A stretch of DNA of 64,000 nt from Flavobacteriaceae bacterium (GTDB lineage: Bacteria; Bacteroidota; Bacteroidia; Flavobacteriales; Flavobacteriaceae). The notes below the pieces were generated by a model that was given only the letters and a program-made list of their open reading frames with translations, ran no database searches and had not been told where the DNA came from. Positions 1-64,000 of this stretch are shown here, one piece after another; the stretch's first letter is position 1, and every line of letters starts with the position of its first letter. A program made the translations under genes and the position numbers. The stretch lies in the NCBI GenBank assembly GCA_013001285.1, contig JABDMU010000035.1, positions 1 to 64,000 on the forward strand, written 5' to 3'.

Positions 1-2
1 GT

Positions 3-134
3 GTAGTTGCCTTGATGGCTGCCACACTTTTGTTCTCTTTGGATGACGCTAAAGATGTCAAAGAAGGAGTGACACAAGACAATCCTATTGAAGTAGTGAA
101 TGATGCTGAGATAGCATCTTTAACAAATAAATAG
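3..134 (+). CDS. C-terminal end of a small exported or membrane protein (partial)
   Basis: An open frame enters from the left edge and stops at TAG 132-134. The visible 43 residues begin with a hydrophobic run (VVALMAATLLFSL) that looks like the tail of a signal peptide or membrane anchor. An acidic, polar C-terminus rich in Asp, Glu, Asn and Val follows. An in-frame ATG exists at 15-17, but it would cut the hydrophobic segment short, so the true start is probably off the window. A strong terminator follows 28 bp later, so this is the last gene of its transcript. I do not recognise a family; a small secreted protein of about 50 residues is most likely. Confidence 0.55.
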   Translation, partial: VVALMAATLLFSLDDAKDVKEGVTQDNPIEVVNDAEIASLTNK

Positions 135-162
135 GTTTTTCGTTTTTAAATTTAGTTAAACG

Positions 163-210
163 AAGCTTAAAAGTTGTGTATTTTTTGATGCCGTCTTTTA
201 AGCTTTTTTT
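163..210 (+). terminator. Intrinsic terminator of the leftmost gene
   Basis: A perfect 11-bp inverted repeat, AAGCTTAAAAG (163-173) and CTTTTAAGCTT (195-205), is followed directly by a run of T (204-210). It lies 28 bp after the stop codon at 134. The loop is 21 nt, rather long but compatible with rho-independent termination. Confidence 0.75.
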
Positions 211-375
211 CTTTTTATAATCCTGCTACGTCAAGTTTTTTGTGCTTAAATACTTACAACTTTCTCAAAAAGAGCACTTTAAATTTGTTTTTTTATTGTT
301 GTTTAAAATCATTTACTATATTTCTTCACCCTCAAATCAAAAATTGAACTTTTTCTGCCATATAAAACCATTTAT

Positions 376-1050
376 ATGAGAAGAAGAAAATTGATTACAA
401 TAGCAGTATTATTTTCATGTCTTTTTTACTTTCATATTGGTAATGCTCAATCGAAGCAGGACCCTAATTTTCAAAAATTTGAGAATAAGCGCACGAGCGA
501 AAATCTAAGAGGTAAAAATGCTTTTACGTTTTCTGGAGGATCATCAGTTATGAATGGTGATTTTGAAAATCCAGAGTTCGATATTTATTTTCATGCTGGA
601 TACAAACGTTACCTCGGAAATTCAGTTAACATCAATCTGACCTATCATAAATTTAATCTCGTATACCAGGATCTTCAGTATGAAGGTCACATGTCATTTG
701 ATCTGAATGTCGAGATCAATTTGTCACCATTCAAAAAATTTTCGCCGTATGTATTTGTCGGAGGTGGGATGCATGCAAGTAATTACTTCACTATAACCGA
801 ACCCAAAGTACAAGGTGGCGCAGGTTTTGAAATTTTAATTTCAAACGGCTTGGGAATTAAGATCTTTGGTGATTATAATTATGTATTTAGCGACGAGATC
901 GATGGCAAGATTTATGGCGTTTCCGATGATGTTTATTATAGGATGGGTCTCGGACTCAATATCTATTTTGGTAAATACGGTAGCCGAAACAGAATTTCTT
1001 CAAAAGAACCAACTGTTATTAATTCAAATCCGATAGTAGATGATTATTAA
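376..1050 (+). CDS. Outer-membrane beta-barrel protein
   Basis: This 224-residue protein starts with a basic signal peptide (about residues 1-25, cleavage near NAQS). The rest alternates short aromatic and polar strands typical of an 8-stranded outer-membrane barrel, for example NINLTYHKFNLVY and FSPYVFVGGGMHAS. Glycine-rich strand ends near 125-165 and the pattern GLGLNIYFGKYG near the C-terminus fit OmpW/OprF-type barrels. It stands alone, 47 bp before purM. Its function cannot be told from sequence; a small porin or structural barrel is the likely role. A possible -7 box (TAAATTTG, 280-287) would give a 5' UTR of about 85 nt. Confidence 0.75.
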   Translation: MRRRKLITIAVLFSCLFYFHIGNAQSKQDPNFQKFENKRTSENLRGKNAFTFSGGSSVMNGDFENPEFDIYFHAGYKRYLGNSVNINLTYHKFNLVYQDLQYEGHMSFDLNVEINLSPFKKFSPYVFVGGGMHASNYFTITEPKVQGGAGFEILISNGLGIKIFGDYNYVFSDEIDGKIYGVSDDVYYRMGLGLNIYFGKYGSRNRISSKEPTVINSNPIVDDY

Positions 1051-1067
1051 TAGTTAATTACAATCCT

Positions 1068-1075
1068 TACTTTTG
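1068..1075 (+). promoter_or_regulatory. Bacteroidota -7 promoter box of purM
   Basis: TACTTTTG matches the Bacteroidota -7 consensus TAnnTTTG exactly. It ends 22 bp before the purM ATG, giving a short 5' UTR of about 19 nt. I see no clear -33 TTG. Confidence 0.55.
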
Positions 1076-1097
1076 CAGGATCAAATTAAAGGTTTTC

Positions 1098-2276
1098 ATG
1101 AGTAACGAGGTTAGCAAAAGATACACACTACGCGGCGTGTCTGCATCAAAAGAAGATGTACACAATGCCATAAAGAATATCGATAAAGGATTATTTCCTA
1201 AAGCCTTCTGTAAAATAGTTCCCGATCATTTAACACAGGATGAAGACTATTGTTTGATCATGCATGCCGATGGTGCCGGAACGAAATCCTCATTAGCTTA
1301 TATGTATTGGAAGGAAACTGGTGATCTTTCGGTTTGGAAAGGTATTGCACAAGATGCCTTGATCATGAATATTGATGACCTGTTATGTGTTGGTGCTACG
1401 GATAATATCCTGTTGTCTTCGACCATTGGAAGAAATAAAAATTTGATACCAGCTGACGTTATTTCTGCTATTATAAATGGAACAGAGGAACTTATTAATG
1501 AATTAAAGGCCTTCGGAATTACCATTCATTCAACTGGTGGCGAAACTGCAGATGTAGGCGATCTTGTCAGAACTATAATTGTTGACTCAACAGTTACCGC
1601 TCGAATGAAACGCAAAGAGGTTATCGATAATGCAAATATCAAACCTGGTGATGTCATTGTAGGACTATCCTCATTTGGTCAAGCTAGCTATGAATCTTCA
1701 TACAACGGCGGCATGGGGAGCAACGGATTAACCTCAGCGCGACATGATGTATTTCATAAATATTTAGCCGAAAAGTATCCTGAAAGTTTTGACGCTTCAG
1801 TACCTTCCGATCTCGTATATTCCGGTAAAGTTAAATTAACCGATACGGTACATGGAGCTCCAATTGATGCTGGTCAACTGGTCTTATCGCCAACACGTAC
1901 TTACGCTCCAATAATAAAATCTATTTTATCTCAGTATAACAGCAATGACATTCATGGTATGGTGCATTGTAGTGGTGGCGCTCAAACAAAAATTCTTCAT
2001 TTCATTGACGATCTGCATATCATAAAAGATAATATGTTTCCAATTCCTCCTTTGTTCGAGCTAATTCAGGAACAATCGCAAACCGATTGGAAAGAAATGT
2101 ATCAGGTTTTCAATTGTGGTCATCGTATGGAACTTTATGTTCGCCCTGAAATAGCAGAAGATATTATCGCTATTTCTGAATCATTCAATGTTGATGCAAA
2201 AATAGTTGGACGTGTTGAGGCTTCAGATAAAAAGCGGTTAACGATAAAGAGTGACTTTGGTGTTTTTGAATATTAA
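1098..2276 (+). CDS. purM: Phosphoribosylformylglycinamidine cyclo-ligase (AIR synthase)
   Basis: PurM closes the imidazole ring in purine synthesis: FGAM + ATP gives AIR + ADP + Pi, in the cytoplasm. The 392-residue protein has the AIR-synthase N-terminal domain with RYTLRGVSASKEDV at the start, the substrate/ATP segment HADGAGTKSSLAYMYW (about 56-71), the acidic QDALIMNIDDLLCVGA block (about 85-100) and GGETADVGDLVRT (about 147-159). The C-terminal domain holds SSFGQASYESSYNGGMGSNG and CSGGAQTKILHF. This longer form is the one I remember from Bacteroidetes. It is monocistronic, with its own -7 box, and its end overlaps the convergent ABC gene by 4 bp. Confidence 0.88.
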   Translation: MSNEVSKRYTLRGVSASKEDVHNAIKNIDKGLFPKAFCKIVPDHLTQDEDYCLIMHADGAGTKSSLAYMYWKETGDLSVWKGIAQDALIMNIDDLLCVGATDNILLSSTIGRNKNLIPADVISAIINGTEELINELKAFGITIHSTGGETADVGDLVRTIIVDSTVTARMKRKEVIDNANIKPGDVIVGLSSFGQASYESSYNGGMGSNGLTSARHDVFHKYLAEKYPESFDASVPSDLVYSGKVKLTDTVHGAPIDAGQLVLSPTRTYAPIIKSILSQYNSNDIHGMVHCSGGAQTKILHFIDDLHIIKDNMFPIPPLFELIQEQSQTDWKEMYQVFNCGHRMELYVRPEIAEDIIAISESFNVDAKIVGRVEASDKKRLTIKSDFGVFEY

Positions 2277-2935
2277 CTCAGACTGCCTTCATTCAAATAC
2301 TTATAATCTTCGAGTTCATTTAAACGATCGATCTTTTTTGTGCAGCCGTTTTTTAAAAGATAAATATCATCTGAGATTTCGATGATATGCTGATAAAGGT
2401 GATCAGAAATGATAATTGCTTTTCGATGTTTTTCTTCCTGAATTAAACGCTTAATGCTTTCGATATGTAAGGGTGCCAAGTGCGAAAATGGTTCGTCGAG
2501 CAAAACGATCTTAGCGTCGCTTTTCAATGCCAAGTAAGATTCTAACAATCGACGCTCACCACCAGATAGAAGGTGAATTCGGCTATTTTGGAAATCGATT
2601 TCAAGTTTTAGATCTTCTTGAAATTGTTTCCAGCTTAAGTTGTAATGCTTTAGTGCAGATCTTACTTTTATTCTATTCGGTGTGAAATGATATTGCGGTA
2701 GATATTTTACCAAACCAGTGGAATAGAGTGGCTTTAAAATGGGTTTATTATCTATACGAATAAGACTGTATTTCGGCTTAATATTTCCAAATACAATATC
2801 TAGCAAACAGCTTTTTCCAGATCCGTTTCTACCTAAAATTCCAGTGATCTTTCCAGTTTCGGCTTTTAGATAAATCCCGTTTAAAATGCGTTTGTTCTTA
2901 AAGTAAAGTTCTACATTGTCAATTTCAATTATCAT
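2273..2935 (-). CDS. ABC transporter ATP-binding protein (small, single ATPase)
   Basis: A 220-residue nucleotide-binding domain. Walker A is GRNGSGKS (about 35-42), followed by the Q-loop region LPQYHF (about 75-80), the signature HLLSGGERRLLE (about 122-133), Walker B KIVLLDEPFSHL (about 141-152) and the switch His in IISDHLYQHI. The signature is LSGGE, so it is probably catalytically competent. Its start overlaps the stop of the upstream 95-residue membrane gene by 4 bp, which suggests translational coupling and that the small protein is its membrane partner. No ordinary permease is adjacent. Substrate unknown. Confidence 0.85.
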   Translation of the reverse strand: MIIEIDNVELYFKNKRILNGIYLKAETGKITGILGRNGSGKSCLLDIVFGNIKPKYSLIRIDNKPILKPLYSTGLVKYLPQYHFTPNRIKVRSALKHYNLSWKQFQEDLKLEIDFQNSRIHLLSGGERRLLESYLALKSDAKIVLLDEPFSHLAPLHIESIKRLIQEEKHRKAIIISDHLYQHIIEISDDIYLLKNGCTKKIDRLNELEDYKYLNEGSLS

Positions 2936-3219
2936 ATAAATTCTTTAATGACCACCAGAAACCCTATGGTCATTGATATATCAAATAAAAATAATACAGA
3001 AAACAACTTAAACGGCGAAATCCCTAAATTTTTATAAAATGTAAGTTTTCGTCGCGCGTTGGTCTCAGTCACTAAATACCATACAAAAACGGTCATAAAT
3101 AATTTTGTAATTATTGCCGGTATCACAAAAGGATTTACAATTGCGATGGCGATATTTACAATAAAAGACCACACAACAAATGGTCTGTAAAATGCAAGTA
3201 TAGTTAGGAATTGTTGCAT
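2932..3219 (-). CDS. Small membrane protein, likely partner of the adjacent ABC ATPase
   Basis: 95 residues with two or three predicted membrane helices (about 14-33, 36-50 and 68-92) separated by a basic cytosolic segment, NARRKLTFYKNLGISPFK (about 54-71). That amphipathic basic stretch before the last helix could act as a coupling helix for an ABC ATPase. It is the first gene of a two-gene operon and shares 4 bp with the ATPase gene. I do not recognise a named family. It is far shorter than normal ABC-2 or FtsX-like permeases, so a homo-oligomer would be needed to form a pore, if it transports anything at all. Confidence 0.7.
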   Translation of the reverse strand: MQQFLTILAFYRPFVVWSFIVNIAIAIVNPFVIPAIITKLFMTVFVWYLVTETNARRKLTFYKNLGISPFKLFSVLFLFDISMTIGFLVVIKEFI

Positions 3220-3307
3220 ATTACTATCTTAAACGAATATTGACATTAAATATTTTTGGTTGTTAATATGTATGTCTTCGTATGGACTCAAAATTCATAA
3301 ATTATCG

Positions 3308-3315
3308 TATTTTTG
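3308..3315 (+). promoter_or_regulatory. -7 promoter box of prfA
   Basis: TATTTTTG matches TAnnTTTG and ends 21 bp before the ATG at 3337. The alternative in-frame TTG at 3313 lies inside this box, so transcription would begin after it. This argues for the ATG at 3337 as start. Confidence 0.6.
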
Positions 3316-3336
3316 CGACTCAATTTCGACCTGCAA

Positions 3337-4413
3337 ATGATAGAAAAGATCCAAATAGTAAAACAGCGATTTGATGAGGTTAATGATCTTATTATTCAGC
3401 CAGATATCATATCTGATCAGAAGCGCTATGTGCAATTGAATAAAGAATATAAAGATCTGAAGCAGATTGTAGATAAGGGCGAAATTTATTCGCGTTTACT
3501 TGAAAATATTGCCGAAGCTGAAGAAATCATTGCCGACGGTTCTGATGAGGAGATGATAGAAATGGCCAAGATGGAACTTGAAGATGCTAAGAGTAAATTA
3601 GCCACTATTGAAGAGGACATCAAATTCATGCTTATCCCCAAAGATCCGGACGATTCTAAGAATGTAGTTGTTGAGGTTAGAGCTGGAACTGGAGGAGATG
3701 AGGCCAGTATTTTTGCTGGAGACCTGCATCGTATGTATACAAAGTATTGCGAAGGCAGAGGCTGGAAAGTGGATATTGTCGATTTTAACGAAGGAACTTC
3801 AGGTGGATTTAAAGAGATCATTTTTGAAGTTTCTGGTGAAGACGTTTATGGGACGATGAAATTTGAAGCTGGTGTACATCGTGTTCAGCGTGTGCCACAA
3901 ACCGAAACTCAAGGTCGTGTGCACACTTCAGCGGCAACAGTTATTGTACTTCCTGAAGCCGAAGAATTTGATGTCGAATTAGACATGTCAGATGTACGCA
4001 TTGAACGTACAACTTCAACAGGCCCTGGAGGTCAAAGTGTAAATACAACCTATTCGGCAATTAAACTTCATCATGAGCCAACAGGTATGATCGTGAGTTG
4101 TCAAGATCAAAAATCTTCACACAAGAACCTTGAGAAAGCATTGAAGGTATTGCGTTCAAGACTCTATGAAATGGAACTAGCAAAAAAGCAGGCCGCCGAT
4201 TCTGAAAAACGTAAAAGTATGGTGTCCTCTGGCGACCGAAGTGCAAAGATCAGAACCTATAATTATCCTCAAGGTCGTGTTACAGATCATAGAATTGGAC
4301 TCACACTATATGATCTTTCCAATATCATAAACGGCGATATCCAGAAAATAATTGATGAATTGATGTTGGCCGAAAACACAGAACTATTGAAAGCCAATAG
4401 TGATGAACTTTAA
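3337..4413 (+). CDS. prfA: Peptide chain release factor 1 (RF1)
   Basis: RF1 reads UAA and UAG in the ribosomal A site and triggers release of the finished protein. The 358-residue product (start [10 protein letters not shown]) has the N-terminal helical domain, the P-x-T anticodon tripeptide as PQT within [10 protein letters not shown] (about 183-192), and the catalytic GGQ in [18 protein letters not shown] (about 226-243), whose Gln is the target of PrmC methylation. The PxT rather than SPF motif separates RF1 from RF2. The ATG at 3337 is preferred because an earlier TTG falls in the -7 box. pyrF follows 25 bp downstream and may be co-transcribed. Confidence 0.95.
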
Positions 4414-4438
4414 TTGATCTTTATTCTGTACGAAGCAC

Positions 4439-5257
4439 ATGACCACTGACCAAATATTTCAGCAAATACTAAAAAAACGTTCATTTTTATGTATTGGATT
4501 GGACGTAGATTTGAAAAAGATCTCACCCCATTTGTTAGAAGAGGAAGACCCTATTTTTGCTTTTAACAAAGCCATTATTGATGCAACCCATAACTATTGC
4601 GTTGCCTATAAACCAAATATCGCTTTTTACGAAGCTTACGGACTAAAAGGATGGAAGGCGCTAAAGAAGACCATCGATTATCTCAATGAAAATCATCCGA
4701 ATATCTTTACCATAGCAGATGCCAAGCGTGGCGATATAGGCAATACAAGTACCATGTATGCCAAGGCATTTTTAAAAGATTTGGATTTCGATAGTATCAC
4801 AGTGGCTCCTTATATGGGTAAAGATTCTGTTGAACCATTCTTAACGTTTGAAAATAAGTATGCTATTTTATTGGCTTTGACCTCAAATAAAGGCGCATTC
4901 GATTTTCAGACGCTGGCATCTAATGAAAAGGAACTGTATAAGCACGTACTTCAAACGTCGACTTCCTGGAGCAACGCTGAGCGCCTTATGTATGTGGTGG
5001 GAGCGACCAAGGCAGAGTATTTCAAAGAGATCCGAGAAATCGTTCCAAATCATTTTTTATTAGTTCCTGGCGTGGGTGCTCAAGGTGGAAGTTTAGAAGA
5101 GGTTTGTACTTATGGATTGAACGATAAGGTTGGTCTTTTGGTCAACTCTTCAAGGGGAATAATTTATGCCTCAAGAGATAAAAACTTCGCAGAGGCATCA
5201 GCAGAAAAGGCTAGAGATTTGAAAAATCAAATGGAAGCAATATTACAAGCTTATTAG
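4439..5257 (+). CDS. pyrF: Orotidine 5'-phosphate decarboxylase (type 2)
   Basis: PyrF catalyses the last step of UMP synthesis: OMP gives UMP + CO2. The 272 residues fit the longer type-2 subfamily. CIGLDVD (18-24) and the catalytic [13 protein letters not shown] (92-104, with Asp94, Lys96 and Asp99 of the D-x-K-x-x-D motif) are intact. [10 protein letters not shown] and [10 protein letters not shown] (phosphate-binding loop) follow in order. It sits 25 bp after prfA in the same direction. Its 3' end overlaps a small convergent gene by 4 bp, leaving no separate terminator between them. Confidence 0.94.
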
Positions 5258-5457
5258 GTACAGGGCTTCATTGGTTCACGATCTAAAAACTTGAGTTTAT
5301 TTAACTTTTCAAGCAATTTTAAGGCTCTATATTCTGAAACATCACTCAAAGCACTATCTGTTTGACGCAGGTTGTATGCCTCCTCCATAAGCTTCTTATA
5401 TTGCTCTTGAAGGCTTTTTTTTCTTGCCTTTATTTTACTATGTGAATCCCGTGTCAT
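5254..5457 (-). CDS. Small charged helical protein (Lacal_2735/DUF6435-like)
   Basis: 67 residues, strongly charged and predicted helical, with a [18 protein letters not shown] heptad-like stretch (about 13-30), then [24 protein letters not shown] with some repetition. The pattern (Y-KKL--EAY-L---D---SD) resembles the small flavobacterial proteins annotated Lacal_2735 or DUF6435, from memory only. No signal peptide and no membrane segment. Function unknown; a short coiled-coil protein is the physical description. It stands alone and is convergent with pyrF. Confidence 0.6.
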
Positions 5458-5664
5458 TATTGGCCTGATGGTACTTAAATATAGTTAAAAAATTGGTAAT
5501 CAAAAAGTTAAAATTGATGAAATCCAAATTTCAATCTTAAATCTGTGTTTTTAACCAAAGATTTGTAATTAACCCATCTAGACCACTTGGATCTGGGTAA
5601 TAATATTTTGTTAATACCCTTCTCGGCTTAGCTTCCATTTTCTATATTTAATAAAACTACTATT

Positions 5665-6180
5665 ATGAAATCAATCATTACCGTTTCACTATGCGTACTT
5701 TTTTCTGTTTCTGTCTCAGGGCAATCCAATACCCAATGCAATTGCTGCACTGAAAAACATGCAGAATTCGATTTCTGGGTTGGCTCATGGACGGTGACCG
5801 ATACAAATGGCGCAGTTTCTGGTAAAAATGTGATCAAAAAAATTCAAGGAAATTGCATTTTACAAGAAAACTGGACTAGCGCTACTTCTAGTTTTACAGG
5901 TACCAGTAATAATTTTTATAATAGTAAGACCCAGCAATGGGAACAGATCTGGTTAGATAATCAAGGCCAGAGTCTTCATATGAAAGGTCAGAGAAAAGGA
6001 GATCAAATGATTATGCGGACTGAAGATGCGACCAATAAAAATGGACAAACATTTTACCATCAAATCACGTGGACCAAAAATGAGGATGGTACGGTTAGGC
6101 AATTATGGGAAACTTTTACCGAAGGACAGGAAGAACCCACTGTTGCCTTTGATGGCTTGTACAAAAGAGATGAACATTAG
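5665..6180 (+). CDS. Secreted lipocalin-like protein (DUF1579-type)
   Basis: 171 residues with a cleavable signal peptide (about 1-19, ending SVSGQ). A cysteine cluster (QCNCC, about 24-28) is followed by FDFWVGSWTVTDTNG (about 34-48), then beta strands rich in Trp, Gln and Gly ending DGLYKRDEH. The FDFWVGSW opening and the strand pattern are those of the DUF1579-like/lipocalin-like families, which bind small hydrophobic ligands in other bacteria; the ligand here is unknown. The stop codon lies inside a 13-bp tandem duplication. Monocistronic. Confidence 0.65.
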   Translation: MKSIITVSLCVLFSVSVSGQSNTQCNCCTEKHAEFDFWVGSWTVTDTNGAVSGKNVIKKIQGNCILQENWTSATSSFTGTSNNFYNSKTQQWEQIWLDNQGQSLHMKGQRKGDQMIMRTEDATNKNGQTFYHQITWTKNEDGTVRQLWETFTEGQEEPTVAFDGLYKRDEH

Positions 6181-6191
6181 AGATGAACATT
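6166..6191 (+). repeat. Perfect 13-bp tandem duplication across a stop codon
   Basis: AGAGATGAACATT occurs twice back to back (6166-6178 and 6179-6191). The TAG stop of the preceding gene is formed at the junction. With only one copy the frame would stop at TGA after the same last residue, so the duplication is neutral for the protein. Confidence 0.9.
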
Positions 6192-6208
6192 GATCATACC
6201 GAAAGAGT

Positions 6209-6910
6209 TCAATCTTGTAAGGCAAATACTTTTTTAAGAAGGTCTGTGGTACGCGATGAGATCTTTGTTCTAATTTCTTTTTCTTCAATAGCGATCATGG
6301 TAAACACGCCTTCTAATGCTTCTGAAGTCACATAACTTGTAAGGTCAGGATCTACATTTTGAGTAAAGGGAATCGTATTGTATTTATTAATAAGACTTTC
6401 CCATATTTGATCTGCTCCAACTCGAGCAAACGAGGCTTGAATGACTGGATGGAATTTTGCATATAAAGCTGTTTCTGTCTTTGAATTTAGATATTGTGTT
6501 GCCGCATCATCAGCACCAATGAGAATGGTTTTAGCATCAGAAAAAGTGATATCCTTTACAGCTTCAACAAAAATTGGTGTGGCTTCTTTAACAGCATCTT
6601 CTGCAGCTCTGTTTAAAACCTTTAATCCTTCATCGGCCAAAGAACTTAATCCGATGTCTCGCAATGCTTTATCAACCTTTTGTAGCTCTTCAGGCAATAA
6701 GATCTTTACCAATTCATTTTTAAAGAACCCATCGGTTTCAGTGAGCTTAGTCACCTGTTTATCAATACCAAAATTAAGTGCTTCTCTAAGACCTTTTGCA
6801 ATTTCTACTTCGGATAAACCGCCTTGTGGTAACTGATTTACAACATCTTGCAGTTGGGCGCAGCTTGAAAAAATCATTAAAATTATAAGCGAAGAATACT
6901 TTTTTAGCAT
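6209..6910 (-). CDS. DUF4197 family lipoprotein
   Basis: 233 residues with a lipoprotein signal: a hydrophobic N-terminus then lipobox FSSC (Cys17). The mature protein contains GGLSEVEIAKGLREALNFGIDKQV (about 30-53, written here only as a landmark), then EAL repeats and the conserved DFTFSDAK-like segment VKDITFSDAKTILIGADDA, followed by ATQYL and FHPVIQASF. This arrangement is characteristic of DUF4197, an uncharacterised helical periplasmic family widespread in Bacteroidota and Proteobacteria. It is convergent with the lipocalin-like gene. No function is known. Confidence 0.85.
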   Translation of the reverse strand: MLKKYSSLIILMIFSSCAQLQDVVNQLPQGGLSEVEIAKGLREALNFGIDKQVTKLTETDGFFKNELVKILLPEELQKVDKALRDIGLSSLADEGLKVLNRAAEDAVKEATPIFVEAVKDITFSDAKTILIGADDAATQYLNSKTETALYAKFHPVIQASFARVGADQIWESLINKYNTIPFTQNVDPDLTSYVTSEALEGVFTMIAIEEKEIRTKISSRTTDLLKKVFALQD

Positions 6911-6973
6911 GATATTTGTTATTTAGACTGTAGTCGGTTAATTTGTGACCTAAATTTAAGTGATGTAAAGTTC

Positions 6974-8101
6974 ATGAAGAAATTTAAATTAATTATTCCA
7001 ATCGTTATTTGCTTTCTACTTGCAAATATGACGAATTCTCAGATTCGTATATCTGAAGAAATTCAAGGATCTAATCTGGCGAAACAGGAATACAACAAGT
7101 TATATTTTGTCGATTTCTGGGCCACTTGGTGCGCGCCATGTGTTCATGCGAAAACATATCTTACGACGATCCAGAAGCAGATTCCAAATGATTTCTATGT
7201 TGTTTCTTTAACTCAAGAAACACCAGAAACCGTAAAAAAGTTTTTAGTGAAGCGTCCTTCTGATCTGGCTATCGCGATTGACTACGATAAAGAAACCTTT
7301 ACCAAACATAATATAAGAAGTTTGCCTGAAGGCATTTTGTTCAATGCCTCTGGTAAAATTCTGTGGAAAGGCCATCCAGCCGATCTGAAAGCAGATGAGA
7401 TAAAACACTTTATTCGCCAATCAAGTGATCGGATTTCGGTATCCTCCTTTATTGAATTGAAGGCCTATGAGCGTAGCAAAAAAGTAAATGCGATTTATGA
7501 ACCTGAGGCAGATTTTGAACTCATGGTATCCAAAAGAAACTCCGGAATTCTTGATGTAAAAAAAGCTACAGATTTCACAACTTATGAAGGGAATTTAAAG
7601 AGCATTCTTGCCTTTCTGCTAAGTGCTGGTGATAATCAAATTGAGCTGGGCGAAAATGTTGAGAATAAATATTATCAGCTGAACATCATGCATGATAGTC
7701 GGAAGCACAGAAATCTTGTTAAGCACATTTTAAAGAAATTAAAGCTTAAAATGGATGATAGTATTAGAACAGGTGAGGTTATGGTTTTTTCTTTAGAACA
7801 GCCTAAATTTTGGGATACGGATCAAATTGACTGGGGTATTGACAATCCGAAATATTTGATTGATGACTCTCAAATTCAAGCTGATAACGTTTCCTTTAAT
7901 GAAATTAAATATAGACTAGCTAATTTGCTAGAAATGCCAGTTTTAGTGGATGATTACAATAATATGGCTTTGCATGATTGGCAAATACACTATAAATATT
8001 ACGAGCTCATGCAATCTGACCTGCTTGAGAATTTTGGCATTGGCAGTAAAAAATTGAAGGGAGAATATTCAATTTATTCGATACAAAAAAAGGCGCCTTA
8101 A
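6974..8101 (+). CDS. Secreted thioredoxin-domain protein with a long unknown C-terminal region
   Basis: Signal peptide (about 1-22). A TlpA/thioredoxin fold follows with FVDFWATWCAPCVHAK (45-60; catalytic CAPC Cys53/Cys56) and the cis-Pro region SLPEGILF near 117-124. This part, to about residue 155, should act as a periplasmic disulfide reductase or thiol carrier. Residues about 160-375 are not thioredoxin. They hold two similar segments (each with a short strand, then LKSILAFLL or KYRLANLL, and a D-N-Q or D-Y-N turn) and end in YSIYSIQKKAP, loosely like DUF3738-type domains. That C-terminal assignment is weak. Its last codons form part of a terminator shared with the OmpA gene. Confidence 0.75.
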   Translation: MKKFKLIIPIVICFLLANMTNSQIRISEEIQGSNLAKQEYNKLYFVDFWATWCAPCVHAKTYLTTIQKQIPNDFYVVSLTQETPETVKKFLVKRPSDLAIAIDYDKETFTKHNIRSLPEGILFNASGKILWKGHPADLKADEIKHFIRQSSDRISVSSFIELKAYERSKKVNAIYEPEADFELMVSKRNSGILDVKKATDFTTYEGNLKSILAFLLSAGDNQIELGENVENKYYQLNIMHDSRKHRNLVKHILKKLKLKMDDSIRTGEVMVFSLEQPKFWDTDQIDWGIDNPKYLIDDSQIQADNVSFNEIKYRLANLLEMPVLVDDYNNMALHDWQIHYKYYELMQSDLLENFGIGSKKLKGEYSIYSIQKKAP

Positions 8102-8112
8102 AGGCGCCTTTT
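8088..8112. terminator. Bidirectional terminator between convergent genes
   Basis: AAAAGGCGCC (8088-8097) pairs perfectly with GGCGCCTTTT (8103-8112) around a 5-nt loop. A-tracts and T-tracts on both sides make it work in either direction. The left arm encodes the last residues of the thioredoxin-domain protein and the loop contains its stop codon (8099-8101). It also ends the OmpA-family transcript from the other strand. Confidence 0.9.
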
Positions 8113-8132
8113 CACTTGAATATGACCAAATC

Positions 8133-9230
8133 TTAGTTGTTTAAAACTCGAAATTCAGTACGTCTGTTTCTTTGGTGATCAGTTGGAGAACATTCTACAC
8201 CGTTTGAACAACGATTAACTAATCTTGTTTCTCCATATCCTTTAGAAGATAAACGGCTTCTTGAAACGCCTTTAGAAACTAAATAATTAACAACCGCATT
8301 AGCTCTTTGTTGAGATAAAGACATATTGTAACTATCATTTCCTCTTGAGTCTGTATGAGACATGATCTCGATATTTACAGGCTTATCATTTAAGATAGGT
8401 AATAATCTTTCGTCAATAACTTTTTTAGAAGCAGCAGTTAAACGAGCACTTGCAGTTTCATAAAAAATTGGAAGTGGAGTAGCGTTTAATAATTCACACT
8501 CAATCTCTTCCCAAGATGTGATACCTCCTTTTTTAGCGAGAACAGTTTTAGTGATTGTTTCGCTACGTGCAGGAACAGTCGTGCTGCTTGTTGAAGCTGG
8601 CTTGTCTAAAACTTGTCTTGTAATTGTAGCATATTCTGCAGGGATCACAATTTCTTCCATTCTTGCAGGTGTTTTAACAACACGCTTTTTATACGTTGAA
8701 GTCTCTCCACTTATTGAAACGCTAGAGGTTGAGGCATCAGTAAGTAATGTTGAATATGTTATATTTCCAAATTGAGCAGGGTATTCAACAAAACATGCAG
8801 CAACACAATCTTCTTTATTTGGTGAGTTACACTCTTCCAATTGCTTGTATTCCCAACCAGACGATTTAGGAGCGATTTCATAAGTTCTTGAATCACTTCC
8901 AAAAGAAGCAGGAATAACAGCTAGATCAGTTCTACCTTCTTTACTGGTATAAGATACATCTACTGTTTCATAAGTAGCAGGTACATATTTGTACTTTTTT
9001 GAAGCTTCTTTTACTAAAACTTCTTCTGTTACCGTTCTGTATGTAGCTGGACTAACTTCTAAAGCTGTATATGCAGGATATACTTGAACAGTTTCAGATA
9101 CATCAGTAAACTCATCTTTAGTGATACATTTTACGTAACATTTTCCAGGATCTGGATTGTCTGGTAAGTTTTGACCAGTGGCAAAATTAAAGCCTATACA
9201 TAGGCAAACAAAAAATAATACTTGTTTCAT
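8133..9230 (-). CDS. OmpA-family protein with repeated N-terminal PA-x-Y/F/R motifs
   Basis: 365 residues: signal peptide (about 1-19), a repeat-rich middle, and a C-terminal OmpA peptidoglycan-binding domain (about 255-365) with IEIMSHTDSRGNDSYN, LSQQRANAVVNYLVSKGV and RLSSKGYGE. The Asp and Arg that bind diaminopimelate are present (HTD, and the NRRTEFRV segment near the end). The middle carries at least five PA-x-(Y/F/R) repeats, several followed by T-V/I-x3-V-L-x-K (SPATYRTVTEEVLVK, VPATYETVDV, IPAEYATITRQVLDK, VPARSETITKTVLAK). It probably tethers the outer membrane or a surface structure to the cell wall. Monocistronic. Confidence 0.9.
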   Translation of the reverse strand: MKQVLFFVCLCIGFNFATGQNLPDNPDPGKCYVKCITKDEFTDVSETVQVYPAYTALEVSPATYRTVTEEVLVKEASKKYKYVPATYETVDVSYTSKEGRTDLAVIPASFGSDSRTYEIAPKSSGWEYKQLEECNSPNKEDCVAACFVEYPAQFGNITYSTLLTDASTSSVSISGETSTYKKRVVKTPARMEEIVIPAEYATITRQVLDKPASTSSTTVPARSETITKTVLAKKGGITSWEEIECELLNATPLPIFYETASARLTAASKKVIDERLLPILNDKPVNIEIMSHTDSRGNDSYNMSLSQQRANAVVNYLVSKGVSRSRLSSKGYGETRLVNRCSNGVECSPTDHQRNRRTEFRVLNN

Positions 9231-9349
9231 AATTACTATAGTTAATGGTTAAAAAAAATTAATTTAATTTCAAAATTGTTAATGTTATTAGCTAAGAGTC
9301 GTAAAGAAAAATTGGGGGGTAAGAGTAACGAACACTATTATTAAGACCC

Positions 9350-9357
9350 TATTTTTG
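9350..9357 (+). promoter_or_regulatory. -7 promoter box of the PqqB-like gene
   Basis: TATTTTTG matches TAnnTTTG. The predicted transcript start (about 9361) lies only 1 nt before the ATG at 9362 but 13 nt before the in-frame ATG at 9374. The other boxes in this window mostly give 13-22 nt, so this favours 9374 as the start. Confidence 0.5.
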
Positions 9358-9373
9358 TAAAATGTCACAGGAA

Positions 9374-10345
9374 ATGATAAAATATTTGCAATTTTATTCA
9401 GAATTTCAACTTAAGTGCTTTGTTTTCATAGCGTTAAGTTGTCAATTATTTTCATGTAATTCAGAGAAATATGCCAATTCTGAGCCTTCAAATCAGTTAA
9501 TTACAATTCTAGGAATTGCTCAAGATGCCGGTTTTCCTCATATAAATAATCCAACTGAATGGAAGAATTATAATTCGGATAAATCAAAAAAAAGTTTAGT
9601 AGTTAGCTTGGGTTTGATCGATAAGAAATTCAATCAGAAGTGGTTGTTTGAAGCAACACCTGACATGCCTGAACAATTACATATTCTAGAAAATACTTGG
9701 CTTAAAACCGAAACGATTATCGATGGTGTTTTTTTAACCCATGCCCATATCGGACATTACACTGGGCTGATGTATTTTGGGCGAGAAGCCATGGGTGCCC
9801 AAAATATTCCGGTTTATGTCATGCCAAAAATGAAGTCATATCTCGAACAAAATGGTCCCTGGAGTCAGTTGGTGAGTTTAAAAAATATTCAGTTAAGGAG
9901 GCTTCAAAAGGATTCGACAATACAATTGAATTCTAATTTAAAAGTGACACCGTTTTTAGTACCGCATCGCGATGAATTTTCTGAAACAGTCGGTTTCAAA
10001 ATTGAAGGTATCAACAAATCGGCACTGTTTATTCCAGATATCAATAAGTGGGATCTTTGGGAAACATCAATAGTTGAAGAAGTTAAAAAAGTTGATTACG
10101 CATTTTTAGATGCGACCTTTTTTAAGAACGGCGAAATTCCAAGACCTATGAGTGAGGTGCCGCATCCCTTTATTGAAGAAACCGCGAAATTATTTGAAAA
10201 TGAATCGTTTGAAACAAGATCCAAGATCATATTCATTCATTTTAATCATTCTAATCCAGCTATTTATCCAATTCATATTATGAAGGATAGTCTCATTAGT
10301 AAAGGATTTAATTTTGCAAAGCAAGGCGATACCTTCGGTTTATAG
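9374..10345 (+). CDS. PqqB-like metallo-beta-lactamase-fold lipoprotein
   Basis: 323 residues from the ATG at 9374 (an ATG at 9362 is possible). The N-terminus is a lipoprotein signal ending in LFSC, so the protein is an envelope enzyme rather than a cytosolic PQQ-synthesis one. The MBL-fold motif reads LTHAHIGHYTGL (about 121-132): the usual H-x-H-x-D-H has Gly in place of Asp. Later metal-site candidates are VPHRDE and FLDATFF, then IFIHFNHSNP near the end. The opening ILGIAQDAGFPH is typical of PqqB-like proteins. No PQQ genes are nearby, so a hydrolase of unknown substrate is the safe call. Confidence 0.75.
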   Translation: MIKYLQFYSEFQLKCFVFIALSCQLFSCNSEKYANSEPSNQLITILGIAQDAGFPHINNPTEWKNYNSDKSKKSLVVSLGLIDKKFNQKWLFEATPDMPEQLHILENTWLKTETIIDGVFLTHAHIGHYTGLMYFGREAMGAQNIPVYVMPKMKSYLEQNGPWSQLVSLKNIQLRRLQKDSTIQLNSNLKVTPFLVPHRDEFSETVGFKIEGINKSALFIPDINKWDLWETSIVEEVKKVDYAFLDATFFKNGEIPRPMSEVPHPFIEETAKLFENESFETRSKIIFIHFNHSNPAIYPIHIMKDSLISKGFNFAKQGDTFGL

Positions 10346-10391
10346 AAATTATATATTTCTTAAATAAAGGGGTTATACTTTGAATATTCCT

Positions 10392-10399
10392 TAAATTTG
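10392..10399 (+). promoter_or_regulatory. -7 promoter box of icmF
   Basis: TAAATTTG matches TAnnTTTG and ends 25 bp before the ATG, giving a 5' UTR near 22 nt. No convincing -33 TTG is visible. Confidence 0.45.
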
Positions 10400-10424
10400 A
10401 ACCTTATAAATCCGATATCATTAC

Positions 10425-13400
10425 ATGGAACAAATTGCACCATATAAGCCAATTCATAAAGTTCGAATCGTAACTGCCGCATCATTGTTTGATGGCCATG
10501 ATGCTGCTATAAATATCATGCGTAGGATCATTCAAGCTACTGGCGTTGAGGTCATTCATTTAGGGCATGACCGAAGTGTAGAAGATGTTGTGAATACAGC
10601 CATTCAAGAAGATGCCAATGCCATTGCAATGACCTCTTATCAAGGTGGTCACAATGAGTATTTTAAGTATATGTATGATCTTCTAAAGGAAAAAGGAGCC
10701 GATCATATAAAAATCTTTGGCGGCGGAGGTGGTGTGATCCTTCCCGAAGAGATCAAAGATCTTATGGATTATGGCATCACGCGCATCTATTCGCCAGATG
10801 ACGGGAGAGAAATGGGCTTGCAGGGCATGATAAATGACCTCGTTAAACAATCTGATTTTGCTATTGGAGATGTCTTAAATGGGGAAGTCGATATCCTTGA
10901 TAAAAAAGATCCGAAAGCTATAGCACGGGTTATTTCAGCCTCTGAAAATTTCCCTGAAGTGGCCAAAGAATCTCTAGAATTAATCCATAAAAAGAATAAA
11001 TCATCGAAAACACCGGTCTTGGGTATTACGGGGACAGGTGGTGCTGGGAAATCCTCTTTGGTAGACGAACTTGTAAGAAGATTTCTAATCGATTTCCCTA
11101 AAAAAACAGTCGGAATTGTATCTGTCGACCCTTCGAAACGTAAAACAGGTGGTGCCTTACTAGGAGATCGCATCAGAATGAATGCCATAAACAATTCAAG
11201 AGTTTATATGCGAAGCCTGGCCACACGTCAGTCTAATTTGGCTTTATCTAAATATGTAAGTGAGGCCATTGAAGTTTTAAAGGCTGCCAAATATGATCTT
11301 ATCATTTTAGAAACTTCAGGCATCGGACAATCTGATACGGAGATCATTGAACATTCCGATATATCATTATATGTGATGACCCCAGAATTTGGCGCGGCTA
11401 CACAACTCGAGAAGATCGATATGTTAGATTTTGCCGATCTGGTTGCCATAAATAAATTTGATAAACGTGGCTCTCTAGATGCTCTGCGTGATGTGAAGAA
11501 ACAGTACATGCGCAATAATGGGCTTTGGGATACACCTCAAGACCAATTACCGGTCTTTGGTACTATAGCATCACAATTTAACGACCCGGGAATGAACACC
11601 TTATATAAGGCAGTTATGGATAAACTGGTTGAGAAAACCGATGCCGATCTCAAATCAACATTTACCATTTCGAATGAAATGAGTGAAAAGATATTTGTGA
11701 TCCCACCAGCCAGAACGCGATACCTTTCAGAGATTGCCGAGAATAATAGAGCGTATGATGACAAAGTTTTAGAGCAAGTAGAAGTAGCTCAAAAATTGTA
11801 TGGTATTTTTAAAACTATAGAAGCAGTATCTGGAGTAAAACCGAATTTAGATAAATCAGGAATACAAACGGAAGAGCTCCTGAAACACGTTCAGGATGAC
11901 GATTCTAAGCAGCTCTTAGGGTTGCTTATTAGAGAATTTGACCGTGTTAAAATGGACCTGGATCCCTATAATTGGGAGATCATTATGGGATGGAATTCTA
12001 AGGTGAATCGCTATAAAGACCCTGTCTATACGTTCAAAGTAAGAGGGAAAGAGATTAATATAGACACACATACTGAATCCTTATCTCATAGTCAGATTCC
12101 AAAGGTGGCCTTACCAAAATACAAAGCTTGGGGTGATCTTTTAAAATGGAATTTACAAGAAAATGTACCTGGTGAATTTCCATTTGCTTCTGGGCTTTAT
12201 CCTTTCAAACGAACAGGAGAAGATCCGGCTCGAATGTTTGCTGGCGAAGGCGGTCCTGAACGTACCAACCGTCGTTTTCATTATGTAAGCATGGGCTTAC
12301 CCGCAAAACGTTTGTCAACGGCATTCGATTCGGTGACCTTGTACGGAAACGACCCTGATTATCGTCCGGATATTTATGGAAAAATTGGAAATGCGGGTGT
12401 GAGTATTTGTTGTTTAGATGATGCTAAAAAATTGTATTCCGGATTTAATCTGGCCGATGCCATGACTTCGGTGAGTATGACCATTAATGGGCCAGCGCCA
12501 ATGCTCTTAGGCTATTTTATGAATGCAGCCATCGATCAACAATGTGAGCTCTATATAAAGGAAAATGGACTTGAAAAAGAGGTAGAGTCCAAGATAAAAA
12601 GCATTTATAAAGAAAAAGGCGTTGCCCGTCCAACATATAATGGTGATCTTCCAGAAGGCAATGATGGTCTCGGACTGATGTTATTAGGTGTAACTGGTGA
12701 TCAGGTGCTTCCCAAAGACGTTTATGACGAGATCAAGGCAAAGACCATTTCTCAGGTAAGAGGAACAGTTCAAGCAGATATCTTAAAGGAAGATCAGGCA
12801 CAGAACACCTGCATTTTTTCGACTGAATTTGCCTTGAGATTAATGGGTGATGTTCAGGAATATTTTATCGATAAGCAAGTTCGAAATTTCTATTCGGTGT
12901 CTATTTCAGGGTATCATATTGCCGAGGCTGGTGCGAATCCAATTTCACAATTGGCCTTTACATTATCGAACGGATTTACCTATGTCGAATACTATCTTTC
13001 TCGAGGCATGGATATCAATAAATTTGGACCGAACTTGTCGTTCTTCTTTTCAAATGGTATCGATCCCGAATATGCGGTTATTGGCCGTGTAGCTCGAAAG
13101 ATCTGGGCCAAAGCCATGAAACATAAATATGGAGCGAATGCGCGAGCCCAAATGCTGAAATACCACATTCAAACCTCTGGTCGAAGCTTGCATGCTCAGG
13201 AAATTGATTTTAATGATATTAGAACCACCTTACAAGCACTGTATGCTATTTACGATAATTGCAATTCTTTACATACCAATGCCTATGATGAAGCTATAAC
13301 AACGCCTACCGAAGAATCGGTGAGACGTGCTATGGCCATTCAATTGATCATCAATAAAGAATTAGGATTGGCGAAAAATGAAAACCCTATTCAAGGTTCA

Positions 13401-13853
13401 TTTATAATAGAAGAACTCACCGATCTGGTTGAGGAAGCTGTATTGCTTGAGTTCGATCGCATTACCGAGCGTGGTGGTGTGTTAGGCGCCATGGAAACCA
13501 TGTATCAACGTTCTAAGATCCAGGAAGAAAGCCTGTATTATGAAACACTTAAACATAATGGGGAGTTTCCAATTATTGGCGTGAACACCTTCTTGAGTTC
13601 AAAAGGATCGCCTACCATTCTTCCAGCGGAGGTGATCAGGGCTACTGAGGAAGAAAAACAATTCCAAATAAAAACATTGGAAAATCTTCATATGGCCAAC
13701 GATACTGAAGCCTTACTTAAAGACCTTCAGCAGAAAGCCATTCAAAATGAAAATATCTTTGAATCACTTATGGAAGTTTGTAAAACCTGTTCACTCGGAC
13801 AAATAACAAACGCGCTCTTTGAGGTAGGAGGACAGTACAGACGCAATATGTAA
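10425..13853 (+). CDS. icmF: Fused isobutyryl-CoA mutase (IcmF type) with built-in G-protein chaperone
   Basis: 1142 residues in the IcmF order. First comes an adenosylcobalamin-binding domain (about 12-145) with the cobalt-ligand His in [10 protein letters not shown] (His25). Next is a MeaB/ArgK-like GTPase (about 195-420) with P-loop GTGGAGKSS (203-211), [10 protein letters not shown] and NKFD. Last is a TIM-barrel mutase domain (about 560-1090) with [26 protein letters not shown] and [13 protein letters not shown]. IcmF interconverts isobutyryl-CoA and n-butyryl-CoA by radical chemistry while its own GTPase gates cofactor loading. A methylmalonyl-CoA activity cannot be excluded from sequence alone, but the three-part fusion in one chain is the hallmark of IcmF. 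Own promoter; no partner mutase gene nearby. Confidence 0.9.
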
Positions 13854-13912
13854 CTTTCTTTTTTATGTATAAATTAATAACTTGTAAGACGTAACCATTA
13901 AATTTTACAGTC

Positions 13913-14839
13913 ATGAGAATTTTTAAGTCTATGGTAATGATCACATTACTATTTTTATTTTTAGCCTCATGCAAATCTAATAACAAAGAAACACCTACTG
14001 CAGAGGAGCCTTCTGAGGTGCTAACTAAAAACTTTATAGACGTTCTGGCAAAGGACTATACGTTCACAGTTGCAGATTCAATTCCTTCGGGCTGGTCCAC
14101 ATTTAGAATGAAAAATACAGGAATGATGGACCACTTTTTTCTATTAACCAAGTTGCCGGATACAGTAAATATTGACCATTACAATCGCGATGTAGGAGGC
14201 GCTTTCGGCATCGCGTGGAATGCTATTAGAGACGGTAAATCAAAAGACGAAGCTTTCGGTTTATTAGGTGAAAATTTACCAGAATGGTATGGATCTGCTG
14301 TAGCTATGGGTGGTGCCGGACTTATTTCACCTGGAGAAGTTGCCATAAACACCATGAAATTGGAACCAGGATACTATGTCATGGAGTGTTATATTAAAGC
14401 TGAAAATGGGCAATTTCATACTGAATTAGGAATGATCACACCCTTGATCGTAACCGATGAACAGATTGACAATGTACCACCGGAAGCTGATGTAAAGTTG
14501 ACCCTTACGAATGAAGCTATGCAGATCGAGGGTGAGATAACATCAGGTAAAACTATTTTTGCGGTTCATTATAAAGAACAACCACCATTTGGCTTAGGTA
14601 ATGACATTCATATCGTGAAAGTGGATGAAACTACCAATTTGGATGAGGTGGCACAATGGATGGATTGGTCAAATCTTACTGGCATGGTCTCTCCGGGTGC
14701 ACCCGCTAAATTCATTGGTGGCTCGCAAGAAATGCCCGCAGGTTATACAGCCTATTTTGAATGTGACCTAGCTCCAGGAGCCTATGCTTTTATGGCCGAA
14801 ATTCCAATTGGACGTTATGAGGCTTTTAAGGTGAATTAA
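13913..14839 (+). CDS. Lipoprotein of unknown function, possibly two cupredoxin-like beta domains
   Basis: 308 residues with lipobox LASC (Cys20). The mature protein is all-beta in character. A first segment, YTFTVADSIPSGWSTFRMKN (about 44-63), and a second, PAGYTAYFECDLAPGAYAF (about 274-292), each look like the strand-and-turn pattern of cupredoxin-like folds. The typical copper ligand set (His, Cys, His, Met) is not obvious. EPGYYVMECYI is another typical edge strand. It follows icmF by 59 bp in the same direction and may be on the same transcript, though nothing in the sequence ties the functions together. Family not recognised. Confidence 0.65.
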   Translation: MRIFKSMVMITLLFLFLASCKSNNKETPTAEEPSEVLTKNFIDVLAKDYTFTVADSIPSGWSTFRMKNTGMMDHFFLLTKLPDTVNIDHYNRDVGGAFGIAWNAIRDGKSKDEAFGLLGENLPEWYGSAVAMGGAGLISPGEVAINTMKLEPGYYVMECYIKAENGQFHTELGMITPLIVTDEQIDNVPPEADVKLTLTNEAMQIEGEITSGKTIFAVHYKEQPPFGLGNDIHIVKVDETTNLDEVAQWMDWSNLTGMVSPGAPAKFIGGSQEMPAGYTAYFECDLAPGAYAFMAEIPIGRYEAFKVN

Positions 14840-14921
14840 TATTTATTAAGACTTCCCAAAATTTAACTGGAGGAATTTTCGAAATTGAGTATCTTTAATC
14901 GCTATTAAAACCATTATATAG

Positions 14922-16685
14922 GTGAATCTTAGAAATTATTTTAAAGAACTCCAACGCCGTCACGTCGTCAAGGCGGGAATCGCTTATTTGGTTTTTACCT
15001 GGTTAATGACGCAGGTGTTATCGATTCTCATTCCGGTATTTGAATTTCCTCAATCCATATTAAAGACAGCCATTATTGTTATGGCGGTTGGTTTTCCCAT
15101 CTGGCTCATCTTTGCCTGGGTCTACGATTTCACACCCGATGGTTTAAAGAAAACAGATGATGTCACATTCGATTCAGATGTGCATGCCCGAAAAAATGTG
15201 AAACTCAACCGATTTATCATCGCAGGTTTATCGGTTGCGATAATTCTTTTAGTGGTAAATCAATTTCGAATGAAAAGTGAGATAACCGAAATTAAAATGG
15301 CTGCATTCGGTACTGATTTTAAATCTTCAATAGCAGTTATGGCATTTGCCGATATGAGTCCGCAAAAAGATCACGAATACTTTTCTGATGGAATCAGTGA
15401 AGAATTACTAAACCTATTGGCAAAAACTCCTGAACTCAAGGTCATTAGCAGAACCTCTTCTTTTTCATATAAAGATAAAGATGTCACCGCAACGGAAATT
15501 GGCGAACAATTAAAGGTTTCGCATATTTTAGAAGGTAGTATAAGAAAAGCAGGCAATACTGTTCGTATCACCGCGCAACTTATTAGAACCGCTGATGGTG
15601 CTCACGAATGGTCACATACCTATGATAGGAATTTAGATAGCATTTTTAAAATACAAGACGAAATAGCCGCTCGCGTTTGTGACGAGCTAAAATTAACCTT
15701 GCTTGGTAAAGATCAAAAGTCTCAGCCTGTAAATACCGAAGCTTATACCATGTATTTACAGGCGAGTCACCTGACACTCCAAAATACAGATAAAGCTTAT
15801 ATCGCGGCAGAAGAACTCATTCAAAAATCGCTGGCTATTGATTCGAGTTATGCAAAAGCCTGGCGCCTACTAGCCAGTATTTATGATACCGGAACTTATA
15901 ATTTTAGTATTTGGGAAACTCATGAAGGTATTCCCAAAGGTTTACACGCAGCAAAAAAAGCCATCGCTCTTGATCCATCATACGGCAGGGCTTATGCCAA
16001 TTTAGCAAGCTTACAGGAATTGTCATGGCAATTTAATGAGTCGGCAAAAAGTATTGAGAAAGCCTTGGAATTAGACCCTAATAATGCAATTATTCTTGGC
16101 ATAGCATCACTAATGACATTTGGGGATTTAGAAAAAGGACTCGCCTTACAAGAAAAAGCCATTCAGTTGGACCCATTGGTCTATGGCAATTATTTTAATC
16201 TTGGTTTTACCAATTACAGATTGAACAGATTTGAAGAAGCAGAGGAGGCCTTTAAAAAGTTTGAAACCTATTATCCTAATTGGCAAATCTTACATTATAT
16301 GAAAGGTATGGTCAGCCTAGGGAAAGGTGATCTTGAAACTGCCTTAACTGAAATTGAGCAGGAAACGCATAAATTTTTTAGCCTTTACGGCCGAAATTTC
16401 ATTTATTACGCTTTAGGACGTTATGAAGAAGCCGATAATGTATTCAAGGAATTTAAAGAAAAATTTGAGAAAACTGATCCGGCTAATACAGCAGATGTAT
16501 ACGCTTTCCGGGGTGATTATGATAAATCATTTGACATGTTATATCAAGCATATAAAATAAAAGACCCTGTTCTTATAGAAGCACTTAGCTACCCAAATTT
16601 TAAACCAATGTACGATGACCCACGATGGACCAAACTTATAAAAATGATAGACTTACCAGAAAACCATGGCTATTTTATGAAATAA
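14922..16685 (+). CDS. Membrane-anchored TolB-like/TPR protein
   Basis: 587 residues from a GTG start. The opening NLRNYFKELQRRHVVKAGIA is the conserved N-terminus of this family, which justifies GTG over later ATGs. Membrane helices lie near 17-40, 44-66 and 91-112. A FlgO/TolB-like domain follows (about 123-260; SIAVMAFADMSP, YFSDGISEELLNLLAKTP, VSHILEGSIRKAGNTVRIT), then TPR repeats to the end (about 265-587). Many relatives carry an adenylate cyclase or a DNA-binding domain; none is present here. It is probably a scaffold or sensor in the inner membrane. Its stop codon abuts the stop of the convergent amidohydrolase gene with no gap. Confidence 0.75.
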   Translation: MNLRNYFKELQRRHVVKAGIAYLVFTWLMTQVLSILIPVFEFPQSILKTAIIVMAVGFPIWLIFAWVYDFTPDGLKKTDDVTFDSDVHARKNVKLNRFIIAGLSVAIILLVVNQFRMKSEITEIKMAAFGTDFKSSIAVMAFADMSPQKDHEYFSDGISEELLNLLAKTPELKVISRTSSFSYKDKDVTATEIGEQLKVSHILEGSIRKAGNTVRITAQLIRTADGAHEWSHTYDRNLDSIFKIQDEIAARVCDELKLTLLGKDQKSQPVNTEAYTMYLQASHLTLQNTDKAYIAAEELIQKSLAIDSSYAKAWRLLASIYDTGTYNFSIWETHEGIPKGLHAAKKAIALDPSYGRAYANLASLQELSWQFNESAKSIEKALELDPNNAIILGIASLMTFGDLEKGLALQEKAIQLDPLVYGNYFNLGFTNYRLNRFEEAEEAFKKFETYYPNWQILHYMKGMVSLGKGDLETALTEIEQETHKFFSLYGRNFIYYALGRYEEADNVFKEFKEKFEKTDPANTADVYAFRGDYDKSFDMLYQAYKIKDPVLIEALSYPNFKPMYDDPRWTKLIKMIDLPENHGYFMK

Positions 16686-18269
16686 TTAATCTTTTATTCC
16701 AGGCTGCTTTAATTTCCAGTCGGTTTTTGCTTTTTCAGCATCAACCATAGCCTTGACATCGGCCAGCAAGCGTTTTGCATCGTAGATGACGCCATCTTTT
16801 ATGGTATATTTTACACCTCCAACACGAACAACTTCGTTGTCTTCAGTGAGTTTGATCGCTCCTGTTCCGTACAAGACTTTCAAATTCATGAGAGGATTTT
16901 CTTCTACAATGACAAAATCGGCGAGTTTTCCTATTTGAACACTTCCTATCTTATCATCCCAGCCTAAGGCTTCTGCACCATTTAAAGTTGCTGAACGTAT
17001 GACTTCCAAAGGATGAAATCCTGCTTCACGTAATAATTCTAATTCACGAACATAAGCAAACCCGTAGAGTTGATAAATAAAACCAGAATCGCTTCCAGTG
17101 GTGACGCGACCTCCTCTATTCTTATATTCATTAATAAAGGCCATCCACAACTTGAAATTATTTTTCCATTCAATTTCTTGTTCGGTGCCCCAATAATGCC
17201 AATAACTACCATGACTTATCTTACTTGGTTCATAGAATTTCCATAAAGATGGTAAGGTGTAATCTTCATGCCATTCAGCACGTCTGGCACGTTGCAAATC
17301 ACGGCTCGCTTCATAAATATTGAAGGTTGGATCTAGTGTAAAATCCAGTTCCAATAGCTCGTTCATGACATTATTCCAATGTTCCGAGAAAGGCTCTGCT
17401 GCTTGCTTCCATAATTTCCCTGCTTCTTCAAATCGATGTTGTTCATTTTGATAATTATAATCCAAAGGATAATTTTGAACAGTTCGATCATTGAATAATG
17501 CTTCTGGCAGGCCATACCAATGCTCCATACTTGTAAGCCCAGCTCTCGCTGAATGCAAGACGTTCCAACGTGCAACACTTAATTGTGCATGATGGCAAGC
17601 AGACCCTAATCCCAGTTTTTTATTTTCATCAAGTGCTGCTGCCATGATTTGAGGTTCAGCACCAAAAAATTTAATACCATCAGCTCCTTTTTCGGCATTG
17701 GCACGAACCCATTTTCGTGCAAGCTCCGGAGTACTTATTGGTGTATCGTTTAATGGGTTGAAGGAACTGGTTGTTTGTCCGAAACCTGTATAAGCAAAAA
17801 TACGTGGGGCAATTATTTCGTTACGCTCACTTTTCTTTTTAAGATCAAGAGTCCAATCAATACTTCTTCCACTAGGCTCTCTTACCGTAGTCACACCATG
17901 AGCCATCCAAAGTTTAAAAACATATTCCCAATCGGCACCTTGTGCCACACCGCCAATATGTCCATGCATATCAATAAAGCCTGGCAATAAATACATGCCA
18001 TTAGCATCCAATTCATGACCTCCTGGTTTTAATTTTGGACGTCGTTCTTCATTAATTGGTACACCATCATAACCAACCACCTGTATCTTTGTGATCTTGT
18101 TGTTTTCAACTACAATATCGATTGGGCCTCTAGGAGGAGCGCCATCGCCATTAATAAGTGTGACACCGCGAATGATCAATTGAGAATATGGGCCTTCACC
18201 TAAATAATTGTCTTGGGCGAAAACACCACATACAAATAGAAACGAAAATAAAATGATCAGTTTTTTCAT
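16686..18269 (-). CDS. Secreted amidohydrolase-family metal hydrolase
   Basis: 527 residues with a signal peptide (about 1-18, FVCGVFAQ). The amidohydrolase metal site is visible: GFIDMHGHIGG (98-107; His102, His104), a likely carboxylated or metal-bridging Lys in GADGIKFFGAEP, a His in SACHHAQLS, and the catalytic Asp in TTGSDSGFI. The C-terminal beta-sandwich segment GSVQIGKLADFVIVEENPL is typical. Substrates of this group are cyclic amides, dipeptides or prolidase-type compounds. It lies 9 bp after the M14 peptidase gene, so the two are very likely one transcript and could act in sequence on peptides in the periplasm. Confidence 0.88.
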   Translation of the reverse strand: MKKLIILFSFLFVCGVFAQDNYLGEGPYSQLIIRGVTLINGDGAPPRGPIDIVVENNKITKIQVVGYDGVPINEERRPKLKPGGHELDANGMYLLPGFIDMHGHIGGVAQGADWEYVFKLWMAHGVTTVREPSGRSIDWTLDLKKKSERNEIIAPRIFAYTGFGQTTSSFNPLNDTPISTPELARKWVRANAEKGADGIKFFGAEPQIMAAALDENKKLGLGSACHHAQLSVARWNVLHSARAGLTSMEHWYGLPEALFNDRTVQNYPLDYNYQNEQHRFEEAGKLWKQAAEPFSEHWNNVMNELLELDFTLDPTFNIYEASRDLQRARRAEWHEDYTLPSLWKFYEPSKISHGSYWHYWGTEQEIEWKNNFKLWMAFINEYKNRGGRVTTGSDSGFIYQLYGFAYVRELELLREAGFHPLEVIRSATLNGAEALGWDDKIGSVQIGKLADFVIVEENPLMNLKVLYGTGAIKLTEDNEVVRVGGVKYTIKDGVIYDAKRLLADVKAMVDAEKAKTDWKLKQPGIKD

Positions 18270-18278
18270 AATTTGAGT

Positions 18279-20825
18279 TTAGCGTGCTCTTGGCACTGCA
18301 ATTTGATTTCCTAAAAATAAGGCATTTAAAAATAAACGATTGGTGCCATACCATGCACCTCTAAAATTGGGATTATCAGCAAACAATATCACGCGTCCGC
18401 GTCCTAATGGACTTACAATAATTGATGCAGAAGGCTTCAGATAAATATTAAGATTATCTGGTGAAATATAGCCATCGATATGCGGATCTTCGGTATATTT
18501 TGCCACTGTTGAATATTCATTTTTGCTGGGTGAAATAAATACATTGTTGTTCTTATAAACAGGCACTTTAGACGAACGATATCCAAATCCCAGAGGATGC
18601 GTAATGTCTAAATCGACTTCAAATATAGCACCTCCTAAACGTTCCCTTCCAATATGTTCTGATGCTTCAACATAAGGCAGACGATCTACTGATTTTGCTT
18701 TGGTACTGTCCTTTTCCTTTGGTTTTTTGGTGAGTTCTTCCTTAACTAATTTCTTGTCGATTGCCCATTTAGAAGCTCTTGCTATTGTGATAAGGGTATT
18801 TCCTTTTGAAGTCCAATCGGTTATTTTTTTACGTTGAAGAGAATCTAATTGGTTATAGCTACCTGAGACCATGACCAAAGTATTGTATTTCTCTAAGGAG
18901 GCATTTCCAAAACTACGCATTTGAATTTTTGTCAATGGCATATGAATTCGTGTATCTAAAAGATGCCAAACCTCGCCAGCTTCGTATGAACTTACGCCAT
19001 CACCAATTAACATCGCTGTTTTGGGTTTTTTGACCGATCTGAAATTGTTGCTCCCCAAATCAATTCCAGAAAGGCTAAAGCCTGTTTCCGTTGAGAATAT
19101 AGGAACGTTGTATTTTTCCTGGGCGGCTTTCACTATTTCAAAAACCTTATCACTTGATAGCTTCTGCTTACTAACAGGAATCATAATGCTTCCAAAATTA
19201 AAATTGCGTTCTTCACCCTTCGTTTTAATCTTAAAAGGCTTGAAAGCGGAAGAGACCTTGATCCCTTTTGATTGCATATAATAAAGTGCAGCTGGAGCAT
19301 AATAATCGTCCCAATCTAAAATATAGGCGTAATCAGATCTAACAACTGGCAACACTTCAAAATTATTTGATTCGGTTGTTAATTCTGTTCCCAGATTGGC
19401 TGACTTAAGTCCGCGATATTTTAAGTTATAAAAATTAGCAACGCTCCAGGCGGAAGCATCGTAAAATACGCTGTCGCTGTATTTACTATAGGTTTCAAAC
19501 ATGGTTTGCACCATGCGATGTTGAGGTTGTTTCAGCGGAACAACATATTTCTCATTGTTCTTGTACACTTTTATCTTGTGTTTCAGAAGAAAATCGACGA
19601 AGGCTTTATTACGATTTTTATCATAGGCATCTCCAAATTCATAAGCAGCAAATCCAGTTGGCGCTTTTTTTGAAACAGCAGTTTTAAAAAAGTCTTGCTG
19701 GTATTTTCGAAGCGTGCCTTTATTTTCAACGGCAGCTTTTATGGTTGCAATGCTTGAGGTGTACTGATTTCTGATCGTAAACGCGAAGGAAATGGTCCCA
19801 AAATCGGTGTCTTGTAAATGTCCTCTTGAACTGGCCTGCTCAAATAATAAGGCCAGAGCACCTTGAAGATCAGGGTAGGAGGAGCCATATCCTGGATAGG
19901 TACCATCAAAAGATTCTTTGGTATAATAAAATGATCCAATATTATCTAAGGCATCTGAATAGTAAGGCGCAAATAGATCATTGAGATCTTCATAATTTTC
20001 TTTTGGCATGATAGGATCCAAAGACCCGATAGGTTTCATAGGCTCGAAAAAATAATTGCTGTTGGTTCCCATTTCATGGAAATCGGTTACAACATTTGGA
20101 TACCATTGATGATACCAGTCGAGTTTTCCTTGACTTTCGGGATGTACAGCAAGCAACCAATCTCTATTGAGATCAAACCAATAGTGATTTGTACGTCCGC
20201 GTGGCCAAGCTTCATTATGTTCGGCATCTGATCCATCAGAAACCAGTTGATTCGCTTTAAACTGATTTGCCCATTGGGTATGTCTATCCCTTCCATCTGG
20301 ATTAATGGTTGGATCAATAAAAATGATGGCATTATTTAAATAATTCATAACCTCGGGACTTGAAGATGCCACTAAGGTGTAAGCCGTTAATAAAGCCGCT
20401 TCAGATGAAGAAGGCTCATTACCATGAACGTTATATCCCAATTGTACAAAAATGGGTAAGGCGTCATAATTTGACGGAGTTTTATTCGGGTCAACATATT
20501 CTAAGTGTTGCTGTTTTATAGCCTCCAAATTTTTTAGATGCTCCGGTGTAGAAACGGTGAGCATGACCAACTTGCGCTTTTCATGTGTATGACCATAAAT
20601 TTCAATGGAAGCTCTATCTGAAAGCTCAGCCAGTTTGGTGAGATAAGCAACGATCATATCATGCCGTGTATGCTGTTCTCCAATGGGATATCCTAAAAAT
20701 TGTTCAGGCGAAGGAATATCAGGATTGAAAGGTGCTTTGTTCTTAAAAAAATAATCTTGAGCAAACGTTGGGCTTGCTAATAGTACAGTAATTCCAACTG
20801 CAATTAGGTATTGTGCAATTCTCAT
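18279..20825 (-). CDS. Secreted M14-family zinc carboxypeptidase
   Basis: 848 residues starting at MRIAQYLIAV. A longer in-frame start 39 bp upstream would bury the signal peptide, so the shorter start is preferred (signal about 1-22, SPTFAQ). The M14 zinc ligands are clear: LGYNVHGNEPSSSEAAL (His134, Glu137) and VTDFHEMGTNSNYFFEP (His250). FIDPTINPDGRDRH (about 169-182) and FDLNRDW (217-223) supply substrate-binding Asn/Arg, and the catalytic Glu is probably in ALLFEQASSRG. About 450 residues follow that resemble a GATase-like or accessory beta domain rather than peptidase. It removes C-terminal residues or acts on modified peptides; first gene of a two-gene operon. Confidence 0.88.
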   Translation of the reverse strand: MRIAQYLIAVGITVLLASPTFAQDYFFKNKAPFNPDIPSPEQFLGYPIGEQHTRHDMIVAYLTKLAELSDRASIEIYGHTHEKRKLVMLTVSTPEHLKNLEAIKQQHLEYVDPNKTPSNYDALPIFVQLGYNVHGNEPSSSEAALLTAYTLVASSSPEVMNYLNNAIIFIDPTINPDGRDRHTQWANQFKANQLVSDGSDAEHNEAWPRGRTNHYWFDLNRDWLLAVHPESQGKLDWYHQWYPNVVTDFHEMGTNSNYFFEPMKPIGSLDPIMPKENYEDLNDLFAPYYSDALDNIGSFYYTKESFDGTYPGYGSSYPDLQGALALLFEQASSRGHLQDTDFGTISFAFTIRNQYTSSIATIKAAVENKGTLRKYQQDFFKTAVSKKAPTGFAAYEFGDAYDKNRNKAFVDFLLKHKIKVYKNNEKYVVPLKQPQHRMVQTMFETYSKYSDSVFYDASAWSVANFYNLKYRGLKSANLGTELTTESNNFEVLPVVRSDYAYILDWDDYYAPAALYYMQSKGIKVSSAFKPFKIKTKGEERNFNFGSIMIPVSKQKLSSDKVFEIVKAAQEKYNVPIFSTETGFSLSGIDLGSNNFRSVKKPKTAMLIGDGVSSYEAGEVWHLLDTRIHMPLTKIQMRSFGNASLEKYNTLVMVSGSYNQLDSLQRKKITDWTSKGNTLITIARASKWAIDKKLVKEELTKKPKEKDSTKAKSVDRLPYVEASEHIGRERLGGAIFEVDLDITHPLGFGYRSSKVPVYKNNNVFISPSKNEYSTVAKYTEDPHIDGYISPDNLNIYLKPSASIIVSPLGRGRVILFADNPNFRGAWYGTNRLFLNALFLGNQIAVPRAR

Positions 20826-21072
20826 TTGGTTAGTGTTGGTCGTTAATAGCTTAAAAATAAACATTATTCATTAGTCTATTGATAATTGCCCAAGATTTAA
20901 CATTTTGAGATAAAAACTATTAGAATTGGTCAATTTGATCAAAGAATTTTGAAACTATTATTCAAGAGGGTATCTATTGGATAAAAAAGAAATTTAAACA
21001 AGTAACATGGTTTAATTAGCGTCCTTTTTAATTGCATTTAAATATTTAAAAGCTATAATTAAAGCCAATAAT

Positions 21073-21819
21073 TTATTCTGCAATTACCAAATGTGGAACA
21101 TTCTCAAGTTTCCAATCAATAACAAGTCCGCCAGCCAAAGATTGAGCAATTTCTTTCCCATATAAATATTCACATAAATATAGCGCAGCTTCAAAACTTT
21201 TAGCACCGCCTGCCGATGTAATGTATTTACCATCATGAACAAATAAGACGTCCTTTCTAATGTCTAAATCGGGAAACATGGCTCTCATTTTATCAATATC
21301 GGAAGGGAAGGTTGTTGACACCTTGCCTGCTAAAATCCCTGCTTTCGCCAATACAAATGCACCATCACAGTGCGACGTTATATACATGGCATTTTGGTCG
21401 ACTTCCTTCACAAAATTGATCATCTCTTCATTTTCAAGATCGGTATCCAGATGATGTTCGGCACTTGGCACCACGAGAATATCGATATTTGGCAGATCAT
21501 CTGCTAAATAATTAAAGTCGGGAAGAATTCTTAAGCCTTCAAATGAAGTGATGGCTTCGTTGGTATTAGCCACTGTAAAAACGTTCATTGCCTTGATGCC
21601 TTTTCTGAAAACTGTATGTTGAAAAATATCATAAGGAGCTGTTAGTTCAGTATTATAAACTCCATCCATGATCAAAAAGGCGACATTATATCGGTTGGGA
21701 TCCAAATCAGGGAATGTCTTTTCAATAAATGTGTTTTCAGGCAGAGAATCTTCTTTTTTTTCTGAATTAGCACATCCAAAAATTAAGCAAAGGGTATATA
21801 ATAAAATTAGGTTTTTCAT
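21073..21819 (-). CDS. DJ-1/PfpI-family lipoprotein
   Basis: 248 residues from MKNLILLYTL; a longer frame would overlap the preceding gene. Lipobox IFGC (Cys16) anchors it to the envelope, unusual for this normally cytosolic superfamily. The DJ-1/PfpI core contains FLIMDGVYNTELTAPYDIF (about 48-66) and the nucleophile elbow SHCDGAFVLAKAG (149-161, Cys151). ITSAGGAKSFEAALYL supplies the region following the usual His. The overall type is that of AraC-like-associated PfpI domains (isonitrile hydratase-like). Third gene of the MFS-VOC-PfpI operon. Substrate unknown. Confidence 0.85.
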   Translation of the reverse strand: MKNLILLYTLCLIFGCANSEKKEDSLPENTFIEKTFPDLDPNRYNVAFLIMDGVYNTELTAPYDIFQHTVFRKGIKAMNVFTVANTNEAITSFEGLRILPDFNYLADDLPNIDILVVPSAEHHLDTDLENEEMINFVKEVDQNAMYITSHCDGAFVLAKAGILAGKVSTTFPSDIDKMRAMFPDLDIRKDVLFVHDGKYITSAGGAKSFEAALYLCEYLYGKEIAQSLAGGLVIDWKLENVPHLVIAE

Positions 21820-21821
21820 AA

Positions 21822-22199
21822 TTAGTTGATTCGCCAAGGCGGATTTTTACGATGTTCTCCAGCGTGATATAAAATGATGCGATTTCCATCAGGATCATTT
21901 AGATGGGCCTCACGCCAGAGCCAGGTTTTAGTTTCCGGGTCTTCTGTAAAGTTAATGCCTTTTTGTTTAAGTTCAATTACCCAGTTGTCAAGATCTTCGT
22001 TTTCAAAATAAATAACAACACCTTCCCCTTCAGGTAGGTTGTCAACCTTGTGAATAGACAAGGTTGAATCACCATCAGGGCATTCAAATCTAACATATCT
22101 TGGTAACGCCTCAACTATTAAATGAAGGCCAAGTGCCTTGTAAAAAGCAACAGAAGGTCCGAGATCTTTAGATGGCAATGTTATTTGATTTAAGTTCAT
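21822..22199 (-). CDS. VOC-family (glyoxalase-fold) protein
   Basis: 125 residues with the two beta-alpha-beta-beta-beta units of the vicinal-oxygen-chelate fold: MNLNQITLPSKDLGPSVAFY at the start, EALPRYVRFECPDGDSTLSI, then WLWREAHLNDPDGNRIILYH with the usual DPDGN turn and a C-terminal metal or substrate region. Members include glyoxalase I, fosfomycin and bleomycin resistance proteins and dioxygenases, so the reaction cannot be assigned. It lies 12 bp after the MFS gene and 2 bp before the PfpI lipoprotein gene. A resistance or detoxification operon would fit but is inference. Confidence 0.88.
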   Translation of the reverse strand: MNLNQITLPSKDLGPSVAFYKALGLHLIVEALPRYVRFECPDGDSTLSIHKVDNLPEGEGVVIYFENEDLDNWVIELKQKGINFTEDPETKTWLWREAHLNDPDGNRIILYHAGEHRKNPPWRIN

Positions 22200-22211
22200 G
22201 ATTTTTTGTTT

Positions 22212-23432
22212 TTAAGTCTTAAGTAAAATCCGTTTTAAAATAAAAAGCAATCCAATACAAAATAAACTAATTATGGTGATTACAAACCATGTATTTTCAA
22301 ATCCAATGCGATCTACCATTTGCATTCCGGCATTATGTCCGAATATGTGTGCTATTGAAAAAGCAATGGTATAGAGTGCCATATATTCGCCTTGATTTCC
22401 TTTTTTCGCCCGAGTCATGGCAAAGGCATTAGAAAATGGAAAAACAATCATTTCTCCAACGGTCATTAATAAGATGCCCACAATTAGGATACCTACCCAC
22501 GACGTACTATTGAGCACTAAAAAACTAGCACCTGTTAAAACGGCACCTAGCAACATGAGCCCAGCTATTGAAAAACGGCTTTTTTCTAACCATTTTATCA
22601 AGGGCATTTCAAGAATGAAAATGAGGAGTCCATTCAATCCTAGTAGCAATCCGATTTCAAATTCGGTTAAGCTATGAACGTCTTTGTAATACAGGGGCAT
22701 GGTAGAGAAATACTGCAAAAAGATGATTCCAAAAAGCGTCATTGAAGCTAGGAATATCCAGAATGCTCTATCCTTATAAGCCGATACAGGATTCTCAACT
22801 TTGATCTCGTCAAGTGTTTTTGCTTTTTTAGGATTTAAGACTTGAATTAATACTAAAGTTGCAATAATGCATGTAATGCCGTCAACCCAAAATAATCCAG
22901 CATAACTTAAGGTGGTAATGATCAATCCTCCAACGGCAGGACCAGCTGAAAATCCAAGATTGATCGCAAGTCGAATCAAAGTAATAGATCGTGTCTTATT
23001 TTCGGGTTTGCTATAGGCGCTTAAAGCCACATACATTGCAGGTCTAAACGAATCTGCTACAAGCATTACCACAAATATTCCTAAACACATTAAAGCAAAC
23101 GTCTGAAGATATTGCAAGCCAATAAATAGAATGCCAGTAAGGAACAAACTAATGACCATAACTTTGTAGTAGCCAATTTTATCTGTAAGTTTTCCACCCA
23201 GCCACGAGCCACAAACCGATCCTAATCCAAAGGCAGTCATTATCCAACCAACATCATTTAGGTTAAAATTTAAATCTTTTGTCAAATAAAGGGACAAAAA
23301 TGGAATCACCATAGTACCAGCTCGATTTATAAATGTAATGAGAGATAGCCACCAAACCTCTTTAGACAAACCCTTAAACGCACCTAAATAAGGAGCGATT
23401 ATATGATTCTGTATGAATTTAAATGCAGTCAT
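22212..23432 (-). CDS. MFS transporter (drug-exporter-like)
   Basis: 406 residues, about 12 membrane helices. The loop 2-3 signature is present as GSWLGGKLTDKIGYYKVMVI (about 76-95). NRAGTMVIPFLSLYL near the N-terminus and the later LLGLNGLLIFILEMPLIKWLEK match the MFS type annotated as MDR family exporters (YfcJ/MdtH-like). First gene of a three-gene operon with the VOC and PfpI genes. A structured leader with an intrinsic terminator stands between its putative promoter and its start, so its expression may be attenuated. Substrate not predictable. Confidence 0.88.
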   Translation of the reverse strand: MTAFKFIQNHIIAPYLGAFKGLSKEVWWLSLITFINRAGTMVIPFLSLYLTKDLNFNLNDVGWIMTAFGLGSVCGSWLGGKLTDKIGYYKVMVISLFLTGILFIGLQYLQTFALMCLGIFVVMLVADSFRPAMYVALSAYSKPENKTRSITLIRLAINLGFSAGPAVGGLIITTLSYAGLFWVDGITCIIATLVLIQVLNPKKAKTLDEIKVENPVSAYKDRAFWIFLASMTLFGIIFLQYFSTMPLYYKDVHSLTEFEIGLLLGLNGLLIFILEMPLIKWLEKSRFSIAGLMLLGAVLTGASFLVLNSTSWVGILIVGILLMTVGEMIVFPFSNAFAMTRAKKGNQGEYMALYTIAFSIAHIFGHNAGMQMVDRIGFENTWFVITIISLFCIGLLFILKRILLKT

Positions 23433-23457
23433 TTTTTGGTAGGGTTCATATAAAAAT

Positions 23458-23487
23458 AAAAAGTCCGACGTTGGTGTCGGACTTTTT
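23458..23487. terminator. Strong bidirectional hairpin just before the MFS start codon
   Basis: AAAAAGTCCGAC (23458-23469) pairs perfectly with GTCGGACTTTTT (23476-23487) around a 6-nt loop. The tract on each side gives a T-run in both directions. It lies 26 bp upstream of the MFS start on the minus strand, with no gene ending there on either strand. It therefore looks like a leader terminator or the end of a small RNA rather than an ordinary gene terminator. Confidence 0.85.
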
Positions 23488-23611
23488 AAGATTGTAATAT
23501 TCTATTATCATATTAGCTCAATACATCATAGCGTCCAACAAGACCTCATTTTGGTCTTAGAGTGTTGATTTTTAATACCGACGTAATTGAACATGATTTT
23601 GTTATTTTGAT
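23458..23611 (-). ncRNA. Candidate leader RNA or small RNA upstream of the MFS operon
   Basis: About 150 nt between a minus-strand -7 box (23615-23622) and the strong terminator hairpin (23458-23487). Internal structure is visible: AAGACC (minus strand, complement of 23554-23559) pairs with GGTCTT (complement of 23541-23546), extended by CAAC/GTTG with a bulge. The loop of this hairpin begins a 7-codon frame, ATG AGG TCT TGT TGG ACG CTA TGA on the minus strand. It could be a transcription-attenuation leader for the exporter operon or an independent sRNA. No known Rfam family is recognised. Confidence 0.4.
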
Positions 23612-23614
23612 AAT

Positions 23615-23622
23615 CAAAGCTA
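23615..23622 (-). promoter_or_regulatory. -7 box for the MFS leader transcript
   Basis: CAAAGCTA on the plus strand reads TAGCTTTG on the minus strand, an exact TAnnTTTG. It is about 180 bp upstream of the MFS start, so the transcript would have a long leader containing the terminator hairpin. No -33 element is obvious. Confidence 0.45.
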
Positions 23623-23642
23623 ATTAAAAAATGCATAAGTTG

Positions 23643-23650
23643 TATTTTTG
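23643..23650 (+). promoter_or_regulatory. -7 promoter box of the DUF1684 lipoprotein gene
   Basis: TATTTTTG matches TAnnTTTG and ends 19 bp before the ATG at 23670. It is divergent from the minus-strand box at 23615-23622, about 20 bp away. Confidence 0.55.
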
Positions 23651-23669
23651 AGTTAAAGATTAAAAAAAA

Positions 23670-24275
23670 ATGCAAAAGTTAATAGGTATACTAATTTGTT
23701 TAATTCTTTCGTCCTGTGATGAAGGCAAAAAACCGCTTGAAGGTGCAACCGAATGGCAAAAAGAAATGAATGCCATGTTCAAAGATGCATCACGGTCACC
23801 GTTGTTGGCAAAAGACAGAAAAGAATTTAGTGGATTAGATTTTTTCAGCTATGATCAAAAATTCAAAGTAAATGCTAAATTACAACGTACTCCAGATACA
23901 GAATTCTTTAAAATGAAAACAAACACTGATGATGTTTCGGAAGAACGTGTTTATGGGATTTTAAGTTTTGAAATGGGTGGATTAAAACACAAACTCAATG
24001 TATATCAAGGTAAGGAGAACTTACAAACAGAAGGTCTAGAAGATCATTTATTCCTTCCTTTTTTAGATTTAACTAATGGCGGTAAAACCTATGGTGGTGG
24101 ACGCTATATCGATCTTAAGATACCTAAAGGTGATCATATTGAAATTGATTTCAACACAGCCTATAATCCTTATTGCGCTTATAATGAGCGGTATTCTTGC
24201 CCTATTGTTCCGCGTGAAAATTTTTTAAATATTAAAGTTGAAGCTGGGTTAAAAGCATTTAAATCTGAAAAGTAA
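23670..24275 (+). CDS. DUF1684-family lipoprotein
   Basis: 201 residues; lipobox LSSC (Cys16). The DUF1684 signature is clear: FFSYDQKFKVNAKL, then LFLPFLDLTNGGKTYGGGRYIDL (about 126-148, landmark only), IDFNTAYNPYCAYNERYSC and PRENFLNIKVEAGLKAF at the C-terminus. These blocks define an uncharacterised beta-rich family found in many bacteria, possibly an enzyme given the invariant Gly-rich and Asn-Pro-Cys segments. It is alone on the plus strand and convergent with crcB; no function is established. Confidence 0.9.
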   Translation: MQKLIGILICLILSSCDEGKKPLEGATEWQKEMNAMFKDASRSPLLAKDRKEFSGLDFFSYDQKFKVNAKLQRTPDTEFFKMKTNTDDVSEERVYGILSFEMGGLKHKLNVYQGKENLQTEGLEDHLFLPFLDLTNGGKTYGGGRYIDLKIPKGDHIEIDFNTAYNPYCAYNERYSCPIVPRENFLNIKVEAGLKAFKSEK

Positions 24276-24283
24276 ACACCTAA

Positions 24284-24655
24284 CTAAAGTTGTTTTATCA
24301 CAATATATCCAAACCACACAAATAATAAGCCTAAAAAAATACTTGAAGTTACGTAGGTGACGAAAAGGCTGGTTTGTCCAGATTTTAAAAAAGTAAGGCT
24401 TTCATGAGCAAAGGCTGAAAACGTTGTGAATCCGCCACAAAACCCAGCAACGACGAGTACTACTGTGTCATTTGATACTTTACTTTTATGCAGGATCCAA
24501 CCAAAAACTAAACCAATAATGAGGCTGCCAATGAGGTTTACAGTAAATGTGCCCCAAGGGAAAGAGACTGAATTTGGGTTCATCTGTTTACCAATAAAAT
24601 ACCTTAAGGCGCTGCCACAACCACCACCTACAAATACCAACAAAAGTTCTTTCAT
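24284..24655 (-). CDS. crcB: Fluoride channel CrcB/FluC
   Basis: 123 residues, four membrane helices. Family signatures are GGGCGSALRYFIG (9-21), FPWGTFTVNLIGSLIIG (32-48; Asn of the pore) and GFCGGFTTFSAFAHES (72-87; the TTFS phenylalanine-box region). Two copies form an antiparallel dimer that lets fluoride leave the cytoplasm. A single gene rather than a tandem pair implies a homodimer. The start codon follows directly after the stop of the SRPBCC gene, so it is the second gene of that operon. No fluoride riboswitch is visible ahead of it. Confidence 0.94.
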   Translation of the reverse strand: MKELLLVFVGGGCGSALRYFIGKQMNPNSVSFPWGTFTVNLIGSLIIGLVFGWILHKSKVSNDTVVLVVAGFCGGFTTFSAFAHESLTFLKSGQTSLFVTYVTSSIFLGLLFVWFGYIVIKQL

Positions 24656-25678
24656 TTATTCTTTAAGTGGAATATAAATTTCAGTGATCCAATCTGATGG
24701 GTTTGGAAAATTTCCAGGATCATTTGTGTAAATCTCAAATGGCTTTTGATCAGAAACCTCTAAATTATTAGTTTCAATATGCGTCATTAGCTCATTCCAT
24801 GCCATGGGTAAATAGTTGTAATTACCATGGAAAGTTCCTTTTAGTGTTTTCATTTTCGGCATGTAGCCACAAATAATATCACTGTCTTTAGGTGGGTCAA
24901 TTTTTTCTTTTACCGGAAGACCATTACTCATGATAACGGTATCGGACTCATTGTTCATTTCGTGATAAACTGTTAAAGGCATGCCTGCCATAGCAATGTT
25001 ATTTTGCATGAGATAGCTCATTAAACCGCCATAATTTTCACCCATTTTTTGGCTGATATTACTAGAATTCGCATTGGTTGTTTTATACAGATAAAAGCCA
25101 CCACCATATTCTTTTATGCCTTCAATTTTAACACCATGTTCATTAACACTGGCGACAACAACACTATCTAATTTTTCCAATCCACGTTCAAAATCAGGAC
25201 CGATCATATTATCAAATCCACCGCTTATGACGGAGAACATTTTAAATACAAAAGGGATATTTTTGCTTTTCATTTCCCAAGTTACATGGGTCTGTCCTGT
25301 TTCATTAGGTTCAAAAGACCATTCAACATTTGAAGGTTCATATTCACCAAATTGCATTTCTTGAGAAATTGAAGCGTTTTCTTCAGTTGCAATGGTTTTT
25401 ATGTTCCCTGGACCATCGTCGTCTTCCCAAGCGAAGGATCCACCAACACCACGTGTTTGTTCAGGATAACTAAGTCTAGTATTCGGGTTCTTTTCAAGCC
25501 AAGCTGACCATGCTTCCCATTTTTTATAATCAATGACATTATCATATATAACTGCGGCGGGAGCATCCATGGTACGTGATCTTGAAACTGTAAATTCGTT
25601 TGGCTGAACTGCAACATAAATAGCACCACCAATTATAAGTATGAGAAGAATAAAAATAAGGTATTTCAATACTTTCAT
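24656..25678 (-). CDS. Membrane-anchored SRPBCC plus GyrI-like effector-binding protein
   Basis: 340 residues: one N-terminal membrane helix (about 5-23), then a START/SRPBCC ligand-binding domain (about 30-178; FTVSRSRTMDAPAAVIYDNV, WEAWSAWLEKN), then a GyrI-like domain (about 185-340; NYGGLMSYLMQ, YHEMNNESDTVIMSNGLPV, AWNELMTHIE). Both domains bind small molecules, with no catalytic or DNA-binding part. It may be a membrane-bound sensor or sequestering protein. It has its own -7 box and shares a transcript with crcB; the functional link between them is unclear. Confidence 0.85.
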   Translation of the reverse strand: MKVLKYLIFILLILIIGGAIYVAVQPNEFTVSRSRTMDAPAAVIYDNVIDYKKWEAWSAWLEKNPNTRLSYPEQTRGVGGSFAWEDDDGPGNIKTIATEENASISQEMQFGEYEPSNVEWSFEPNETGQTHVTWEMKSKNIPFVFKMFSVISGGFDNMIGPDFERGLEKLDSVVVASVNEHGVKIEGIKEYGGGFYLYKTTNANSSNISQKMGENYGGLMSYLMQNNIAMAGMPLTVYHEMNNESDTVIMSNGLPVKEKIDPPKDSDIICGYMPKMKTLKGTFHGNYNYLPMAWNELMTHIETNNLEVSDQKPFEIYTNDPGNFPNPSDWITEIYIPLKE

Positions 25679-25703
25679 AGAAATTAGTTTAAGGTGTCTT
25701 GTA

Positions 25704-25711
25704 CAAAGATA
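25704..25711 (-). promoter_or_regulatory. -7 promoter box of the SRPBCC-crcB operon
   Basis: CAAAGATA on the plus strand is TATCTTTG on the minus strand, an exact TAnnTTTG. It lies 25 bp upstream of the start codon at 25678, giving a 5' UTR of about 22 nt. Confidence 0.55.
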
Positions 25712-25858
25712 AATATTATATGGTTACATAATGATGAATCAATGGGATGTTACCATATAAATATTCTGAAGAATGACTTTAAAATATGATGCTGGAGGAT
25801 AATTCTGTAGCTGATTATAAAAGTGGTCTTTTGCTTGAGAAGCAAAGTAGAAGCTTTA

Positions 25859-26044
25859 TTATCCGAGAAATTGTTTGATCAAGGCGATCATTATTATAAA
25901 TGAAATAAAGGCAATTAACACCCAGATACTGCCTTTATAAAAGCCTTTATGTACTTTTTTGTCTTTGTTGTAGGCAATAATTAATGCAGCGATAAATGCT
26001 ACTGCAAATAAAATCCCAAAAACAATTTGACCTTGACTAAACAT
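25859..26044 (-). CDS. Small two-helix membrane protein
   Basis: 61 residues: helix about 6-24, a basic loop NKDKKVHKGFYKGS (26-39), helix about 40-58. The positive loop predicts it is cytosolic, with both ends outside. Similar short proteins are common in Flavobacteriaceae, but I know no function. It is flanked by 180 bp of AT-rich DNA downstream, where a weak TTTGCTT/AAGCAAA hairpin (25830-25846) may end its transcript. Confidence 0.7.
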   Translation of the reverse strand: MFSQGQIVFGILFAVAFIAALIIAYNKDKKVHKGFYKGSIWVLIAFISFIIMIALIKQFLG

Positions 26045-26111
26045 ATTTGATTATTTTTAAACGCGATTTAGAACGTGACGAATTTATAAATAATTAATCA
26101 AATGAAATAGA

Positions 26112-26119
26112 TAAATTTG
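26112..26119 (+). promoter_or_regulatory. -7 promoter box of the MazG-like gene
   Basis: TAAATTTG matches TAnnTTTG and ends 29 bp before the ATG at 26149, giving a 5' UTR of about 26 nt. Confidence 0.4.
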
Positions 26120-26148
26120 ATTTGAGATTATTTTAATTAAAAATTGAT

Positions 26149-26535
26149 ATGAAGAATAAAATTGAAGCTGTAAAATTATTTCATGAGGCCTTTAAATTAG
26201 ATTTCCGAGAAAGCCCTAAGGCTGATTTAGGAGCAGAAAAAAATATGTTGCGATATAAGCTCATGCGTGAGGAAAATGAGGAATATTTAGATGCTGCTAA
26301 CGATAATGATCTCGTGGAAGTCGCAGATGCTTTAGGCGATATGCTGTACATTCTTTGTGGTACAATTATCGAGCACGGCCTCCAATATAAAATTGAAGAG
26401 GTCTTTAATGAGATCCAGCGTAGTAATATGAGTAAGTTGGGAAAAGATGGCGAACCAATTTATCGTGAAGACGGGAAAGTTTTAAAAGGCCCAAACTATT
26501 TTAAACCCAATATTCAAGACATATTAGAAAAATAA
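26149..26535 (+). CDS. MazG-like nucleoside triphosphate pyrophosphohydrolase
   Basis: 128 residues of the all-alpha NTP-pyrophosphatase superfamily. Magnesium ligands appear as EENEEYLDA (about 43-51) and EVADALGDMLYIL (about 58-70), the E-x-x-E/E-x-x-D pattern. RSNMSKLGKDGEPIYREDGK near the C-terminus is typical of the phage/flavobacterial HisE- or MazG-like subfamily with a Lys-rich substrate loop. It probably hydrolyses a (d)NTP to the monophosphate and pyrophosphate, as house-cleaning. No his genes are near, so a HisE role is unlikely. Shares a terminator with convergent ilvE. Confidence 0.85.
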   Translation: MKNKIEAVKLFHEAFKLDFRESPKADLGAEKNMLRYKLMREENEEYLDAANDNDLVEVADALGDMLYILCGTIIEHGLQYKIEEVFNEIQRSNMSKLGKDGEPIYREDGKVLKGPNYFKPNIQDILEK

Positions 26536-26537
26536 AA

Positions 26538-26561
26538 AATGGGAGGCAATTAGCTCCCATT
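26538..26561. terminator. Terminator shared by the MazG-like gene and ilvE
   Basis: AATGGGAG (26538-26545) pairs with CTCCCATT (26554-26561). A-rich sequence precedes it on the left, so on the minus strand a T-run follows the stem and ilvE is well served. On the plus strand the T-tract is weak. Confidence 0.65.
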
Positions 26562-26566
26562 GTGTA

Positions 26567-27634
26567 TTAAACTTTATAGCGCCAATTATGAACATCTTCG
26601 TCTATATTATACTGAATGTTCATTAATTTTTCTTTTAAGAAATTGGCATAGGAGTCTTTAAATTTACCCAGTTCGAAAACCTCGCCAGCATGCTCAAAAG
26701 CGATAATTGGACTCACCACTGCCGCAGTTCCTGCACCGAAGATTTCCTTTAAGGTACCATTACGAGCAGCATCCTTTAATTCTTTCACTTTCAGATGTCG
26801 TACTTCACATTCTATGTTGTTATCAGCGGCTAATTGAATCAAACTTTTTCTAGTGACACCATCAAGAATGCGATCATTATTTGGTGCAGTGATCAATTTA
26901 TCACCAATTCTAAAGAAAATATTCATAGTTCCGGCTTCTTCTAGATTTTCATGAGTTCCTGCATCGGTCCAAATGATCTGTTGCAATCCTTTTTTGTTAG
27001 CCAGATTTGTTGGATAAAATTGAGCTGCATAATTCCCTGCTGCCTTGGCAAAACCAACACCACCATTCGCCGAACGCGAATATTTTTCTGCTATTAGTAC
27101 ACGAACATCTCCAGTATAATAGGCTTTAGCTGGTGAACAAATGATCATAAACTTATAAGCATTTGAAGGAGAGGCAGAAATAGCTTGTTCTGTTGCAATT
27201 ACAAATGGTCTAATATATAAGGAGTTGCCCAGGCCTTTTTTAATCCAATCTGATTCTAAATTTAATAAGGTCTTTAGTCCCTCAAAAAAGTACGCTTCTG
27301 GAAATTCAGGAATGGCCAAGCGAACGGCAGATTTATTGATACGATTGAAATTTTCATCAGGACGAAATAACCAAATCATATCATCTGCATCCTTGTAGGC
27401 TTTCATACCTTCAAATACCGCCTGCCCATAATGAAAAACTCGAGCTGATGGTTCTATTGAAAGCGCTTGATAAGGCATTATCTTTGGTGTTTTCCAGGCA
27501 CCGTTTTCATAATCACAAACAAACATGTGATCAGTAAATATTTTTCCAAATTCGAGTGTATCGAAATCCACATCATGTATGGATGTTGCTTTAACAGTTT
27601 CTATTTCGATTTTACATTTTGGTTGGTAGATCAT
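26567..27634 (-). CDS. ilvE: Branched-chain amino acid aminotransferase
   Basis: IlvE transfers the amino group of glutamate to the 2-oxo acids of Leu, Ile and Val, using PLP. The 355-residue length matches the longer BCAT-II subgroup. Landmarks: FHYGQAVFEGMKAYKD (about 67-82), the internal-aldimine Lys in GVGFAKAAGNYAAQF (about 197-211), and EAGTMNIFFRIGDKLIT then LDGVTRKSLIQLA, which bind the phosphate. GAGTAAVVSPI near the C-terminus completes the pattern. Single gene with its own -7 box and a good terminator. Confidence 0.94.
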   Translation of the reverse strand: MIYQPKCKIEIETVKATSIHDVDFDTLEFGKIFTDHMFVCDYENGAWKTPKIMPYQALSIEPSARVFHYGQAVFEGMKAYKDADDMIWLFRPDENFNRINKSAVRLAIPEFPEAYFFEGLKTLLNLESDWIKKGLGNSLYIRPFVIATEQAISASPSNAYKFMIICSPAKAYYTGDVRVLIAEKYSRSANGGVGFAKAAGNYAAQFYPTNLANKKGLQQIIWTDAGTHENLEEAGTMNIFFRIGDKLITAPNNDRILDGVTRKSLIQLAADNNIECEVRHLKVKELKDAARNGTLKEIFGAGTAAVVSPIIAFEHAGEVFELGKFKDSYANFLKEKLMNIQYNIDEDVHNWRYKV

Positions 27635-27653
27635 TATGACGTATTTATAGCTG

Positions 27654-27661
27654 CAAATTTA
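27654..27661 (-). promoter_or_regulatory. -7 promoter box of ilvE
   Basis: CAAATTTA on the plus strand is TAAATTTG on the minus strand. It lies 19 bp upstream of the ilvE start, giving a UTR near 16 nt. Confidence 0.5.
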
Positions 27662-27742
27662 AGTAATTAAACACGTACCAAAAAATTATAGATTAGTTAA
27701 AAAAATGGTATATTTATCAACTAATATTAGAATGAAATTATC

Positions 27743-28249
27743 ATGAAAAAGCACCTTATTTTTGTCTTCGTTTTTGCTTTGTTTTTGGGCTGTGATGCTC
27801 AAAAGAAAAACGAAAATAAAGAAGCAGAAAAAACAACTGATGAAATGGCATATGTGTCTATTGGTAAAGAAATCATTGCCGATGATGCCTTAGCTGCCGA
27901 TAGAATGGCTATGCATTATGAAAGTATGAAGGTTGGGGATACGGTTGATTCAAAAATGATAGCAAAAGTTGATGAAGTCTGTCAGGCGAAAGGCTGTTGG
28001 ATGAAACTAAATCTTAAGAATGGCGAACAGGTCATGGTTAAATTTAAAGACTACGGATTTTTCATGCCGAAGGATATTGCAGGTAAAGAAGTGGTTATTA
28101 ATGGAAAGGCCTTCGTAGAAGAAATGTCGGTTGAAGATCAGAAACATTTTGCGAAAGATGCAGGTCAATCTGAAGAAGAGATCGCAACCATTACAACTGT
28201 AAAAAAAACTTACGCTTTTGAAGCTGACGGAGTCTTGCTAAAACAGTAA
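27743..28249 (+). CDS. DUF4920-family lipoprotein
   Basis: 168 residues; lipobox FLGC (Cys16), then a charged linker (about 20-35). The DUF4920 domain holds KMIAKVDEVCQAKGCWMKL (about 72-90, a CxxxxCW element), VMVKFKDYGFFMPKDIAGK and VINGKAFVEEMSVEDQKHFA, as in OB-fold-like periplasmic proteins of Bacteroidota. The two Cys could bind metal or form a disulfide. It is followed after 1 bp by mnmD, implying one transcript, but the functions look unrelated. Confidence 0.88.
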   Translation: MKKHLIFVFVFALFLGCDAQKKNENKEAEKTTDEMAYVSIGKEIIADDALAADRMAMHYESMKVGDTVDSKMIAKVDEVCQAKGCWMKLNLKNGEQVMVKFKDYGFFMPKDIAGKEVVINGKAFVEEMSVEDQKHFAKDAGQSEEEIATITTVKKTYAFEADGVLLKQ

Positions 28250-28250
28250 G

Positions 28251-28925
28251 ATGAAACGAAAGATCATCACGACAAATGATGGTTCTAAAACCATTCATAT
28301 TGAAGAATGGAATGAACAGTATCATTCTATACATGGTGCTATTCAAGAAGCGCAACACGTTTTTATTAAAAACGGCCTAGATCATTTCCTTTCGAAAACA
28401 AAAAACAAAGCCATTTCAATTCTTGAAATTGGTTTCGGAACAGGATTAAATGCGTTTTTGACTTACCTACAATCTGAAAAGATCGCGACCCAATTTAACT
28501 ATGTTGGAGTTGAAGCATATCCAATATTATCAGACGAATTGGATCAGCTAAATTATGCCGAATTGATTTCTAAAAATCAAAAGCACTTATTTTTGAAATT
28601 ACATACTATACCGTGGGGTGAAGAAACTATAATTAGTTCTAATTTCTCATTGTTGAAACGCAAACAACATTTTCAAGATATAAGTGATATGGCTGCTTTT
28701 GACTTGATTTATTTTGACGCTTTCGGAGCTCGTGTTCAACCTGATCTATGGACGGAATCAATTTTCAATATCATGTCAAAAGCCTTGAGGAAAGATGGTG
28801 TTTTAGTCACCTATTCAGCAAAAGGGAGTGCCAGACGTGCCATGGAATCTGTAGGCTTAACAACCGAAATATTGGCTGGCCCTCCGGGAAAAAGACATAT
28901 GTTAAGAGCAACTAAAAAATCTTAA
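28251..28925 (+). CDS. mnmD: tRNA mnm5s2U34 methyltransferase MnmD
   Basis: 224 residues of the DUF752/MnmD methyltransferase family. It adds the last methyl group to 5-aminomethyl-2-thiouridine at tRNA position 34, using S-adenosylmethionine. In Enterobacteria this domain is fused to an FAD oxidase as MnmC; here it stands alone, as in most Bacteroidota. Visible: the SAM motif ISILEIGFGTGLNAFLTYL (about 56-74), YHSIHGAIQEAQHVFI upstream of it, LIYFDAFGARVQPDLW (about 152-167), TYSAKGSARRAMESVG and GPPGKRHMLRA at the end. It lies 1 bp after the DUF4920 gene. Confidence 0.92.
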   Translation: MKRKIITTNDGSKTIHIEEWNEQYHSIHGAIQEAQHVFIKNGLDHFLSKTKNKAISILEIGFGTGLNAFLTYLQSEKIATQFNYVGVEAYPILSDELDQLNYAELISKNQKHLFLKLHTIPWGEETIISSNFSLLKRKQHFQDISDMAAFDLIYFDAFGARVQPDLWTESIFNIMSKALRKDGVLVTYSAKGSARRAMESVGLTTEILAGPPGKRHMLRATKKS

Positions 28926-28986
28926 CTTCGACATAAATTAGTGTTAAACCTAATCTAAAATATAAATTCAACATGGGCCTAAGCCT

Positions 28987-28994
28987 TACCTTTG
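28987..28994 (+). promoter_or_regulatory. -7 promoter box of the TIGR01777 gene
   Basis: TACCTTTG matches TAnnTTTG and ends only 7 bp before the ATG at 29002. If functional, the transcript has a 5' UTR of about 4 nt, close to leaderless. Confidence 0.5.
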
Positions 28995-29001
28995 TAGAAC
29001 T

Positions 29002-29910
29002 ATGAAAAAGGTTTTAATTACAGGAGCAACAGGACTTATTGGACAACAATTAGTCAAGGAATTAAGGCGTAAAAATTACGCGATTAATTACTTAACTACG
29101 CGTGAAGTTAGGCCAAGCGATGACCCAAACTATCAAGGGTTTCATTGGAATCCTGAATTAGGTGAAATTAATGTTGAATGTTTCAAAGATGTCTCATACA
29201 TAATAAATCTTGCTGGAGCTCCCATTGCACAACGTTGGACAGCATCCAATAAAAAAATCATCATGGATAGTCGTACCAATTCGGTGAGATTGCTTTACGA
29301 TTCAATAAAGCAAAATGGACTGAAAATAGAACACTTTATTTCGGCCAGTGCAATAGGTTATTATCCGTATTCTGAAACTCGCTTATATGATGAAGAATAC
29401 ACATCTACAATGGATAGTTTCATTGTAAATGTCGTTCGAGAATGGGAAGCTTCTGCCGATAACTTTAAACAGCTAAATATTCCAGTTGCCAAGATTAGGA
29501 TTGGTATGGTTTTATCTGATAAAGGTGGCGTCCTTTCACAATTAGTAAAGCCGATCAAAAGTTATGTTGGCGCGGTTTTGGGTTCAGGAAATCAATGGCA
29601 ATCTTGGATACATATTGAAGATCTCGCAGGGATCTTTATCTATTTACTTGAGCATCATAAAGATGGTGTTTATAATGGTGTGGCACCTAATCCTGTGACC
29701 CATAAGGCCATGACAAAGGAAATTGCCAGAATTTTAAATAAGCCTTTGTGGTTACCTAAAGTACCCACTGGTTTTTTAAGATTGGTACTTGGAAAAATGC
29801 ATGTTCTAGTGACTAAGGGCCAACGTGTAAACTCCAAAAAAATAGAATCAATTGGATATGAATTCAAGTATTTTCAACTTCGGAATGCACTTGAGAATTT
29901 ATTGAAATAA
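29002..29910 (+). CDS. TIGR01777-family NAD(P)-binding epimerase-like protein
   Basis: 302 residues of the short-chain-dehydrogenase-like epimerase group (YfcH type). The Rossmann motif is GATGLIGQQLV (7-17). YIINLAGAPIAQRW (about 70-83), SASAIGYYPYSE and REWEASAD lead to the DUF1731 C-terminal domain (NPVTHKAMTKEIARIL, PTGFLRLVLGKM). The active-site Tyr-x3-Lys of true SDRs is not conserved in this group and its substrate is unknown. It has its own promoter and ends in a good terminator. Confidence 0.9.
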   Translation: MKKVLITGATGLIGQQLVKELRRKNYAINYLTTREVRPSDDPNYQGFHWNPELGEINVECFKDVSYIINLAGAPIAQRWTASNKKIIMDSRTNSVRLLYDSIKQNGLKIEHFISASAIGYYPYSETRLYDEEYTSTMDSFIVNVVREWEASADNFKQLNIPVAKIRIGMVLSDKGGVLSQLVKPIKSYVGAVLGSGNQWQSWIHIEDLAGIFIYLLEHHKDGVYNGVAPNPVTHKAMTKEIARILNKPLWLPKVPTGFLRLVLGKMHVLVTKGQRVNSKKIESIGYEFKYFQLRNALENLLK

Positions 29911-29938
29911 AAAAGGCCTTCTGTTAAGAAAGCCTTTT
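29911..29938 (+). terminator. Terminator after the TIGR01777 gene
   Basis: AAAAGGCCTTCT (29911-29922) pairs with AGAAAGCCTTTT (29927-29938) around a 4-nt loop with one mismatch. It starts right after the stop codon. The A-tract on the left also makes it useful for the convergent YceI gene. Confidence 0.85.
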
Positions 29939-29958
29939 ATGTATTTATTTACAATCGA

Positions 29959-30630
29959 TTATGCTTTTGAAGCAGAAACCGTAATTTTTAATTCAATTTC
30001 GTCATTTACAAACTTGTCACCTAAATTATCAAATATTGATTTAGAGCCAAAATTTGCACCCCATTTTGTTCTATCAATAGTAAAGGCATCACTATTTATT
30101 TTTAGCATGTCTCCTTCTTGAGTAATGCTTACAGGGAATGAGATATTATTTTTAACACCTTTCAAGTCTAAATTACCTTTTAAAATGGTTTTTCCACCTT
30201 CAGCTACTTCAGAACCCGTAACTTCAAAAAGAGCTGATGGAAATTGGTTAGTATTAAAGAAATCACCTTCTTTTCCTGCAACAGTACCCATTAAATGAGA
30301 TTCCAAATTTGATTTCGCTTTTCCTTCGAGATCTAAGACTACAATTGATTTCATGTCAATTAAAAATGTCCCGCTCTTTATCATACCATTATCTACTTTA
30401 AAAACACCATTCTCGATATTTATAGTACCATTATGTGTTGCTGTTGGTTTGAATCCTTTCCATTCAATAGTAGATTCGGCAGCATTCACTTTGTATTTTT
30501 CAGCTGAAGTTTCAGTAACTGCAACTTCCTTCGCTTCACTTGTTGTAGCTTCATCAGCCTTTTTCTTACATCCCACAACAACAAGGCTTATAAAAAGAAC
30601 AAGAACTAAATTCGAAATTAATTTTTTCAT
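29959..30630 (-). CDS. YceI-family lipoprotein
   Basis: 223 residues; lipobox VVGC (Cys21), then a Lys/Glu/Ala-rich linker (to about 45). The YceI beta-barrel follows: YKVNAAESTIEWKGFKP, GTINIENGVFKV, HLMGTVAGKEGDFFNTNQFP (about 108-127, the typical x-FF-(D/N)-x-x-x-(F/Y)-P element) and LKGNLDLKGVKNNISFPVSI. YceI proteins bind polyisoprenoid or other amphiphilic lipids in the periplasm. This is one of three YceI genes in the window and the only lipoprotein form. Its specific ligand is unknown. Confidence 0.9.
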   Translation of the reverse strand: MKKLISNLVLVLFISLVVVGCKKKADEATTSEAKEVAVTETSAEKYKVNAAESTIEWKGFKPTATHNGTINIENGVFKVDNGMIKSGTFLIDMKSIVVLDLEGKAKSNLESHLMGTVAGKEGDFFNTNQFPSALFEVTGSEVAEGGKTILKGNLDLKGVKNNISFPVSITQEGDMLKINSDAFTIDRTKWGANFGSKSIFDNLGDKFVNDEIELKITVSASKA

Positions 30631-30706
30631 TGAAATTTTTGTTTTAAAGTTAGCTGCAAAAATAAGAATTAATTTGTTAAAAAAAATTTAAATTATTTCG
30701 TGACAT

Positions 30707-30739
30707 TTTGACATTTTACGAATAATGGCAGTACTTTTG
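30707..30739 (+). promoter_or_regulatory. Promoter of grpE-dnaJ with both -33 and -7 elements
   Basis: TTTG at 30707-30710 and TACTTTTG at 30732-30739, separated by 21 bp, form a full Bacteroidota-type promoter (TTTG-N19-21-TAnnTTTG). A short direct repeat TGACATTT (30701-30708 and 30709-30716) overlaps the -33 element and might be a regulatory site. The 5' UTR to grpE is about 48 nt. Confidence 0.65.
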
Positions 30740-30790
30740 CCAATCATTAAAATGAATATAATATTGAAGTAGAAAAATTGTGACTGTTTT

Positions 30791-31348
30791 ATGAGCAAAA
30801 AAACTAAAAAAACAACTATTGACGAAAGCGTGACTGAAGAACAAGATACAACTGTTGTAACTGATGAAAACACAGAAGAACAGGCTGTTGAGCAGACTCG
30901 TGAGGAGAAACTTGAAGAGGAATTACAGATAGAAAAGGATAAATTTCTACGACTTTTCGCAGAGTTTGAAAACTATAAAAAGCGAACGTCTAAAGAACGT
31001 ATTGATCTGTTCAAAACGGCAGGCGAAGATGTCATGCTTGCACTATTACCGGTACTAGACGATTTTGAACGTGCCTTAAGTCATATTGAAGATGACAAGG
31101 AAGCAGAAGATCTTAGAAAAGGTGTATTGCTCATTTATAATAAGCTATTAACTGCACTCGAACAAAAAGGACTGAAGGCCATCACAATTGAAAAAGGTGA
31201 TGACTTTAATCCTGATAACCACGAAGCTATTACTCAAATTCCGGCTCCTAATGATAAATTAAAAGGTAAGATCATAGATGTTGTTGAAAAAGGCTATGTG
31301 CTAGGTGATAAAGTAATTCGATTTCCAAAAGTTGTCATTGGACAATAA
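30791..31348 (+). CDS. grpE: Nucleotide exchange factor GrpE
   Basis: GrpE releases ADP from DnaK, resetting the chaperone cycle. The 185 residues have an acidic low-complexity N-terminus (about 1-35), a long coiled coil (about 35-80; [21 protein letters not shown], landmark only at 33-53), then [23 protein letters not shown] and the beta domain [10 protein letters not shown]...[21 protein letters not shown]. dnaJ follows 11 bp later. dnaK is not in this window. The -33/-7 promoter is complete, more so than for most genes here. Confidence 0.95.
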
Positions 31349-31359
31349 AAAACAGTAAA

Positions 31360-32472
31360 ATGGCAAAACAAGATTATTACGAGATATTAGGTATTGATAA
31401 AAATGCCTCTGATGCTGAAATTAAAAAGGCATATAGAAAAAAGGCGATCAAATATCATCCAGATAAAAATCCTGACGATAAAACGGCCGAAGAAAATTTT
31501 AAAAAAGCAGCTGAAGCTTATGAAGTTTTGAGCGATCCAGATAAAAAGGCGCGCTATGACCAATTTGGGCATTCTGCCTTTGAAGGTGCTGGTGGTTTTG
31601 GTGGTGGCGGTATGAATATGGATGACATATTCAGTCAGTTTGGAGATATTTTTGGAGGTGGATTTGGTGGAGGTTTCTCTGGATTTGGCGGTTCAAGACA
31701 GCGCATGGTAAAAGGAAGTAACTTACGTATTAAAGTTAAACTCAATCTTGAAGAGATAGCCAATGGCGTTGAAAAAAAGGTAAAGGTAAAACGAAAAGTT
31801 CAAGCCACTGGTGTTAGTTATAAAACCTGTTCAACTTGCCAGGGATCTGGTCAGATCACACGCGTAACAAATACCATCTTAGGTAGAATGCAAACGGCAA
31901 CAACATGTAATGTTTGTGGTGGTGCTGGCGAAACTATAGACAAAAAACCGGCAGGAGCAGATGCTCATGGTCTTATTCCAAAAGAGGAAACGGTTTCAAT
32001 TAAAATACCTGCAGGTGTTGTTGAAGGTATGCAATTAAAAGTAGCAGGTAAAGGTAATGAAGCACCTGGTAGAGGAATTAGTGGAGATCTTTTGGTGGTT
32101 ATAACCGAAGAGTCTCATCCAACCTTACAACGTGAAGGAGATAATTTACACTATGACCTGTATATCAGTTTACCAGATGCCGTTTTAGGAACTTCAAAAG
32201 AAATTGATACCGTAACCGGAAAAGTGAGAATAAAAGTCGAAGCTGGAGTACAATCTGGGAAGATATTGAGATTAAGAGGCAAAGGGATACCTAGTATTAA
32301 TGGATATGGAAAAGGTGATCTTTTAGTGCATGTCAATGTATGGACCCCAAAAACCTTGAACAAAGAACAGAAAGCATTTTTTGAAACTATGAAAGATGAT
32401 GATCATTTTGAGCCAAAACCAGAAAGTTCTGATAAATCATTTTTTGAGAAAGTTAAGGATATGTTTTCGTAA
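31360..32472 (+). CDS. dnaJ: Molecular chaperone DnaJ with a reduced zinc-binding domain
   Basis: DnaJ delivers unfolded proteins to DnaK and stimulates its ATPase. J domain 1-70 with HPD at 33-35; G/F-rich region about 75-112 (repeated GGGFGG); client-binding domain with [32 protein letters not shown] and [16 protein letters not shown]. The cysteine-rich domain has only two CxxCxGxG motifs (CSTCQGSG 157-164, CNVCGGAG 183-190) instead of four, so it can bind one zinc, not two. I recall the same shortening in other flavobacterial DnaJ proteins. Operon with grpE; two hairpins follow. Confidence 0.95.
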
Positions 32473-32560
32473 GTATCACAGGTCCTTTTAAGTACGAAGT
32501 CCTTTCCCTGAGGCTTTGAAAAGAATTTCTTGAATTGACATTTCTTTTAATAAAAAAAGT

Positions 32561-32656
32561 TATATTTGATTATCACTAATGTGTGTTAGTGGTAATTTTT
32601 CTTTTTCATAGCAATTTTTCCCATCCTTATTTTTTTAAGGGTGGGTTTTGTTTTTT
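32561..32656 (+). ncRNA. Possible small RNA between dnaJ and the ABC exporter genes
   Basis: A -7-like box TATATTTG (32561-32568) stands just before a hairpin ATTATCACTAA/TTAGTGGTAAT (32569-32579 and 32586-32596, one G-T pair). A second hairpin, CCCATCCTTA/TAAGGGTGGG (32620-32629 and 32636-32645), is followed by a T-rich tract. TTGACA lies at 32535-32540, 23 bp from the box when counted from its TTG. The two hairpins may simply be tandem terminators of grpE-dnaJ, but box plus terminator could also define an RNA of about 80 nt. Confidence 0.3.
32620..32656 (+). terminator. Intrinsic terminator downstream of grpE-dnaJ
   Basis: Ten-base stem CCCATCCTTA (32620-32629) and TAAGGGTGGG (32636-32645) with one wobble pair, a 6-nt T loop, then TTTTGTTTTTTG. 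It ends transcription entering from dnaJ before the ABC exporter operon. An additional hairpin lies at 32569-32596. Confidence 0.8.
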
Positions 32657-32737
32657 GAGCAATTCAAAAAAAACAAGTAAAGTTCACTTAACATTTAATA
32701 TCTTTACGCCACTTATTTTTTTACAAAAATTATCTTT

Positions 32738-33664
32738 ATGAGCGACTTATTGGTGGCGAATTCCGTCTCTAAAAATTTTGGCAATTTCAAAGCATTAAAT
32801 GATGTTTCAATAGCCGTTCCTGAAGGTAGTATTTTTGGATTGCTAGGCCCTAATGGTGCTGGAAAAACGACGCTGATTAGAATTATTAATCAGATAACCA
32901 TGCCAGATTCTGGAACAGTATTTCTCGATAATGAGCCATTAAAGGCTCATCACATTCAGGATATTGGCTATTTACCTGAAGAACGCGGCCTCTATAAATC
33001 GATGAAAGTGGGTGAACAGGCGCTTTATTTAGCCCAACTTAAAGGCCTTTCAAAATCTGAAGCAAAAAAACGTCTAAAATATTGGTTTGATAAATTGGAT
33101 ATCGGTGACTGGTGGCATAAAAAGATCCAAGAACTTTCAAAAGGAATGGCCCAAAAGATCCAGTTCGTTGTAACGGTTTTACATAAACCAAAACTTCTGA
33201 TATTTGATGAGCCTTTTTCTGGGTTCGACCCGATTAACGCCAATATTATCAAGGATGAAATATTGCAATTGCGCGATGAAGGAGCAACTGTTATTTTTTC
33301 TACGCATCGCATGGAATCAGTAGAGGAACTTTGTGACCATATAGCACTTCTACATGAGGCTAATAAGATTTTGGATGGCAAATTGATCGATATTAAACAT
33401 CAGTTCAAGACCAATACTTTTGAGGTTGGACTCGTTACAAATAATGAAGCAAAATTAACCCAAATACTAAAGGAAAAATTTGAAATATCACAAGCCGATT
33501 TCAGATCCTTGAATAATGATTTGAAATTAAATATTAAACTCAAAAGCCAAGAATCGTCAAATGACCTCCTAAGGTTTTTAACGAGCCATGCCGAAGTCAA
33601 TCATTTTAACGAATTGGTACCTTCAGCAAACGATATTTTTATTCAAACTGTTCGAAATAACTAA
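32738..33664 (+). CDS. ABC exporter ATPase (NatA-like)
   Basis: 308 residues: a nucleotide-binding domain (about 1-225) with Walker A LGPNGAGKTTLIR (about 36-48), Q-loop, signature LSKGMAQKIQF (about 132-142), Walker B LLIFDEPFSGFD (about 151-162) and switch His in FSTHRM. A C-terminal domain (about 230-308) of the DrrA/NatA type follows. The signature is LSKGM rather than LSGGQ, as usual for this group. It is one base away from the permease gene. Together they resemble the sodium exporter NatAB, though the cargo is not provable from sequence. Confidence 0.9.
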   Translation: MSDLLVANSVSKNFGNFKALNDVSIAVPEGSIFGLLGPNGAGKTTLIRIINQITMPDSGTVFLDNEPLKAHHIQDIGYLPEERGLYKSMKVGEQALYLAQLKGLSKSEAKKRLKYWFDKLDIGDWWHKKIQELSKGMAQKIQFVVTVLHKPKLLIFDEPFSGFDPINANIIKDEILQLRDEGATVIFSTHRMESVEELCDHIALLHEANKILDGKLIDIKHQFKTNTFEVGLVTNNEAKLTQILKEKFEISQADFRSLNNDLKLNIKLKSQESSNDLLRFLTSHAEVNHFNELVPSANDIFIQTVRNN

Positions 33665-33665
33665 T

Positions 33666-34976
33666 ATGAATCACCTTGGATTAGTCATAAAACGGGAATA
33701 CCTTACCAAAGTAAGGAATAAGGCTTTTATTGTAATGACCATTTTAAGTCCTATTATTTTTATGGCATTGTTTGCTTTGGTGGGTTATCTTTCACAAATA
33801 AACAATAGCAAAGAGCGCACAATTGCTGTTTTAGATGAATCTGGAAAATTAGCCTCTGTTTTTGAAAACAAAGAGAATCTCACCTTTGTAAGATTAGATG
33901 ATATGACCCTCGATGAAGCCAAACAACAGGTTGAGGATAATGGGGACTATGGCTTACTACATATTGAGAATTATCCCGAATTAAGCGAGATAGCAAAAAG
34001 TATCAAGTTTTATTCTGAAGACTCGCCGTCACTTACCTTAATTGCAAGTTTAGAAAACAGACTTGAAAAAGAAATGACCGATCTAAGGTTACAACAAAAT
34101 GGCGTTGATATTGAAAAATTGCGTGCTTCAGAAACCAGAATCGATATTGTGCAAGAGAGTTTTCTTGGTGAAAAATCATCAAAAATAGACAATGTAGTCA
34201 AACTTGCTTTTGGAGGATTTGCGGGTTATATGCTTTTTATGTTCATTATTATTTATGGTAACATGATCATGAGAAGTGTGATTGAAGAAAAAACGAGTCG
34301 TATTATTGAAGTGATCATTTCGTCAGTAAAACCCATGCAATTACTGATGGGTAAGATCATTGGTACCTCACTAGCTGGAATTACGCAATTTGCGATTTGG
34401 GTTGTATTGGGTGGCGGATTGATGTTGATTGTATCTGCAATTTTTGGAATAGATATGTCCGAAATGCAGTCCCAACAGGAGGTTATGGAACAAGCAGTAG
34501 AAGCCTCAGGTGGAGCATTCAACATGCAAACATTAATGAATGCCATCTTCAATTTACCGTTAGTAAATTTAATGATCGCTTTTATTTTGTTTTTTATTGG
34601 TGGATATTTATTATACAGTTCGTTATACGCTGCAATTGGAGCGGCTGTAGATAATGAAACTGATACACAGCAATTTTTAATGCCCATTTTAATTCCGTTG
34701 ATTTTGGCGGTATATGTAGGGGTATTCACTGTGATCGAAGATCCGCATGGTACGGTTTCAACAGTATTTTCTTTCATACCTTTTACATCTCCAGTGGTCA
34801 TGCTAATGCGCATTCCTTTTGATGTACCGCTTTGGCAACAACTGGTGTCATTGGTTTTGCTATTTGCCACCTTTATGTTCACGGTTTGGTTTGCAGCTAA
34901 AATCTATAGAGTAGGCATTTTAATGTATGGAAAGAAACCAAGTTATAAGGAATTGTTTAAGTGGTTAAAATATTAG
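33666..34976 (+). CDS. ABC-2 type permease (NatB-like)
   Basis: 436 residues from MNHLGLVIKREYLTKVRNKA; a longer in-frame start would overlap the ATPase gene by 77 bp and lacks support. One N-terminal helix (about 22-44), a large extracytoplasmic domain (about 45-170), then about five more helices with the ABC-2 block SRIIEVIISSVKPMQLLMGKI (about 211-231; landmark only), which contacts the ATPase. PFTSPVVMLMRIPF lies near the end. Operon with the ATPase and probably with the MscS and response-regulator genes that follow at 3-bp gaps. Confidence 0.9.
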   Translation: MNHLGLVIKREYLTKVRNKAFIVMTILSPIIFMALFALVGYLSQINNSKERTIAVLDESGKLASVFENKENLTFVRLDDMTLDEAKQQVEDNGDYGLLHIENYPELSEIAKSIKFYSEDSPSLTLIASLENRLEKEMTDLRLQQNGVDIEKLRASETRIDIVQESFLGEKSSKIDNVVKLAFGGFAGYMLFMFIIIYGNMIMRSVIEEKTSRIIEVIISSVKPMQLLMGKIIGTSLAGITQFAIWVVLGGGLMLIVSAIFGIDMSEMQSQQEVMEQAVEASGGAFNMQTLMNAIFNLPLVNLMIAFILFFIGGYLLYSSLYAAIGAAVDNETDTQQFLMPILIPLILAVYVGVFTVIEDPHGTVSTVFSFIPFTSPVVMLMRIPFDVPLWQQLVSLVLLFATFMFTVWFAAKIYRVGILMYGKKPSYKELFKWLKY

Positions 34977-34979
34977 CAT

Positions 34980-35810
34980 ATGGAAAAGATTAAAGAAATA
35001 TTGAATACTCAGTTTCATTATAATGAGAATATTTTCATTTCAGTTAAGACCATTATAATTGTAGTTGTTGCCATTTTGATCATTGGTTTTCTTCTGAATG
35101 TCTTCAGAAAAATATTGACCAGAAAATTACCGGAAGAGGATAAACTAAAATTTGTTTCAATTTTTAGTTTTGTAAAATGGTTCATATATGTGCTTGTTTT
35201 TCTATTTACACTAAATGAATCAGGGGTTCAATTGACTGCTTTGTTTGCAGCCTCGGCCGCACTACTTATTGGAATAGGTTTGGCTTTACAAACTTTATTT
35301 CAGGATATCATTTCAGGGATCTTCATTTTAATGGATCAATCGGCTCATGTAGGTGATATCATCGAAATTGAAGGTAAAATTGGACGTGTAGAAGAAATTC
35401 GTTTAAGAACAACAAGAACATTGACGGCCGATAATAAAGTACTTATAATCCCAAATCACTTATATCTAACAAATAGTTTATACAATTGGACGCAAAATGG
35501 TTCTGCAACAAGAGAGTCCGTTTCGGTTGGTGTGGCCTATGGTAGTGATGTTCAATTGGTAAAAAAATTACTGCTTCAAGCAGCCCGCGAGAATCCAAAG
35601 GTGATTAAATATCCAGAACCTGCTGTTTTATTTACAGAGTTCGCTGATAGTTCATTGAATTTCAGATTGGTATTTACTCTTGAAGATAGTTTTAATGCCA
35701 GATTCCCGCAGAGTGAGATCCGATTTGAAATTGATAGATTGTTCAGAGAACATAATATTAAAATTCCATTCCCGCAACGCGAGATTTATGTCCATCAAGA
35801 AAATAAATAA
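34980..35810 (+). CDS. MscS-family mechanosensitive ion channel
   Basis: 276 residues. Three membrane helices (about 20-42, 60-82 and 88-112), the third being the pore helix with LTALFAASAALLIGIGLALQTLFQD. The MscS beta domain follows (VGDIIEIEGKIGRVEEIRLR, TADNKVLIIPNHLYLTN) and an alpha/beta vestibule closes it (RFPQSEIRFEIDRLFREHNIKIPFPQ). It opens under membrane tension to release solutes during hypo-osmotic shock. It lies 3 bp after the NatB-like permease and 3 bp before a response regulator, implying one operon for ion and osmotic homeostasis. Confidence 0.93.
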   Translation: MEKIKEILNTQFHYNENIFISVKTIIIVVVAILIIGFLLNVFRKILTRKLPEEDKLKFVSIFSFVKWFIYVLVFLFTLNESGVQLTALFAASAALLIGIGLALQTLFQDIISGIFILMDQSAHVGDIIEIEGKIGRVEEIRLRTTRTLTADNKVLIIPNHLYLTNSLYNWTQNGSATRESVSVGVAYGSDVQLVKKLLLQAARENPKVIKYPEPAVLFTEFADSSLNFRLVFTLEDSFNARFPQSEIRFEIDRLFREHNIKIPFPQREIYVHQENK

Positions 35811-35813
35811 GAT

Positions 35814-36977
35814 ATGCCAAAAATACTAATAATTGAAGATGAAGCGGCCATTAGACGTGTGCTGTCAAAGATATTGTCGGAAGAAAGTGATACGTATCAA
35901 GTTGAAGAAGCCGAAGATGGTTTGGAAGGCATTGAAAAACTAAAAAGTGACGACTTCGGATTGGTTTTATGCGATATAAAAATGCCGAAAATGGATGGAG
36001 TTGAGGTCTTAGAGGCCGTCAAACTTATTAAGCCAGAAATACCAGTAGTCATGATCTCGGGTCATGGCGATCTGGATACGGCAGTAAATACGATGCGTCT
36101 AGGTGCTTTCGATTATATATCAAAACCTCCCGATTTAAACAGGTTACTCAATACTGTGCGAAATGCCTTAGACAGAAAAGAGCTTGTAGTTGAAAACAAA
36201 CGTCTGAAGAAAAAGGTTAGTAAGAAATATGAAATGATTGGTGAAAGCGATGGTGTGGTTCAAATTAAATCCATGATTGAAAAGGTTGCTCCAACCGAAG
36301 CCCGTGTACTTATTACCGGTCCGAACGGGACTGGAAAGGAAATTGTTGCCCACTGGCTTCATCAAAAAAGTGATCGCTCAAATGGACCACTTATTGAAGT
36401 TAACTGTGCTGCCATTCCGAGTGAACTTATAGAAAGTGAGTTATTCGGACATGTAAAAGGCGCATTCACTAGTGCAAATAAAGATCGTGCTGGAAAATTT
36501 GAAGCTGCCAATAGCGGCACAATATTTCTTGACGAAGTAGGTGATATGAGTCTTTCTGCTCAGGCCAAGGTGTTAAGAGCCTTACAAGAAAATAGTGTGC
36601 AACGTGTAGGTAGTGATAAGGATATTAAAGTTGATGTTCGTGTTATTGCAGCAACGAATAAGGACCTTAAAAAAGAGATCGAAGAAGGTAGATTCAGGGA
36701 AGATCTATATCACCGTTTGGCCGTTATTCTTATACAAGTTCCAGCCTTGAACGATAGACGAGAAGATATTCCATTGCTTGTTGAGCATTTCGCTGCTAAG
36801 ATCACAAATGAACAAGGGATCTCAAAAAAATCTTTTTCATCTAAAGCATTGAAATTATTACAGGAATACGATTGGACAGGAAATATTCGTGAATTGCGAA
36901 ACGTTGTAGAACGCCTTATAATTTTAGGCGGTTCGGAGGTTAGTGAAACTGATGTGAAATTATTTGCATCTAAATAA
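35814..36977 (+). CDS. NtrC-type response regulator lacking the DNA-binding domain
   Basis: 387 residues: receiver domain 1-120 (phospho-acceptor Asp54 in [13 protein letters not shown], Lys104 in YISKPPD), linker, then the sigma-54 AAA+ domain about 139-368. Walker A GPNGTGKE (169-176), loop GAFTSA (216-221; usual form GAFTGA), Walker B TIFLDE (236-241) and [10 protein letters not shown] (354-363) are all seen. The protein ends 13 residues after the AAA+ domain, so the Fis-type helix-turn-helix normally found there is missing. It may activate sigma-54 polymerase from solution. No sensor kinase is adjacent. Confidence 0.92.
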
Positions 36978-37033
36978 TGCCGATGTAATTATTAAAATAA
37001 TAGTTATTTTAATGACCACTTAAAAAATTTAGT

Positions 37034-37912
37034 ATGAAAGATCTAAACATAAATGATTTTAAGGTATCTGCACCCATAAAATTAAAAGATACGGTAACGA
37101 AAATTGATGTTCAAGCAACAAAAGAAGAGGTAGAAGATGAACTGAAGCGATTACGTCGGAAACTAGGGAAATTTCAAGATACAATTTATGCTCATGGCAA
37201 ATATGCTGTTCTTATTTGTATCCAAGGTATGGATACAGCAGGTAAGGATAGCTTGATTAGAGAAGTCTTTAAAGATTTCAATTCGCGTGGTGTTGTGGTT
37301 CATAGTTTTAAGGTACCTACACCTCTTGAACTCAAACATGACTATATTTGGCGACACTATATCGCCCTTCCAGCTCGCGGCAAATTTGGAATCTTTAATC
37401 GTACACATTATGAAAATGTTCTAGTTACCAGAGTGCATCCGGGTTATATCCTTGGAGAACATATTCCTTCTGTAACATCTATAGATGATATCAATGCCAG
37501 TTTTTGGGATCAACGCTTTGAACAAATCAATAATTTTGAAAAGCATATAGTCGAAAACGGTACAATAATATTCAAGTTTTTTCTTAATTTATCTAAAGAA
37601 GAGCAAAAGAATCGCCTATTAAGACGATTGAACAAGGAAGAAAAACATTGGAAATTTTCGCCGGGCGACCTCAAAGAACGTAAGCTTTGGGATAAGTATC
37701 AAGAATGTTATGAAGACGCTCTTAACAGAACGTCAAAACCTCACGCACCTTGGTACGCAATTCCCGCCGATGATAAACCAACAGCGCGATATTTGGTGGC
37801 AAAGATTCTTTACGAAACATTAACGTCGTATTCAGATATTCAAGAACCTGAATTAGATGAAGAAGTCAAGGCCAATATCGACCTATATAAGCAACAATTA
37901 AAAAATGAATAA
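37034..37912 (+). CDS. Polyphosphate kinase 2 family (PPK2)
   Basis: 292 residues, single PPK2 domain. Walker A CIQGMDTAGKDSLIREV (62-78), the substrate segment SFKVPTPLELKHDYIWRHY (about 95-113), FGIFNRTHYENVLVTRVHP with the Walker B-like Asn-Arg, a lid rich in Lys/Arg (KEEQKNRLLRRLNKEEKHWKF; landmark only), and APWYAIPADDKPTARYLVAKIL. It moves phosphate between polyphosphate and AMP, ADP or other nucleotides. The length and layout look like the class III (single-domain) members I remember, but the class is not certain. Follows the response-regulator gene by 56 bp. Confidence 0.92.
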   Translation: MKDLNINDFKVSAPIKLKDTVTKIDVQATKEEVEDELKRLRRKLGKFQDTIYAHGKYAVLICIQGMDTAGKDSLIREVFKDFNSRGVVVHSFKVPTPLELKHDYIWRHYIALPARGKFGIFNRTHYENVLVTRVHPGYILGEHIPSVTSIDDINASFWDQRFEQINNFEKHIVENGTIIFKFFLNLSKEEQKNRLLRRLNKEEKHWKFSPGDLKERKLWDKYQECYEDALNRTSKPHAPWYAIPADDKPTARYLVAKILYETLTSYSDIQEPELDEEVKANIDLYKQQLKNE

Positions 37913-37923
37913 TCTTTAATCTT

Positions 37924-39327
37924 ATGAGAAATATTGTCATAGTTATAGCACTTGCCCTTTCAATAGCTGCTTTTCCACAATCAGACGCTGAAAACATCAA
38001 GAAAATTTATAACACATCCCTGTCAAATGGGATGAGCTATCAATGGCTGGACCATTTATCTAATAAGATAGGTGGCCGATTATCGGGTTCGTTAAATGCA
38101 CAATATGCGGTTGATTATACGAAACGCATGTTAGATAGTATTGGTTTAGATAAAGTATGGCTACAGCCAGTGATGGTCCCGAAATGGGTGAGAGGAACTC
38201 CTGAATTTGCTTATTTAGAAACAGAACCAGGTAAAACCATTCCGATGAATATTTGTGCCTTGGGAGGCTCAATTTCTACGCCTATTGAAGGCTTAAAAGC
38301 GAATGTAATTGAAGTTCAAGGCATTGAGGATCTAAAGGACTTACCAATGGAATCGGTAAAAGGAAAGATCGTTTTTTTTAATCGCCCGATGGATGAAACC
38401 CTGATCAATACCTTTAGTTCCTATGGTGGTTGTGTAGATCAACGTTATGCTGGTGCCATGGAAGCTGGAAAATTAGGCGCAGTTGGTGTGATCGTACGTT
38501 CGATGAATTTAAGAATAGATGATTTTCCTCATACAGGAAGTATGACCTATGGCGACCTCCCAAATGAGCAACGGATACCTTCAGCTGCGATAAGTACAAG
38601 GCATGCTGAGCTGTTGAGTAGTATGTTAAAACTAGATGATTCCATAAAATTCTATTTTAAACAAAACTGCAGGCAACTCAAAGATGTACAATCTTATAAT
38701 GTCATTGGTGAAATAACGGGTAGTGAATTTCCAAAGGAAATCATTTTGGTTGGTGGACATTTAGATTCGTGGGATTTAGGTGATGGTTCACATGATGATG
38801 GAGCTGGATGCGTTCAATCAATGGATGTATTGCGTCTACTTAAAGAATCAGGTATTAAACCAAAACGAACCATTCGAGTGGTCTTGTTTATGAATGAAGA
38901 AAATGGGTTAAGAGGAGGAAACAAGTACGCCGAAGAGGCCAAACGAAAAAATGAGAATCATATTTTTGCTTTGGAAAGTGATTCTGGGGGTTTTACACCA
39001 AGAGGATTTTCATTTGATTGTAGTGATGCCAATTTTGAGCAAATTCTATCTTGGAAGCCTTTATTCGAACCGTATTTAATTCATTATTTTAAGAAGGGTG
39101 GAAGCGGCGCTGATGTCGGACCACTCAAAGGAAATGATAATGTCCTGGCAGGCCTTAGACCAGACTCACAACGTTATTTTGACTATCACCATGCTGCAAA
39201 TGATACTTTTGATGCAGTTAATAAACGTGAATTGGAATTGGGAGCAGCCACAATGACTTCTTTGGTTTATTTAATTGATAAATATGGTATCAATGCGATA
39301 AGCACAGATAGAAAGCTTAAAGATTAA
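37924..39327 (+). CDS. Secreted M28-family metallopeptidase with PA domain
   Basis: 467 residues: signal peptide (about 1-18, AFPQ), a PA-like insert (about 110-250), and the M28 catalytic fold. Metal ligands: VGGHLDSWD (His279, Asp281), HDDGAGC (bridging Asp near 291), MNEENGL (Glu325, Glu326), LESDSGG (Asp353) and a late His in YFDYHHAAND. It resembles carboxypeptidase Q/aminopeptidase-like enzymes that trim dipeptides or N-terminal residues outside the cytoplasm. It is 11 bp after ppk2, perhaps co-transcribed by read-through, without an obvious functional link. Confidence 0.92.
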   Translation: MRNIVIVIALALSIAAFPQSDAENIKKIYNTSLSNGMSYQWLDHLSNKIGGRLSGSLNAQYAVDYTKRMLDSIGLDKVWLQPVMVPKWVRGTPEFAYLETEPGKTIPMNICALGGSISTPIEGLKANVIEVQGIEDLKDLPMESVKGKIVFFNRPMDETLINTFSSYGGCVDQRYAGAMEAGKLGAVGVIVRSMNLRIDDFPHTGSMTYGDLPNEQRIPSAAISTRHAELLSSMLKLDDSIKFYFKQNCRQLKDVQSYNVIGEITGSEFPKEIILVGGHLDSWDLGDGSHDDGAGCVQSMDVLRLLKESGIKPKRTIRVVLFMNEENGLRGGNKYAEEAKRKNENHIFALESDSGGFTPRGFSFDCSDANFEQILSWKPLFEPYLIHYFKKGGSGADVGPLKGNDNVLAGLRPDSQRYFDYHHAANDTFDAVNKRELELGAATMTSLVYLIDKYGINAISTDRKLKD

Positions 39328-39417
39328 ACCAGTTGTTAAATTGCTAGAGGTTTTTTCTTAATTGTTTTTATAACATGATATTTTGAGTTATTTTACTAGG
39401 AATTAACTCTAATAGAC

Positions 39418-40014
39418 ATGAAACTAAATCTAATTTTTGCCTTCTGTACTTTCCTATTTTTTTCAACTATATCGATCGCTCAAGAAACGCTGAGCGATGA
39501 TTTACCTTATTATGAAATTCCAGATTACCCTGAATCCTATACTGCTTGTACAGTTGCAGCTCGAATGATTGATGGGCTCGGCTTTCGATATTATTGGGCG
39601 ACAGAAGGACTGCGTGATGTGGACCTTGTTTACAAACCTTCTGAAGATGGAAGAACGACTGCTGAAACAATCGATCATTTATATGGTTTGTCTAAAGTAA
39701 TTGTTAATGCAACTTTGAAAAAGCCGAATTCTGGTGGAGATGAAGCTGAAATGACCTTTGCCGAAAAGCGAAAAAAAACATTGGAGAATTTTAAAACAGC
39801 TGCCGACATATTAAGAAAAAGTGATGATCTATCTCAATTTACCCTCATTTTTGAAAGGGGCGGTAATTCTTCAGAATTCCCTTTCTGGAATAACATCAAC
39901 GGACCAATTGAAGACGCAGTTTGGCACTGTGGTCAGGTTGTCTTATTAAGACGTGCTAGTGGTAATCCATTTAATTCTAAGGCTAGTGTATTCATGGGCA
40001 AATTAAGAAATTGA
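39418..40014 (+). CDS. Secreted DinB-like protein
   Basis: 198 residues with a signal peptide (about 1-21, SIAQ). The mature protein reads as a four-helix bundle of the DinB/YfiT superfamily: TVAARMIDGLGFRYYWATEGL (helix 1), TTAETIDHLYGLSKVIVNATL (helix 2, His near 91), RKKTLENFKTAADIL, and the helix 4 element AVWHCGQVVLLRRASGNP with a His. DinB-like proteins hold a metal through three His and usually act as thiol-dependent S-transferases; the exported form is unusual, and its partner is unknown. Confidence 0.7.
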   Translation: MKLNLIFAFCTFLFFSTISIAQETLSDDLPYYEIPDYPESYTACTVAARMIDGLGFRYYWATEGLRDVDLVYKPSEDGRTTAETIDHLYGLSKVIVNATLKKPNSGGDEAEMTFAEKRKKTLENFKTAADILRKSDDLSQFTLIFERGGNSSEFPFWNNINGPIEDAVWHCGQVVLLRRASGNPFNSKASVFMGKLRN

Positions 40015-40060
40015 TAAATCGATGATAACAAAAAATGAAATATAAACCAATATTTGACTT

Positions 40061-40642
40061 ATGAAAACGAAACTATTATTATGGATAATCTTTTCACTGA
40101 TATCTTCAACTCTAATTGCACAAGATTACACTATTGATTCAAGTCATAGCAGTGTTCAAATTGAGGTTGAACGCTTTGGTGTGGTAGATGTTGTTGGCCG
40201 ATTCAAGGATGTACAAGGAACGATAACATATAATGCAGAACAAATTGCACAAACATCAGCAACATCAACCATTAAAGTGGATAGTTATGATGCTAATAAT
40301 ATAGGAGGGGAAGAGGCTGTGAAAAGCGTCGCCTTTTTAGATCAAGCTACCTATCCTGAAATATCTTTTGTTTCAAAAAAAGTAATTAGTAAAGACGATA
40401 TAAATTATCTCCTTGGTGATCTCACCATCCATGGTGTTACTAATGAAATAGAACTGCCTTTCGAAGTTAAAGGTCCGCTCATGGACTTGGCTACTCAAAA
40501 ACAGTCTATTGCCTTTACAGCTTCTATAGTTATTGATCGTCAGGATTATGGCGTGAAATTCGATAGAAAACTTCCAAACGGAACAATGTTAGTTGCCAAT
40601 GATGTAAAAATTACACTTAATATCCTTGCAATTGCTGAGTAA
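40061..40642 (+). CDS. Secreted YceI-family protein, first of an overlapping pair
   Basis: 193 residues; signal peptide (about 1-20, TLIAQ). The lipocalin-like YceI barrel is complete: YTIDSSHSSVQIEVERFGVVD, DVVGRFKDVQGTITYN, VAFLDQATYPEISFVSKKV, LTIHGVTNEIELPFEV, IVIDRQDYGVKFDRKLPNG and a C-terminal strand DVKITLNILAI. It probably carries polyisoprenoid or quinone-like lipids across the periplasm. The next YceI gene starts inside its last six codons. Confidence 0.9.
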   Translation: MKTKLLLWIIFSLISSTLIAQDYTIDSSHSSVQIEVERFGVVDVVGRFKDVQGTITYNAEQIAQTSATSTIKVDSYDANNIGGEEAVKSVAFLDQATYPEISFVSKKVISKDDINYLLGDLTIHGVTNEIELPFEVKGPLMDLATQKQSIAFTASIVIDRQDYGVKFDRKLPNGTMLVANDVKITLNILAIAE

Positions 40643-41204
40643 AAATCATTTTAAAGGTCTGGTGCTAACATTATTTATGTGTTTGAGTAGTGTTACAATT
40701 GCACGTGGACAGGAAGAAAATTACAAATTTAATAATTCAAATTCTCAGGTAAAATTTACGATATCTCATTTAGGCGTTTTAAGGGTTAATGGTAATTTCA
40801 AATCGTTTTCAGGAAAATTCAAACTAAAGGACAATGAATTGATTGAGGTAGACTGCGCGATATCGGTCAAAAGTATATTTACTGATAATAAGGAACGTGA
40901 TAATATAATTATTACCGCGCCTTATCTAGATGCCGAAAACTTTTCGGAGATACATTTTACATCTACTGTGATCTACTATTCTGATGAAAAAAAACAGCTT
41001 GAAGGAGTTCTGAGAATTAAGGATGTTGAACGACCGATACTTTTTGAGTTTGATTCGGATATTAAAAAAGATTCAGGAAAAGTTACATTCTCAGCCGAAA
41101 CTCAAATAACCCGTAAGGATTTCAATTTAGTTTTTGGTTCTATGAATGGTCTTATCGGAAATAAGATCAATATTGAATTAAAAATCAATGCTATTAAAGA
41201 ATAA
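40626..41204 (+). CDS. Secreted YceI-family protein, second of an overlapping pair
   Basis: 192 residues from a TTG start overlapping the previous gene by 17 bp. The first ATG (40677) would destroy the signal peptide (KNHFKGLVLTLFMCLS...IARGQ), so TTG at 40626 or 40632 must be used, and translation is probably coupled. The YceI pattern is kept: YKFNNSNSQVKFTISHLGVLR, FKSFSGKFKLKDNEL, APYLDAENFSEIHFTSTVIYY, LRIKDVERPILFEF, ITRKDFNLVFG. It differs clearly from its neighbour, so the pair is not a recent duplication. Confidence 0.85.
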   Translation: MQLLSKNHFKGLVLTLFMCLSSVTIARGQEENYKFNNSNSQVKFTISHLGVLRVNGNFKSFSGKFKLKDNELIEVDCAISVKSIFTDNKERDNIIITAPYLDAENFSEIHFTSTVIYYSDEKKQLEGVLRIKDVERPILFEFDSDIKKDSGKVTFSAETQITRKDFNLVFGSMNGLIGNKINIELKINAIKE

Positions 41205-41220
41205 ATAATCATTCTTTTTT
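41196..41220. terminator. Weak terminator between convergent YceI and acylase genes
   Basis: AAAGAAT (41196-41202) can pair with ATTCTTT (41211-41217), followed by TTT. It overlaps the stop codon of the YceI gene and sits at the 3' end of the acylase gene, so it could serve both. The stem is AT-rich and short. Confidence 0.45.
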
Positions 41221-43302
41221 GATGAAACCATTTTCGGTGAGAATTTCAATATGATCTATATTTGGAAACAGCTCTTCGGGATAAAACCAGGCTTCACGTA
41301 ATTCCTTTTTTGAAAACAATTCTAATTGATCACCAAAGTGAGGTGAATCTTTTTGCGTAGCATTTCCATAACTTAATAACACATTGGCTTTAATTCTATC
41401 TCCAAATTCAATAACACTCACCCAGGAATCTCCTCCGCCAACATACATATGATCAGCATCGGCTCTACCTGGCCATGCAACACGAAATACACCCATAGAT
41501 CCATCAATGCCATTTGCAGGCAAATTTTTGCCGTTATAATTAATTCGATAATAATCACCCCAAGGTGTATCCAAACTACCAAATTTGGATTCCAACTCAA
41601 AAGCAGCCGACTCTAATAATTTTACTGCTTGTTTAGGGTCAGACAGTCCATCTGGAGTTGTATTCGGGCTATTCATATCCCAGCCTTTAGCATAATTCGA
41701 GTTATTCCAGACATTAAATTTCCTTGCCCAATTATAAAAGAGAAGCATACCTTTACTATCTGCGTCAGCCTCACGATCCCATTGTTCAAGCACTTTTTTC
41801 GCTGCTTTTGCCTTTTCAGAATTTGAGTTGTCAACGGCAATGAAAAGATCATCAAGAATCCTATCTGCGAATTCGAGGTGCGTTGATAGTTTATAATCTA
41901 CCAACTCTTCAAAACTTATAGATTCATCTTCAATAAGCATTCTCGCAGCACGCTGCGGCCTGAAAGCCATGAATTTTGGAGCCATATACGCTGGGAAATC
42001 ATTAGGATCTAAGATCATTGGGATGGTACTGGTCCAAGGTGGATCGTTGGCGTTTTGAAGCCAACCGTTTTCAGGATTTTTTACTTTTGGAAGATCGCTG
42101 TAAGGATGAACTTCCGTCCATACATCCTGTGATTTTCCGCCAGGAATAACACGATCCCAATAGGCCCAGTCACCAGAAGCGCGTTTTGGAACCAAACCGT
42201 TGAAAAGGTAAAAAATATCACCTTGTTTATCGGCGTACATGACATTCCAAAATGGAATTTGCGCCATTTTCAACGCGGTTTCGAATTCATCAAAGCTGGT
42301 ACTATTGATCATGCGCCACCATTGCAAGAACATATTGGGTCTATCCAGACCAACCATGCGCAATGCTAAAATTTTATTTTCAGATGTGTTAACCACTGGA
42401 CCATGAATGGTTTTCATTAAAGGAATTTCGTGATCCGTATAACTACCGTCATCTTGCTTAATTTTAATTGTTTTGGAAGAGATTTCAAAAGGTTTGACCT
42501 CTCCATCAATAACATAACCATCGTTTTGAAGTTCTAATTCATAGGTATCGGCATTATCAATGGTGTTATCAGTATGACTCCACCCAAGATGTTCATTAAA
42601 GCCAATTGCAATTCCAGGAAACCCCACCAAAGTAGTACCATACATCGGTTTTCCTTTTAAAGTCAACTGCGATTCAAAAAATAAAAATTCTTGCCACCAA
42701 GGTAAATGCGGATTTTGAACAAGCATCGCATTTCCTGAGGCTGATCGTTTAGGTGCTATGGCATAAGTATTTGAACCCATATCGGGCCAAAGTTGCACGC
42801 GTCCCAAATCGTTTCCTGCAATAAACCGCGTAAAGATCACATACATACTATGCATGTTCATATCTTTAGTTGTTAAAGGCAGAACTACTTTGTTTTTTTC
42901 ATCAATAGCATCTGGATGCGCTTCGGCATAGGCATTCATTCCATCTACAAATGACTTATAAATGGTTTTTATCTCTGGATCCTGTTTTGACTCCCATTGC
43001 TTGGCCAAATCTTCAAATCCTAAAGTATGGATTAATTTATCGTTTTGCAGTTTATCTTTTCCCCAATATTCTGAGCCTTTACCTCTGGAGCTGCCGTAAA
43101 GTTCTGTTATAAGGTTGGCATGATTCTTCATTTGAGCCCATCCTTGAGCAAAGAACAATTCTTCTATATTATTTGCAGAAATATGTGGTACGCCCCAGGA
43201 ATCCCAAATGATTTCTGTGGGATGTACATCCTGTGAGTTACAGGAGTAACTTATAAAAAGAAGGAGGATAATAAGACATTTTATAATTGCTTTCATTTTC
43301 AT
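41209..43302 (-). CDS. Penicillin acylase-family N-terminal nucleophile hydrolase (lipoprotein)
   Basis: 697 residues from MKMKAIIKC (in-frame ATGs exist 15 bp upstream and 6 bp downstream). Lipobox ISYSC (Cys21). The family makes an alpha chain, a removed spacer and a beta chain that begins at the catalytic Ser. That Ser is Ser177 in DMGSNTYAIAPKRSASGNAML. ILWD/IIWDSWGVPHISANN near residue 35 is the usual opening. HLPWW, GTTLVGFPGIAIGFNEHLGWSHT and the final FGDRIKANVLLSYGNA belong to the beta chain. Relatives cleave amide side chains (beta-lactams, acyl-homoserine lactones, aculeacin); which applies here is unknown. Confidence 0.93.
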   Translation of the reverse strand: MKMKAIIKCLIILLLFISYSCNSQDVHPTEIIWDSWGVPHISANNIEELFFAQGWAQMKNHANLITELYGSSRGKGSEYWGKDKLQNDKLIHTLGFEDLAKQWESKQDPEIKTIYKSFVDGMNAYAEAHPDAIDEKNKVVLPLTTKDMNMHSMYVIFTRFIAGNDLGRVQLWPDMGSNTYAIAPKRSASGNAMLVQNPHLPWWQEFLFFESQLTLKGKPMYGTTLVGFPGIAIGFNEHLGWSHTDNTIDNADTYELELQNDGYVIDGEVKPFEISSKTIKIKQDDGSYTDHEIPLMKTIHGPVVNTSENKILALRMVGLDRPNMFLQWWRMINSTSFDEFETALKMAQIPFWNVMYADKQGDIFYLFNGLVPKRASGDWAYWDRVIPGGKSQDVWTEVHPYSDLPKVKNPENGWLQNANDPPWTSTIPMILDPNDFPAYMAPKFMAFRPQRAARMLIEDESISFEELVDYKLSTHLEFADRILDDLFIAVDNSNSEKAKAAKKVLEQWDREADADSKGMLLFYNWARKFNVWNNSNYAKGWDMNSPNTTPDGLSDPKQAVKLLESAAFELESKFGSLDTPWGDYYRINYNGKNLPANGIDGSMGVFRVAWPGRADADHMYVGGGDSWVSVIEFGDRIKANVLLSYGNATQKDSPHFGDQLELFSKKELREAWFYPEELFPNIDHIEILTENGFIKKE

Positions 43303-43330
43303 GTTTTTGGATGCCAACTAAGTTAAAAAA

Positions 43331-43708
43331 TTATTGTGACTGTTTTGCTAATTTAGTTTCGACAATAATGACCAAAGCAATGCCAAAGACATAGGCCAAG
43401 AGATCACCCATATGATAGGTGCTTCCCAATACCAATTTGGCTATTGTATTATTTTCCCAACCCAGACGTTCAAGCAGATTGAAATATTGTGAATACTCTA
43501 CACAGAAGGCCAGACACAAAACAATAATCGCGAGAGTTATAGGATGAATGACTATAAAACTTCTAATAAAGCAATAGATCAGAATAACGACAAGAAAATC
43601 ACCGAAGGTATGTCTAATGAAGCCATCCTTCAAGAATATCGCAATACATGCTTCGATCACAAAAAGTGTTAGGAACAGTAAGAAATAAACACGATTGAAT
43701 TTTAGCAT
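43331..43708 (-). CDS. DUF2809-family membrane protein
   Basis: 125 residues, four membrane helices (about 7-24, 35-53, 56-74 and 98-118). The family pattern is FIRHTFGDFLVVILIYCFIR (about 30-49), then CVEYSQYFNLLERLGWEN and GSTYHMGDLLAYVFG. DUF2809 proteins are small polytopic inner-membrane proteins of unknown function. It follows creD on the minus strand after a 78-bp gap that contains a hairpin, so it may or may not share the transcript. It precedes the acylase gene by 28 bp. Confidence 0.88.
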   Translation of the reverse strand: MLKFNRVYFLLFLTLFVIEACIAIFLKDGFIRHTFGDFLVVILIYCFIRSFIVIHPITLAIIVLCLAFCVEYSQYFNLLERLGWENNTIAKLVLGSTYHMGDLLAYVFGIALVIIVETKLAKQSQ

Positions 43709-43740
43709 TTTAGAAAGTTACAAATTTATATAAGAAGTCC

Positions 43741-43766
43741 GACCCATATCCAAGTAGATATAGGTC
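43741..43766 (-). terminator. Hairpin after creD
   Basis: GACC/GGTC (43741-43744 and 43763-43766) and ATATC/GATAT inside it, with one mismatch, form a stem around CAAGTA. On the minus strand it follows creD, but only a weak T-rich tract comes after it, so termination may be partial. Confidence 0.35.
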
Positions 43767-43786
43767 AGGTTCACAACCAACTAAAC

Positions 43787-45160
43787 TTATCCATTGTTCC
43801 AATCAATTTTCCTTGAAACATACATGACCAGCGATAAAATAACGAACAATCCAATACTGCCCACAAGAAGAGCATAATTCTCTAATTGAATGATCACATA
43901 AATGAAGGCGTATAACGTGGTGAGTGAAGTAGCAATAAGCAACGGGAATTTCACATTTTTTAAGATTGATTTAGAGTAGAGACTAATAAGAATAATAACT
44001 GAAATTCCAGATATGAGATATGCTTTTAGGAAATTACTATGTTCAGATATAGATACTAATAACGTATAGAACATGATCAAGGCCAATCCAATCATTAAAT
44101 ATTGAAACGGATGAATAGGGATCTTGCTCAGAGTTTGGATCAGGAAAAAGATTAAAAATGTGAGACTGATAACAAGAAATCCATATTTAGCAGAGCGTTC
44201 ACTTTGTTGATATTCATCAACTGGGATCATAAAATTAACACCAAAGGCGAAGGCTCTCAAGTCTGGTAAAAAGTTAAAATGCTGTTGTGAAAAAGCTCTA
44301 TTAATATCAAGGATTTTCCATTTCGCGTCGAAACCACTGGCATTTAATTTGTCATCGTTATAAGGTAGAAATTCACCAAAAAAATTAGCAGTTTTCCAAT
44401 CAGATTTTATTTGGGTCCTGGTTTCTTTTCCAATAGGAATAAAACTGATTTGTTTACTCCCGTTTATATTCAAATTTATATTAAAGGTTTTATTTGAAGT
44501 TTTTGGTAGGTCTTCAATGCTGACGGATTTACTAATAAGATCGCGCATTATTACTTGGTTGATAAGTTGATTGTTATTACCCGTGTATTGACTGGAGAAT
44601 GGGTATTCTGATTTTCCAATATGAATTGAAACCAAATCGTTGACGCCTTTCAGATTCGATGTTTGCATGATGATCTTCGACTTTTCCCAGAGGATTTCTT
44701 CATCTTTAATATCCATCTCTGAAAAATCTGGTTTACTGAAATTTCCAGACATATGCATTTTACTCTGATAGACTGCAGTTGTATAGATGCCTCTGCTTTT
44801 TTCTTCAGGATTGATAGTCGTTGTAATGTCTAAACTGTCAGGAAAGAAATAGGCATAGTTGGTTTCTTCAATGGTCTCTGTGGTTACTTTTTTTGTGGTG
44901 GCATCAGTGACTGTTTTTTCAAGATAGGATATATAAGGGATCCTTAATACAGGACCATAGATAAGCACTTCCTTTCCCCACTTTTCCGAAATTTCATTAA
45001 CGACTTCTTGCTGCCTGTTCGAGCGTTCACGAATCAATTCTTCAATGTAGATAAGCGGAATCAATAGGATGAGAACTAACGCACCAACCATGATCATGCG
45101 AGCTGTTATTGAGGTTTTGATCCAATGTCCGAATTTGTTTTTGTTTTCTGTCTGTTCCAT
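43787..45160 (-). CDS. creD: Inner-membrane protein CreD
   Basis: 457 residues. One N-terminal helix (about 18-42) after ITARMIMVGALVLILLIP, a large periplasmic domain (about 45-310) with WGKEVLIYGPVLRIPY and YFFPDSLDITTTINPEEKSRGIYT, and a cluster of about five C-terminal helices (about 325-450). In Enterobacteria CreD is induced by CreBC and affects envelope and beta-lactam/colicin tolerance. Here no CreBC is present; a small winged-helix regulator gene sits 48 bp upstream and a palindromic operator lies between the two genes. Last gene of the membrane-protein/regulator cluster. Confidence 0.92.
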   Translation of the reverse strand: MEQTENKNKFGHWIKTSITARMIMVGALVLILLIPLIYIEELIRERSNRQQEVVNEISEKWGKEVLIYGPVLRIPYISYLEKTVTDATTKKVTTETIEETNYAYFFPDSLDITTTINPEEKSRGIYTTAVYQSKMHMSGNFSKPDFSEMDIKDEEILWEKSKIIMQTSNLKGVNDLVSIHIGKSEYPFSSQYTGNNNQLINQVIMRDLISKSVSIEDLPKTSNKTFNINLNINGSKQISFIPIGKETRTQIKSDWKTANFFGEFLPYNDDKLNASGFDAKWKILDINRAFSQQHFNFLPDLRAFAFGVNFMIPVDEYQQSERSAKYGFLVISLTFLIFFLIQTLSKIPIHPFQYLMIGLALIMFYTLLVSISEHSNFLKAYLISGISVIILISLYSKSILKNVKFPLLIATSLTTLYAFIYVIIQLENYALLVGSIGLFVILSLVMYVSRKIDWNNG

Positions 45161-45175
45161 GTTAAATAATTAAAG

Positions 45176-45194
45176 TACTTTGAATTTCAAAGTA
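45176..45194. promoter_or_regulatory. Palindromic operator TACTTTG-N5-CAAAGTA before creD
   Basis: A perfect 7-bp inverted repeat with a 5-bp spacer, 15 bp upstream of the creD start codon. The same half-sites and spacing recur at 46494-46512 before the first gene of the cluster. Its minus-strand left arm (TACTTTG) is one base short of a -7 box, so a bound repressor would block the promoter. Confidence 0.75.
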
Positions 45195-45208
45195 AAATGA
45201 TAAAAAAA

Positions 45209-45502
45209 TTAGTGTTTATTTATAAGATGCTCCAAGGCATCAATATGTTTTTTAAACGCTTCCTGGCCAAGTTTGGTGGCGCTATATTGAGTATTGGGCT
45301 TACGGGCAATGAACTGTTTCTCAACCTTTATGTAGTCCACTTTTTCTAAAGCTTTAATATGACTGGCCAAATTCCCATCAGTTACTTCCAAAAGGTCTTT
45401 TAATGTCCTAAAGTCGGCATATTCATTAACCATCAGAACTGACATTATTCCAAGGCGAACGCGGTGATCAAAGGCTTTATTTAGTTTAGAAAGGATGCTC
45501 AT
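45209..45502 (-). CDS. Small winged-helix transcriptional regulator (HTH_34-like)
   Basis: 97 residues, essentially one winged helix: SKLNKAFDHRVRLGIMSVL (helix 1), VNEYADFRTLKDLLEVTDGN (helices 2-3), NLASHIKALEKVDYIKVEKQ (recognition helix about 45-55), a beta wing FIARKPNTQYSATKLG, and a C-terminal helix that probably dimerises. This is the ArsR/MarR-like type found in front of creD in Bacteroidota, best matching the family I know as HTH_34. Its probable sites are the two palindromes at 45176-45194 and 46494-46512, which would give autoregulation. The inducing signal is unknown. Confidence 0.85.
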   Translation of the reverse strand: MSILSKLNKAFDHRVRLGIMSVLMVNEYADFRTLKDLLEVTDGNLASHIKALEKVDYIKVEKQFIARKPNTQYSATKLGQEAFKKHIDALEHLINKH

Positions 45503-45524
45503 TTATTAACGATAATCATGTGTT

Positions 45525-45812
45525 TTAATTTCCTGCGAATGCTGTGCCAAAAATGCCTACAGCCAATTCCGCCCAAATTAAAAGTAGCAAAATTAGTATG
45601 GCAATAATTAAAGCGATGCGCTGTTCAGGTTTTTTAATTTTTCTGATGGCGAGTTCAATTAATGCACCAGTTCCTAATAGAAGCCCAGCAGCAACGATAA
45701 AATCGAATAATTTCCAATTCACTTGATCTGTGAATTGCATGGCCGTAAAAGGAATTAATAAAATAATGACAATTGATGCTATTATTATTGATATTCTTTT
45801 GTTTGCTGTCAT
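45525..45812 (-). CDS. Small membrane protein of the creD cluster
   Basis: 95 residues from the ATG at 45812 (a TTG 51 bp upstream would overlap the previous gene and adds a poorly supported tail). Three helices: about 8-24, 36-53 and 66-90, with a basic loop RKIKKPEQR (about 58-66). No motif I recognise. It lies between a 208-residue membrane gene and the regulator, all minus strand with short gaps, so it is probably part of the same regulated operon. Confidence 0.7.
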   Translation of the reverse strand: MTANKRISIIIASIVIILLIPFTAMQFTDQVNWKLFDFIVAAGLLLGTGALIELAIRKIKKPEQRIALIIAILILLLLIWAELAVGIFGTAFAGN

Positions 45813-45859
45813 AATAAAGAAGTTAAGTGAATAAAAATTTTTAAGTTCTAAAGAATCAT

Positions 45860-46486
45860 TCAACTCTTATCAAATTTAAAATACATTAATAGGCCGTAAA
45901 CGATATGGCAAACCCCGAATCCGAAAGCCCAAAAATACAATCCATATCCTAAATAATAAACTGATAATAGTCCTATAATGATCATGGTTATTCCAAGATA
46001 TCGCGTATAACCTAGAGTATATTTACTTGCATTTACACAAGCCAACCCATAAAATACAAGGGTAAGCGGTGCAACAAATGCATAAATTTCTTTTTCTATT
46101 AGGAATAAAATGAAGAACCCGCCAGTGACGAGTGGGATCAAGAAGTTTATCAAGAGTCGTTTTGATGCGGCATCCCACAATTTTTCATTATGTTTTCTCG
46201 CTTTTCTCCAGCTAAAATAAATTCCAGCGAGCATTGATAAAATAATAACTATTATAGCAATGGCTACGATCTGAAGCATTTCTAATTCATAAATAACAAT
46301 CGATTTATAAGCGTCTTTCGAAGGGGTTTCTGTAGCGTAAATGATATCGTGAACCCGCCAGGCTCCAATTAGTGAAAAGATACCTGCTAAAATTCCCGAT
46401 AGACCACTTAAAGACATGAATCGGGTAGATTTATGCATGATATCCTTGATCTCGGAAAGGTCTTTCAAATAATCTTTTGATTCCAT
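45860..46486 (-). CDS. Multi-helix membrane protein, first gene of the creD cluster
   Basis: 208 residues. An N-terminal amphipathic segment (MESKDYLKDLSEIKDIMHKS) precedes about six helices (26-44, 70-92, 112-131, 134-150, 157-173 and 178-200). The loop FSWRKARKHNEKLWDAASKR is strongly basic, so it is cytosolic. I recognise no domain family. The palindromic operator lies 7 bp before its start codon. Order of the operon: this gene, the 95-residue membrane gene, the regulator, then creD after a second operator. Confidence 0.75.
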   Translation of the reverse strand: MESKDYLKDLSEIKDIMHKSTRFMSLSGLSGILAGIFSLIGAWRVHDIIYATETPSKDAYKSIVIYELEMLQIVAIAIIVIILSMLAGIYFSWRKARKHNEKLWDAASKRLLINFLIPLVTGGFFILFLIEKEIYAFVAPLTLVFYGLACVNASKYTLGYTRYLGITMIIIGLLSVYYLGYGLYFWAFGFGVCHIVYGLLMYFKFDKS

Positions 46487-46493
46487 ATAAAAG

Positions 46494-46512
46494 TACTTTG
46501 AAAAACAAAGTA
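46494..46512. promoter_or_regulatory. Palindromic operator TACTTTG-N5-CAAAGTA at the head of the creD cluster
   Basis: Half-sites and spacing are identical to those of the site before creD (45176-45194); only the 5-bp spacer differs (AAAAA here, AATTT there). It lies 7 bp upstream of the first start codon, so its half-site TACTTTG on the minus strand could itself act as the -7 box with a 16-nt UTR. Confidence 0.75.
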
Positions 46513-46586
46513 AATTAAAATAATTGTCATTTGCAACTATTCTATTACTTTAAACTAGTCTTTTGAAATAAAAGAATTGAAAAAAA

Positions 46587-47405
46587 CTAAAGGTCATTAA
46601 CCGTTTTTCTAATCGCAACCAAATTGGATAATAATCTGTCCAAATGATCTAAATGCAACATATTGGCACCATCGCTTTTGGCATTGGCAGGATCAAAATG
46701 TGTTTCAATAAACAAGCCATCCACATGATTTACGACTCCAGCTCGAGCAATGGTTTCAATCATGTCTGGTCGACCTCCTGTAACACCGCTGGATTGATTG
46801 GGTTGTTGCAATGAATGTGTCACATCCAGAACGACAGGAGCAAAGTTCCGCATGGTTGGTATGCCTCTAAAATCAACAATCATATCTTGATAACCAAACA
46901 TAGTCCCTCGATCTGTGATCCAGGCTTTTTCATTCTCTGAATCTTTCACTTTTTTCACAGCATGTTTCATAGCTTCTGGACTCATGAATTGCCCTTTCTT
47001 CAAATTAACCACTTTTCCAGTTTTTGCTGCTGCAACCACCAGATCGGTTTGACGCACTAAAAACGCAGGTATTTGAAGCACATCAACATAATGCGCAGCC
47101 ATCTCAGCATCCGAAACTTCATGAATATCGGTTACTGTAGGAATATCGAAGGTAGATCCAACTTTCTGAAGAATTTTCAGGGCTTTTTCATCACCAATAC
47201 CTGTAAAACTATCTATCCGACTTCTATTCGCCTTTTTAAAACTGCCTTTAAAGACATAGGGTATCTGAAGTTTATCAGTAATTCCGACAATTTTTTCAGC
47301 AATACGTAGCGCCATGTCTTCACCTTCAATGGCACAGGGCCCTGCAAGTAAAAAGAAATTATTAGAAGACCTGTGTTTTAACTTCGGAATATCAGTCGAT
47401 GTCAT
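46587..47405 (-). CDS. kdsA: KDO-8-phosphate synthase
   Basis: KdsA condenses phosphoenolpyruvate with arabinose 5-phosphate to KDO-8-P, needed for the inner core of lipopolysaccharide. The 272 residues show LAGPCAIEGEDMA (21-33), VFKGSFKKANRSR (55-67), GIGDEKALKILQ, VLQIPAFLVRQTDL, KKGQFMSPEAM, TDRGTMFGYQDMIVDFRGIP and DVTHSLQQPNQSSGVTGGRP. There is Asn, not Cys, at the position (KKANRSR) that marks metal-independent enzymes. Own -7 box; upstream of a 119-residue membrane gene on the same strand. Confidence 0.95.
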   Translation of the reverse strand: MTSTDIPKLKHRSSNNFFLLAGPCAIEGEDMALRIAEKIVGITDKLQIPYVFKGSFKKANRSRIDSFTGIGDEKALKILQKVGSTFDIPTVTDIHEVSDAEMAAHYVDVLQIPAFLVRQTDLVVAAAKTGKVVNLKKGQFMSPEAMKHAVKKVKDSENEKAWITDRGTMFGYQDMIVDFRGIPTMRNFAPVVLDVTHSLQQPNQSSGVTGGRPDMIETIARAGVVNHVDGLFIETHFDPANAKSDGANMLHLDHLDRLLSNLVAIRKTVNDL

Positions 47406-47424
47406 TTCTTTGCTTTTAAGTCAG

Positions 47425-47432
47425 CAAAGATA
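47425..47432 (-). promoter_or_regulatory. -7 promoter box of kdsA
   Basis: CAAAGATA on the plus strand is TATCTTTG on the minus strand, 19 bp from the kdsA start codon, giving a UTR of about 16 nt. Confidence 0.5.
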
Positions 47433-47436
47433 ATCA

Positions 47437-47796
47437 TTATAATGCTCTATTTAAACTATTTCTGATGATCCAGAGCGACATAATAAAGTTGGCAATAAAA
47501 AAGATACCGCCTAAAAAGGCGAAGCGTTGAATGCCTTCACCAAATGAAAAGATTTGAAATACATCAGATAAATAGGCGAGTATCAAATATGACGAAAGAC
47601 AAACAAAGGTAATGCCGAGTCCAAAATTTAATTTCGGATTAGGTTTGATCAATTGCCATAAAAACGGAATTCCAAAAAGCAATATTGGAAATGCCAAAAG
47701 GCCTTCTTTTCTATTAGTATCTGTAAAAAGAAAAGCAATTACCGCAATAAAATAGAGGTAAGGAATGTGATTTGCATATTTGGTCACAAGTTTCAT
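47437..47796 (-). CDS. Four-helix membrane protein of unknown function
   Basis: 119 residues, hydrophobic: helices about 10-27, 34-50, 56-77 and 87-112. The short loops carry K/R (TDTNRKEG, IKPNPKLN), which suggests both ends are cytosolic. No family recognised. It is followed by kdsA, whose own -7 box lies just past the stop of this gene, so they are probably separate transcripts. Confidence 0.7.
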   Translation of the reverse strand: MKLVTKYANHIPYLYFIAVIAFLFTDTNRKEGLLAFPILLFGIPFLWQLIKPNPKLNFGLGITFVCLSSYLILAYLSDVFQIFSFGEGIQRFAFLGGIFFIANFIMSLWIIRNSLNRAL

Positions 47797-47966
47797 CTGT
47801 TATCATTTTTTAAGGTTCAGATGTAGGTGTAATATTATTAAACATGCGGTTGGTTTGCTAATAATGATCTCACCTAATCAACATATATAGCAAACGCAAA
47901 GATCTGGCCGAAATTACCTTAGCTTTAAATTATAACATATAATTAACTAAATGGTAAAATATAACG

Positions 47967-47974
47967 TACATTTG
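47967..47974 (+). promoter_or_regulatory. -7 promoter box of typA
   Basis: TACATTTG matches TAnnTTTG and ends 20 bp before the typA ATG, giving a UTR near 17 nt. Confidence 0.55.
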
Positions 47975-47994
47975 CACGCTTAAATTAGGCAGTT

Positions 47995-49794
47995 ATGGCT
48001 ACAATAAAAAATATTGCAATTATTGCACACGTCGATCACGGAAAGACCACCTTAGTTGATAAAATCATGTATCATTGTCAGTTGTTTCGTGAGAATGAAA
48101 ACACGGGAGACTTGATCCTTGATAACAATGATCTTGAACGTGAACGTGGCATTACCATTACTTCGAAAAATGTATCTGTAATTTATAAGGATACCAAGAT
48201 CAATATCATAGATACTCCTGGTCACGCTGATTTTGGCGGTGAGGTCGAACGTGTTTTAAATATGGCAGATGGTGTTTTACTGCTGGTTGATGCTTTTGAA
48301 GGGCCTATGCCTCAAACACGCTTTGTATTGCAGAAAGCTATTGACCTCGGACTAAAACCCTGTGTGGTCATCAATAAAGTTGATAAAGAAAATTGCACAC
48401 CTGATGAGGTTCATGAGGCTGTGTTTGATTTAATGTACGAACTTGGCGCTGAAGAATGGCAATTAGATTTTCCAACTGTTTATGGTTCGGCGAAACACAA
48501 TTGGATGAGCGACGATTGGAACAACCCTACAGACAATATCGAGCCTTTATTAGATATGGTTGTTGAACATGTGCCTTCTCCTAAAATTGAGGTAGGAACA
48601 ACCCAAATGCTTATCACCTCTTTAGATTATTCATCTTTTACAGGTCGAATAGCTATAGGAAGATTACAGCGTGGTGAATTAAAAAGCGGTATGCCGGTTT
48701 CTTTGGTGAAAAGAGATAAATCTATTGTGAAATCAAGAATTAAAGAATTACATATTTTTGAAGGTCTTGGTCGAAAAAAAGTAGATGCAGTTCAGGCCGG
48801 AGATATTTGTGCTATAGTTGGATTGGAAGGATTTGAGATTGGAGATACTATTGCCGATTTTGAAGCACCGGAAGGTTTAAAAACAATTGCTATAGATGAG
48901 CCTACAATGAGTATGTTGTTCACTATAAACGATTCGCCGTTCTTCGGAAAAGATGGTAAATATGTGACTTCAAGACATATCAAAGATAGATTGACCAAAG
49001 AGCTCGAGAAAAATTTAGCTTTAGAAGTAAAAGATACTGATAGTGCAGATAAGTTTTTAGTGTTTGGAAGAGGAGTACTTCATCTCTCGGTTCTTATTGA
49101 AACAATGCGTCGCGAAGGTTACGAATTACAAATAGGTCAACCGCAAGTAATTATTAAAGAGATTGACGGTGTCAAGTGTGAGCCTATTGAAGAAATGACC
49201 ATAGACCTCCCAGAAGCTGTTTCTGGTAAGGCTATTGAAATGGTAACCATGAGAAAAGGCGAAATGTTGAGCATGGAAGCGAAAGGCGAACGAATGATCT
49301 GTAAGTTTATGGTACCGTCTCGCGGGATCATCGGGTTAAGAAATCAATTGCTAACGGCAACTGCTGGTGAAGCTATTATGGCGCATCGTTTTAAAGAATA
49401 TCAACCTATTAAAGGGGGTATTCCTGAGCGCCAGAATGGAAGTCTTGTGTCTATGGAAAAGGGTACAGCCATTCCTTATTCAATAGATAAATTACAAGAT
49501 CGTGGTCGCTTTTTCGTTGATCCAGGTGAAGAGATCTACGAAGGTCAGGTTATTGGTGAAAACTCAAGAGGCGATGATATGGTCATCAATATCACTAAAA
49601 CAAAGAAATTAAGTAATGTACGTTCGGCTGGTGCTGATGATAAGGCGAAAATTGTTCCTGCTATAAAATTCTCACTTGAAGAAGCTTTAGAATATATTCA
49701 GAAGGATGAATATGTTGAAGTGACACCAAATCATCTAAGATTAAGAAAGATCCTTTTAACCGAGGTTGAAAGAAAGCGTAATAAGAGTATCTAA
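47995..49794 (+). CDS. typA: Ribosome-associated GTPase TypA/BipA
   Basis: 599 residues. G domain: AHVDHGKTTLVDKI (G1, 11-24), RERGITITSKNV (G2), DTPGHADFGGEVERV (G3), NKVDKENCTPDEV (G4), GSAKHNW (G5 region). Domains II, III and V of EF-G type follow, and a unique C-terminal domain (about 485-599, PYSIDKLQDRGRFFV and RRADDKAKI-like region) binds the ribosomal A site. TypA helps assemble 50S subunits at low temperature or under stress. Monocistronic with its own promoter. Confidence 0.95.
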   Translation: MATIKNIAIIAHVDHGKTTLVDKIMYHCQLFRENENTGDLILDNNDLERERGITITSKNVSVIYKDTKINIIDTPGHADFGGEVERVLNMADGVLLLVDAFEGPMPQTRFVLQKAIDLGLKPCVVINKVDKENCTPDEVHEAVFDLMYELGAEEWQLDFPTVYGSAKHNWMSDDWNNPTDNIEPLLDMVVEHVPSPKIEVGTTQMLITSLDYSSFTGRIAIGRLQRGELKSGMPVSLVKRDKSIVKSRIKELHIFEGLGRKKVDAVQAGDICAIVGLEGFEIGDTIADFEAPEGLKTIAIDEPTMSMLFTINDSPFFGKDGKYVTSRHIKDRLTKELEKNLALEVKDTDSADKFLVFGRGVLHLSVLIETMRREGYELQIGQPQVIIKEIDGVKCEPIEEMTIDLPEAVSGKAIEMVTMRKGEMLSMEAKGERMICKFMVPSRGIIGLRNQLLTATAGEAIMAHRFKEYQPIKGGIPERQNGSLVSMEKGTAIPYSIDKLQDRGRFFVDPGEEIYEGQVIGENSRGDDMVINITKTKKLSNVRSAGADDKAKIVPAIKFSLEEALEYIQKDEYVEVTPNHLRLRKILLTEVERKRNKSI

Positions 49795-49905
49795 GTTGTA
49801 ATTGATTCAGATATATTCGTATTCAATTTCATCAACCTACTTTAGCTCGATTCTTTTGATTTGGTTGTTAAGAAAAATTAGTATTTTCACGCTGTAGTTA
49901 AACAG

Positions 49906-50886
49906 ATTGCTATTTATTCGGTAAAATCATATCAGAGTACACACAAGGAGCTTTGGAACGACTTTGTTAACAAGGCCAAAAATGCCACCTTTTTATTTCA
50001 ACGGGATTTCATGGATTATCATAAAGACCGTTTTCAGGATGCTTCGGTATTGGTCTTTAAGAAAGATGAATTGATTGCCGTGTTTCCTGCTAATGCTCAA
50101 AAGGATCAAATTATCTCACATCAGGGATTGTCTTATGGTGGTCTTGTATTAAAATCCAAGGTTTATTTTTCTGATGTATTACTTGTATTTCAAGCCATTT
50201 TGGAATTTTACCATTCTGAAGGCATACAAAGTATGACCATTAAGACCCTACCTCGAATATATAACCGCATGCCAAGTGACGAAATAGATTACCTTCTCTT
50301 CAAATTAGAGGCCAGTCTTGTACGTCGAGACGTCACTTCTGTAATAGGAAATGATACCAGTTCTCTTGGGCGATCGTCCAATAGGGAACGCGGTTTAAAA
50401 AAGGCGCTTAAGAATAACTTAGAATTACGAGAGTCTCAAGGATTTGAGGAGTTTTGGAATTCCATTTTGATTCCAAATTTGAAGCAGAAACATAAGACTT
50501 CTCCAACACACTCTCTAGATGAAATCACATTATTGAAGGAAAAATTCCCGAATCATATTCGTCAATTTAATGCCTATAAAAATGATAGGTTAGTTGCTGG
50601 CGTGACAATTTTTGAAACAGAACAAGTCGCCCATGCGCAATACATTTCCGCTGGAGAAGACAAACAGGAACTAGGTAGCTTAGATTTCGTTTTTGATAAA
50701 TTGATCAATGATATTTTTCGAGATAAACCTTATTTTGATTTCGGCATTTCTAATGAAAATAATGGACAACACATCAATGAAGGTCTCTTAAAATGGAAAG
50801 AAGATTTTGGAGCACGAACCGTAGTACATGATCATTACCAATTTTCAACTGAAAATTATAAAAACCTTAAATCAGTTTTTATATGA
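49906..50886 (+). CDS. FemAB/GNAT-like acyltransferase without a standard start codon
   Basis: The ATG at 50011 gives 291 residues, but the frame runs back without a stop to 49882 and encodes [20 protein letters not shown] upstream. From memory this matches the conserved N-terminus of relatives ([32 protein letters not shown]). No ATG, GTG, TTG or CTG occurs there; ATT at 49906 or 49912 are the only near-start codons. Two GNAT-like halves are visible, ending in [20 protein letters not shown] (landmark only) and [14 protein letters not shown]. It overlaps the FdtB-like gene by 4 bp, so it may N-acylate the amino sugar that enzyme makes. Confidence 0.7.
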
Positions 50887-51983
50887 TCCCATTCTTCGAC
50901 CTAAAATCATATAATGAGCAATTTAGAAGTGAATTCACAGAAGCCTTTGGTACATTCCTAAGCTCTGGACGTTACATCTTGGGTGAACATCTGAAAAATT
51001 TTGAAGCCAATTTTGCTGCGTATTGTGGCACGAAAATGTGTATCGGTGTGGCTAACGGATTGGATGCATTAATCTTGATCTTTAAGGCGAATATAGAATT
51101 AGGTCGACTCAAAACCGGCGATGAGGTCATAGTCCCTGCGAACACTTATATAGCGTCAATACTGGCTATAATTCAAGCAGGACTGATCCCAAAATTGGTA
51201 GAACCTGATGCCTCAACATATAACCTATCAGCTTCTTCATTAGAAGGGGCAATAAGTTCAAAAACCAAAGCTATTTTGGTTGTACATTTATATGGTCAGC
51301 TAGCTGATATGAAGGCATTGAATCATCTTGCAAAATCCAATAATCTTATGGTTTTTGAAGATGCAGCCCAAGCTCATGGCGCAGAGAACGAAGTCGGTGT
51401 TAGAGCAGGTAATTTTGGAAATGCCGCAGGATTTAGCTTTTATCCCAGTAAAAACCTTGGTGCCCTTGGTGATGGTGGTGCCGTTACTACCAATGATGAA
51501 GAATTAGCAAGCATGTTATTCAAATTACGTAATTATGGTAATGCTTCAAAATATGTCAGTGAAGTAAAAGGTCAGAATTCAAGGCTTGATGAAATTCAGG
51601 CAGCCTTTCTAAATATAAAATTGAAGAAGTTAGATGCTGACAACACTAAAAGACGCAGGATTGCAAAACAGTATATCGCAAATATTTCAAATGATAAGAT
51701 AACCTTACCTCAATATTCAAATAATAAGGATCATGTGTTTCATCAATTTCCAGTGCGTATTGATGATCGAGATGGCTTTATTTCACATCTAAAAAATAAT
51801 GGTATTGAAACTTTGATTCACTATCCTATTGCACCACACCAACAAGTCGCATTAAAAGAATTTAAACATATGGATCTTCCCATTACTGAAGAAATCCATA
51901 ATACTATTGTAAGCATTCCATTAAACCCTGTTTTAACAAAGGCTCAGGTGGATGCCATTATTAATTGCCTTAATTCCTACTAG
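50883..51983 (+). CDS. PLP-dependent sugar aminotransferase (FdtB/QdtB-like)
   Basis: 366 residues of the DegT/DnrJ/EryC1/StrS family. It moves an amino group to C3 of a dTDP-3-keto-6-deoxyhexose. Landmarks: [71 protein letters not shown] (Asp160) and the PLP Lys190 in [27 protein letters not shown] and [13 protein letters not shown] complete the sugar-binding region. The partner ketoisomerase is at 57551. It overlaps the preceding acyltransferase-like gene by 4 bp. Product probably dTDP-Fuc3N or dTDP-Qui3N. Confidence 0.9.
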
Positions 51984-53294
51984 TTGAAAAAGATCATTGA
52001 GTATATCAACAAAAAAGTTCTAATCAGTGCCGTAAGATTGCATTCAGCAACTGTGTTTACTAAAATTTTAGCTGGGATTTTAACCACAAAATTTATCGCT
52101 TATTATATAAACCCTGAAGGGATGGCCCTGATTGGGAATATGCGCAGTTTTCTAAAATCAATGCAATCCATAGGATCTCTGGGAATTTACAACGGCGTTG
52201 TAAAGTATATAAGCGATTTTAAAAATGATGCGGTAAAATTGAGCAAGACCTTATCTACTGCCTATTACCTCGGATTTTTATCGACTGTACTTATAAGTTT
52301 GCTGACCTACTATAATGCAGAATTGATCAATAACTTTCTGTTTTCAGATCAATATGATTTTATTTATGTCATAAAGATTATGGCTTTGGCACTGCCTTTT
52401 TATTCTCTGAATCTGTTCAGTTTTTCAATAATGAACGGTTTTGCGAAGTATTCATTTTTAATGATCATAAATATTATAGGACAGATCATGGGTCTGAGTG
52501 TTACACTCTTATTGATCTGGCAGAATAATATTGACGGTGCCTTAATTTCGGTGGTCATTTCTCCGTCGCTTATGTTTTTGATCACCTTGGTTGGAATTTT
52601 AAATAGAAAAAATTTCACTTCAATGATCAAAGTAACCAGCATTGATGTCGCTTGGTTAAAAAAATTCAGCCCTTATGCCCTTATGGCAGTTGTTTCAGGG
52701 ATTGCCTTTCCGTTTGTAATTATTGCGATTCGTAATCATATCATTTCAGTTGAAGGACTGAAAGAGGCCGGATTCTGGGAAGCCATGAATAGAATTTCAT
52801 CTTATTATCTGATGTTCGTGAATTCAATTATGGCCTTATACTTTTTACCTCGTTTTGCTGAAATCGAGAACAAACAAGAATTTAGGGATGAGATCTTCGA
52901 TTTTTATAAAACTATCATACCAGTTTTTGCCTTAGGCCTTTTGGTGATCTACTTACTGCGTCCTTTGATTGTGACCCTATTATTAACAGATGAGTTCATA
53001 CCAGTAGAGGATCTGTTTGGCTGGCAAATTCTCGGTGATTTTGTAAAAGTACTATCGGTAGTTATTGCTTATCAATTTATTGCGAAAAAAATGTTTTGGC
53101 ATTTTATCATCACCGAAATGTTTTTACTATTGATGACCTATTTCACAAGCATTTATCTTATAGATATTTATGGGGTGAAAGGTGCAAATATGGCCCATTT
53201 TGTCAGTTATGTACTTTACTACATTGTCATATTAATAATATTTGGAAGCTCTCTTTTTGGTCTTATTGAAGATGAACCTCATGATCTCACCTGA
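51984..53294 (+). CDS. Wzx-like polysaccharide flippase (plus strand copy)
   Basis: 436 residues from a TTG start directly after the stop of the aminotransferase gene. About 12 membrane helices. N-terminus KKIIEYINKKVLISAVRLHSATVFTKILAG and the GLGIYN-like element SLGIYNGVVKYISDF resemble O-antigen translocases that move lipid-linked repeat units to the periplasmic face. First part of a pair: a second, related flippase lies convergent with its end touching this one. The TTG start is probably coupled to the upstream gene. Confidence 0.88.
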   Translation: MKKIIEYINKKVLISAVRLHSATVFTKILAGILTTKFIAYYINPEGMALIGNMRSFLKSMQSIGSLGIYNGVVKYISDFKNDAVKLSKTLSTAYYLGFLSTVLISLLTYYNAELINNFLFSDQYDFIYVIKIMALALPFYSLNLFSFSIMNGFAKYSFLMIINIIGQIMGLSVTLLLIWQNNIDGALISVVISPSLMFLITLVGILNRKNFTSMIKVTSIDVAWLKKFSPYALMAVVSGIAFPFVIIAIRNHIISVEGLKEAGFWEAMNRISSYYLMFVNSIMALYFLPRFAEIENKQEFRDEIFDFYKTIIPVFALGLLVIYLLRPLIVTLLLTDEFIPVEDLFGWQILGDFVKVLSVVIAYQFIAKKMFWHFIITEMFLLLMTYFTSIYLIDIYGVKGANMAHFVSYVLYYIVILIIFGSSLFGLIEDEPHDLT

Positions 53295-54545
53295 TCAAGG
53301 TTTTACCCAAAGTAACTTCCTAAAATAGACATTCATAAGAATGAAATGTATTAAATAGGCTAGGAAGTATGCTATTGAAACACCTACAAATCCGTAATTT
53401 TTCACAAAAACAAAGGTGAGCACAGCAAATACAAGTGCCCACTCAATTTGAAAAAATATAAAGGCCTTAGTCTTCGCTTTTGCAATTAAAATATTGCCAA
53501 GTACCCAACCATTGATCTTTATAGTATCACCAATAAGATGAAACCCTATAAGTGTTCCGACTAGAAAAAACTCTTTATCAAGAAGTGTGTTGATCACAAA
53601 ATCTCTTAGAAAATAAACGGTCAATGCAATGATGACAATAATAGGAAGCATAAATTTCCAAACTTTAAAAACTTCTTTTTTCAGTTGAATTCCTTCTAAA
53701 GTGGAGAAGGTTGGAAGCAAATAAAATTTGAATGTGGTTGTTAAAAAAAGCAAGTACATTGCTGAAATACGCCACATGCCTTCCCATGATCCAGCATGGT
53801 TTTGATCAAATTCGGAAGCTAAAAAATAACGAACAAAGAATGTTGCAGAAATCAGACATATGGGTCCAGCCAAAGCCATTAGTGAAAATTTCGATAGTTT
53901 TTTAAATTGAACGTTATTAAACTGCCCTATCAATAATTTAAGAGAAAAAGGCTTGAAAATCGAGATCAAAATTAAAGACACCAAAAACGTAAGCAATTGA
54001 CCAATTGCAAAGGCATAAAATGCCCCAATTGTACTATATTTTATGATGAGTACGATCAGTACCAAGGCCGAAAGAATGGTTGCAATAATATTTATTAAAA
54101 CATAAAGTTTAATCTGCTTTAATCCGTTTAACACCGACATGAATAAGGTATGAATGGAAATACTTACTATCGAAAATGCCAAGACAATGAGAAAGCCTTC
54201 ATAGTCTGAAGAATTGAATAAATACTCAGATAACTTTGCCTTAAAAATAAGCGTGAAGGCGCAGACAGCAAGCGAAAAATAAAGGTGAATTTTAAAACTT
54301 GTTGAAAGCACACTTTTTAGAGATAGTACATCTTCTTTGTACCTGGCCGTATAGGTAACCGTACCATTTAGAGTGCCAAAATTACTAATAACGCTCGTGA
54401 TCTTAAGAAAATCCTTGAGCTGACCAATTAAGAACATACCACTAGTACTCAAATACACAGCCACAAATTTATTTGTAATTAATTTTACAATTAAACTTAC
54501 AGAGGTGCCAATGGCAGAATAAAAGGATGTCTTTACAAAATTCAA
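53295..54545 (-). CDS. Wzx-like polysaccharide flippase (minus strand copy)
   Basis: 416 residues, about 12 membrane helices, similar in layout to the convergent plus-strand copy. Both share FLIGQ/LIGN, the NFGTLNG/SLGIYNG element, the W-E-(G/A)-M-(W/N)-R-I-S block and LPxF in the same order. They are paralogues but clearly diverged. It is the last gene of a minus-strand operon with the sulfotransferase and a glycosyltransferase. The two flippases may move two different lipid-linked glycans. Confidence 0.87.
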   Translation of the reverse strand: MNFVKTSFYSAIGTSVSLIVKLITNKFVAVYLSTSGMFLIGQLKDFLKITSVISNFGTLNGTVTYTARYKEDVLSLKSVLSTSFKIHLYFSLAVCAFTLIFKAKLSEYLFNSSDYEGFLIVLAFSIVSISIHTLFMSVLNGLKQIKLYVLINIIATILSALVLIVLIIKYSTIGAFYAFAIGQLLTFLVSLILISIFKPFSLKLLIGQFNNVQFKKLSKFSLMALAGPICLISATFFVRYFLASEFDQNHAGSWEGMWRISAMYLLFLTTTFKFYLLPTFSTLEGIQLKKEVFKVWKFMLPIIVIIALTVYFLRDFVINTLLDKEFFLVGTLIGFHLIGDTIKINGWVLGNILIAKAKTKAFIFFQIEWALVFAVLTFVFVKNYGFVGVSIAYFLAYLIHFILMNVYFRKLLWVKP

Positions 54546-54548
54546 ATC

Positions 54549-55451
54549 TCAACTATTAAAATCGGTCCATTCAAAATAATCGGTTTTAGTTAATTCTTTT
54601 AATAATTTTACATCTTCGAGATATAACGATCTTAACCATATTCTATCTTTTTCTGATAACTCAGGATAGGTTATGGGGTTGCCTCCTTTAAAAAGGGACA
54701 TGTTCTTTAAGCGTTTTTTAATGCCATCTATACGCTGTCTTGAAATTAAATATTTGGCGATTTTGGTGTATCTGTATTTTCCTGTTGCTGTTTTATTGAT
54801 GAAATGAAAAAGTTTGGGATATTTTAATTTTTTTGTCGCATTTGATTTAATATCAGGTAACTCATTTAATGAAGACAATCCTAAAAAATGAAAACAATCG
54901 TTCATCGTGGCTACTCTGTCTGTGGCTAATTGTTCGAGGGTAATGATCTTAATTTGAGACGATCCAAAGGCTTCATAAAAGCGTTTTATCCATTTCCCAT
55001 ATAAACCAAAATGGTAGTAATTGTTTGGTAAATTTCCATAATTTTCAAATGTACTGTTGAGATCTTCGAGGACACTGTCTTTAAAACTTCGAACTTCTTG
55101 TTTACGCCCTTTCATATACCAATAATGAGAATAACAGCGATCAATAGGATTTCTTAAAATGAAAATAAAACTTGGCGTATGTTTAAACTGTTTCCTTACC
55201 GTTGCAATAAATTCGGGATAGTACATATATGAAGTGGTAGACTCCCCTAATATTTTTGCATCAGGATCAGTAAACAGACTTGAATACCAAGCCATGCGTT
55301 TTGCATTGTTAAAAGAAGGTGAATTCCAAAAAACGGGTTCTTTTACTACCGACATGCATATGTCTGGATGACAATCTAAAAGATCGTGTAAACTGGAGGT
55401 GCCAGATTTTGCAGCGCCAGGAATAAAAAGATTAGGATATATGGACATCAT
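54549..55451 (-). CDS. PAPS-dependent carbohydrate sulfotransferase
   Basis: 300 residues of the heparan/NodH-type sulfotransferase fold. The 5'-phosphosulfate loop is LFIPGAAKSGTSSLHDLL (8-25, Lys15) and the 3'-phosphate site is FIFILRNPIDRCYSHYWYMK (about 97-116; Arg and Ser). Alternative start MMS vs MS is trivial. It would transfer sulfate to a sugar of the surface glycan. Marine bacteria often sulfate surface polysaccharides, so this fits. PAPS synthesis genes are not in the window. It lies 3 bp before the flippase gene and 66 bp after a glycosyltransferase gene. Confidence 0.87.
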   Translation of the reverse strand: MMSIYPNLFIPGAAKSGTSSLHDLLDCHPDICMSVVKEPVFWNSPSFNNAKRMAWYSSLFTDPDAKILGESTTSYMYYPEFIATVRKQFKHTPSFIFILRNPIDRCYSHYWYMKGRKQEVRSFKDSVLEDLNSTFENYGNLPNNYYHFGLYGKWIKRFYEAFGSSQIKIITLEQLATDRVATMNDCFHFLGLSSLNELPDIKSNATKKLKYPKLFHFINKTATGKYRYTKIAKYLISRQRIDGIKKRLKNMSLFKGGNPITYPELSEKDRIWLRSLYLEDVKLLKELTKTDYFEWTDFNS

Positions 55452-55517
55452 TCTTTAGAAATATTCATTATAAACCTACATAAATTTTTTTACTCACAGT
55501 TGAATCTTTTTTGCTGC

Positions 55518-56669
55518 TTATCTATCAAGAGCTATATTCCATTTTTCCAAATAGGATTCAGATACAGTTAAGTAGTCATGATGATCTAAAATAAATTGCC
55601 GTGCATTTGCTGATATCTCTATTATCTTTTTTGGATTAAGAATTAACCATTCTAACATTTTGAAAATTGAACGCGTATCAGGAAGGGCATTTATTGCAAC
55701 CGAATTTTCCTCCAGATTGTAATACTCCAACCATTCTTTTTCAGCGCCTGTAAATACCACTTTTCCCTTGGCCATGGCTTCCAGAGCATTGTAACCTTGA
55801 TCATAAGAATATACCTGATCTAGTAAGATATGGCAGGTGTTATAGGCCTTGATATAGTCCTTAAACGGCAGATCTTTTGTATTAATGATCTCGATCTTTT
55901 CTGAATATTTTTGCGAGATCAAGTCGATGGCTTCTTCAAAAAACCGATTGCCTTTTTTTACATAGTTTGTTGAATTAACACCATGAAAAATAATGATCTT
56001 CCCATCAATTTTTGCAGCGTTGTATGCTAATTCGAAACTGTTTATCGGATTCGGGATAAGGCCCAAATATTTTTTATTTCCAACTAGTGGAAGATGGTAA
56101 TCTAAATCAGATGCTATCACACCATCGATGGTCTCAAATAAGAAATCATGTAATTGCTTAAAGGGCTTAGAAATGTATTTTATAATAAATTTATAATTGG
56201 CCTTTAGAGTTTCATCAGATTGAAATGGGGTTAAGATCGAATACCGCAACTTATTATCATGGGCATATTTAACACTGGAATAGTCGGTGCCGCAACTCAA
56301 TAAAAACAAGCTTTTATTTTGAGTCTTTAGTTGTTTGATAAATTCAATTTCCTTTTTGGGAGTAACTTTTATACTTTGTTCATTGATCAATTGAACGATA
56401 TCAAAATTTGAAAGTTGAGGTATGAGTTTTTTGAACCGACGCGCACGTTCACTTTGGATGAGATTAACCCCAGTTATTTTATGTACTAATTTTACAAGTG
56501 GATGAAGGAAAGTAGAGGAAAAAACCTTGGCATCATGATCGAGGTCTACAGGATATTTTTTAAAACCGTCACCAGTTCCAACAAGTAAAACCTCGTGTCC
56601 CAGCTCAGTCAATCCTGCCTTAAGAGTATTGTGTAGGCCACTGTATTCACCTATCAATAAAATCCTCAT
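55518..56669 (-). CDS. Glycosyltransferase (GT-B fold, GT4-like)
   Basis: 383 residues with two Rossmann domains. The N-terminal MRILLIGEYSGLHNTLKAGL and LSCGTDYSSVKYAH fit the acceptor domain. GKIIIFHGVNSTNYVKKGNRFF (landmark only), the donor-binding stretch TCHILLDQVYSYDQGYNALEAMAKGKVVFTG and the E-x7-E-like LEAMAKG element fit retaining GT4-type enzymes, though weakly in parts. It would add one sugar in building the repeat unit. Head of a minus-strand operon, divergent from a GT2 gene, with overlapping promoters between them. Confidence 0.8.
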   Translation of the reverse strand: MRILLIGEYSGLHNTLKAGLTELGHEVLLVGTGDGFKKYPVDLDHDAKVFSSTFLHPLVKLVHKITGVNLIQSERARRFKKLIPQLSNFDIVQLINEQSIKVTPKKEIEFIKQLKTQNKSLFLLSCGTDYSSVKYAHDNKLRYSILTPFQSDETLKANYKFIIKYISKPFKQLHDFLFETIDGVIASDLDYHLPLVGNKKYLGLIPNPINSFELAYNAAKIDGKIIIFHGVNSTNYVKKGNRFFEEAIDLISQKYSEKIEIINTKDLPFKDYIKAYNTCHILLDQVYSYDQGYNALEAMAKGKVVFTGAEKEWLEYYNLEENSVAINALPDTRSIFKMLEWLILNPKKIIEISANARQFILDHHDYLTVSESYLEKWNIALDR

Positions 56670-56677
56670 GAAATGTT

Positions 56678-56685
56678 TACATTTG
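56678..56685 (+). promoter_or_regulatory. -7 box for the plus-strand GT2 gene
   Basis: TACATTTG matches TAnnTTTG and ends 19 bp before the ATG at 56705. It faces the minus-strand box at 56689-56696, three bases away, so the two promoters overlap. Confidence 0.55.
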
Positions 56686-56688
56686 TTT

Positions 56689-56696
56689 CAAAGATA
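56689..56696 (-). promoter_or_regulatory. -7 box for the minus-strand GT4-like gene
   Basis: CAAAGATA on the plus strand is TATCTTTG on the minus strand, ending 19 bp before the start codon at 56669. The two divergent start points would lie at about 56685 and 56689. Confidence 0.55.
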
Positions 56697-56704
56697 ATTT
56701 TTTA

Positions 56705-57544
56705 ATGAACATTGCTGCTAATAAAAAAGAAACTTTGGAGATTCTGATATCTACAATGAATCGGAAATCACTGTCCTTTTTAGAAGCCATGTTTCCTCAT
56801 GATCATCATTCCAATTTTCAATTACTAGTTATCAATCAAACCCAAAAGGGAGAACCCCTTCTTTCTGATCAAGATCATATAAGAGTGATCAATTCATTTG
56901 AAACAGGATTACCTCATAGTAGAAACTTAGCAATTCAAAATGCCAAAGGCGATTACTGTTTAATAGCCGATGACGATGTTTGTTATAAAGAGGGGTTTGC
57001 AAGCCATATTTTGGAAGCATTTCGTAAGTATGAGGATGCCGATTTGATCACTTTTCAAATGGTAGATGAAACAGGAAAATTATTTAAGGATTATCCAGAG
57101 GTCATTCGCCATGATAAAAGATCTATTACCAAGGCCAATTCGGTTGTAATAGCCTTCAAACCAGCATCACTAAAGAAAAATCATGTCCACTTCAATACAA
57201 ATTTTGGACTTGGCGCAATATTTCCTACTGCCAACGAATATGTATTTATGCGAAATGCTTTAAAGGCCAATCTGAAACTTTATTTTGAACCCAAGGTTAT
57301 CCTCTCTCATCCTTTTGAAAGCTCAGGAAAAAACTTTGGAAGCGATAAAATGGTGTTTTCGCGCGCCGCACTTTTTTATAAATATTCTGGAATTTTAGGC
57401 TATTTAAGATTGTGTAAATATCTTTACTTGGTCTATATGCGAGATTTGATTACAATAAAGGAACTTTGGCCAAAATTTAAACAAGGACATAAGGGAATAA
57501 AGACTTACAAAAAATTGATAGCTCAAGGATTGGAAAAACGATAA
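56705..57544 (+). CDS. Glycosyltransferase family 2
   Basis: 279 residues, GT-A fold. LEILISTMNRKSLSFLEAMF near the start, LPHSRNLAIQNAKGDYCLIADDDV with the metal-binding Asp-Asp-Asp (about 82-90), FQMVDETGKLF, then GLGAIFPTANEYVFMRNAL acting as the acceptor loop. It transfers one sugar from a nucleotide donor. Operon with the FdtA-like ketoisomerase gene 6 bp downstream. Which sugar is not predictable. Confidence 0.87.
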   Translation: MNIAANKKETLEILISTMNRKSLSFLEAMFPHDHHSNFQLLVINQTQKGEPLLSDQDHIRVINSFETGLPHSRNLAIQNAKGDYCLIADDDVCYKEGFASHILEAFRKYEDADLITFQMVDETGKLFKDYPEVIRHDKRSITKANSVVIAFKPASLKKNHVHFNTNFGLGAIFPTANEYVFMRNALKANLKLYFEPKVILSHPFESSGKNFGSDKMVFSRAALFYKYSGILGYLRLCKYLYLVYMRDLITIKELWPKFKQGHKGIKTYKKLIAQGLEKR

Positions 57545-57550
57545 ACACGT

Positions 57551-57967
57551 ATGAAAACAAGTACAGTAGAAGATGTAACGATCATTGAGATCCCGAAGAT
57601 CGTTGATGAAAAAGGTCGTGGGAAACTTTCGGTTATTGAAAAAGATTTGATTCCCTTTAAGATTGAACGCGTTTATTATTTATATGATGTACCAAGTGAT
57701 GCCTATCGTGGCGGCCATGCTCATAAAGAATTGATCCAATTTATGGTACCATTAAGCGGAAGTTTTGATGTTGTGCTTGATGACGGCACTTCAAAAAAGC
57801 GCATCATGTTAAATAAACCAAATATTGGTATTTTGATTCCCACAGGAATTTGGCGTGAACTTGAAAACTTTTCTTCTGGAGCCGTGTGTTTGGTTTTAGC
57901 ATCTCATGTTTTTGACGAATCAGATTACCTTTGGGAATACCAGGAATTCAAAGCGTACAAAAAATAA
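57551..57967 (+). CDS. dTDP-4-keto-6-deoxy-glucose 3,4-ketoisomerase (FdtA/QdtA-like cupin)
   Basis: 138 residues, single cupin domain. IIEIPKIVDEKGRGKLSVIE, then YRGGHAHKELIQFMVPLSG (52-70, catalytic His pair 56/58), VVLDDGTSKKRI, PTGIWRELENFS and VFDESDYLWEYQEFKAY. This is the FdtA/QdtA/WxcM-type enzyme that moves the keto group from C4 to C3. Its product is the substrate of the FdtB-like aminotransferase at 50883. FdtA and QdtA differ in C4 stereochemistry and I cannot tell which this is. Confidence 0.9.
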   Translation: MKTSTVEDVTIIEIPKIVDEKGRGKLSVIEKDLIPFKIERVYYLYDVPSDAYRGGHAHKELIQFMVPLSGSFDVVLDDGTSKKRIMLNKPNIGILIPTGIWRELENFSSGAVCLVLASHVFDESDYLWEYQEFKAYKK

Positions 57968-57972
57968 GCGTC

Positions 57973-58851
57973 CTAAAGCCGACAAAGGTAGCCAAGTCTA
58001 TAGATGTCGAATAAAAACAAATTCGGATTTTTACCTAATAAATTTTTTTCAATCTGTGTATTAAAATTCGCCATTAGGTTTCCGAATAATCTATGAAGTC
58101 CAAATAATTTTAATTTCTGAAACATACTTAGCATTGAAATTTCATGATGGGTTAATTTCTTCAGATTATTTATATAATAAAGCGTTTCTACGGCTTTTCT
58201 GGTTTTTTCCAAATAGTTTTCATTTGTATCAATTCCTAAATGATACACTTCGTTGTCGATGTGATGGACATTACACTTTCGCGAACTTAAAAGCCCTCCA
58301 AATAAATAATCCAAACCATATAAATTTTTAGTTTCAGTTTTATTGATCTGTAAAAAGAGGTCTTTCTTAATCAAAAAATTTGCTGAGATGATGACCTTAT
58401 ACGGTTTTTTATTTCTTACTGCAGCGGAAACTTCTTCGCGATGCTTACCAAAGGTATATCGCAATGTTTTATTGGGTTCAGGGTTGGTATCTGCATAGGC
58501 AAAACCACCAAAAATAGCGTCATAACTCTTTTCTACCATGTCCAGATAATTCACTAAAAAGGACTCGGTTTTTGGAAGGACATCAGAATCGATGAACAAG
58601 AGCCAATCATATTGGGCTTTTTTAGCAAGTAAATGTCGGTTTGCATTACGACCAATATTTTGTTGTGCCTCAATAAATTTACAATGGCTAAGGTTATTTA
58701 TCTTTTGATTTTCGATATTATGATGAGAAAATGACCCATCATCAATACAGATCAATTCATAAACAATATTTGCCTTTAATGCTTGTCGCTCCAAGGCTTT
58801 AGCCAAGGGATGCGTATTAAAATTAAATGTTGGGATTAGTATCGAAATCAT
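57973..58851 (-). CDS. Glycosyltransferase family 2 (second)
   Basis: 292 residues, GT-A fold. ISILIPTFNFNTHPLAKAL, YELICIDDGSFSHHN (Asp-Asp), NIGRNANRHLLAKKAQYDWLLFIDSDV with the D-x-D motif (about 79-93), FGGFAYADTNPEPNKTLRYTFG and GLDYLFGGLLSSRKC (acceptor region) are all present. It is alone on the minus strand next to the FdtA-like gene. A TAGGTTTG -7 box lies just 8 bp upstream of its start codon. Confidence 0.88.
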   Translation of the reverse strand: MISILIPTFNFNTHPLAKALERQALKANIVYELICIDDGSFSHHNIENQKINNLSHCKFIEAQQNIGRNANRHLLAKKAQYDWLLFIDSDVLPKTESFLVNYLDMVEKSYDAIFGGFAYADTNPEPNKTLRYTFGKHREEVSAAVRNKKPYKVIISANFLIKKDLFLQINKTETKNLYGLDYLFGGLLSSRKCNVHHIDNEVYHLGIDTNENYLEKTRKAVETLYYINNLKKLTHHEISMLSMFQKLKLFGLHRLFGNLMANFNTQIEKNLLGKNPNLFLFDIYRLGYLCRL

Positions 58852-58859
58852 AATGAAAT

Positions 58860-58867
58860 CAAACCTA
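58860..58867 (-). promoter_or_regulatory. -7 box of the second GT2 gene
   Basis: CAAACCTA on the plus strand is TAGGTTTG on the minus strand. It ends 8 bp before the start codon, implying a UTR of about 5 nt. AAACCTACATAAA (58861-58873) recurs at 55472-55484, before the sulfotransferase gene. Confidence 0.4.
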
Positions 58868-58929
58868 CATAAAAAATTCGAGATTTTGATATGATTAAAA
58901 ATTGGTATAGTAGTTGTAACTTGTATTCT

Positions 58930-60495
58930 ATGAAGTTAAAAAAAGCACTTTTTATTATAATTTTTATGCCCTTGGTCATCTGGTCACAGCAGGAATTTCA
59001 TGTTTTTCCACCAAACCATAGCACAACACCTGGAATGCCATCCGGGAATGGTAGTCTACAAAAGCCTTGGGACCTTCAAACAGCACTTGATCAACTTTCA
59101 AATACTGTTGATGGTGGCGATACCATTTGGTTACATGAAGGCGTTTATTCAGGCCGGTATATAAGTTCATTAGGAAGTTCAAATGCGAGAAAGAAAATTG
59201 TTGTTGACGCCTATCAAAATCAAAAGGTGGTGCTGAATGGCAATGTTGCATCTAAACGTGGCTCTGTCCTTGAAGTACGTGGAAGCCATGTTTCATTCAG
59301 AAATATAGAAATTACTTTTATTGGTGAATTTGCAAGAAAACAAGGTGAAAAAGGCTTTGAGATTGTTAACGGATTAAACCATGTATCAGGTGTAAATTGT
59401 GAATTCATTAATCTTAAAATTCATAATAATCCAGGTTCTGGTTTGGGATCATGGAAACGCACCGGCGGCACTTTGATCTATGGATGTACTATTTTTAATA
59501 ATGGCTACTTTTCCACAAAAAGAGGAAGTGGTGTAGGTATGTATATTCAAAATGAAAGTAATGCCATTCGAATGGTAAAGAACAACATTATTTTTAATAA
59601 TTACTATAAAGGCGTCCAGGTATGGTCGGCATCGAAAAAAGCAAAGACTTCATATGTAAAAAACGTCACTTTAAAAAATAACGTCATATTCAATAACGGC
59701 TTACCTGGAAAGCAATTTCGAGACAACATAATTGTTGCTACTGATGACAGAAATGGGATTAATATCGCCAAGAATATAAAAATCATAGAAAATATCATCT
59801 ATCATAATACTGATATAAAATCTTTTCAGAATAGTGGTCACGGCACATCATTATCCTTAGGTTACAGAGCAAGCGCCCCACTTGAGGCTATTGAGGTCAT
59901 TAATAATGTTTTTATTGGAAGAAATTATGCCCTTAGATTTGTCAATGCCAAAGACCTTATCTTTAAGAATAATACGGTCTACACTGCGTATCTTCATTTC
60001 AATAAGTCGGCATTAAACAACATTTCAAAATGGAAATTTGATAACAATACATATTTCACAAAAAACAAAGTGCCTTTTAGAGTTGCGGGTAGTAAAGATT
60101 ATAGCCTAAATGATTGGAAAGCGCAACATGTTATTGAATCGAAGAGTTCTTGGCAACATTTAAAAGAGTTCAACCTTCGCAATGTTTTGACTGTTAAACA
60201 AAATGAATATGATTCTTCAAAGTTTACGGCTGTGCTTTTCGAAAAAAATGGTGCTAATGTAAGTGTTGATCTTTCGAAATTCGACTTAAAAAAGAATCAG
60301 ACCTATGATGTTTTAAATATTTCTAATGGCGAAGTATTATTTACCGGACGCTTATCGGAATCGAAAATTATTTCCATGCCAATTGGGACTCTAAATAATA
60401 CCAATTCAAATTTTGGAGTTTTTGAAATTAAATTTGATAAAGCCGTAGAAAAAAAGATGAGTTTCCTGACGCGTTGGTTGAAATGGCTCTTTTAG
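58930..60495 (+). CDS. Secreted right-handed beta-helix protein
   Basis: 521 residues from MKLKKALFII; an ATG 39 bp upstream would precede the signal peptide by 13 polar residues and is less likely. Signal peptide about 1-19 (VIWSQ). The body is a parallel beta-helix with coils such as VSFRNIEITFIGEF, GCTIFNNGYF, RMVKNNIIFNNYYKGVQVW and LKNNVIFNNG (about 120-350): right-handed repeats with stacked Asn. Such proteins bind or cleave polysaccharides (lyases, epimerases). No lyase Lys/Arg set was identified. Its position suggests it acts on the locus glycan. Confidence 0.85.
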   Translation: MKLKKALFIIIFMPLVIWSQQEFHVFPPNHSTTPGMPSGNGSLQKPWDLQTALDQLSNTVDGGDTIWLHEGVYSGRYISSLGSSNARKKIVVDAYQNQKVVLNGNVASKRGSVLEVRGSHVSFRNIEITFIGEFARKQGEKGFEIVNGLNHVSGVNCEFINLKIHNNPGSGLGSWKRTGGTLIYGCTIFNNGYFSTKRGSGVGMYIQNESNAIRMVKNNIIFNNYYKGVQVWSASKKAKTSYVKNVTLKNNVIFNNGLPGKQFRDNIIVATDDRNGINIAKNIKIIENIIYHNTDIKSFQNSGHGTSLSLGYRASAPLEAIEVINNVFIGRNYALRFVNAKDLIFKNNTVYTAYLHFNKSALNNISKWKFDNNTYFTKNKVPFRVAGSKDYSLNDWKAQHVIESKSSWQHLKEFNLRNVLTVKQNEYDSSKFTAVLFEKNGANVSVDLSKFDLKKNQTYDVLNISNGEVLFTGRLSESKIISMPIGTLNNTNSNFGVFEIKFDKAVEKKMSFLTRWLKWLF

Positions 60496-61175
60496 TTCTG
60501 ACGTCGGGTAACCTCATAAACTTTATTCTTATCACATTGATATGTTTTCCCAGGGAATTTCATGATCATGGCATAATCATGTGTTGCCATTAAAATGTTA
60601 TGTCCTTTTTTATTAAGATCTTGAAGCACTTCCATGACTTCAACACTGGTTTGAGGATCTAAATTTCCAGTTGGTTCATCGGCTAAAATAAGCTCAGGAT
60701 CATTCAATAAGGCTCTTGCAATTCCTACACGTTGTTGTTCACCACCCGATAATTCATAAGGGTATTTGTAACCCATATGTTTCATATCTACTTTTTCTAA
60801 AACTTCTTCAATTTGAGCAGCTATCTCCTCTTTGTTTTTCCAGCCTGTTGCTCTTAAAACAAATTCCAGATTACCTTCAACAGTACGATCATTCAATAGT
60901 TTAAAATCTTGAAAAACAACTCCTAATTTTCGCCGTAAGAATGGAATGTCTTTTTCCTTTAACCCAGGAAGATCAAAGCCCACAATATAACCATCACCTT
61001 CGGTTAATTCAAGATCGCCATAAAGCGTTTTTAAAAAGCTACTTTTACCGGTTCCCGTTTTTCCGATCAAATACACAAATTCACCTTTTTTCATAACGAA
61101 ATTGACCTCCCCTAAAACCAAGGTCCCACCTTGATATATGGATGCATTTTCTAAACGTACAACAGTTTCTGACAT
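60492..61175 (-). CDS. ftsE: FtsE-like ABC ATPase
   Basis: 227 residues: Walker [19 protein letters not shown] (about 36-53), Q-loop VFQDFKLL, signature [16 protein letters not shown] (about 142-157), Walker [16 protein letters not shown], His switch [10 protein letters not shown]. The [18 protein letters not shown] segment matches FtsE. FtsE drives FtsX, which activates peptidoglycan hydrolases at the division site. ftsX is not next to it, as usual in Bacteroidota. The 3' end overlaps the convergent beta-helix gene by 4 bp. Another exporter ATPase cannot be fully excluded. Confidence 0.88.
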
Positions 61176-61318
61176 AGTGTGAATTTCAATGCTGTAAATG
61201 TATTATTAAATCCGTCAAAACCCAAAACGTAAATCCGCTAATAATATTGAATTTTATCATTTAATAAGTTAGTTTATAATTATATCAAATTTCAATCGTT
61301 ATAAAAAAGGAGATTAAA

Positions 61319-61326
61319 TATCTTTG
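61319..61326 (+). promoter_or_regulatory. -7 promoter box of the large TPR gene
   Basis: TATCTTTG matches TAnnTTTG and ends 22 bp before the ATG at 61349, giving a UTR of about 19 nt. Confidence 0.5.
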
Positions 61327-61348
61327 ACATCAACAAAAAACGAACTTA

Positions 61349-64000
61349 ATGATAAAAAAATGTTTGATAGTTTTTGCCTTGGCAATACTATGTAACTTTC
61401 CTTCGTATGCACAACAATCAGCGGCATATACGAGCGATTTGGTCGATTTTCAGAAAGCTTTATCCTTGTACAACAGTAAACAGTATCTAGCAGCTCAATC
61501 CCTCTTTGATCAAATTGAGGATAATGCCACAGATGAGGTGATCAAATCTGATTGTGCTTATTATATCGCCAACTGCGCCGTGCGATTAAATCAACAAAAT
61601 GCCGATGACCTTATTATGGATTTCGTGGAAGAGTATCCTACGAGTACAAAACGGAATACAGCATTTATAGATGTTGCCGATTTCTATTTTGAAAATTCAA
61701 AATATGCTTATGCCAGAAAATGGTATGAACGTGTAGACGAGGACGCCCTTTCGCGAAGTGAGCGTGAAAAATTCAATTTTAATTATGGGTACAGTAATTT
61801 CAATACAAATAATTATTCTGGTGCGAAAAAGTACTTATCACGTGTTGAGAACTCCGCCGAATATGGTTCTCAAGCCAAATATTATATCGGATTTATGGCC
61901 TATGAAGGTGATGATTATGAAAAGGCTTCTGAATACTTCGATCAAGTAAGTGAAAATGAAAAATATCAAGAAAATTTATCTTATTATCAAGCAGATCTGA
62001 ATTTTAAATTAGGCAATTTTGAAAAAGCAATAGCTCTAGCTAAAGAGCAATTGCCTAACAGTGATGACAATGAAATTTCTGAGCTTTCAAAGATCATTGG
62101 TGAAAGTTATTTTAATCTTGAAAAATATGCTGAATCAATACCCTATTTAACCGAATATAAGGGCAAACGTGGTCGCTGGAACAACACAGATTATTACCAA
62201 TTAGGATACGCCTATTATAAGCAAAATGATTTCGAAAAAGCTATTTCTGAATTCAATAAAATCATTGATGGCAATAACAGTGTTGCCCAAAATGCATATT
62301 ACCACTTAGGGGAAAGTTATATCAAATTAGATAAAAAACAAGAGGCGCTTAATGCATTTCGAAATGCTTCGCAAATGGATTATGATCTAAAAATTCAAGA
62401 AGATGCTTGGCTTAATTATGCCAAGATCAGTTACGATATTGGTAATCCTTATCAGTCGGTGCCTCAAGTCATTTCAAGCTATTTAAATAAATATCCAGAG
62501 ACACCTTATAAAGAAGAAATTGAAGGCTTGTTAATCGATTCGTATATCACATCTAAAAACTTTAAGGAGGCTCTTATTTTATTGGAAGGTAAAAAGGGGT
62601 ATGATTATAAAATGGCCTATCAGAAAGTGGCATTTTATAGAGGTATAGAATTGTATAATGATACTGAATATCAAGAGGCTGAATCGTATTTTGATAAGTC
62701 TTTAAAAGAATCATTAGACCCGACATTCACAGCAAGAGCGACCTTCTGGAAAGCGGAAACCGATTATAATCTTACCGATTATAATGAGGCCTTAGTTGGG
62801 TTTAAACAATTTCAAAACAGCTCGATTGCTTCAGAAACACCAGAATTTACGAATATCGATTATAACATTGGCTATACCTATTTCAAGCAAAAGAACTATG
62901 CTAGAGCCACAGAGTATTTTCAAAATTTTGTTTCTAAAATAGATAACGATCAATTACGCTTGAACGATGCGTACTTAAGACTTGGAGATGGTTATTTTGT
63001 GTCAAGTAATTATGGGCAAGCCATAATTGCCTATGACCGCGCTTTGAATATTAATGAAATCGAACCTGATTATCCTTTTTTCCAAAAAGCGATAAGTCAT
63101 GGCTATCTTGGTCAAAGCGATGCAAAGATCGATCAACTAAAATCGTTTATTGAATCGTATAAAAGTTCAGGTTTAAGGGATGACGCGCTTTATGAACTGG
63201 GTAATTCGTATGTAAAAGACAATCAAATTGACAAGGCGATGACAACTTATGATCAATTGAATTCTGAGTATAGAGCAAGTCCTTATGTTTCAAAAGCTAT
63301 GCTGCGACAAGGCTTGGTTTATTATAATTCAGGAGAAAACGAGCGTGCTTTGCAAAAGTTCAAAGGTGTTGCAAATCAATATCCGGGAACACCAGAAGCC
63401 GTTCAATCGGTTTCATCTGCCAGATTGATCTATGTTGATCTTGGTCGTGTTGATGAATATGCCGATTGGGTGCGTACTTTAGATTTTGTTGATGTCACAG
63501 ATAAGGAATTGGATAATACCACTTATGAGTCTGCTGAAAAGCAATATTTAGCTGGAAATACAAAAAAAGCCATAAACCAGTTGAACGGTTATTTGAATGA
63601 GTTCCCTAATGGCCTTCATGCTCTTAATGCACATTTTTATTTAGCACAAATGTATTTCAAAGATGACTTAAAGGAAACGGCTGCCCCACATTATAAATAT
63701 GTTTTAGAGCGACCAAATAATGAGTTTACGGAAACAGCCTTAACACGTCTTTCTGAGACGTATTTATTAGCGAAGAGATATAACGACGCAATTCCACTTC
63801 TCAAGCGATTGGAAAGTGAAGCTGATTTCCCTCAGAACGTCATCTTTGCACAATCAAATTTAATGAAGGCTTACTACCAATTAGATGCCTATGATGACGC
63901 AGTTTCATATTCAGAAAAAGTGTTATCAAACTCCAAAGTAGATAAAAATGTACGAAGTGATGCTCATGTGATCATTGCTCGATCTGCTATAAAAACTGGT
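61349..64000 (+). CDS. Large secreted tetratricopeptide-repeat protein (3' end outside the window)
   Basis: An open frame of 884 codons runs from ATG 61349 to the window edge without a stop. Signal peptide about 1-24 (NFPSYAQQ). Many TPR-type helix pairs follow, for example YNSKQYLAAQSLFDQIEDNA, YEKASEYFDQVSENEKYQ, FEKAISEFNKIIDGNNSVAQ and YGQAIIAYDRALNINE, each about 34-38 residues long. Relatives in Flavobacteriaceae are about 1000 residues and outer-membrane or periplasmic in the annotations I remember. It probably acts as a protein-interaction scaffold. It is divergent from ftsE. Confidence 0.85.
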   Translation, partial: MIKKCLIVFALAILCNFPSYAQQSAAYTSDLVDFQKALSLYNSKQYLAAQSLFDQIEDNATDEVIKSDCAYYIANCAVRLNQQNADDLIMDFVEEYPTSTKRNTAFIDVADFYFENSKYAYARKWYERVDEDALSRSEREKFNFNYGYSNFNTNNYSGAKKYLSRVENSAEYGSQAKYYIGFMAYEGDDYEKASEYFDQVSENEKYQENLSYYQADLNFKLGNFEKAIALAKEQLPNSDDNEISELSKIIGESYFNLEKYAESIPYLTEYKGKRGRWNNTDYYQLGYAYYKQNDFEKAISEFNKIIDGNNSVAQNAYYHLGESYIKLDKKQEALNAFRNASQMDYDLKIQEDAWLNYAKISYDIGNPYQSVPQVISSYLNKYPETPYKEEIEGLLIDSYITSKNFKEALILLEGKKGYDYKMAYQKVAFYRGIELYNDTEYQEAESYFDKSLKESLDPTFTARATFWKAETDYNLTDYNEALVGFKQFQNSSIASETPEFTNIDYNIGYTYFKQKNYARATEYFQNFVSKIDNDQLRLNDAYLRLGDGYFVSSNYGQAIIAYDRALNINEIEPDYPFFQKAISHGYLGQSDAKIDQLKSFIESYKSSGLRDDALYELGNSYVKDNQIDKAMTTYDQLNSEYRASPYVSKAMLRQGLVYYNSGENERALQKFKGVANQYPGTPEAVQSVSSARLIYVDLGRVDEYADWVRTLDFVDVTDKELDNTTYESAEKQYLAGNTKKAINQLNGYLNEFPNGLHALNAHFYLAQMYFKDDLKETAAPHYKYVLERPNNEFTETALTRLSETYLLAKRYNDAIPLLKRLESEADFPQNVIFAQSNLMKAYYQLDAYDDAVSYSEKVLSNSKVDKNVRSDAHVIIARSAIKTG

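Follow-up and report, generated by a model that had tools for sequence, protein, structure and literature searches.

A one-sided, three-half-site operator and the HTH_34 winged-helix regulator predicted to repress membrane-protein genes through it in Bacteroidota

A small winged-helix regulator of the HTH_34 family would act, in the Bacteroidota, as an autoregulating repressor, both local and global, that covers the -7 element of each promoter across a changing set of membrane-protein genes. We hold this with considerable confidence from comparisons of sequences centred on a 64,000-nucleotide stretch of the genome of a Flavobacteriaceae bacterium (assembly GCA_013001285.1, contig JABDMU010000035.1, positions 1 to 64,000), hereafter the window. 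Binding of the regulator to the element described below appears very likely on these grounds; repression, like the stoichiometry, the signal and the physiological role, is inferred. Autorepressors with palindromic operators are known; what is new is the one-sided element made of three half-sites, together with its phylum-wide set of targets. No description of the operator or of the regulon was found in the open-access literature searched, a scope outside which most subscription papers fall.

All the features of the locus are on the minus strand. It opens with g1, coding for a membrane protein of 208 residues (45860-46486) that is a constant neighbour of the regulator, followed by g2, which codes for a membrane protein of about 95 residues (45525-45812, with an ATG at 45812; the longest open reading frame starts from a TTG at 45863). 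The regulator comes next (45209-45502, 97 residues, PF13601, Pfam 4e-30), then creD, the variable target gene (43787-45160, PF06123, 5.6e-146), and behind it a gene for a DUF2809 membrane protein (43331-43708, PF10990), a probable member of the regulon. A penicillin-acylase-like gene (41209-43317) starts 13 bases behind the latter; as a member of the unit it was rejected, its homologue being present in only two of 80 loci.

The preliminary description of this DNA had reported two identical palindromes, TACTTTG-N5-CAAAGTA, flanking the regulator gene. Both are exact (45176-45194 with spacer AATTT, and 46494-46512 with spacer AAAAA, on the forward strand), and the HTH_34 gene does sit between them. 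The repeats are thus real, but their plainness is not: each extends by four conserved, gene-proximal bases (CTTT on the minus strand) that had been missed. The footprint of the operator becomes TTTACTTTG-N5-CAAAGTACTTT, an inverted repeat with a third half-site abutting it (AAAGT/ACTTT) on the side of the gene. Operator 1, TACTTTG-TTTTT-CAAAGTA-CTTT (46490-46512), displays the three half-sites 3 bases before the start codon of g1, or 7 bases if the palindrome alone is considered; operator 2, TACTTTG-AAATT-CAAAGTA-CTTT (45172-45194), is located 11 bases before creD (15 for the palindrome alone). Both are identified by their conservation and as exact extended elements in a whole-genome scan. Among 331 distinct sites, the third half-site is found on exactly one side in 317, on neither side in 14 and on both sides in none.

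Since matches with two or three mismatches remain at chance level, only exact or nearly exact copies are informative. In the window six matches with up to three mismatches were seen for 6.3 expected, the two operators being the only exact ones, while the 2.88-Mb genome contains three exact copies (none for the reversed pattern used as a control) and no excess of matches with two mismatches, 23 against 37 in that control. Because the plain 19-base pattern showed no excess at one or two mismatches, weaker sites were left out of the counts. A one-mismatch copy in G000:C29 and exact copies in G015, G033 and G035:C11, all devoid of the third half-site, were discarded as products of chance; that of G035:C11 lies inside an apparent coding sequence (L179).

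Conservation of the palindrome upstream of orthologous operons, on which the preliminary description had staked its reading, could be followed in 145 distinct orthologues of the regulator, taken from 80 named loci and 151 Flavobacteriaceae genomes. With up to two mismatches, 144 of the 145 loci keep site 1, exactly in 119 of them, and 134 keep site 2, exactly in 84; the prediction holds, in favour of that reading. In some of the 11 loci with no site 2 at the expected place (G097, G035) it precedes the next gene, and in L145, where g1 is missing, the regulator is itself immediately preceded by a weaker element. Divergent paralogues with 32-38% identity showed no TACTTTG-type site. The extended element, scanned as WACTTTG-N5-CAAAGTACTTT with the reversed pattern as a control, gave 123 matches in the 151 Flavobacteriaceae genomes and none for the control: 119 at the regulator locus, all in the orientation of the regulator, and four elsewhere. 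It is present in 72 of the 76 genomes that possess the regulator and in none of the 75 that do not (Fisher 9e-39, a value that ignores kinship and is a rough guide); the three Flavobacteriaceae genomes that have creD and no regulator likewise have no extended element. These whole-genome zeros are stronger evidence than the Fisher values. Across 297 Bacteroidota genomes 90 matches were collected in 55 genomes, again with none for the control, and all 55 have a homologue of the regulator. The element still accompanies regulators down to about 41% identity, some homologues below about 45% being without a clear one (L233, L242, L245-L247). At L173 (G121:C1:1394277-1394387) the regulator is reduced to its first 37 residues and its vicinity contains no element, which is what a joint loss of the two would produce.

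Linkage and co-occurrence fall short of proving binding, and a different factor might bind the sites, with the HTH_34 gene a mere passenger of the operon. We regard this as very improbable, because copies away from the operon are met only in regulator-bearing genomes and because the identity of the half-site shifts together with the recognition helix in a paralogous group of HTH_34 proteins. In this group T.GTTTA-N5-TAAACTAGTTT stands upstream in nine loci out of nine (L166-L172, L174, L175), some 600 bases before the regulator (917 in L175). The consensus was derived from three of the nine loci and then found in the remaining six, and the operator, AGTTTA-N5-TAAACT-AGTTT, came up in 0 of 100 Markov controls at each locus. 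The geometry is that of the main group, the half-site AGTTTA replacing ACTTTG: a recognition helix TDGNL..H (TDGN..(S/V)H) and a wing RKPxT go with the latter, and a helix T[SQK]GN..Q and a wing NNYPxT with the AGTTTA type. Having changed its code and kept its geometry, this sister group provides a natural experiment in DNA recognition by a small winged helix. The rule linking helix to half-site is incomplete, as L247 has a recognition helix of the first type and no clear element. Some HTH_34 genes of the paralogous group precede that of an ABC transporter ATPase.

The paralogous group also bears on the third half-site. At the locus of the regulator this half-site is always gene-proximal, in what are presumably the first transcribed bases, and it could serve promoter clearance or the mRNA leader rather than the regulator. 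This we consider rather unlikely. The ACTTT that forms the third half-site of the main group is replaced by AGTTT in the paralogous one, in step with the other two half-sites (exactly so in six of nine loci), and there the element precedes the -7 sequence TATATTTG, filling the gap between -33 and -7, hence outside the leader; furthermore, the third half-site of the copy at G000:C20 points away from the MPAB gene. As it tracks the change of code while standing elsewhere with respect to the promoter, contact with the regulator itself accounts for it best.

How the element is placed with respect to transcription signals is what suggests repression. In Bacteroidota the -7 consensus TAnnTTTG pairs with TTTG at -33, as quoted in PMC2483708. 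The outer arm of the operator with its preceding base reads TTACTTTG, one base away from this consensus, so that the earlier remark on the resemblance of the minus-strand outer half-site to a -7 element was correct. At operator 1 this putative -7 (46506-46513, minus strand) overlaps the outer arm, with a candidate -33 TTG 20 bases away (46534-46536, minus strand). That the overlap at site 1 is real is indicated by three observations. All 144 loci of 144 have T at the first position of the -7, though the palindrome does not require a T there. The commonest change of the outer arm, T to A in 20 of 144, gives TAACTTTG, a perfect -7, while the corresponding base of the opposite arm differs in only four. 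Finally, 40% of the site-1 loci have TTG 20 bases upstream of the -7, a frequency that drops to 0-10% at the offsets on either side. Operator 1 thereby covers the promoter from which the regulator and its operon would be transcribed, over the -7 and 20 bases after the -33, as an autoregulated repressor's site does. Operator 2 also overlaps a -7-like TTACTTTG (45188-45195, minus strand), where the constraint is weaker than at operator 1. Counts of offsets across loci revealed no TTG at -33 of site 2; a conserved T-tract is present instead (45202-45208, minus strand, with three positions that are T in 99% of the 134 loci), and this promoter may work differently, with the T-tract in place of the -33 TTG. 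A run of seven or eight T followed by AT[CT]AT[T] precedes, at constant spacing, both operator 2 and the trans operators of YiiX-like genes (L288-L290, L292, L293); in the latter it resembles the tail of a terminator hairpin as well.

This arrangement of site 2, with its fixed T-tract and no recognizable -33, could fit a regulator that binds and activates, or that does both, for example repressing at site 1 and activating or remodelling at site 2, and a similar footprint would be expected from an activator or a dual regulator. Activators normally bind upstream, however, while the element lies over the -7 and the presumed start point at both sites, and that of the paralogous group, between -33 and -7, occupies the position of a repressor; activation, alone or alongside repression, is in our opinion an unlikely explanation. 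It is far less credible still that the repeats are RNA hairpins, attenuators or terminators, rather than DNA operators. Either palindrome could fold into a hairpin of 7 bp and a T-tract does lie upstream of site 2, but the sequences of the arms are invariant, a start point inside the element would drop the outer arm from the site-1 RNA, and the third half-site has no role in a hairpin.

If repression is retained as the preferred reading, its targets extend well beyond creD. The preliminary description spoke of a creD operon: creD is indeed beside the regulator here, and the label proves too narrow, creD being one of several interchangeable targets. Of the 145 long loci, 143 contain g1 and 77 contain creD, and in loci without creD its position is occupied by DUF4153, Coq4-like, MPAB/Lcp-type or g2-like genes; g1, not creD, is the constant partner of the regulator. 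The DUF2809 gene is found in 54 of the 80 named loci, and in L296 a DUF2809 gene is under its own operator. Elements away from the regulator number 24, of which 15 are beside families that neighbour it in other genomes: seven precede g2-like genes; three precede a pair of genes for membrane proteins of 110-420 residues, or a member of it, also adjacent to the regulator elsewhere (a likeness judged by eye); one each comes before DUF4153, CreD, Coq4-like and DUF2809 genes, the last with MPAB behind; and one is beside MPAB in the source genome. The remaining nine precede DoxX-like genes (three), C92/YiiX-like genes (five, in one genus) and a VIT-domain gene. This third exact copy of the source genome (G000:C20:6983-7005, the same as L004:4984-5006), overlooked in the preliminary description, is located between the MPAB/Lcp-type gene and a divergent gene for a small membrane protein; with respect to these two genes it may overlap a -7 on one side and a -33 on the other.

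The regulator itself belongs clearly to its family, matching PF13601 with 104.2 bits for a cut-off of 27, over positions 1-80 of 80. Sequence profiles of PadR, MarR and ArsR gave no match, HTH_34 alone being reported at E 0.001. Its AlphaFold model is a winged helix (pLDDT 93.9) and the closest solved structure is PH1061 of Pyrococcus horikoshii (PDB 1ub9; 35% identity, TM-score 0.89), with which it shares sequence family and predicted fold. To our knowledge PH1061 is annotated as a homologue only, with no operator or target known, whereas an operator and a set of targets can now be defined for the regulator studied here. With the autorepressors of the MarR, ArsR and PadR families it has in common a predicted fold (TM-scores 0.6-0.8), a small size, palindromic sites over promoters and a predicted autoregulation; it differs in that it is not a member of these families by sequence and that its operator carries a third half-site, obligatory and on one side only. 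The spacing of the half-sites, close to half a helical turn, points to protein bound on both DNA faces, as in the two-dimer operators of the DtxR and IdeR type. Those sites are symmetric; the present operator is strictly one-sided.

In gammaproteobacteria creD is also a target gene, that of CreBC, a two-component control that uses TTCAC direct repeats, in contrast with the one-component winged helix found here. The absence of CreBC control, already proposed, is borne out: the genome has no match at the CreC cut-off (best 134 bits for a cut-off of 356, which one of 14 control genomes passed), and creD has no cre-type repeat, the TTCAC direct repeat being absent before it with five matches elsewhere in the window, at chance number. 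Loss of CreD damages the integrity of the envelope in Stenotrophomonas maltophilia (PMC4689548), and by analogy a role of the present circuit in the envelope is plausible.

We may then picture the circuit as follows. The inverted repeat ACTTTG-N5-CAAAGT would be occupied by two monomers, and the abutting, gene-proximal ACTTT by at least a third. Bound at operator 1, they would mask the -7 and the transcription start of the operon formed by g1, g2 and the regulator, which would limit its own synthesis in this way; at operator 2 they would control creD and DUF2809, and at the copy in G000:C20 the MPAB/Lcp-type gene, the divergent small membrane gene, or both. Across the Bacteroidota the same regulator would command a set of small membrane proteins that varies, and a signal probably derived from the envelope, perhaps relayed by g1, would release the repressor. 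As 143 of 145 loci keep g1 together with the regulator, its gene neighbourhood makes it the best candidate for this relay. A bolder version, which we advance tentatively and rate as somewhat doubtful, has at least three HTH_34 monomers on the strictly one-sided operator, g1 as the sensor that controls the regulator, and targets forming an undescribed envelope or membrane stress response in which creD, DUF4153, Coq4-like, DUF2809, DoxX-like and MPAB/Lcp genes are interchangeable.

A code in DNA, a candidate regulator and a list of targets are thus provided for families of Bacteroidota membrane proteins that had no assigned role, and the element can be recovered in any genome of the phylum by a pattern search with almost no false positives. 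CreD, DUF4153, an MPAB/Lcp-type oxygenase and a Coq4-like protein, the last in bacteria that mostly use menaquinone, come under one predicted switch, and that such different proteins do so points to a shared function. As for g1, a profile search returned no Pfam match; its model is all-helical (pLDDT 88.8), and a fold search with it retrieved no significant solved relative. It represents a phylum-wide membrane family for which Pfam has no model, with a strongly conserved N-terminal stretch, SSRFISLSGLSG in the consensus.
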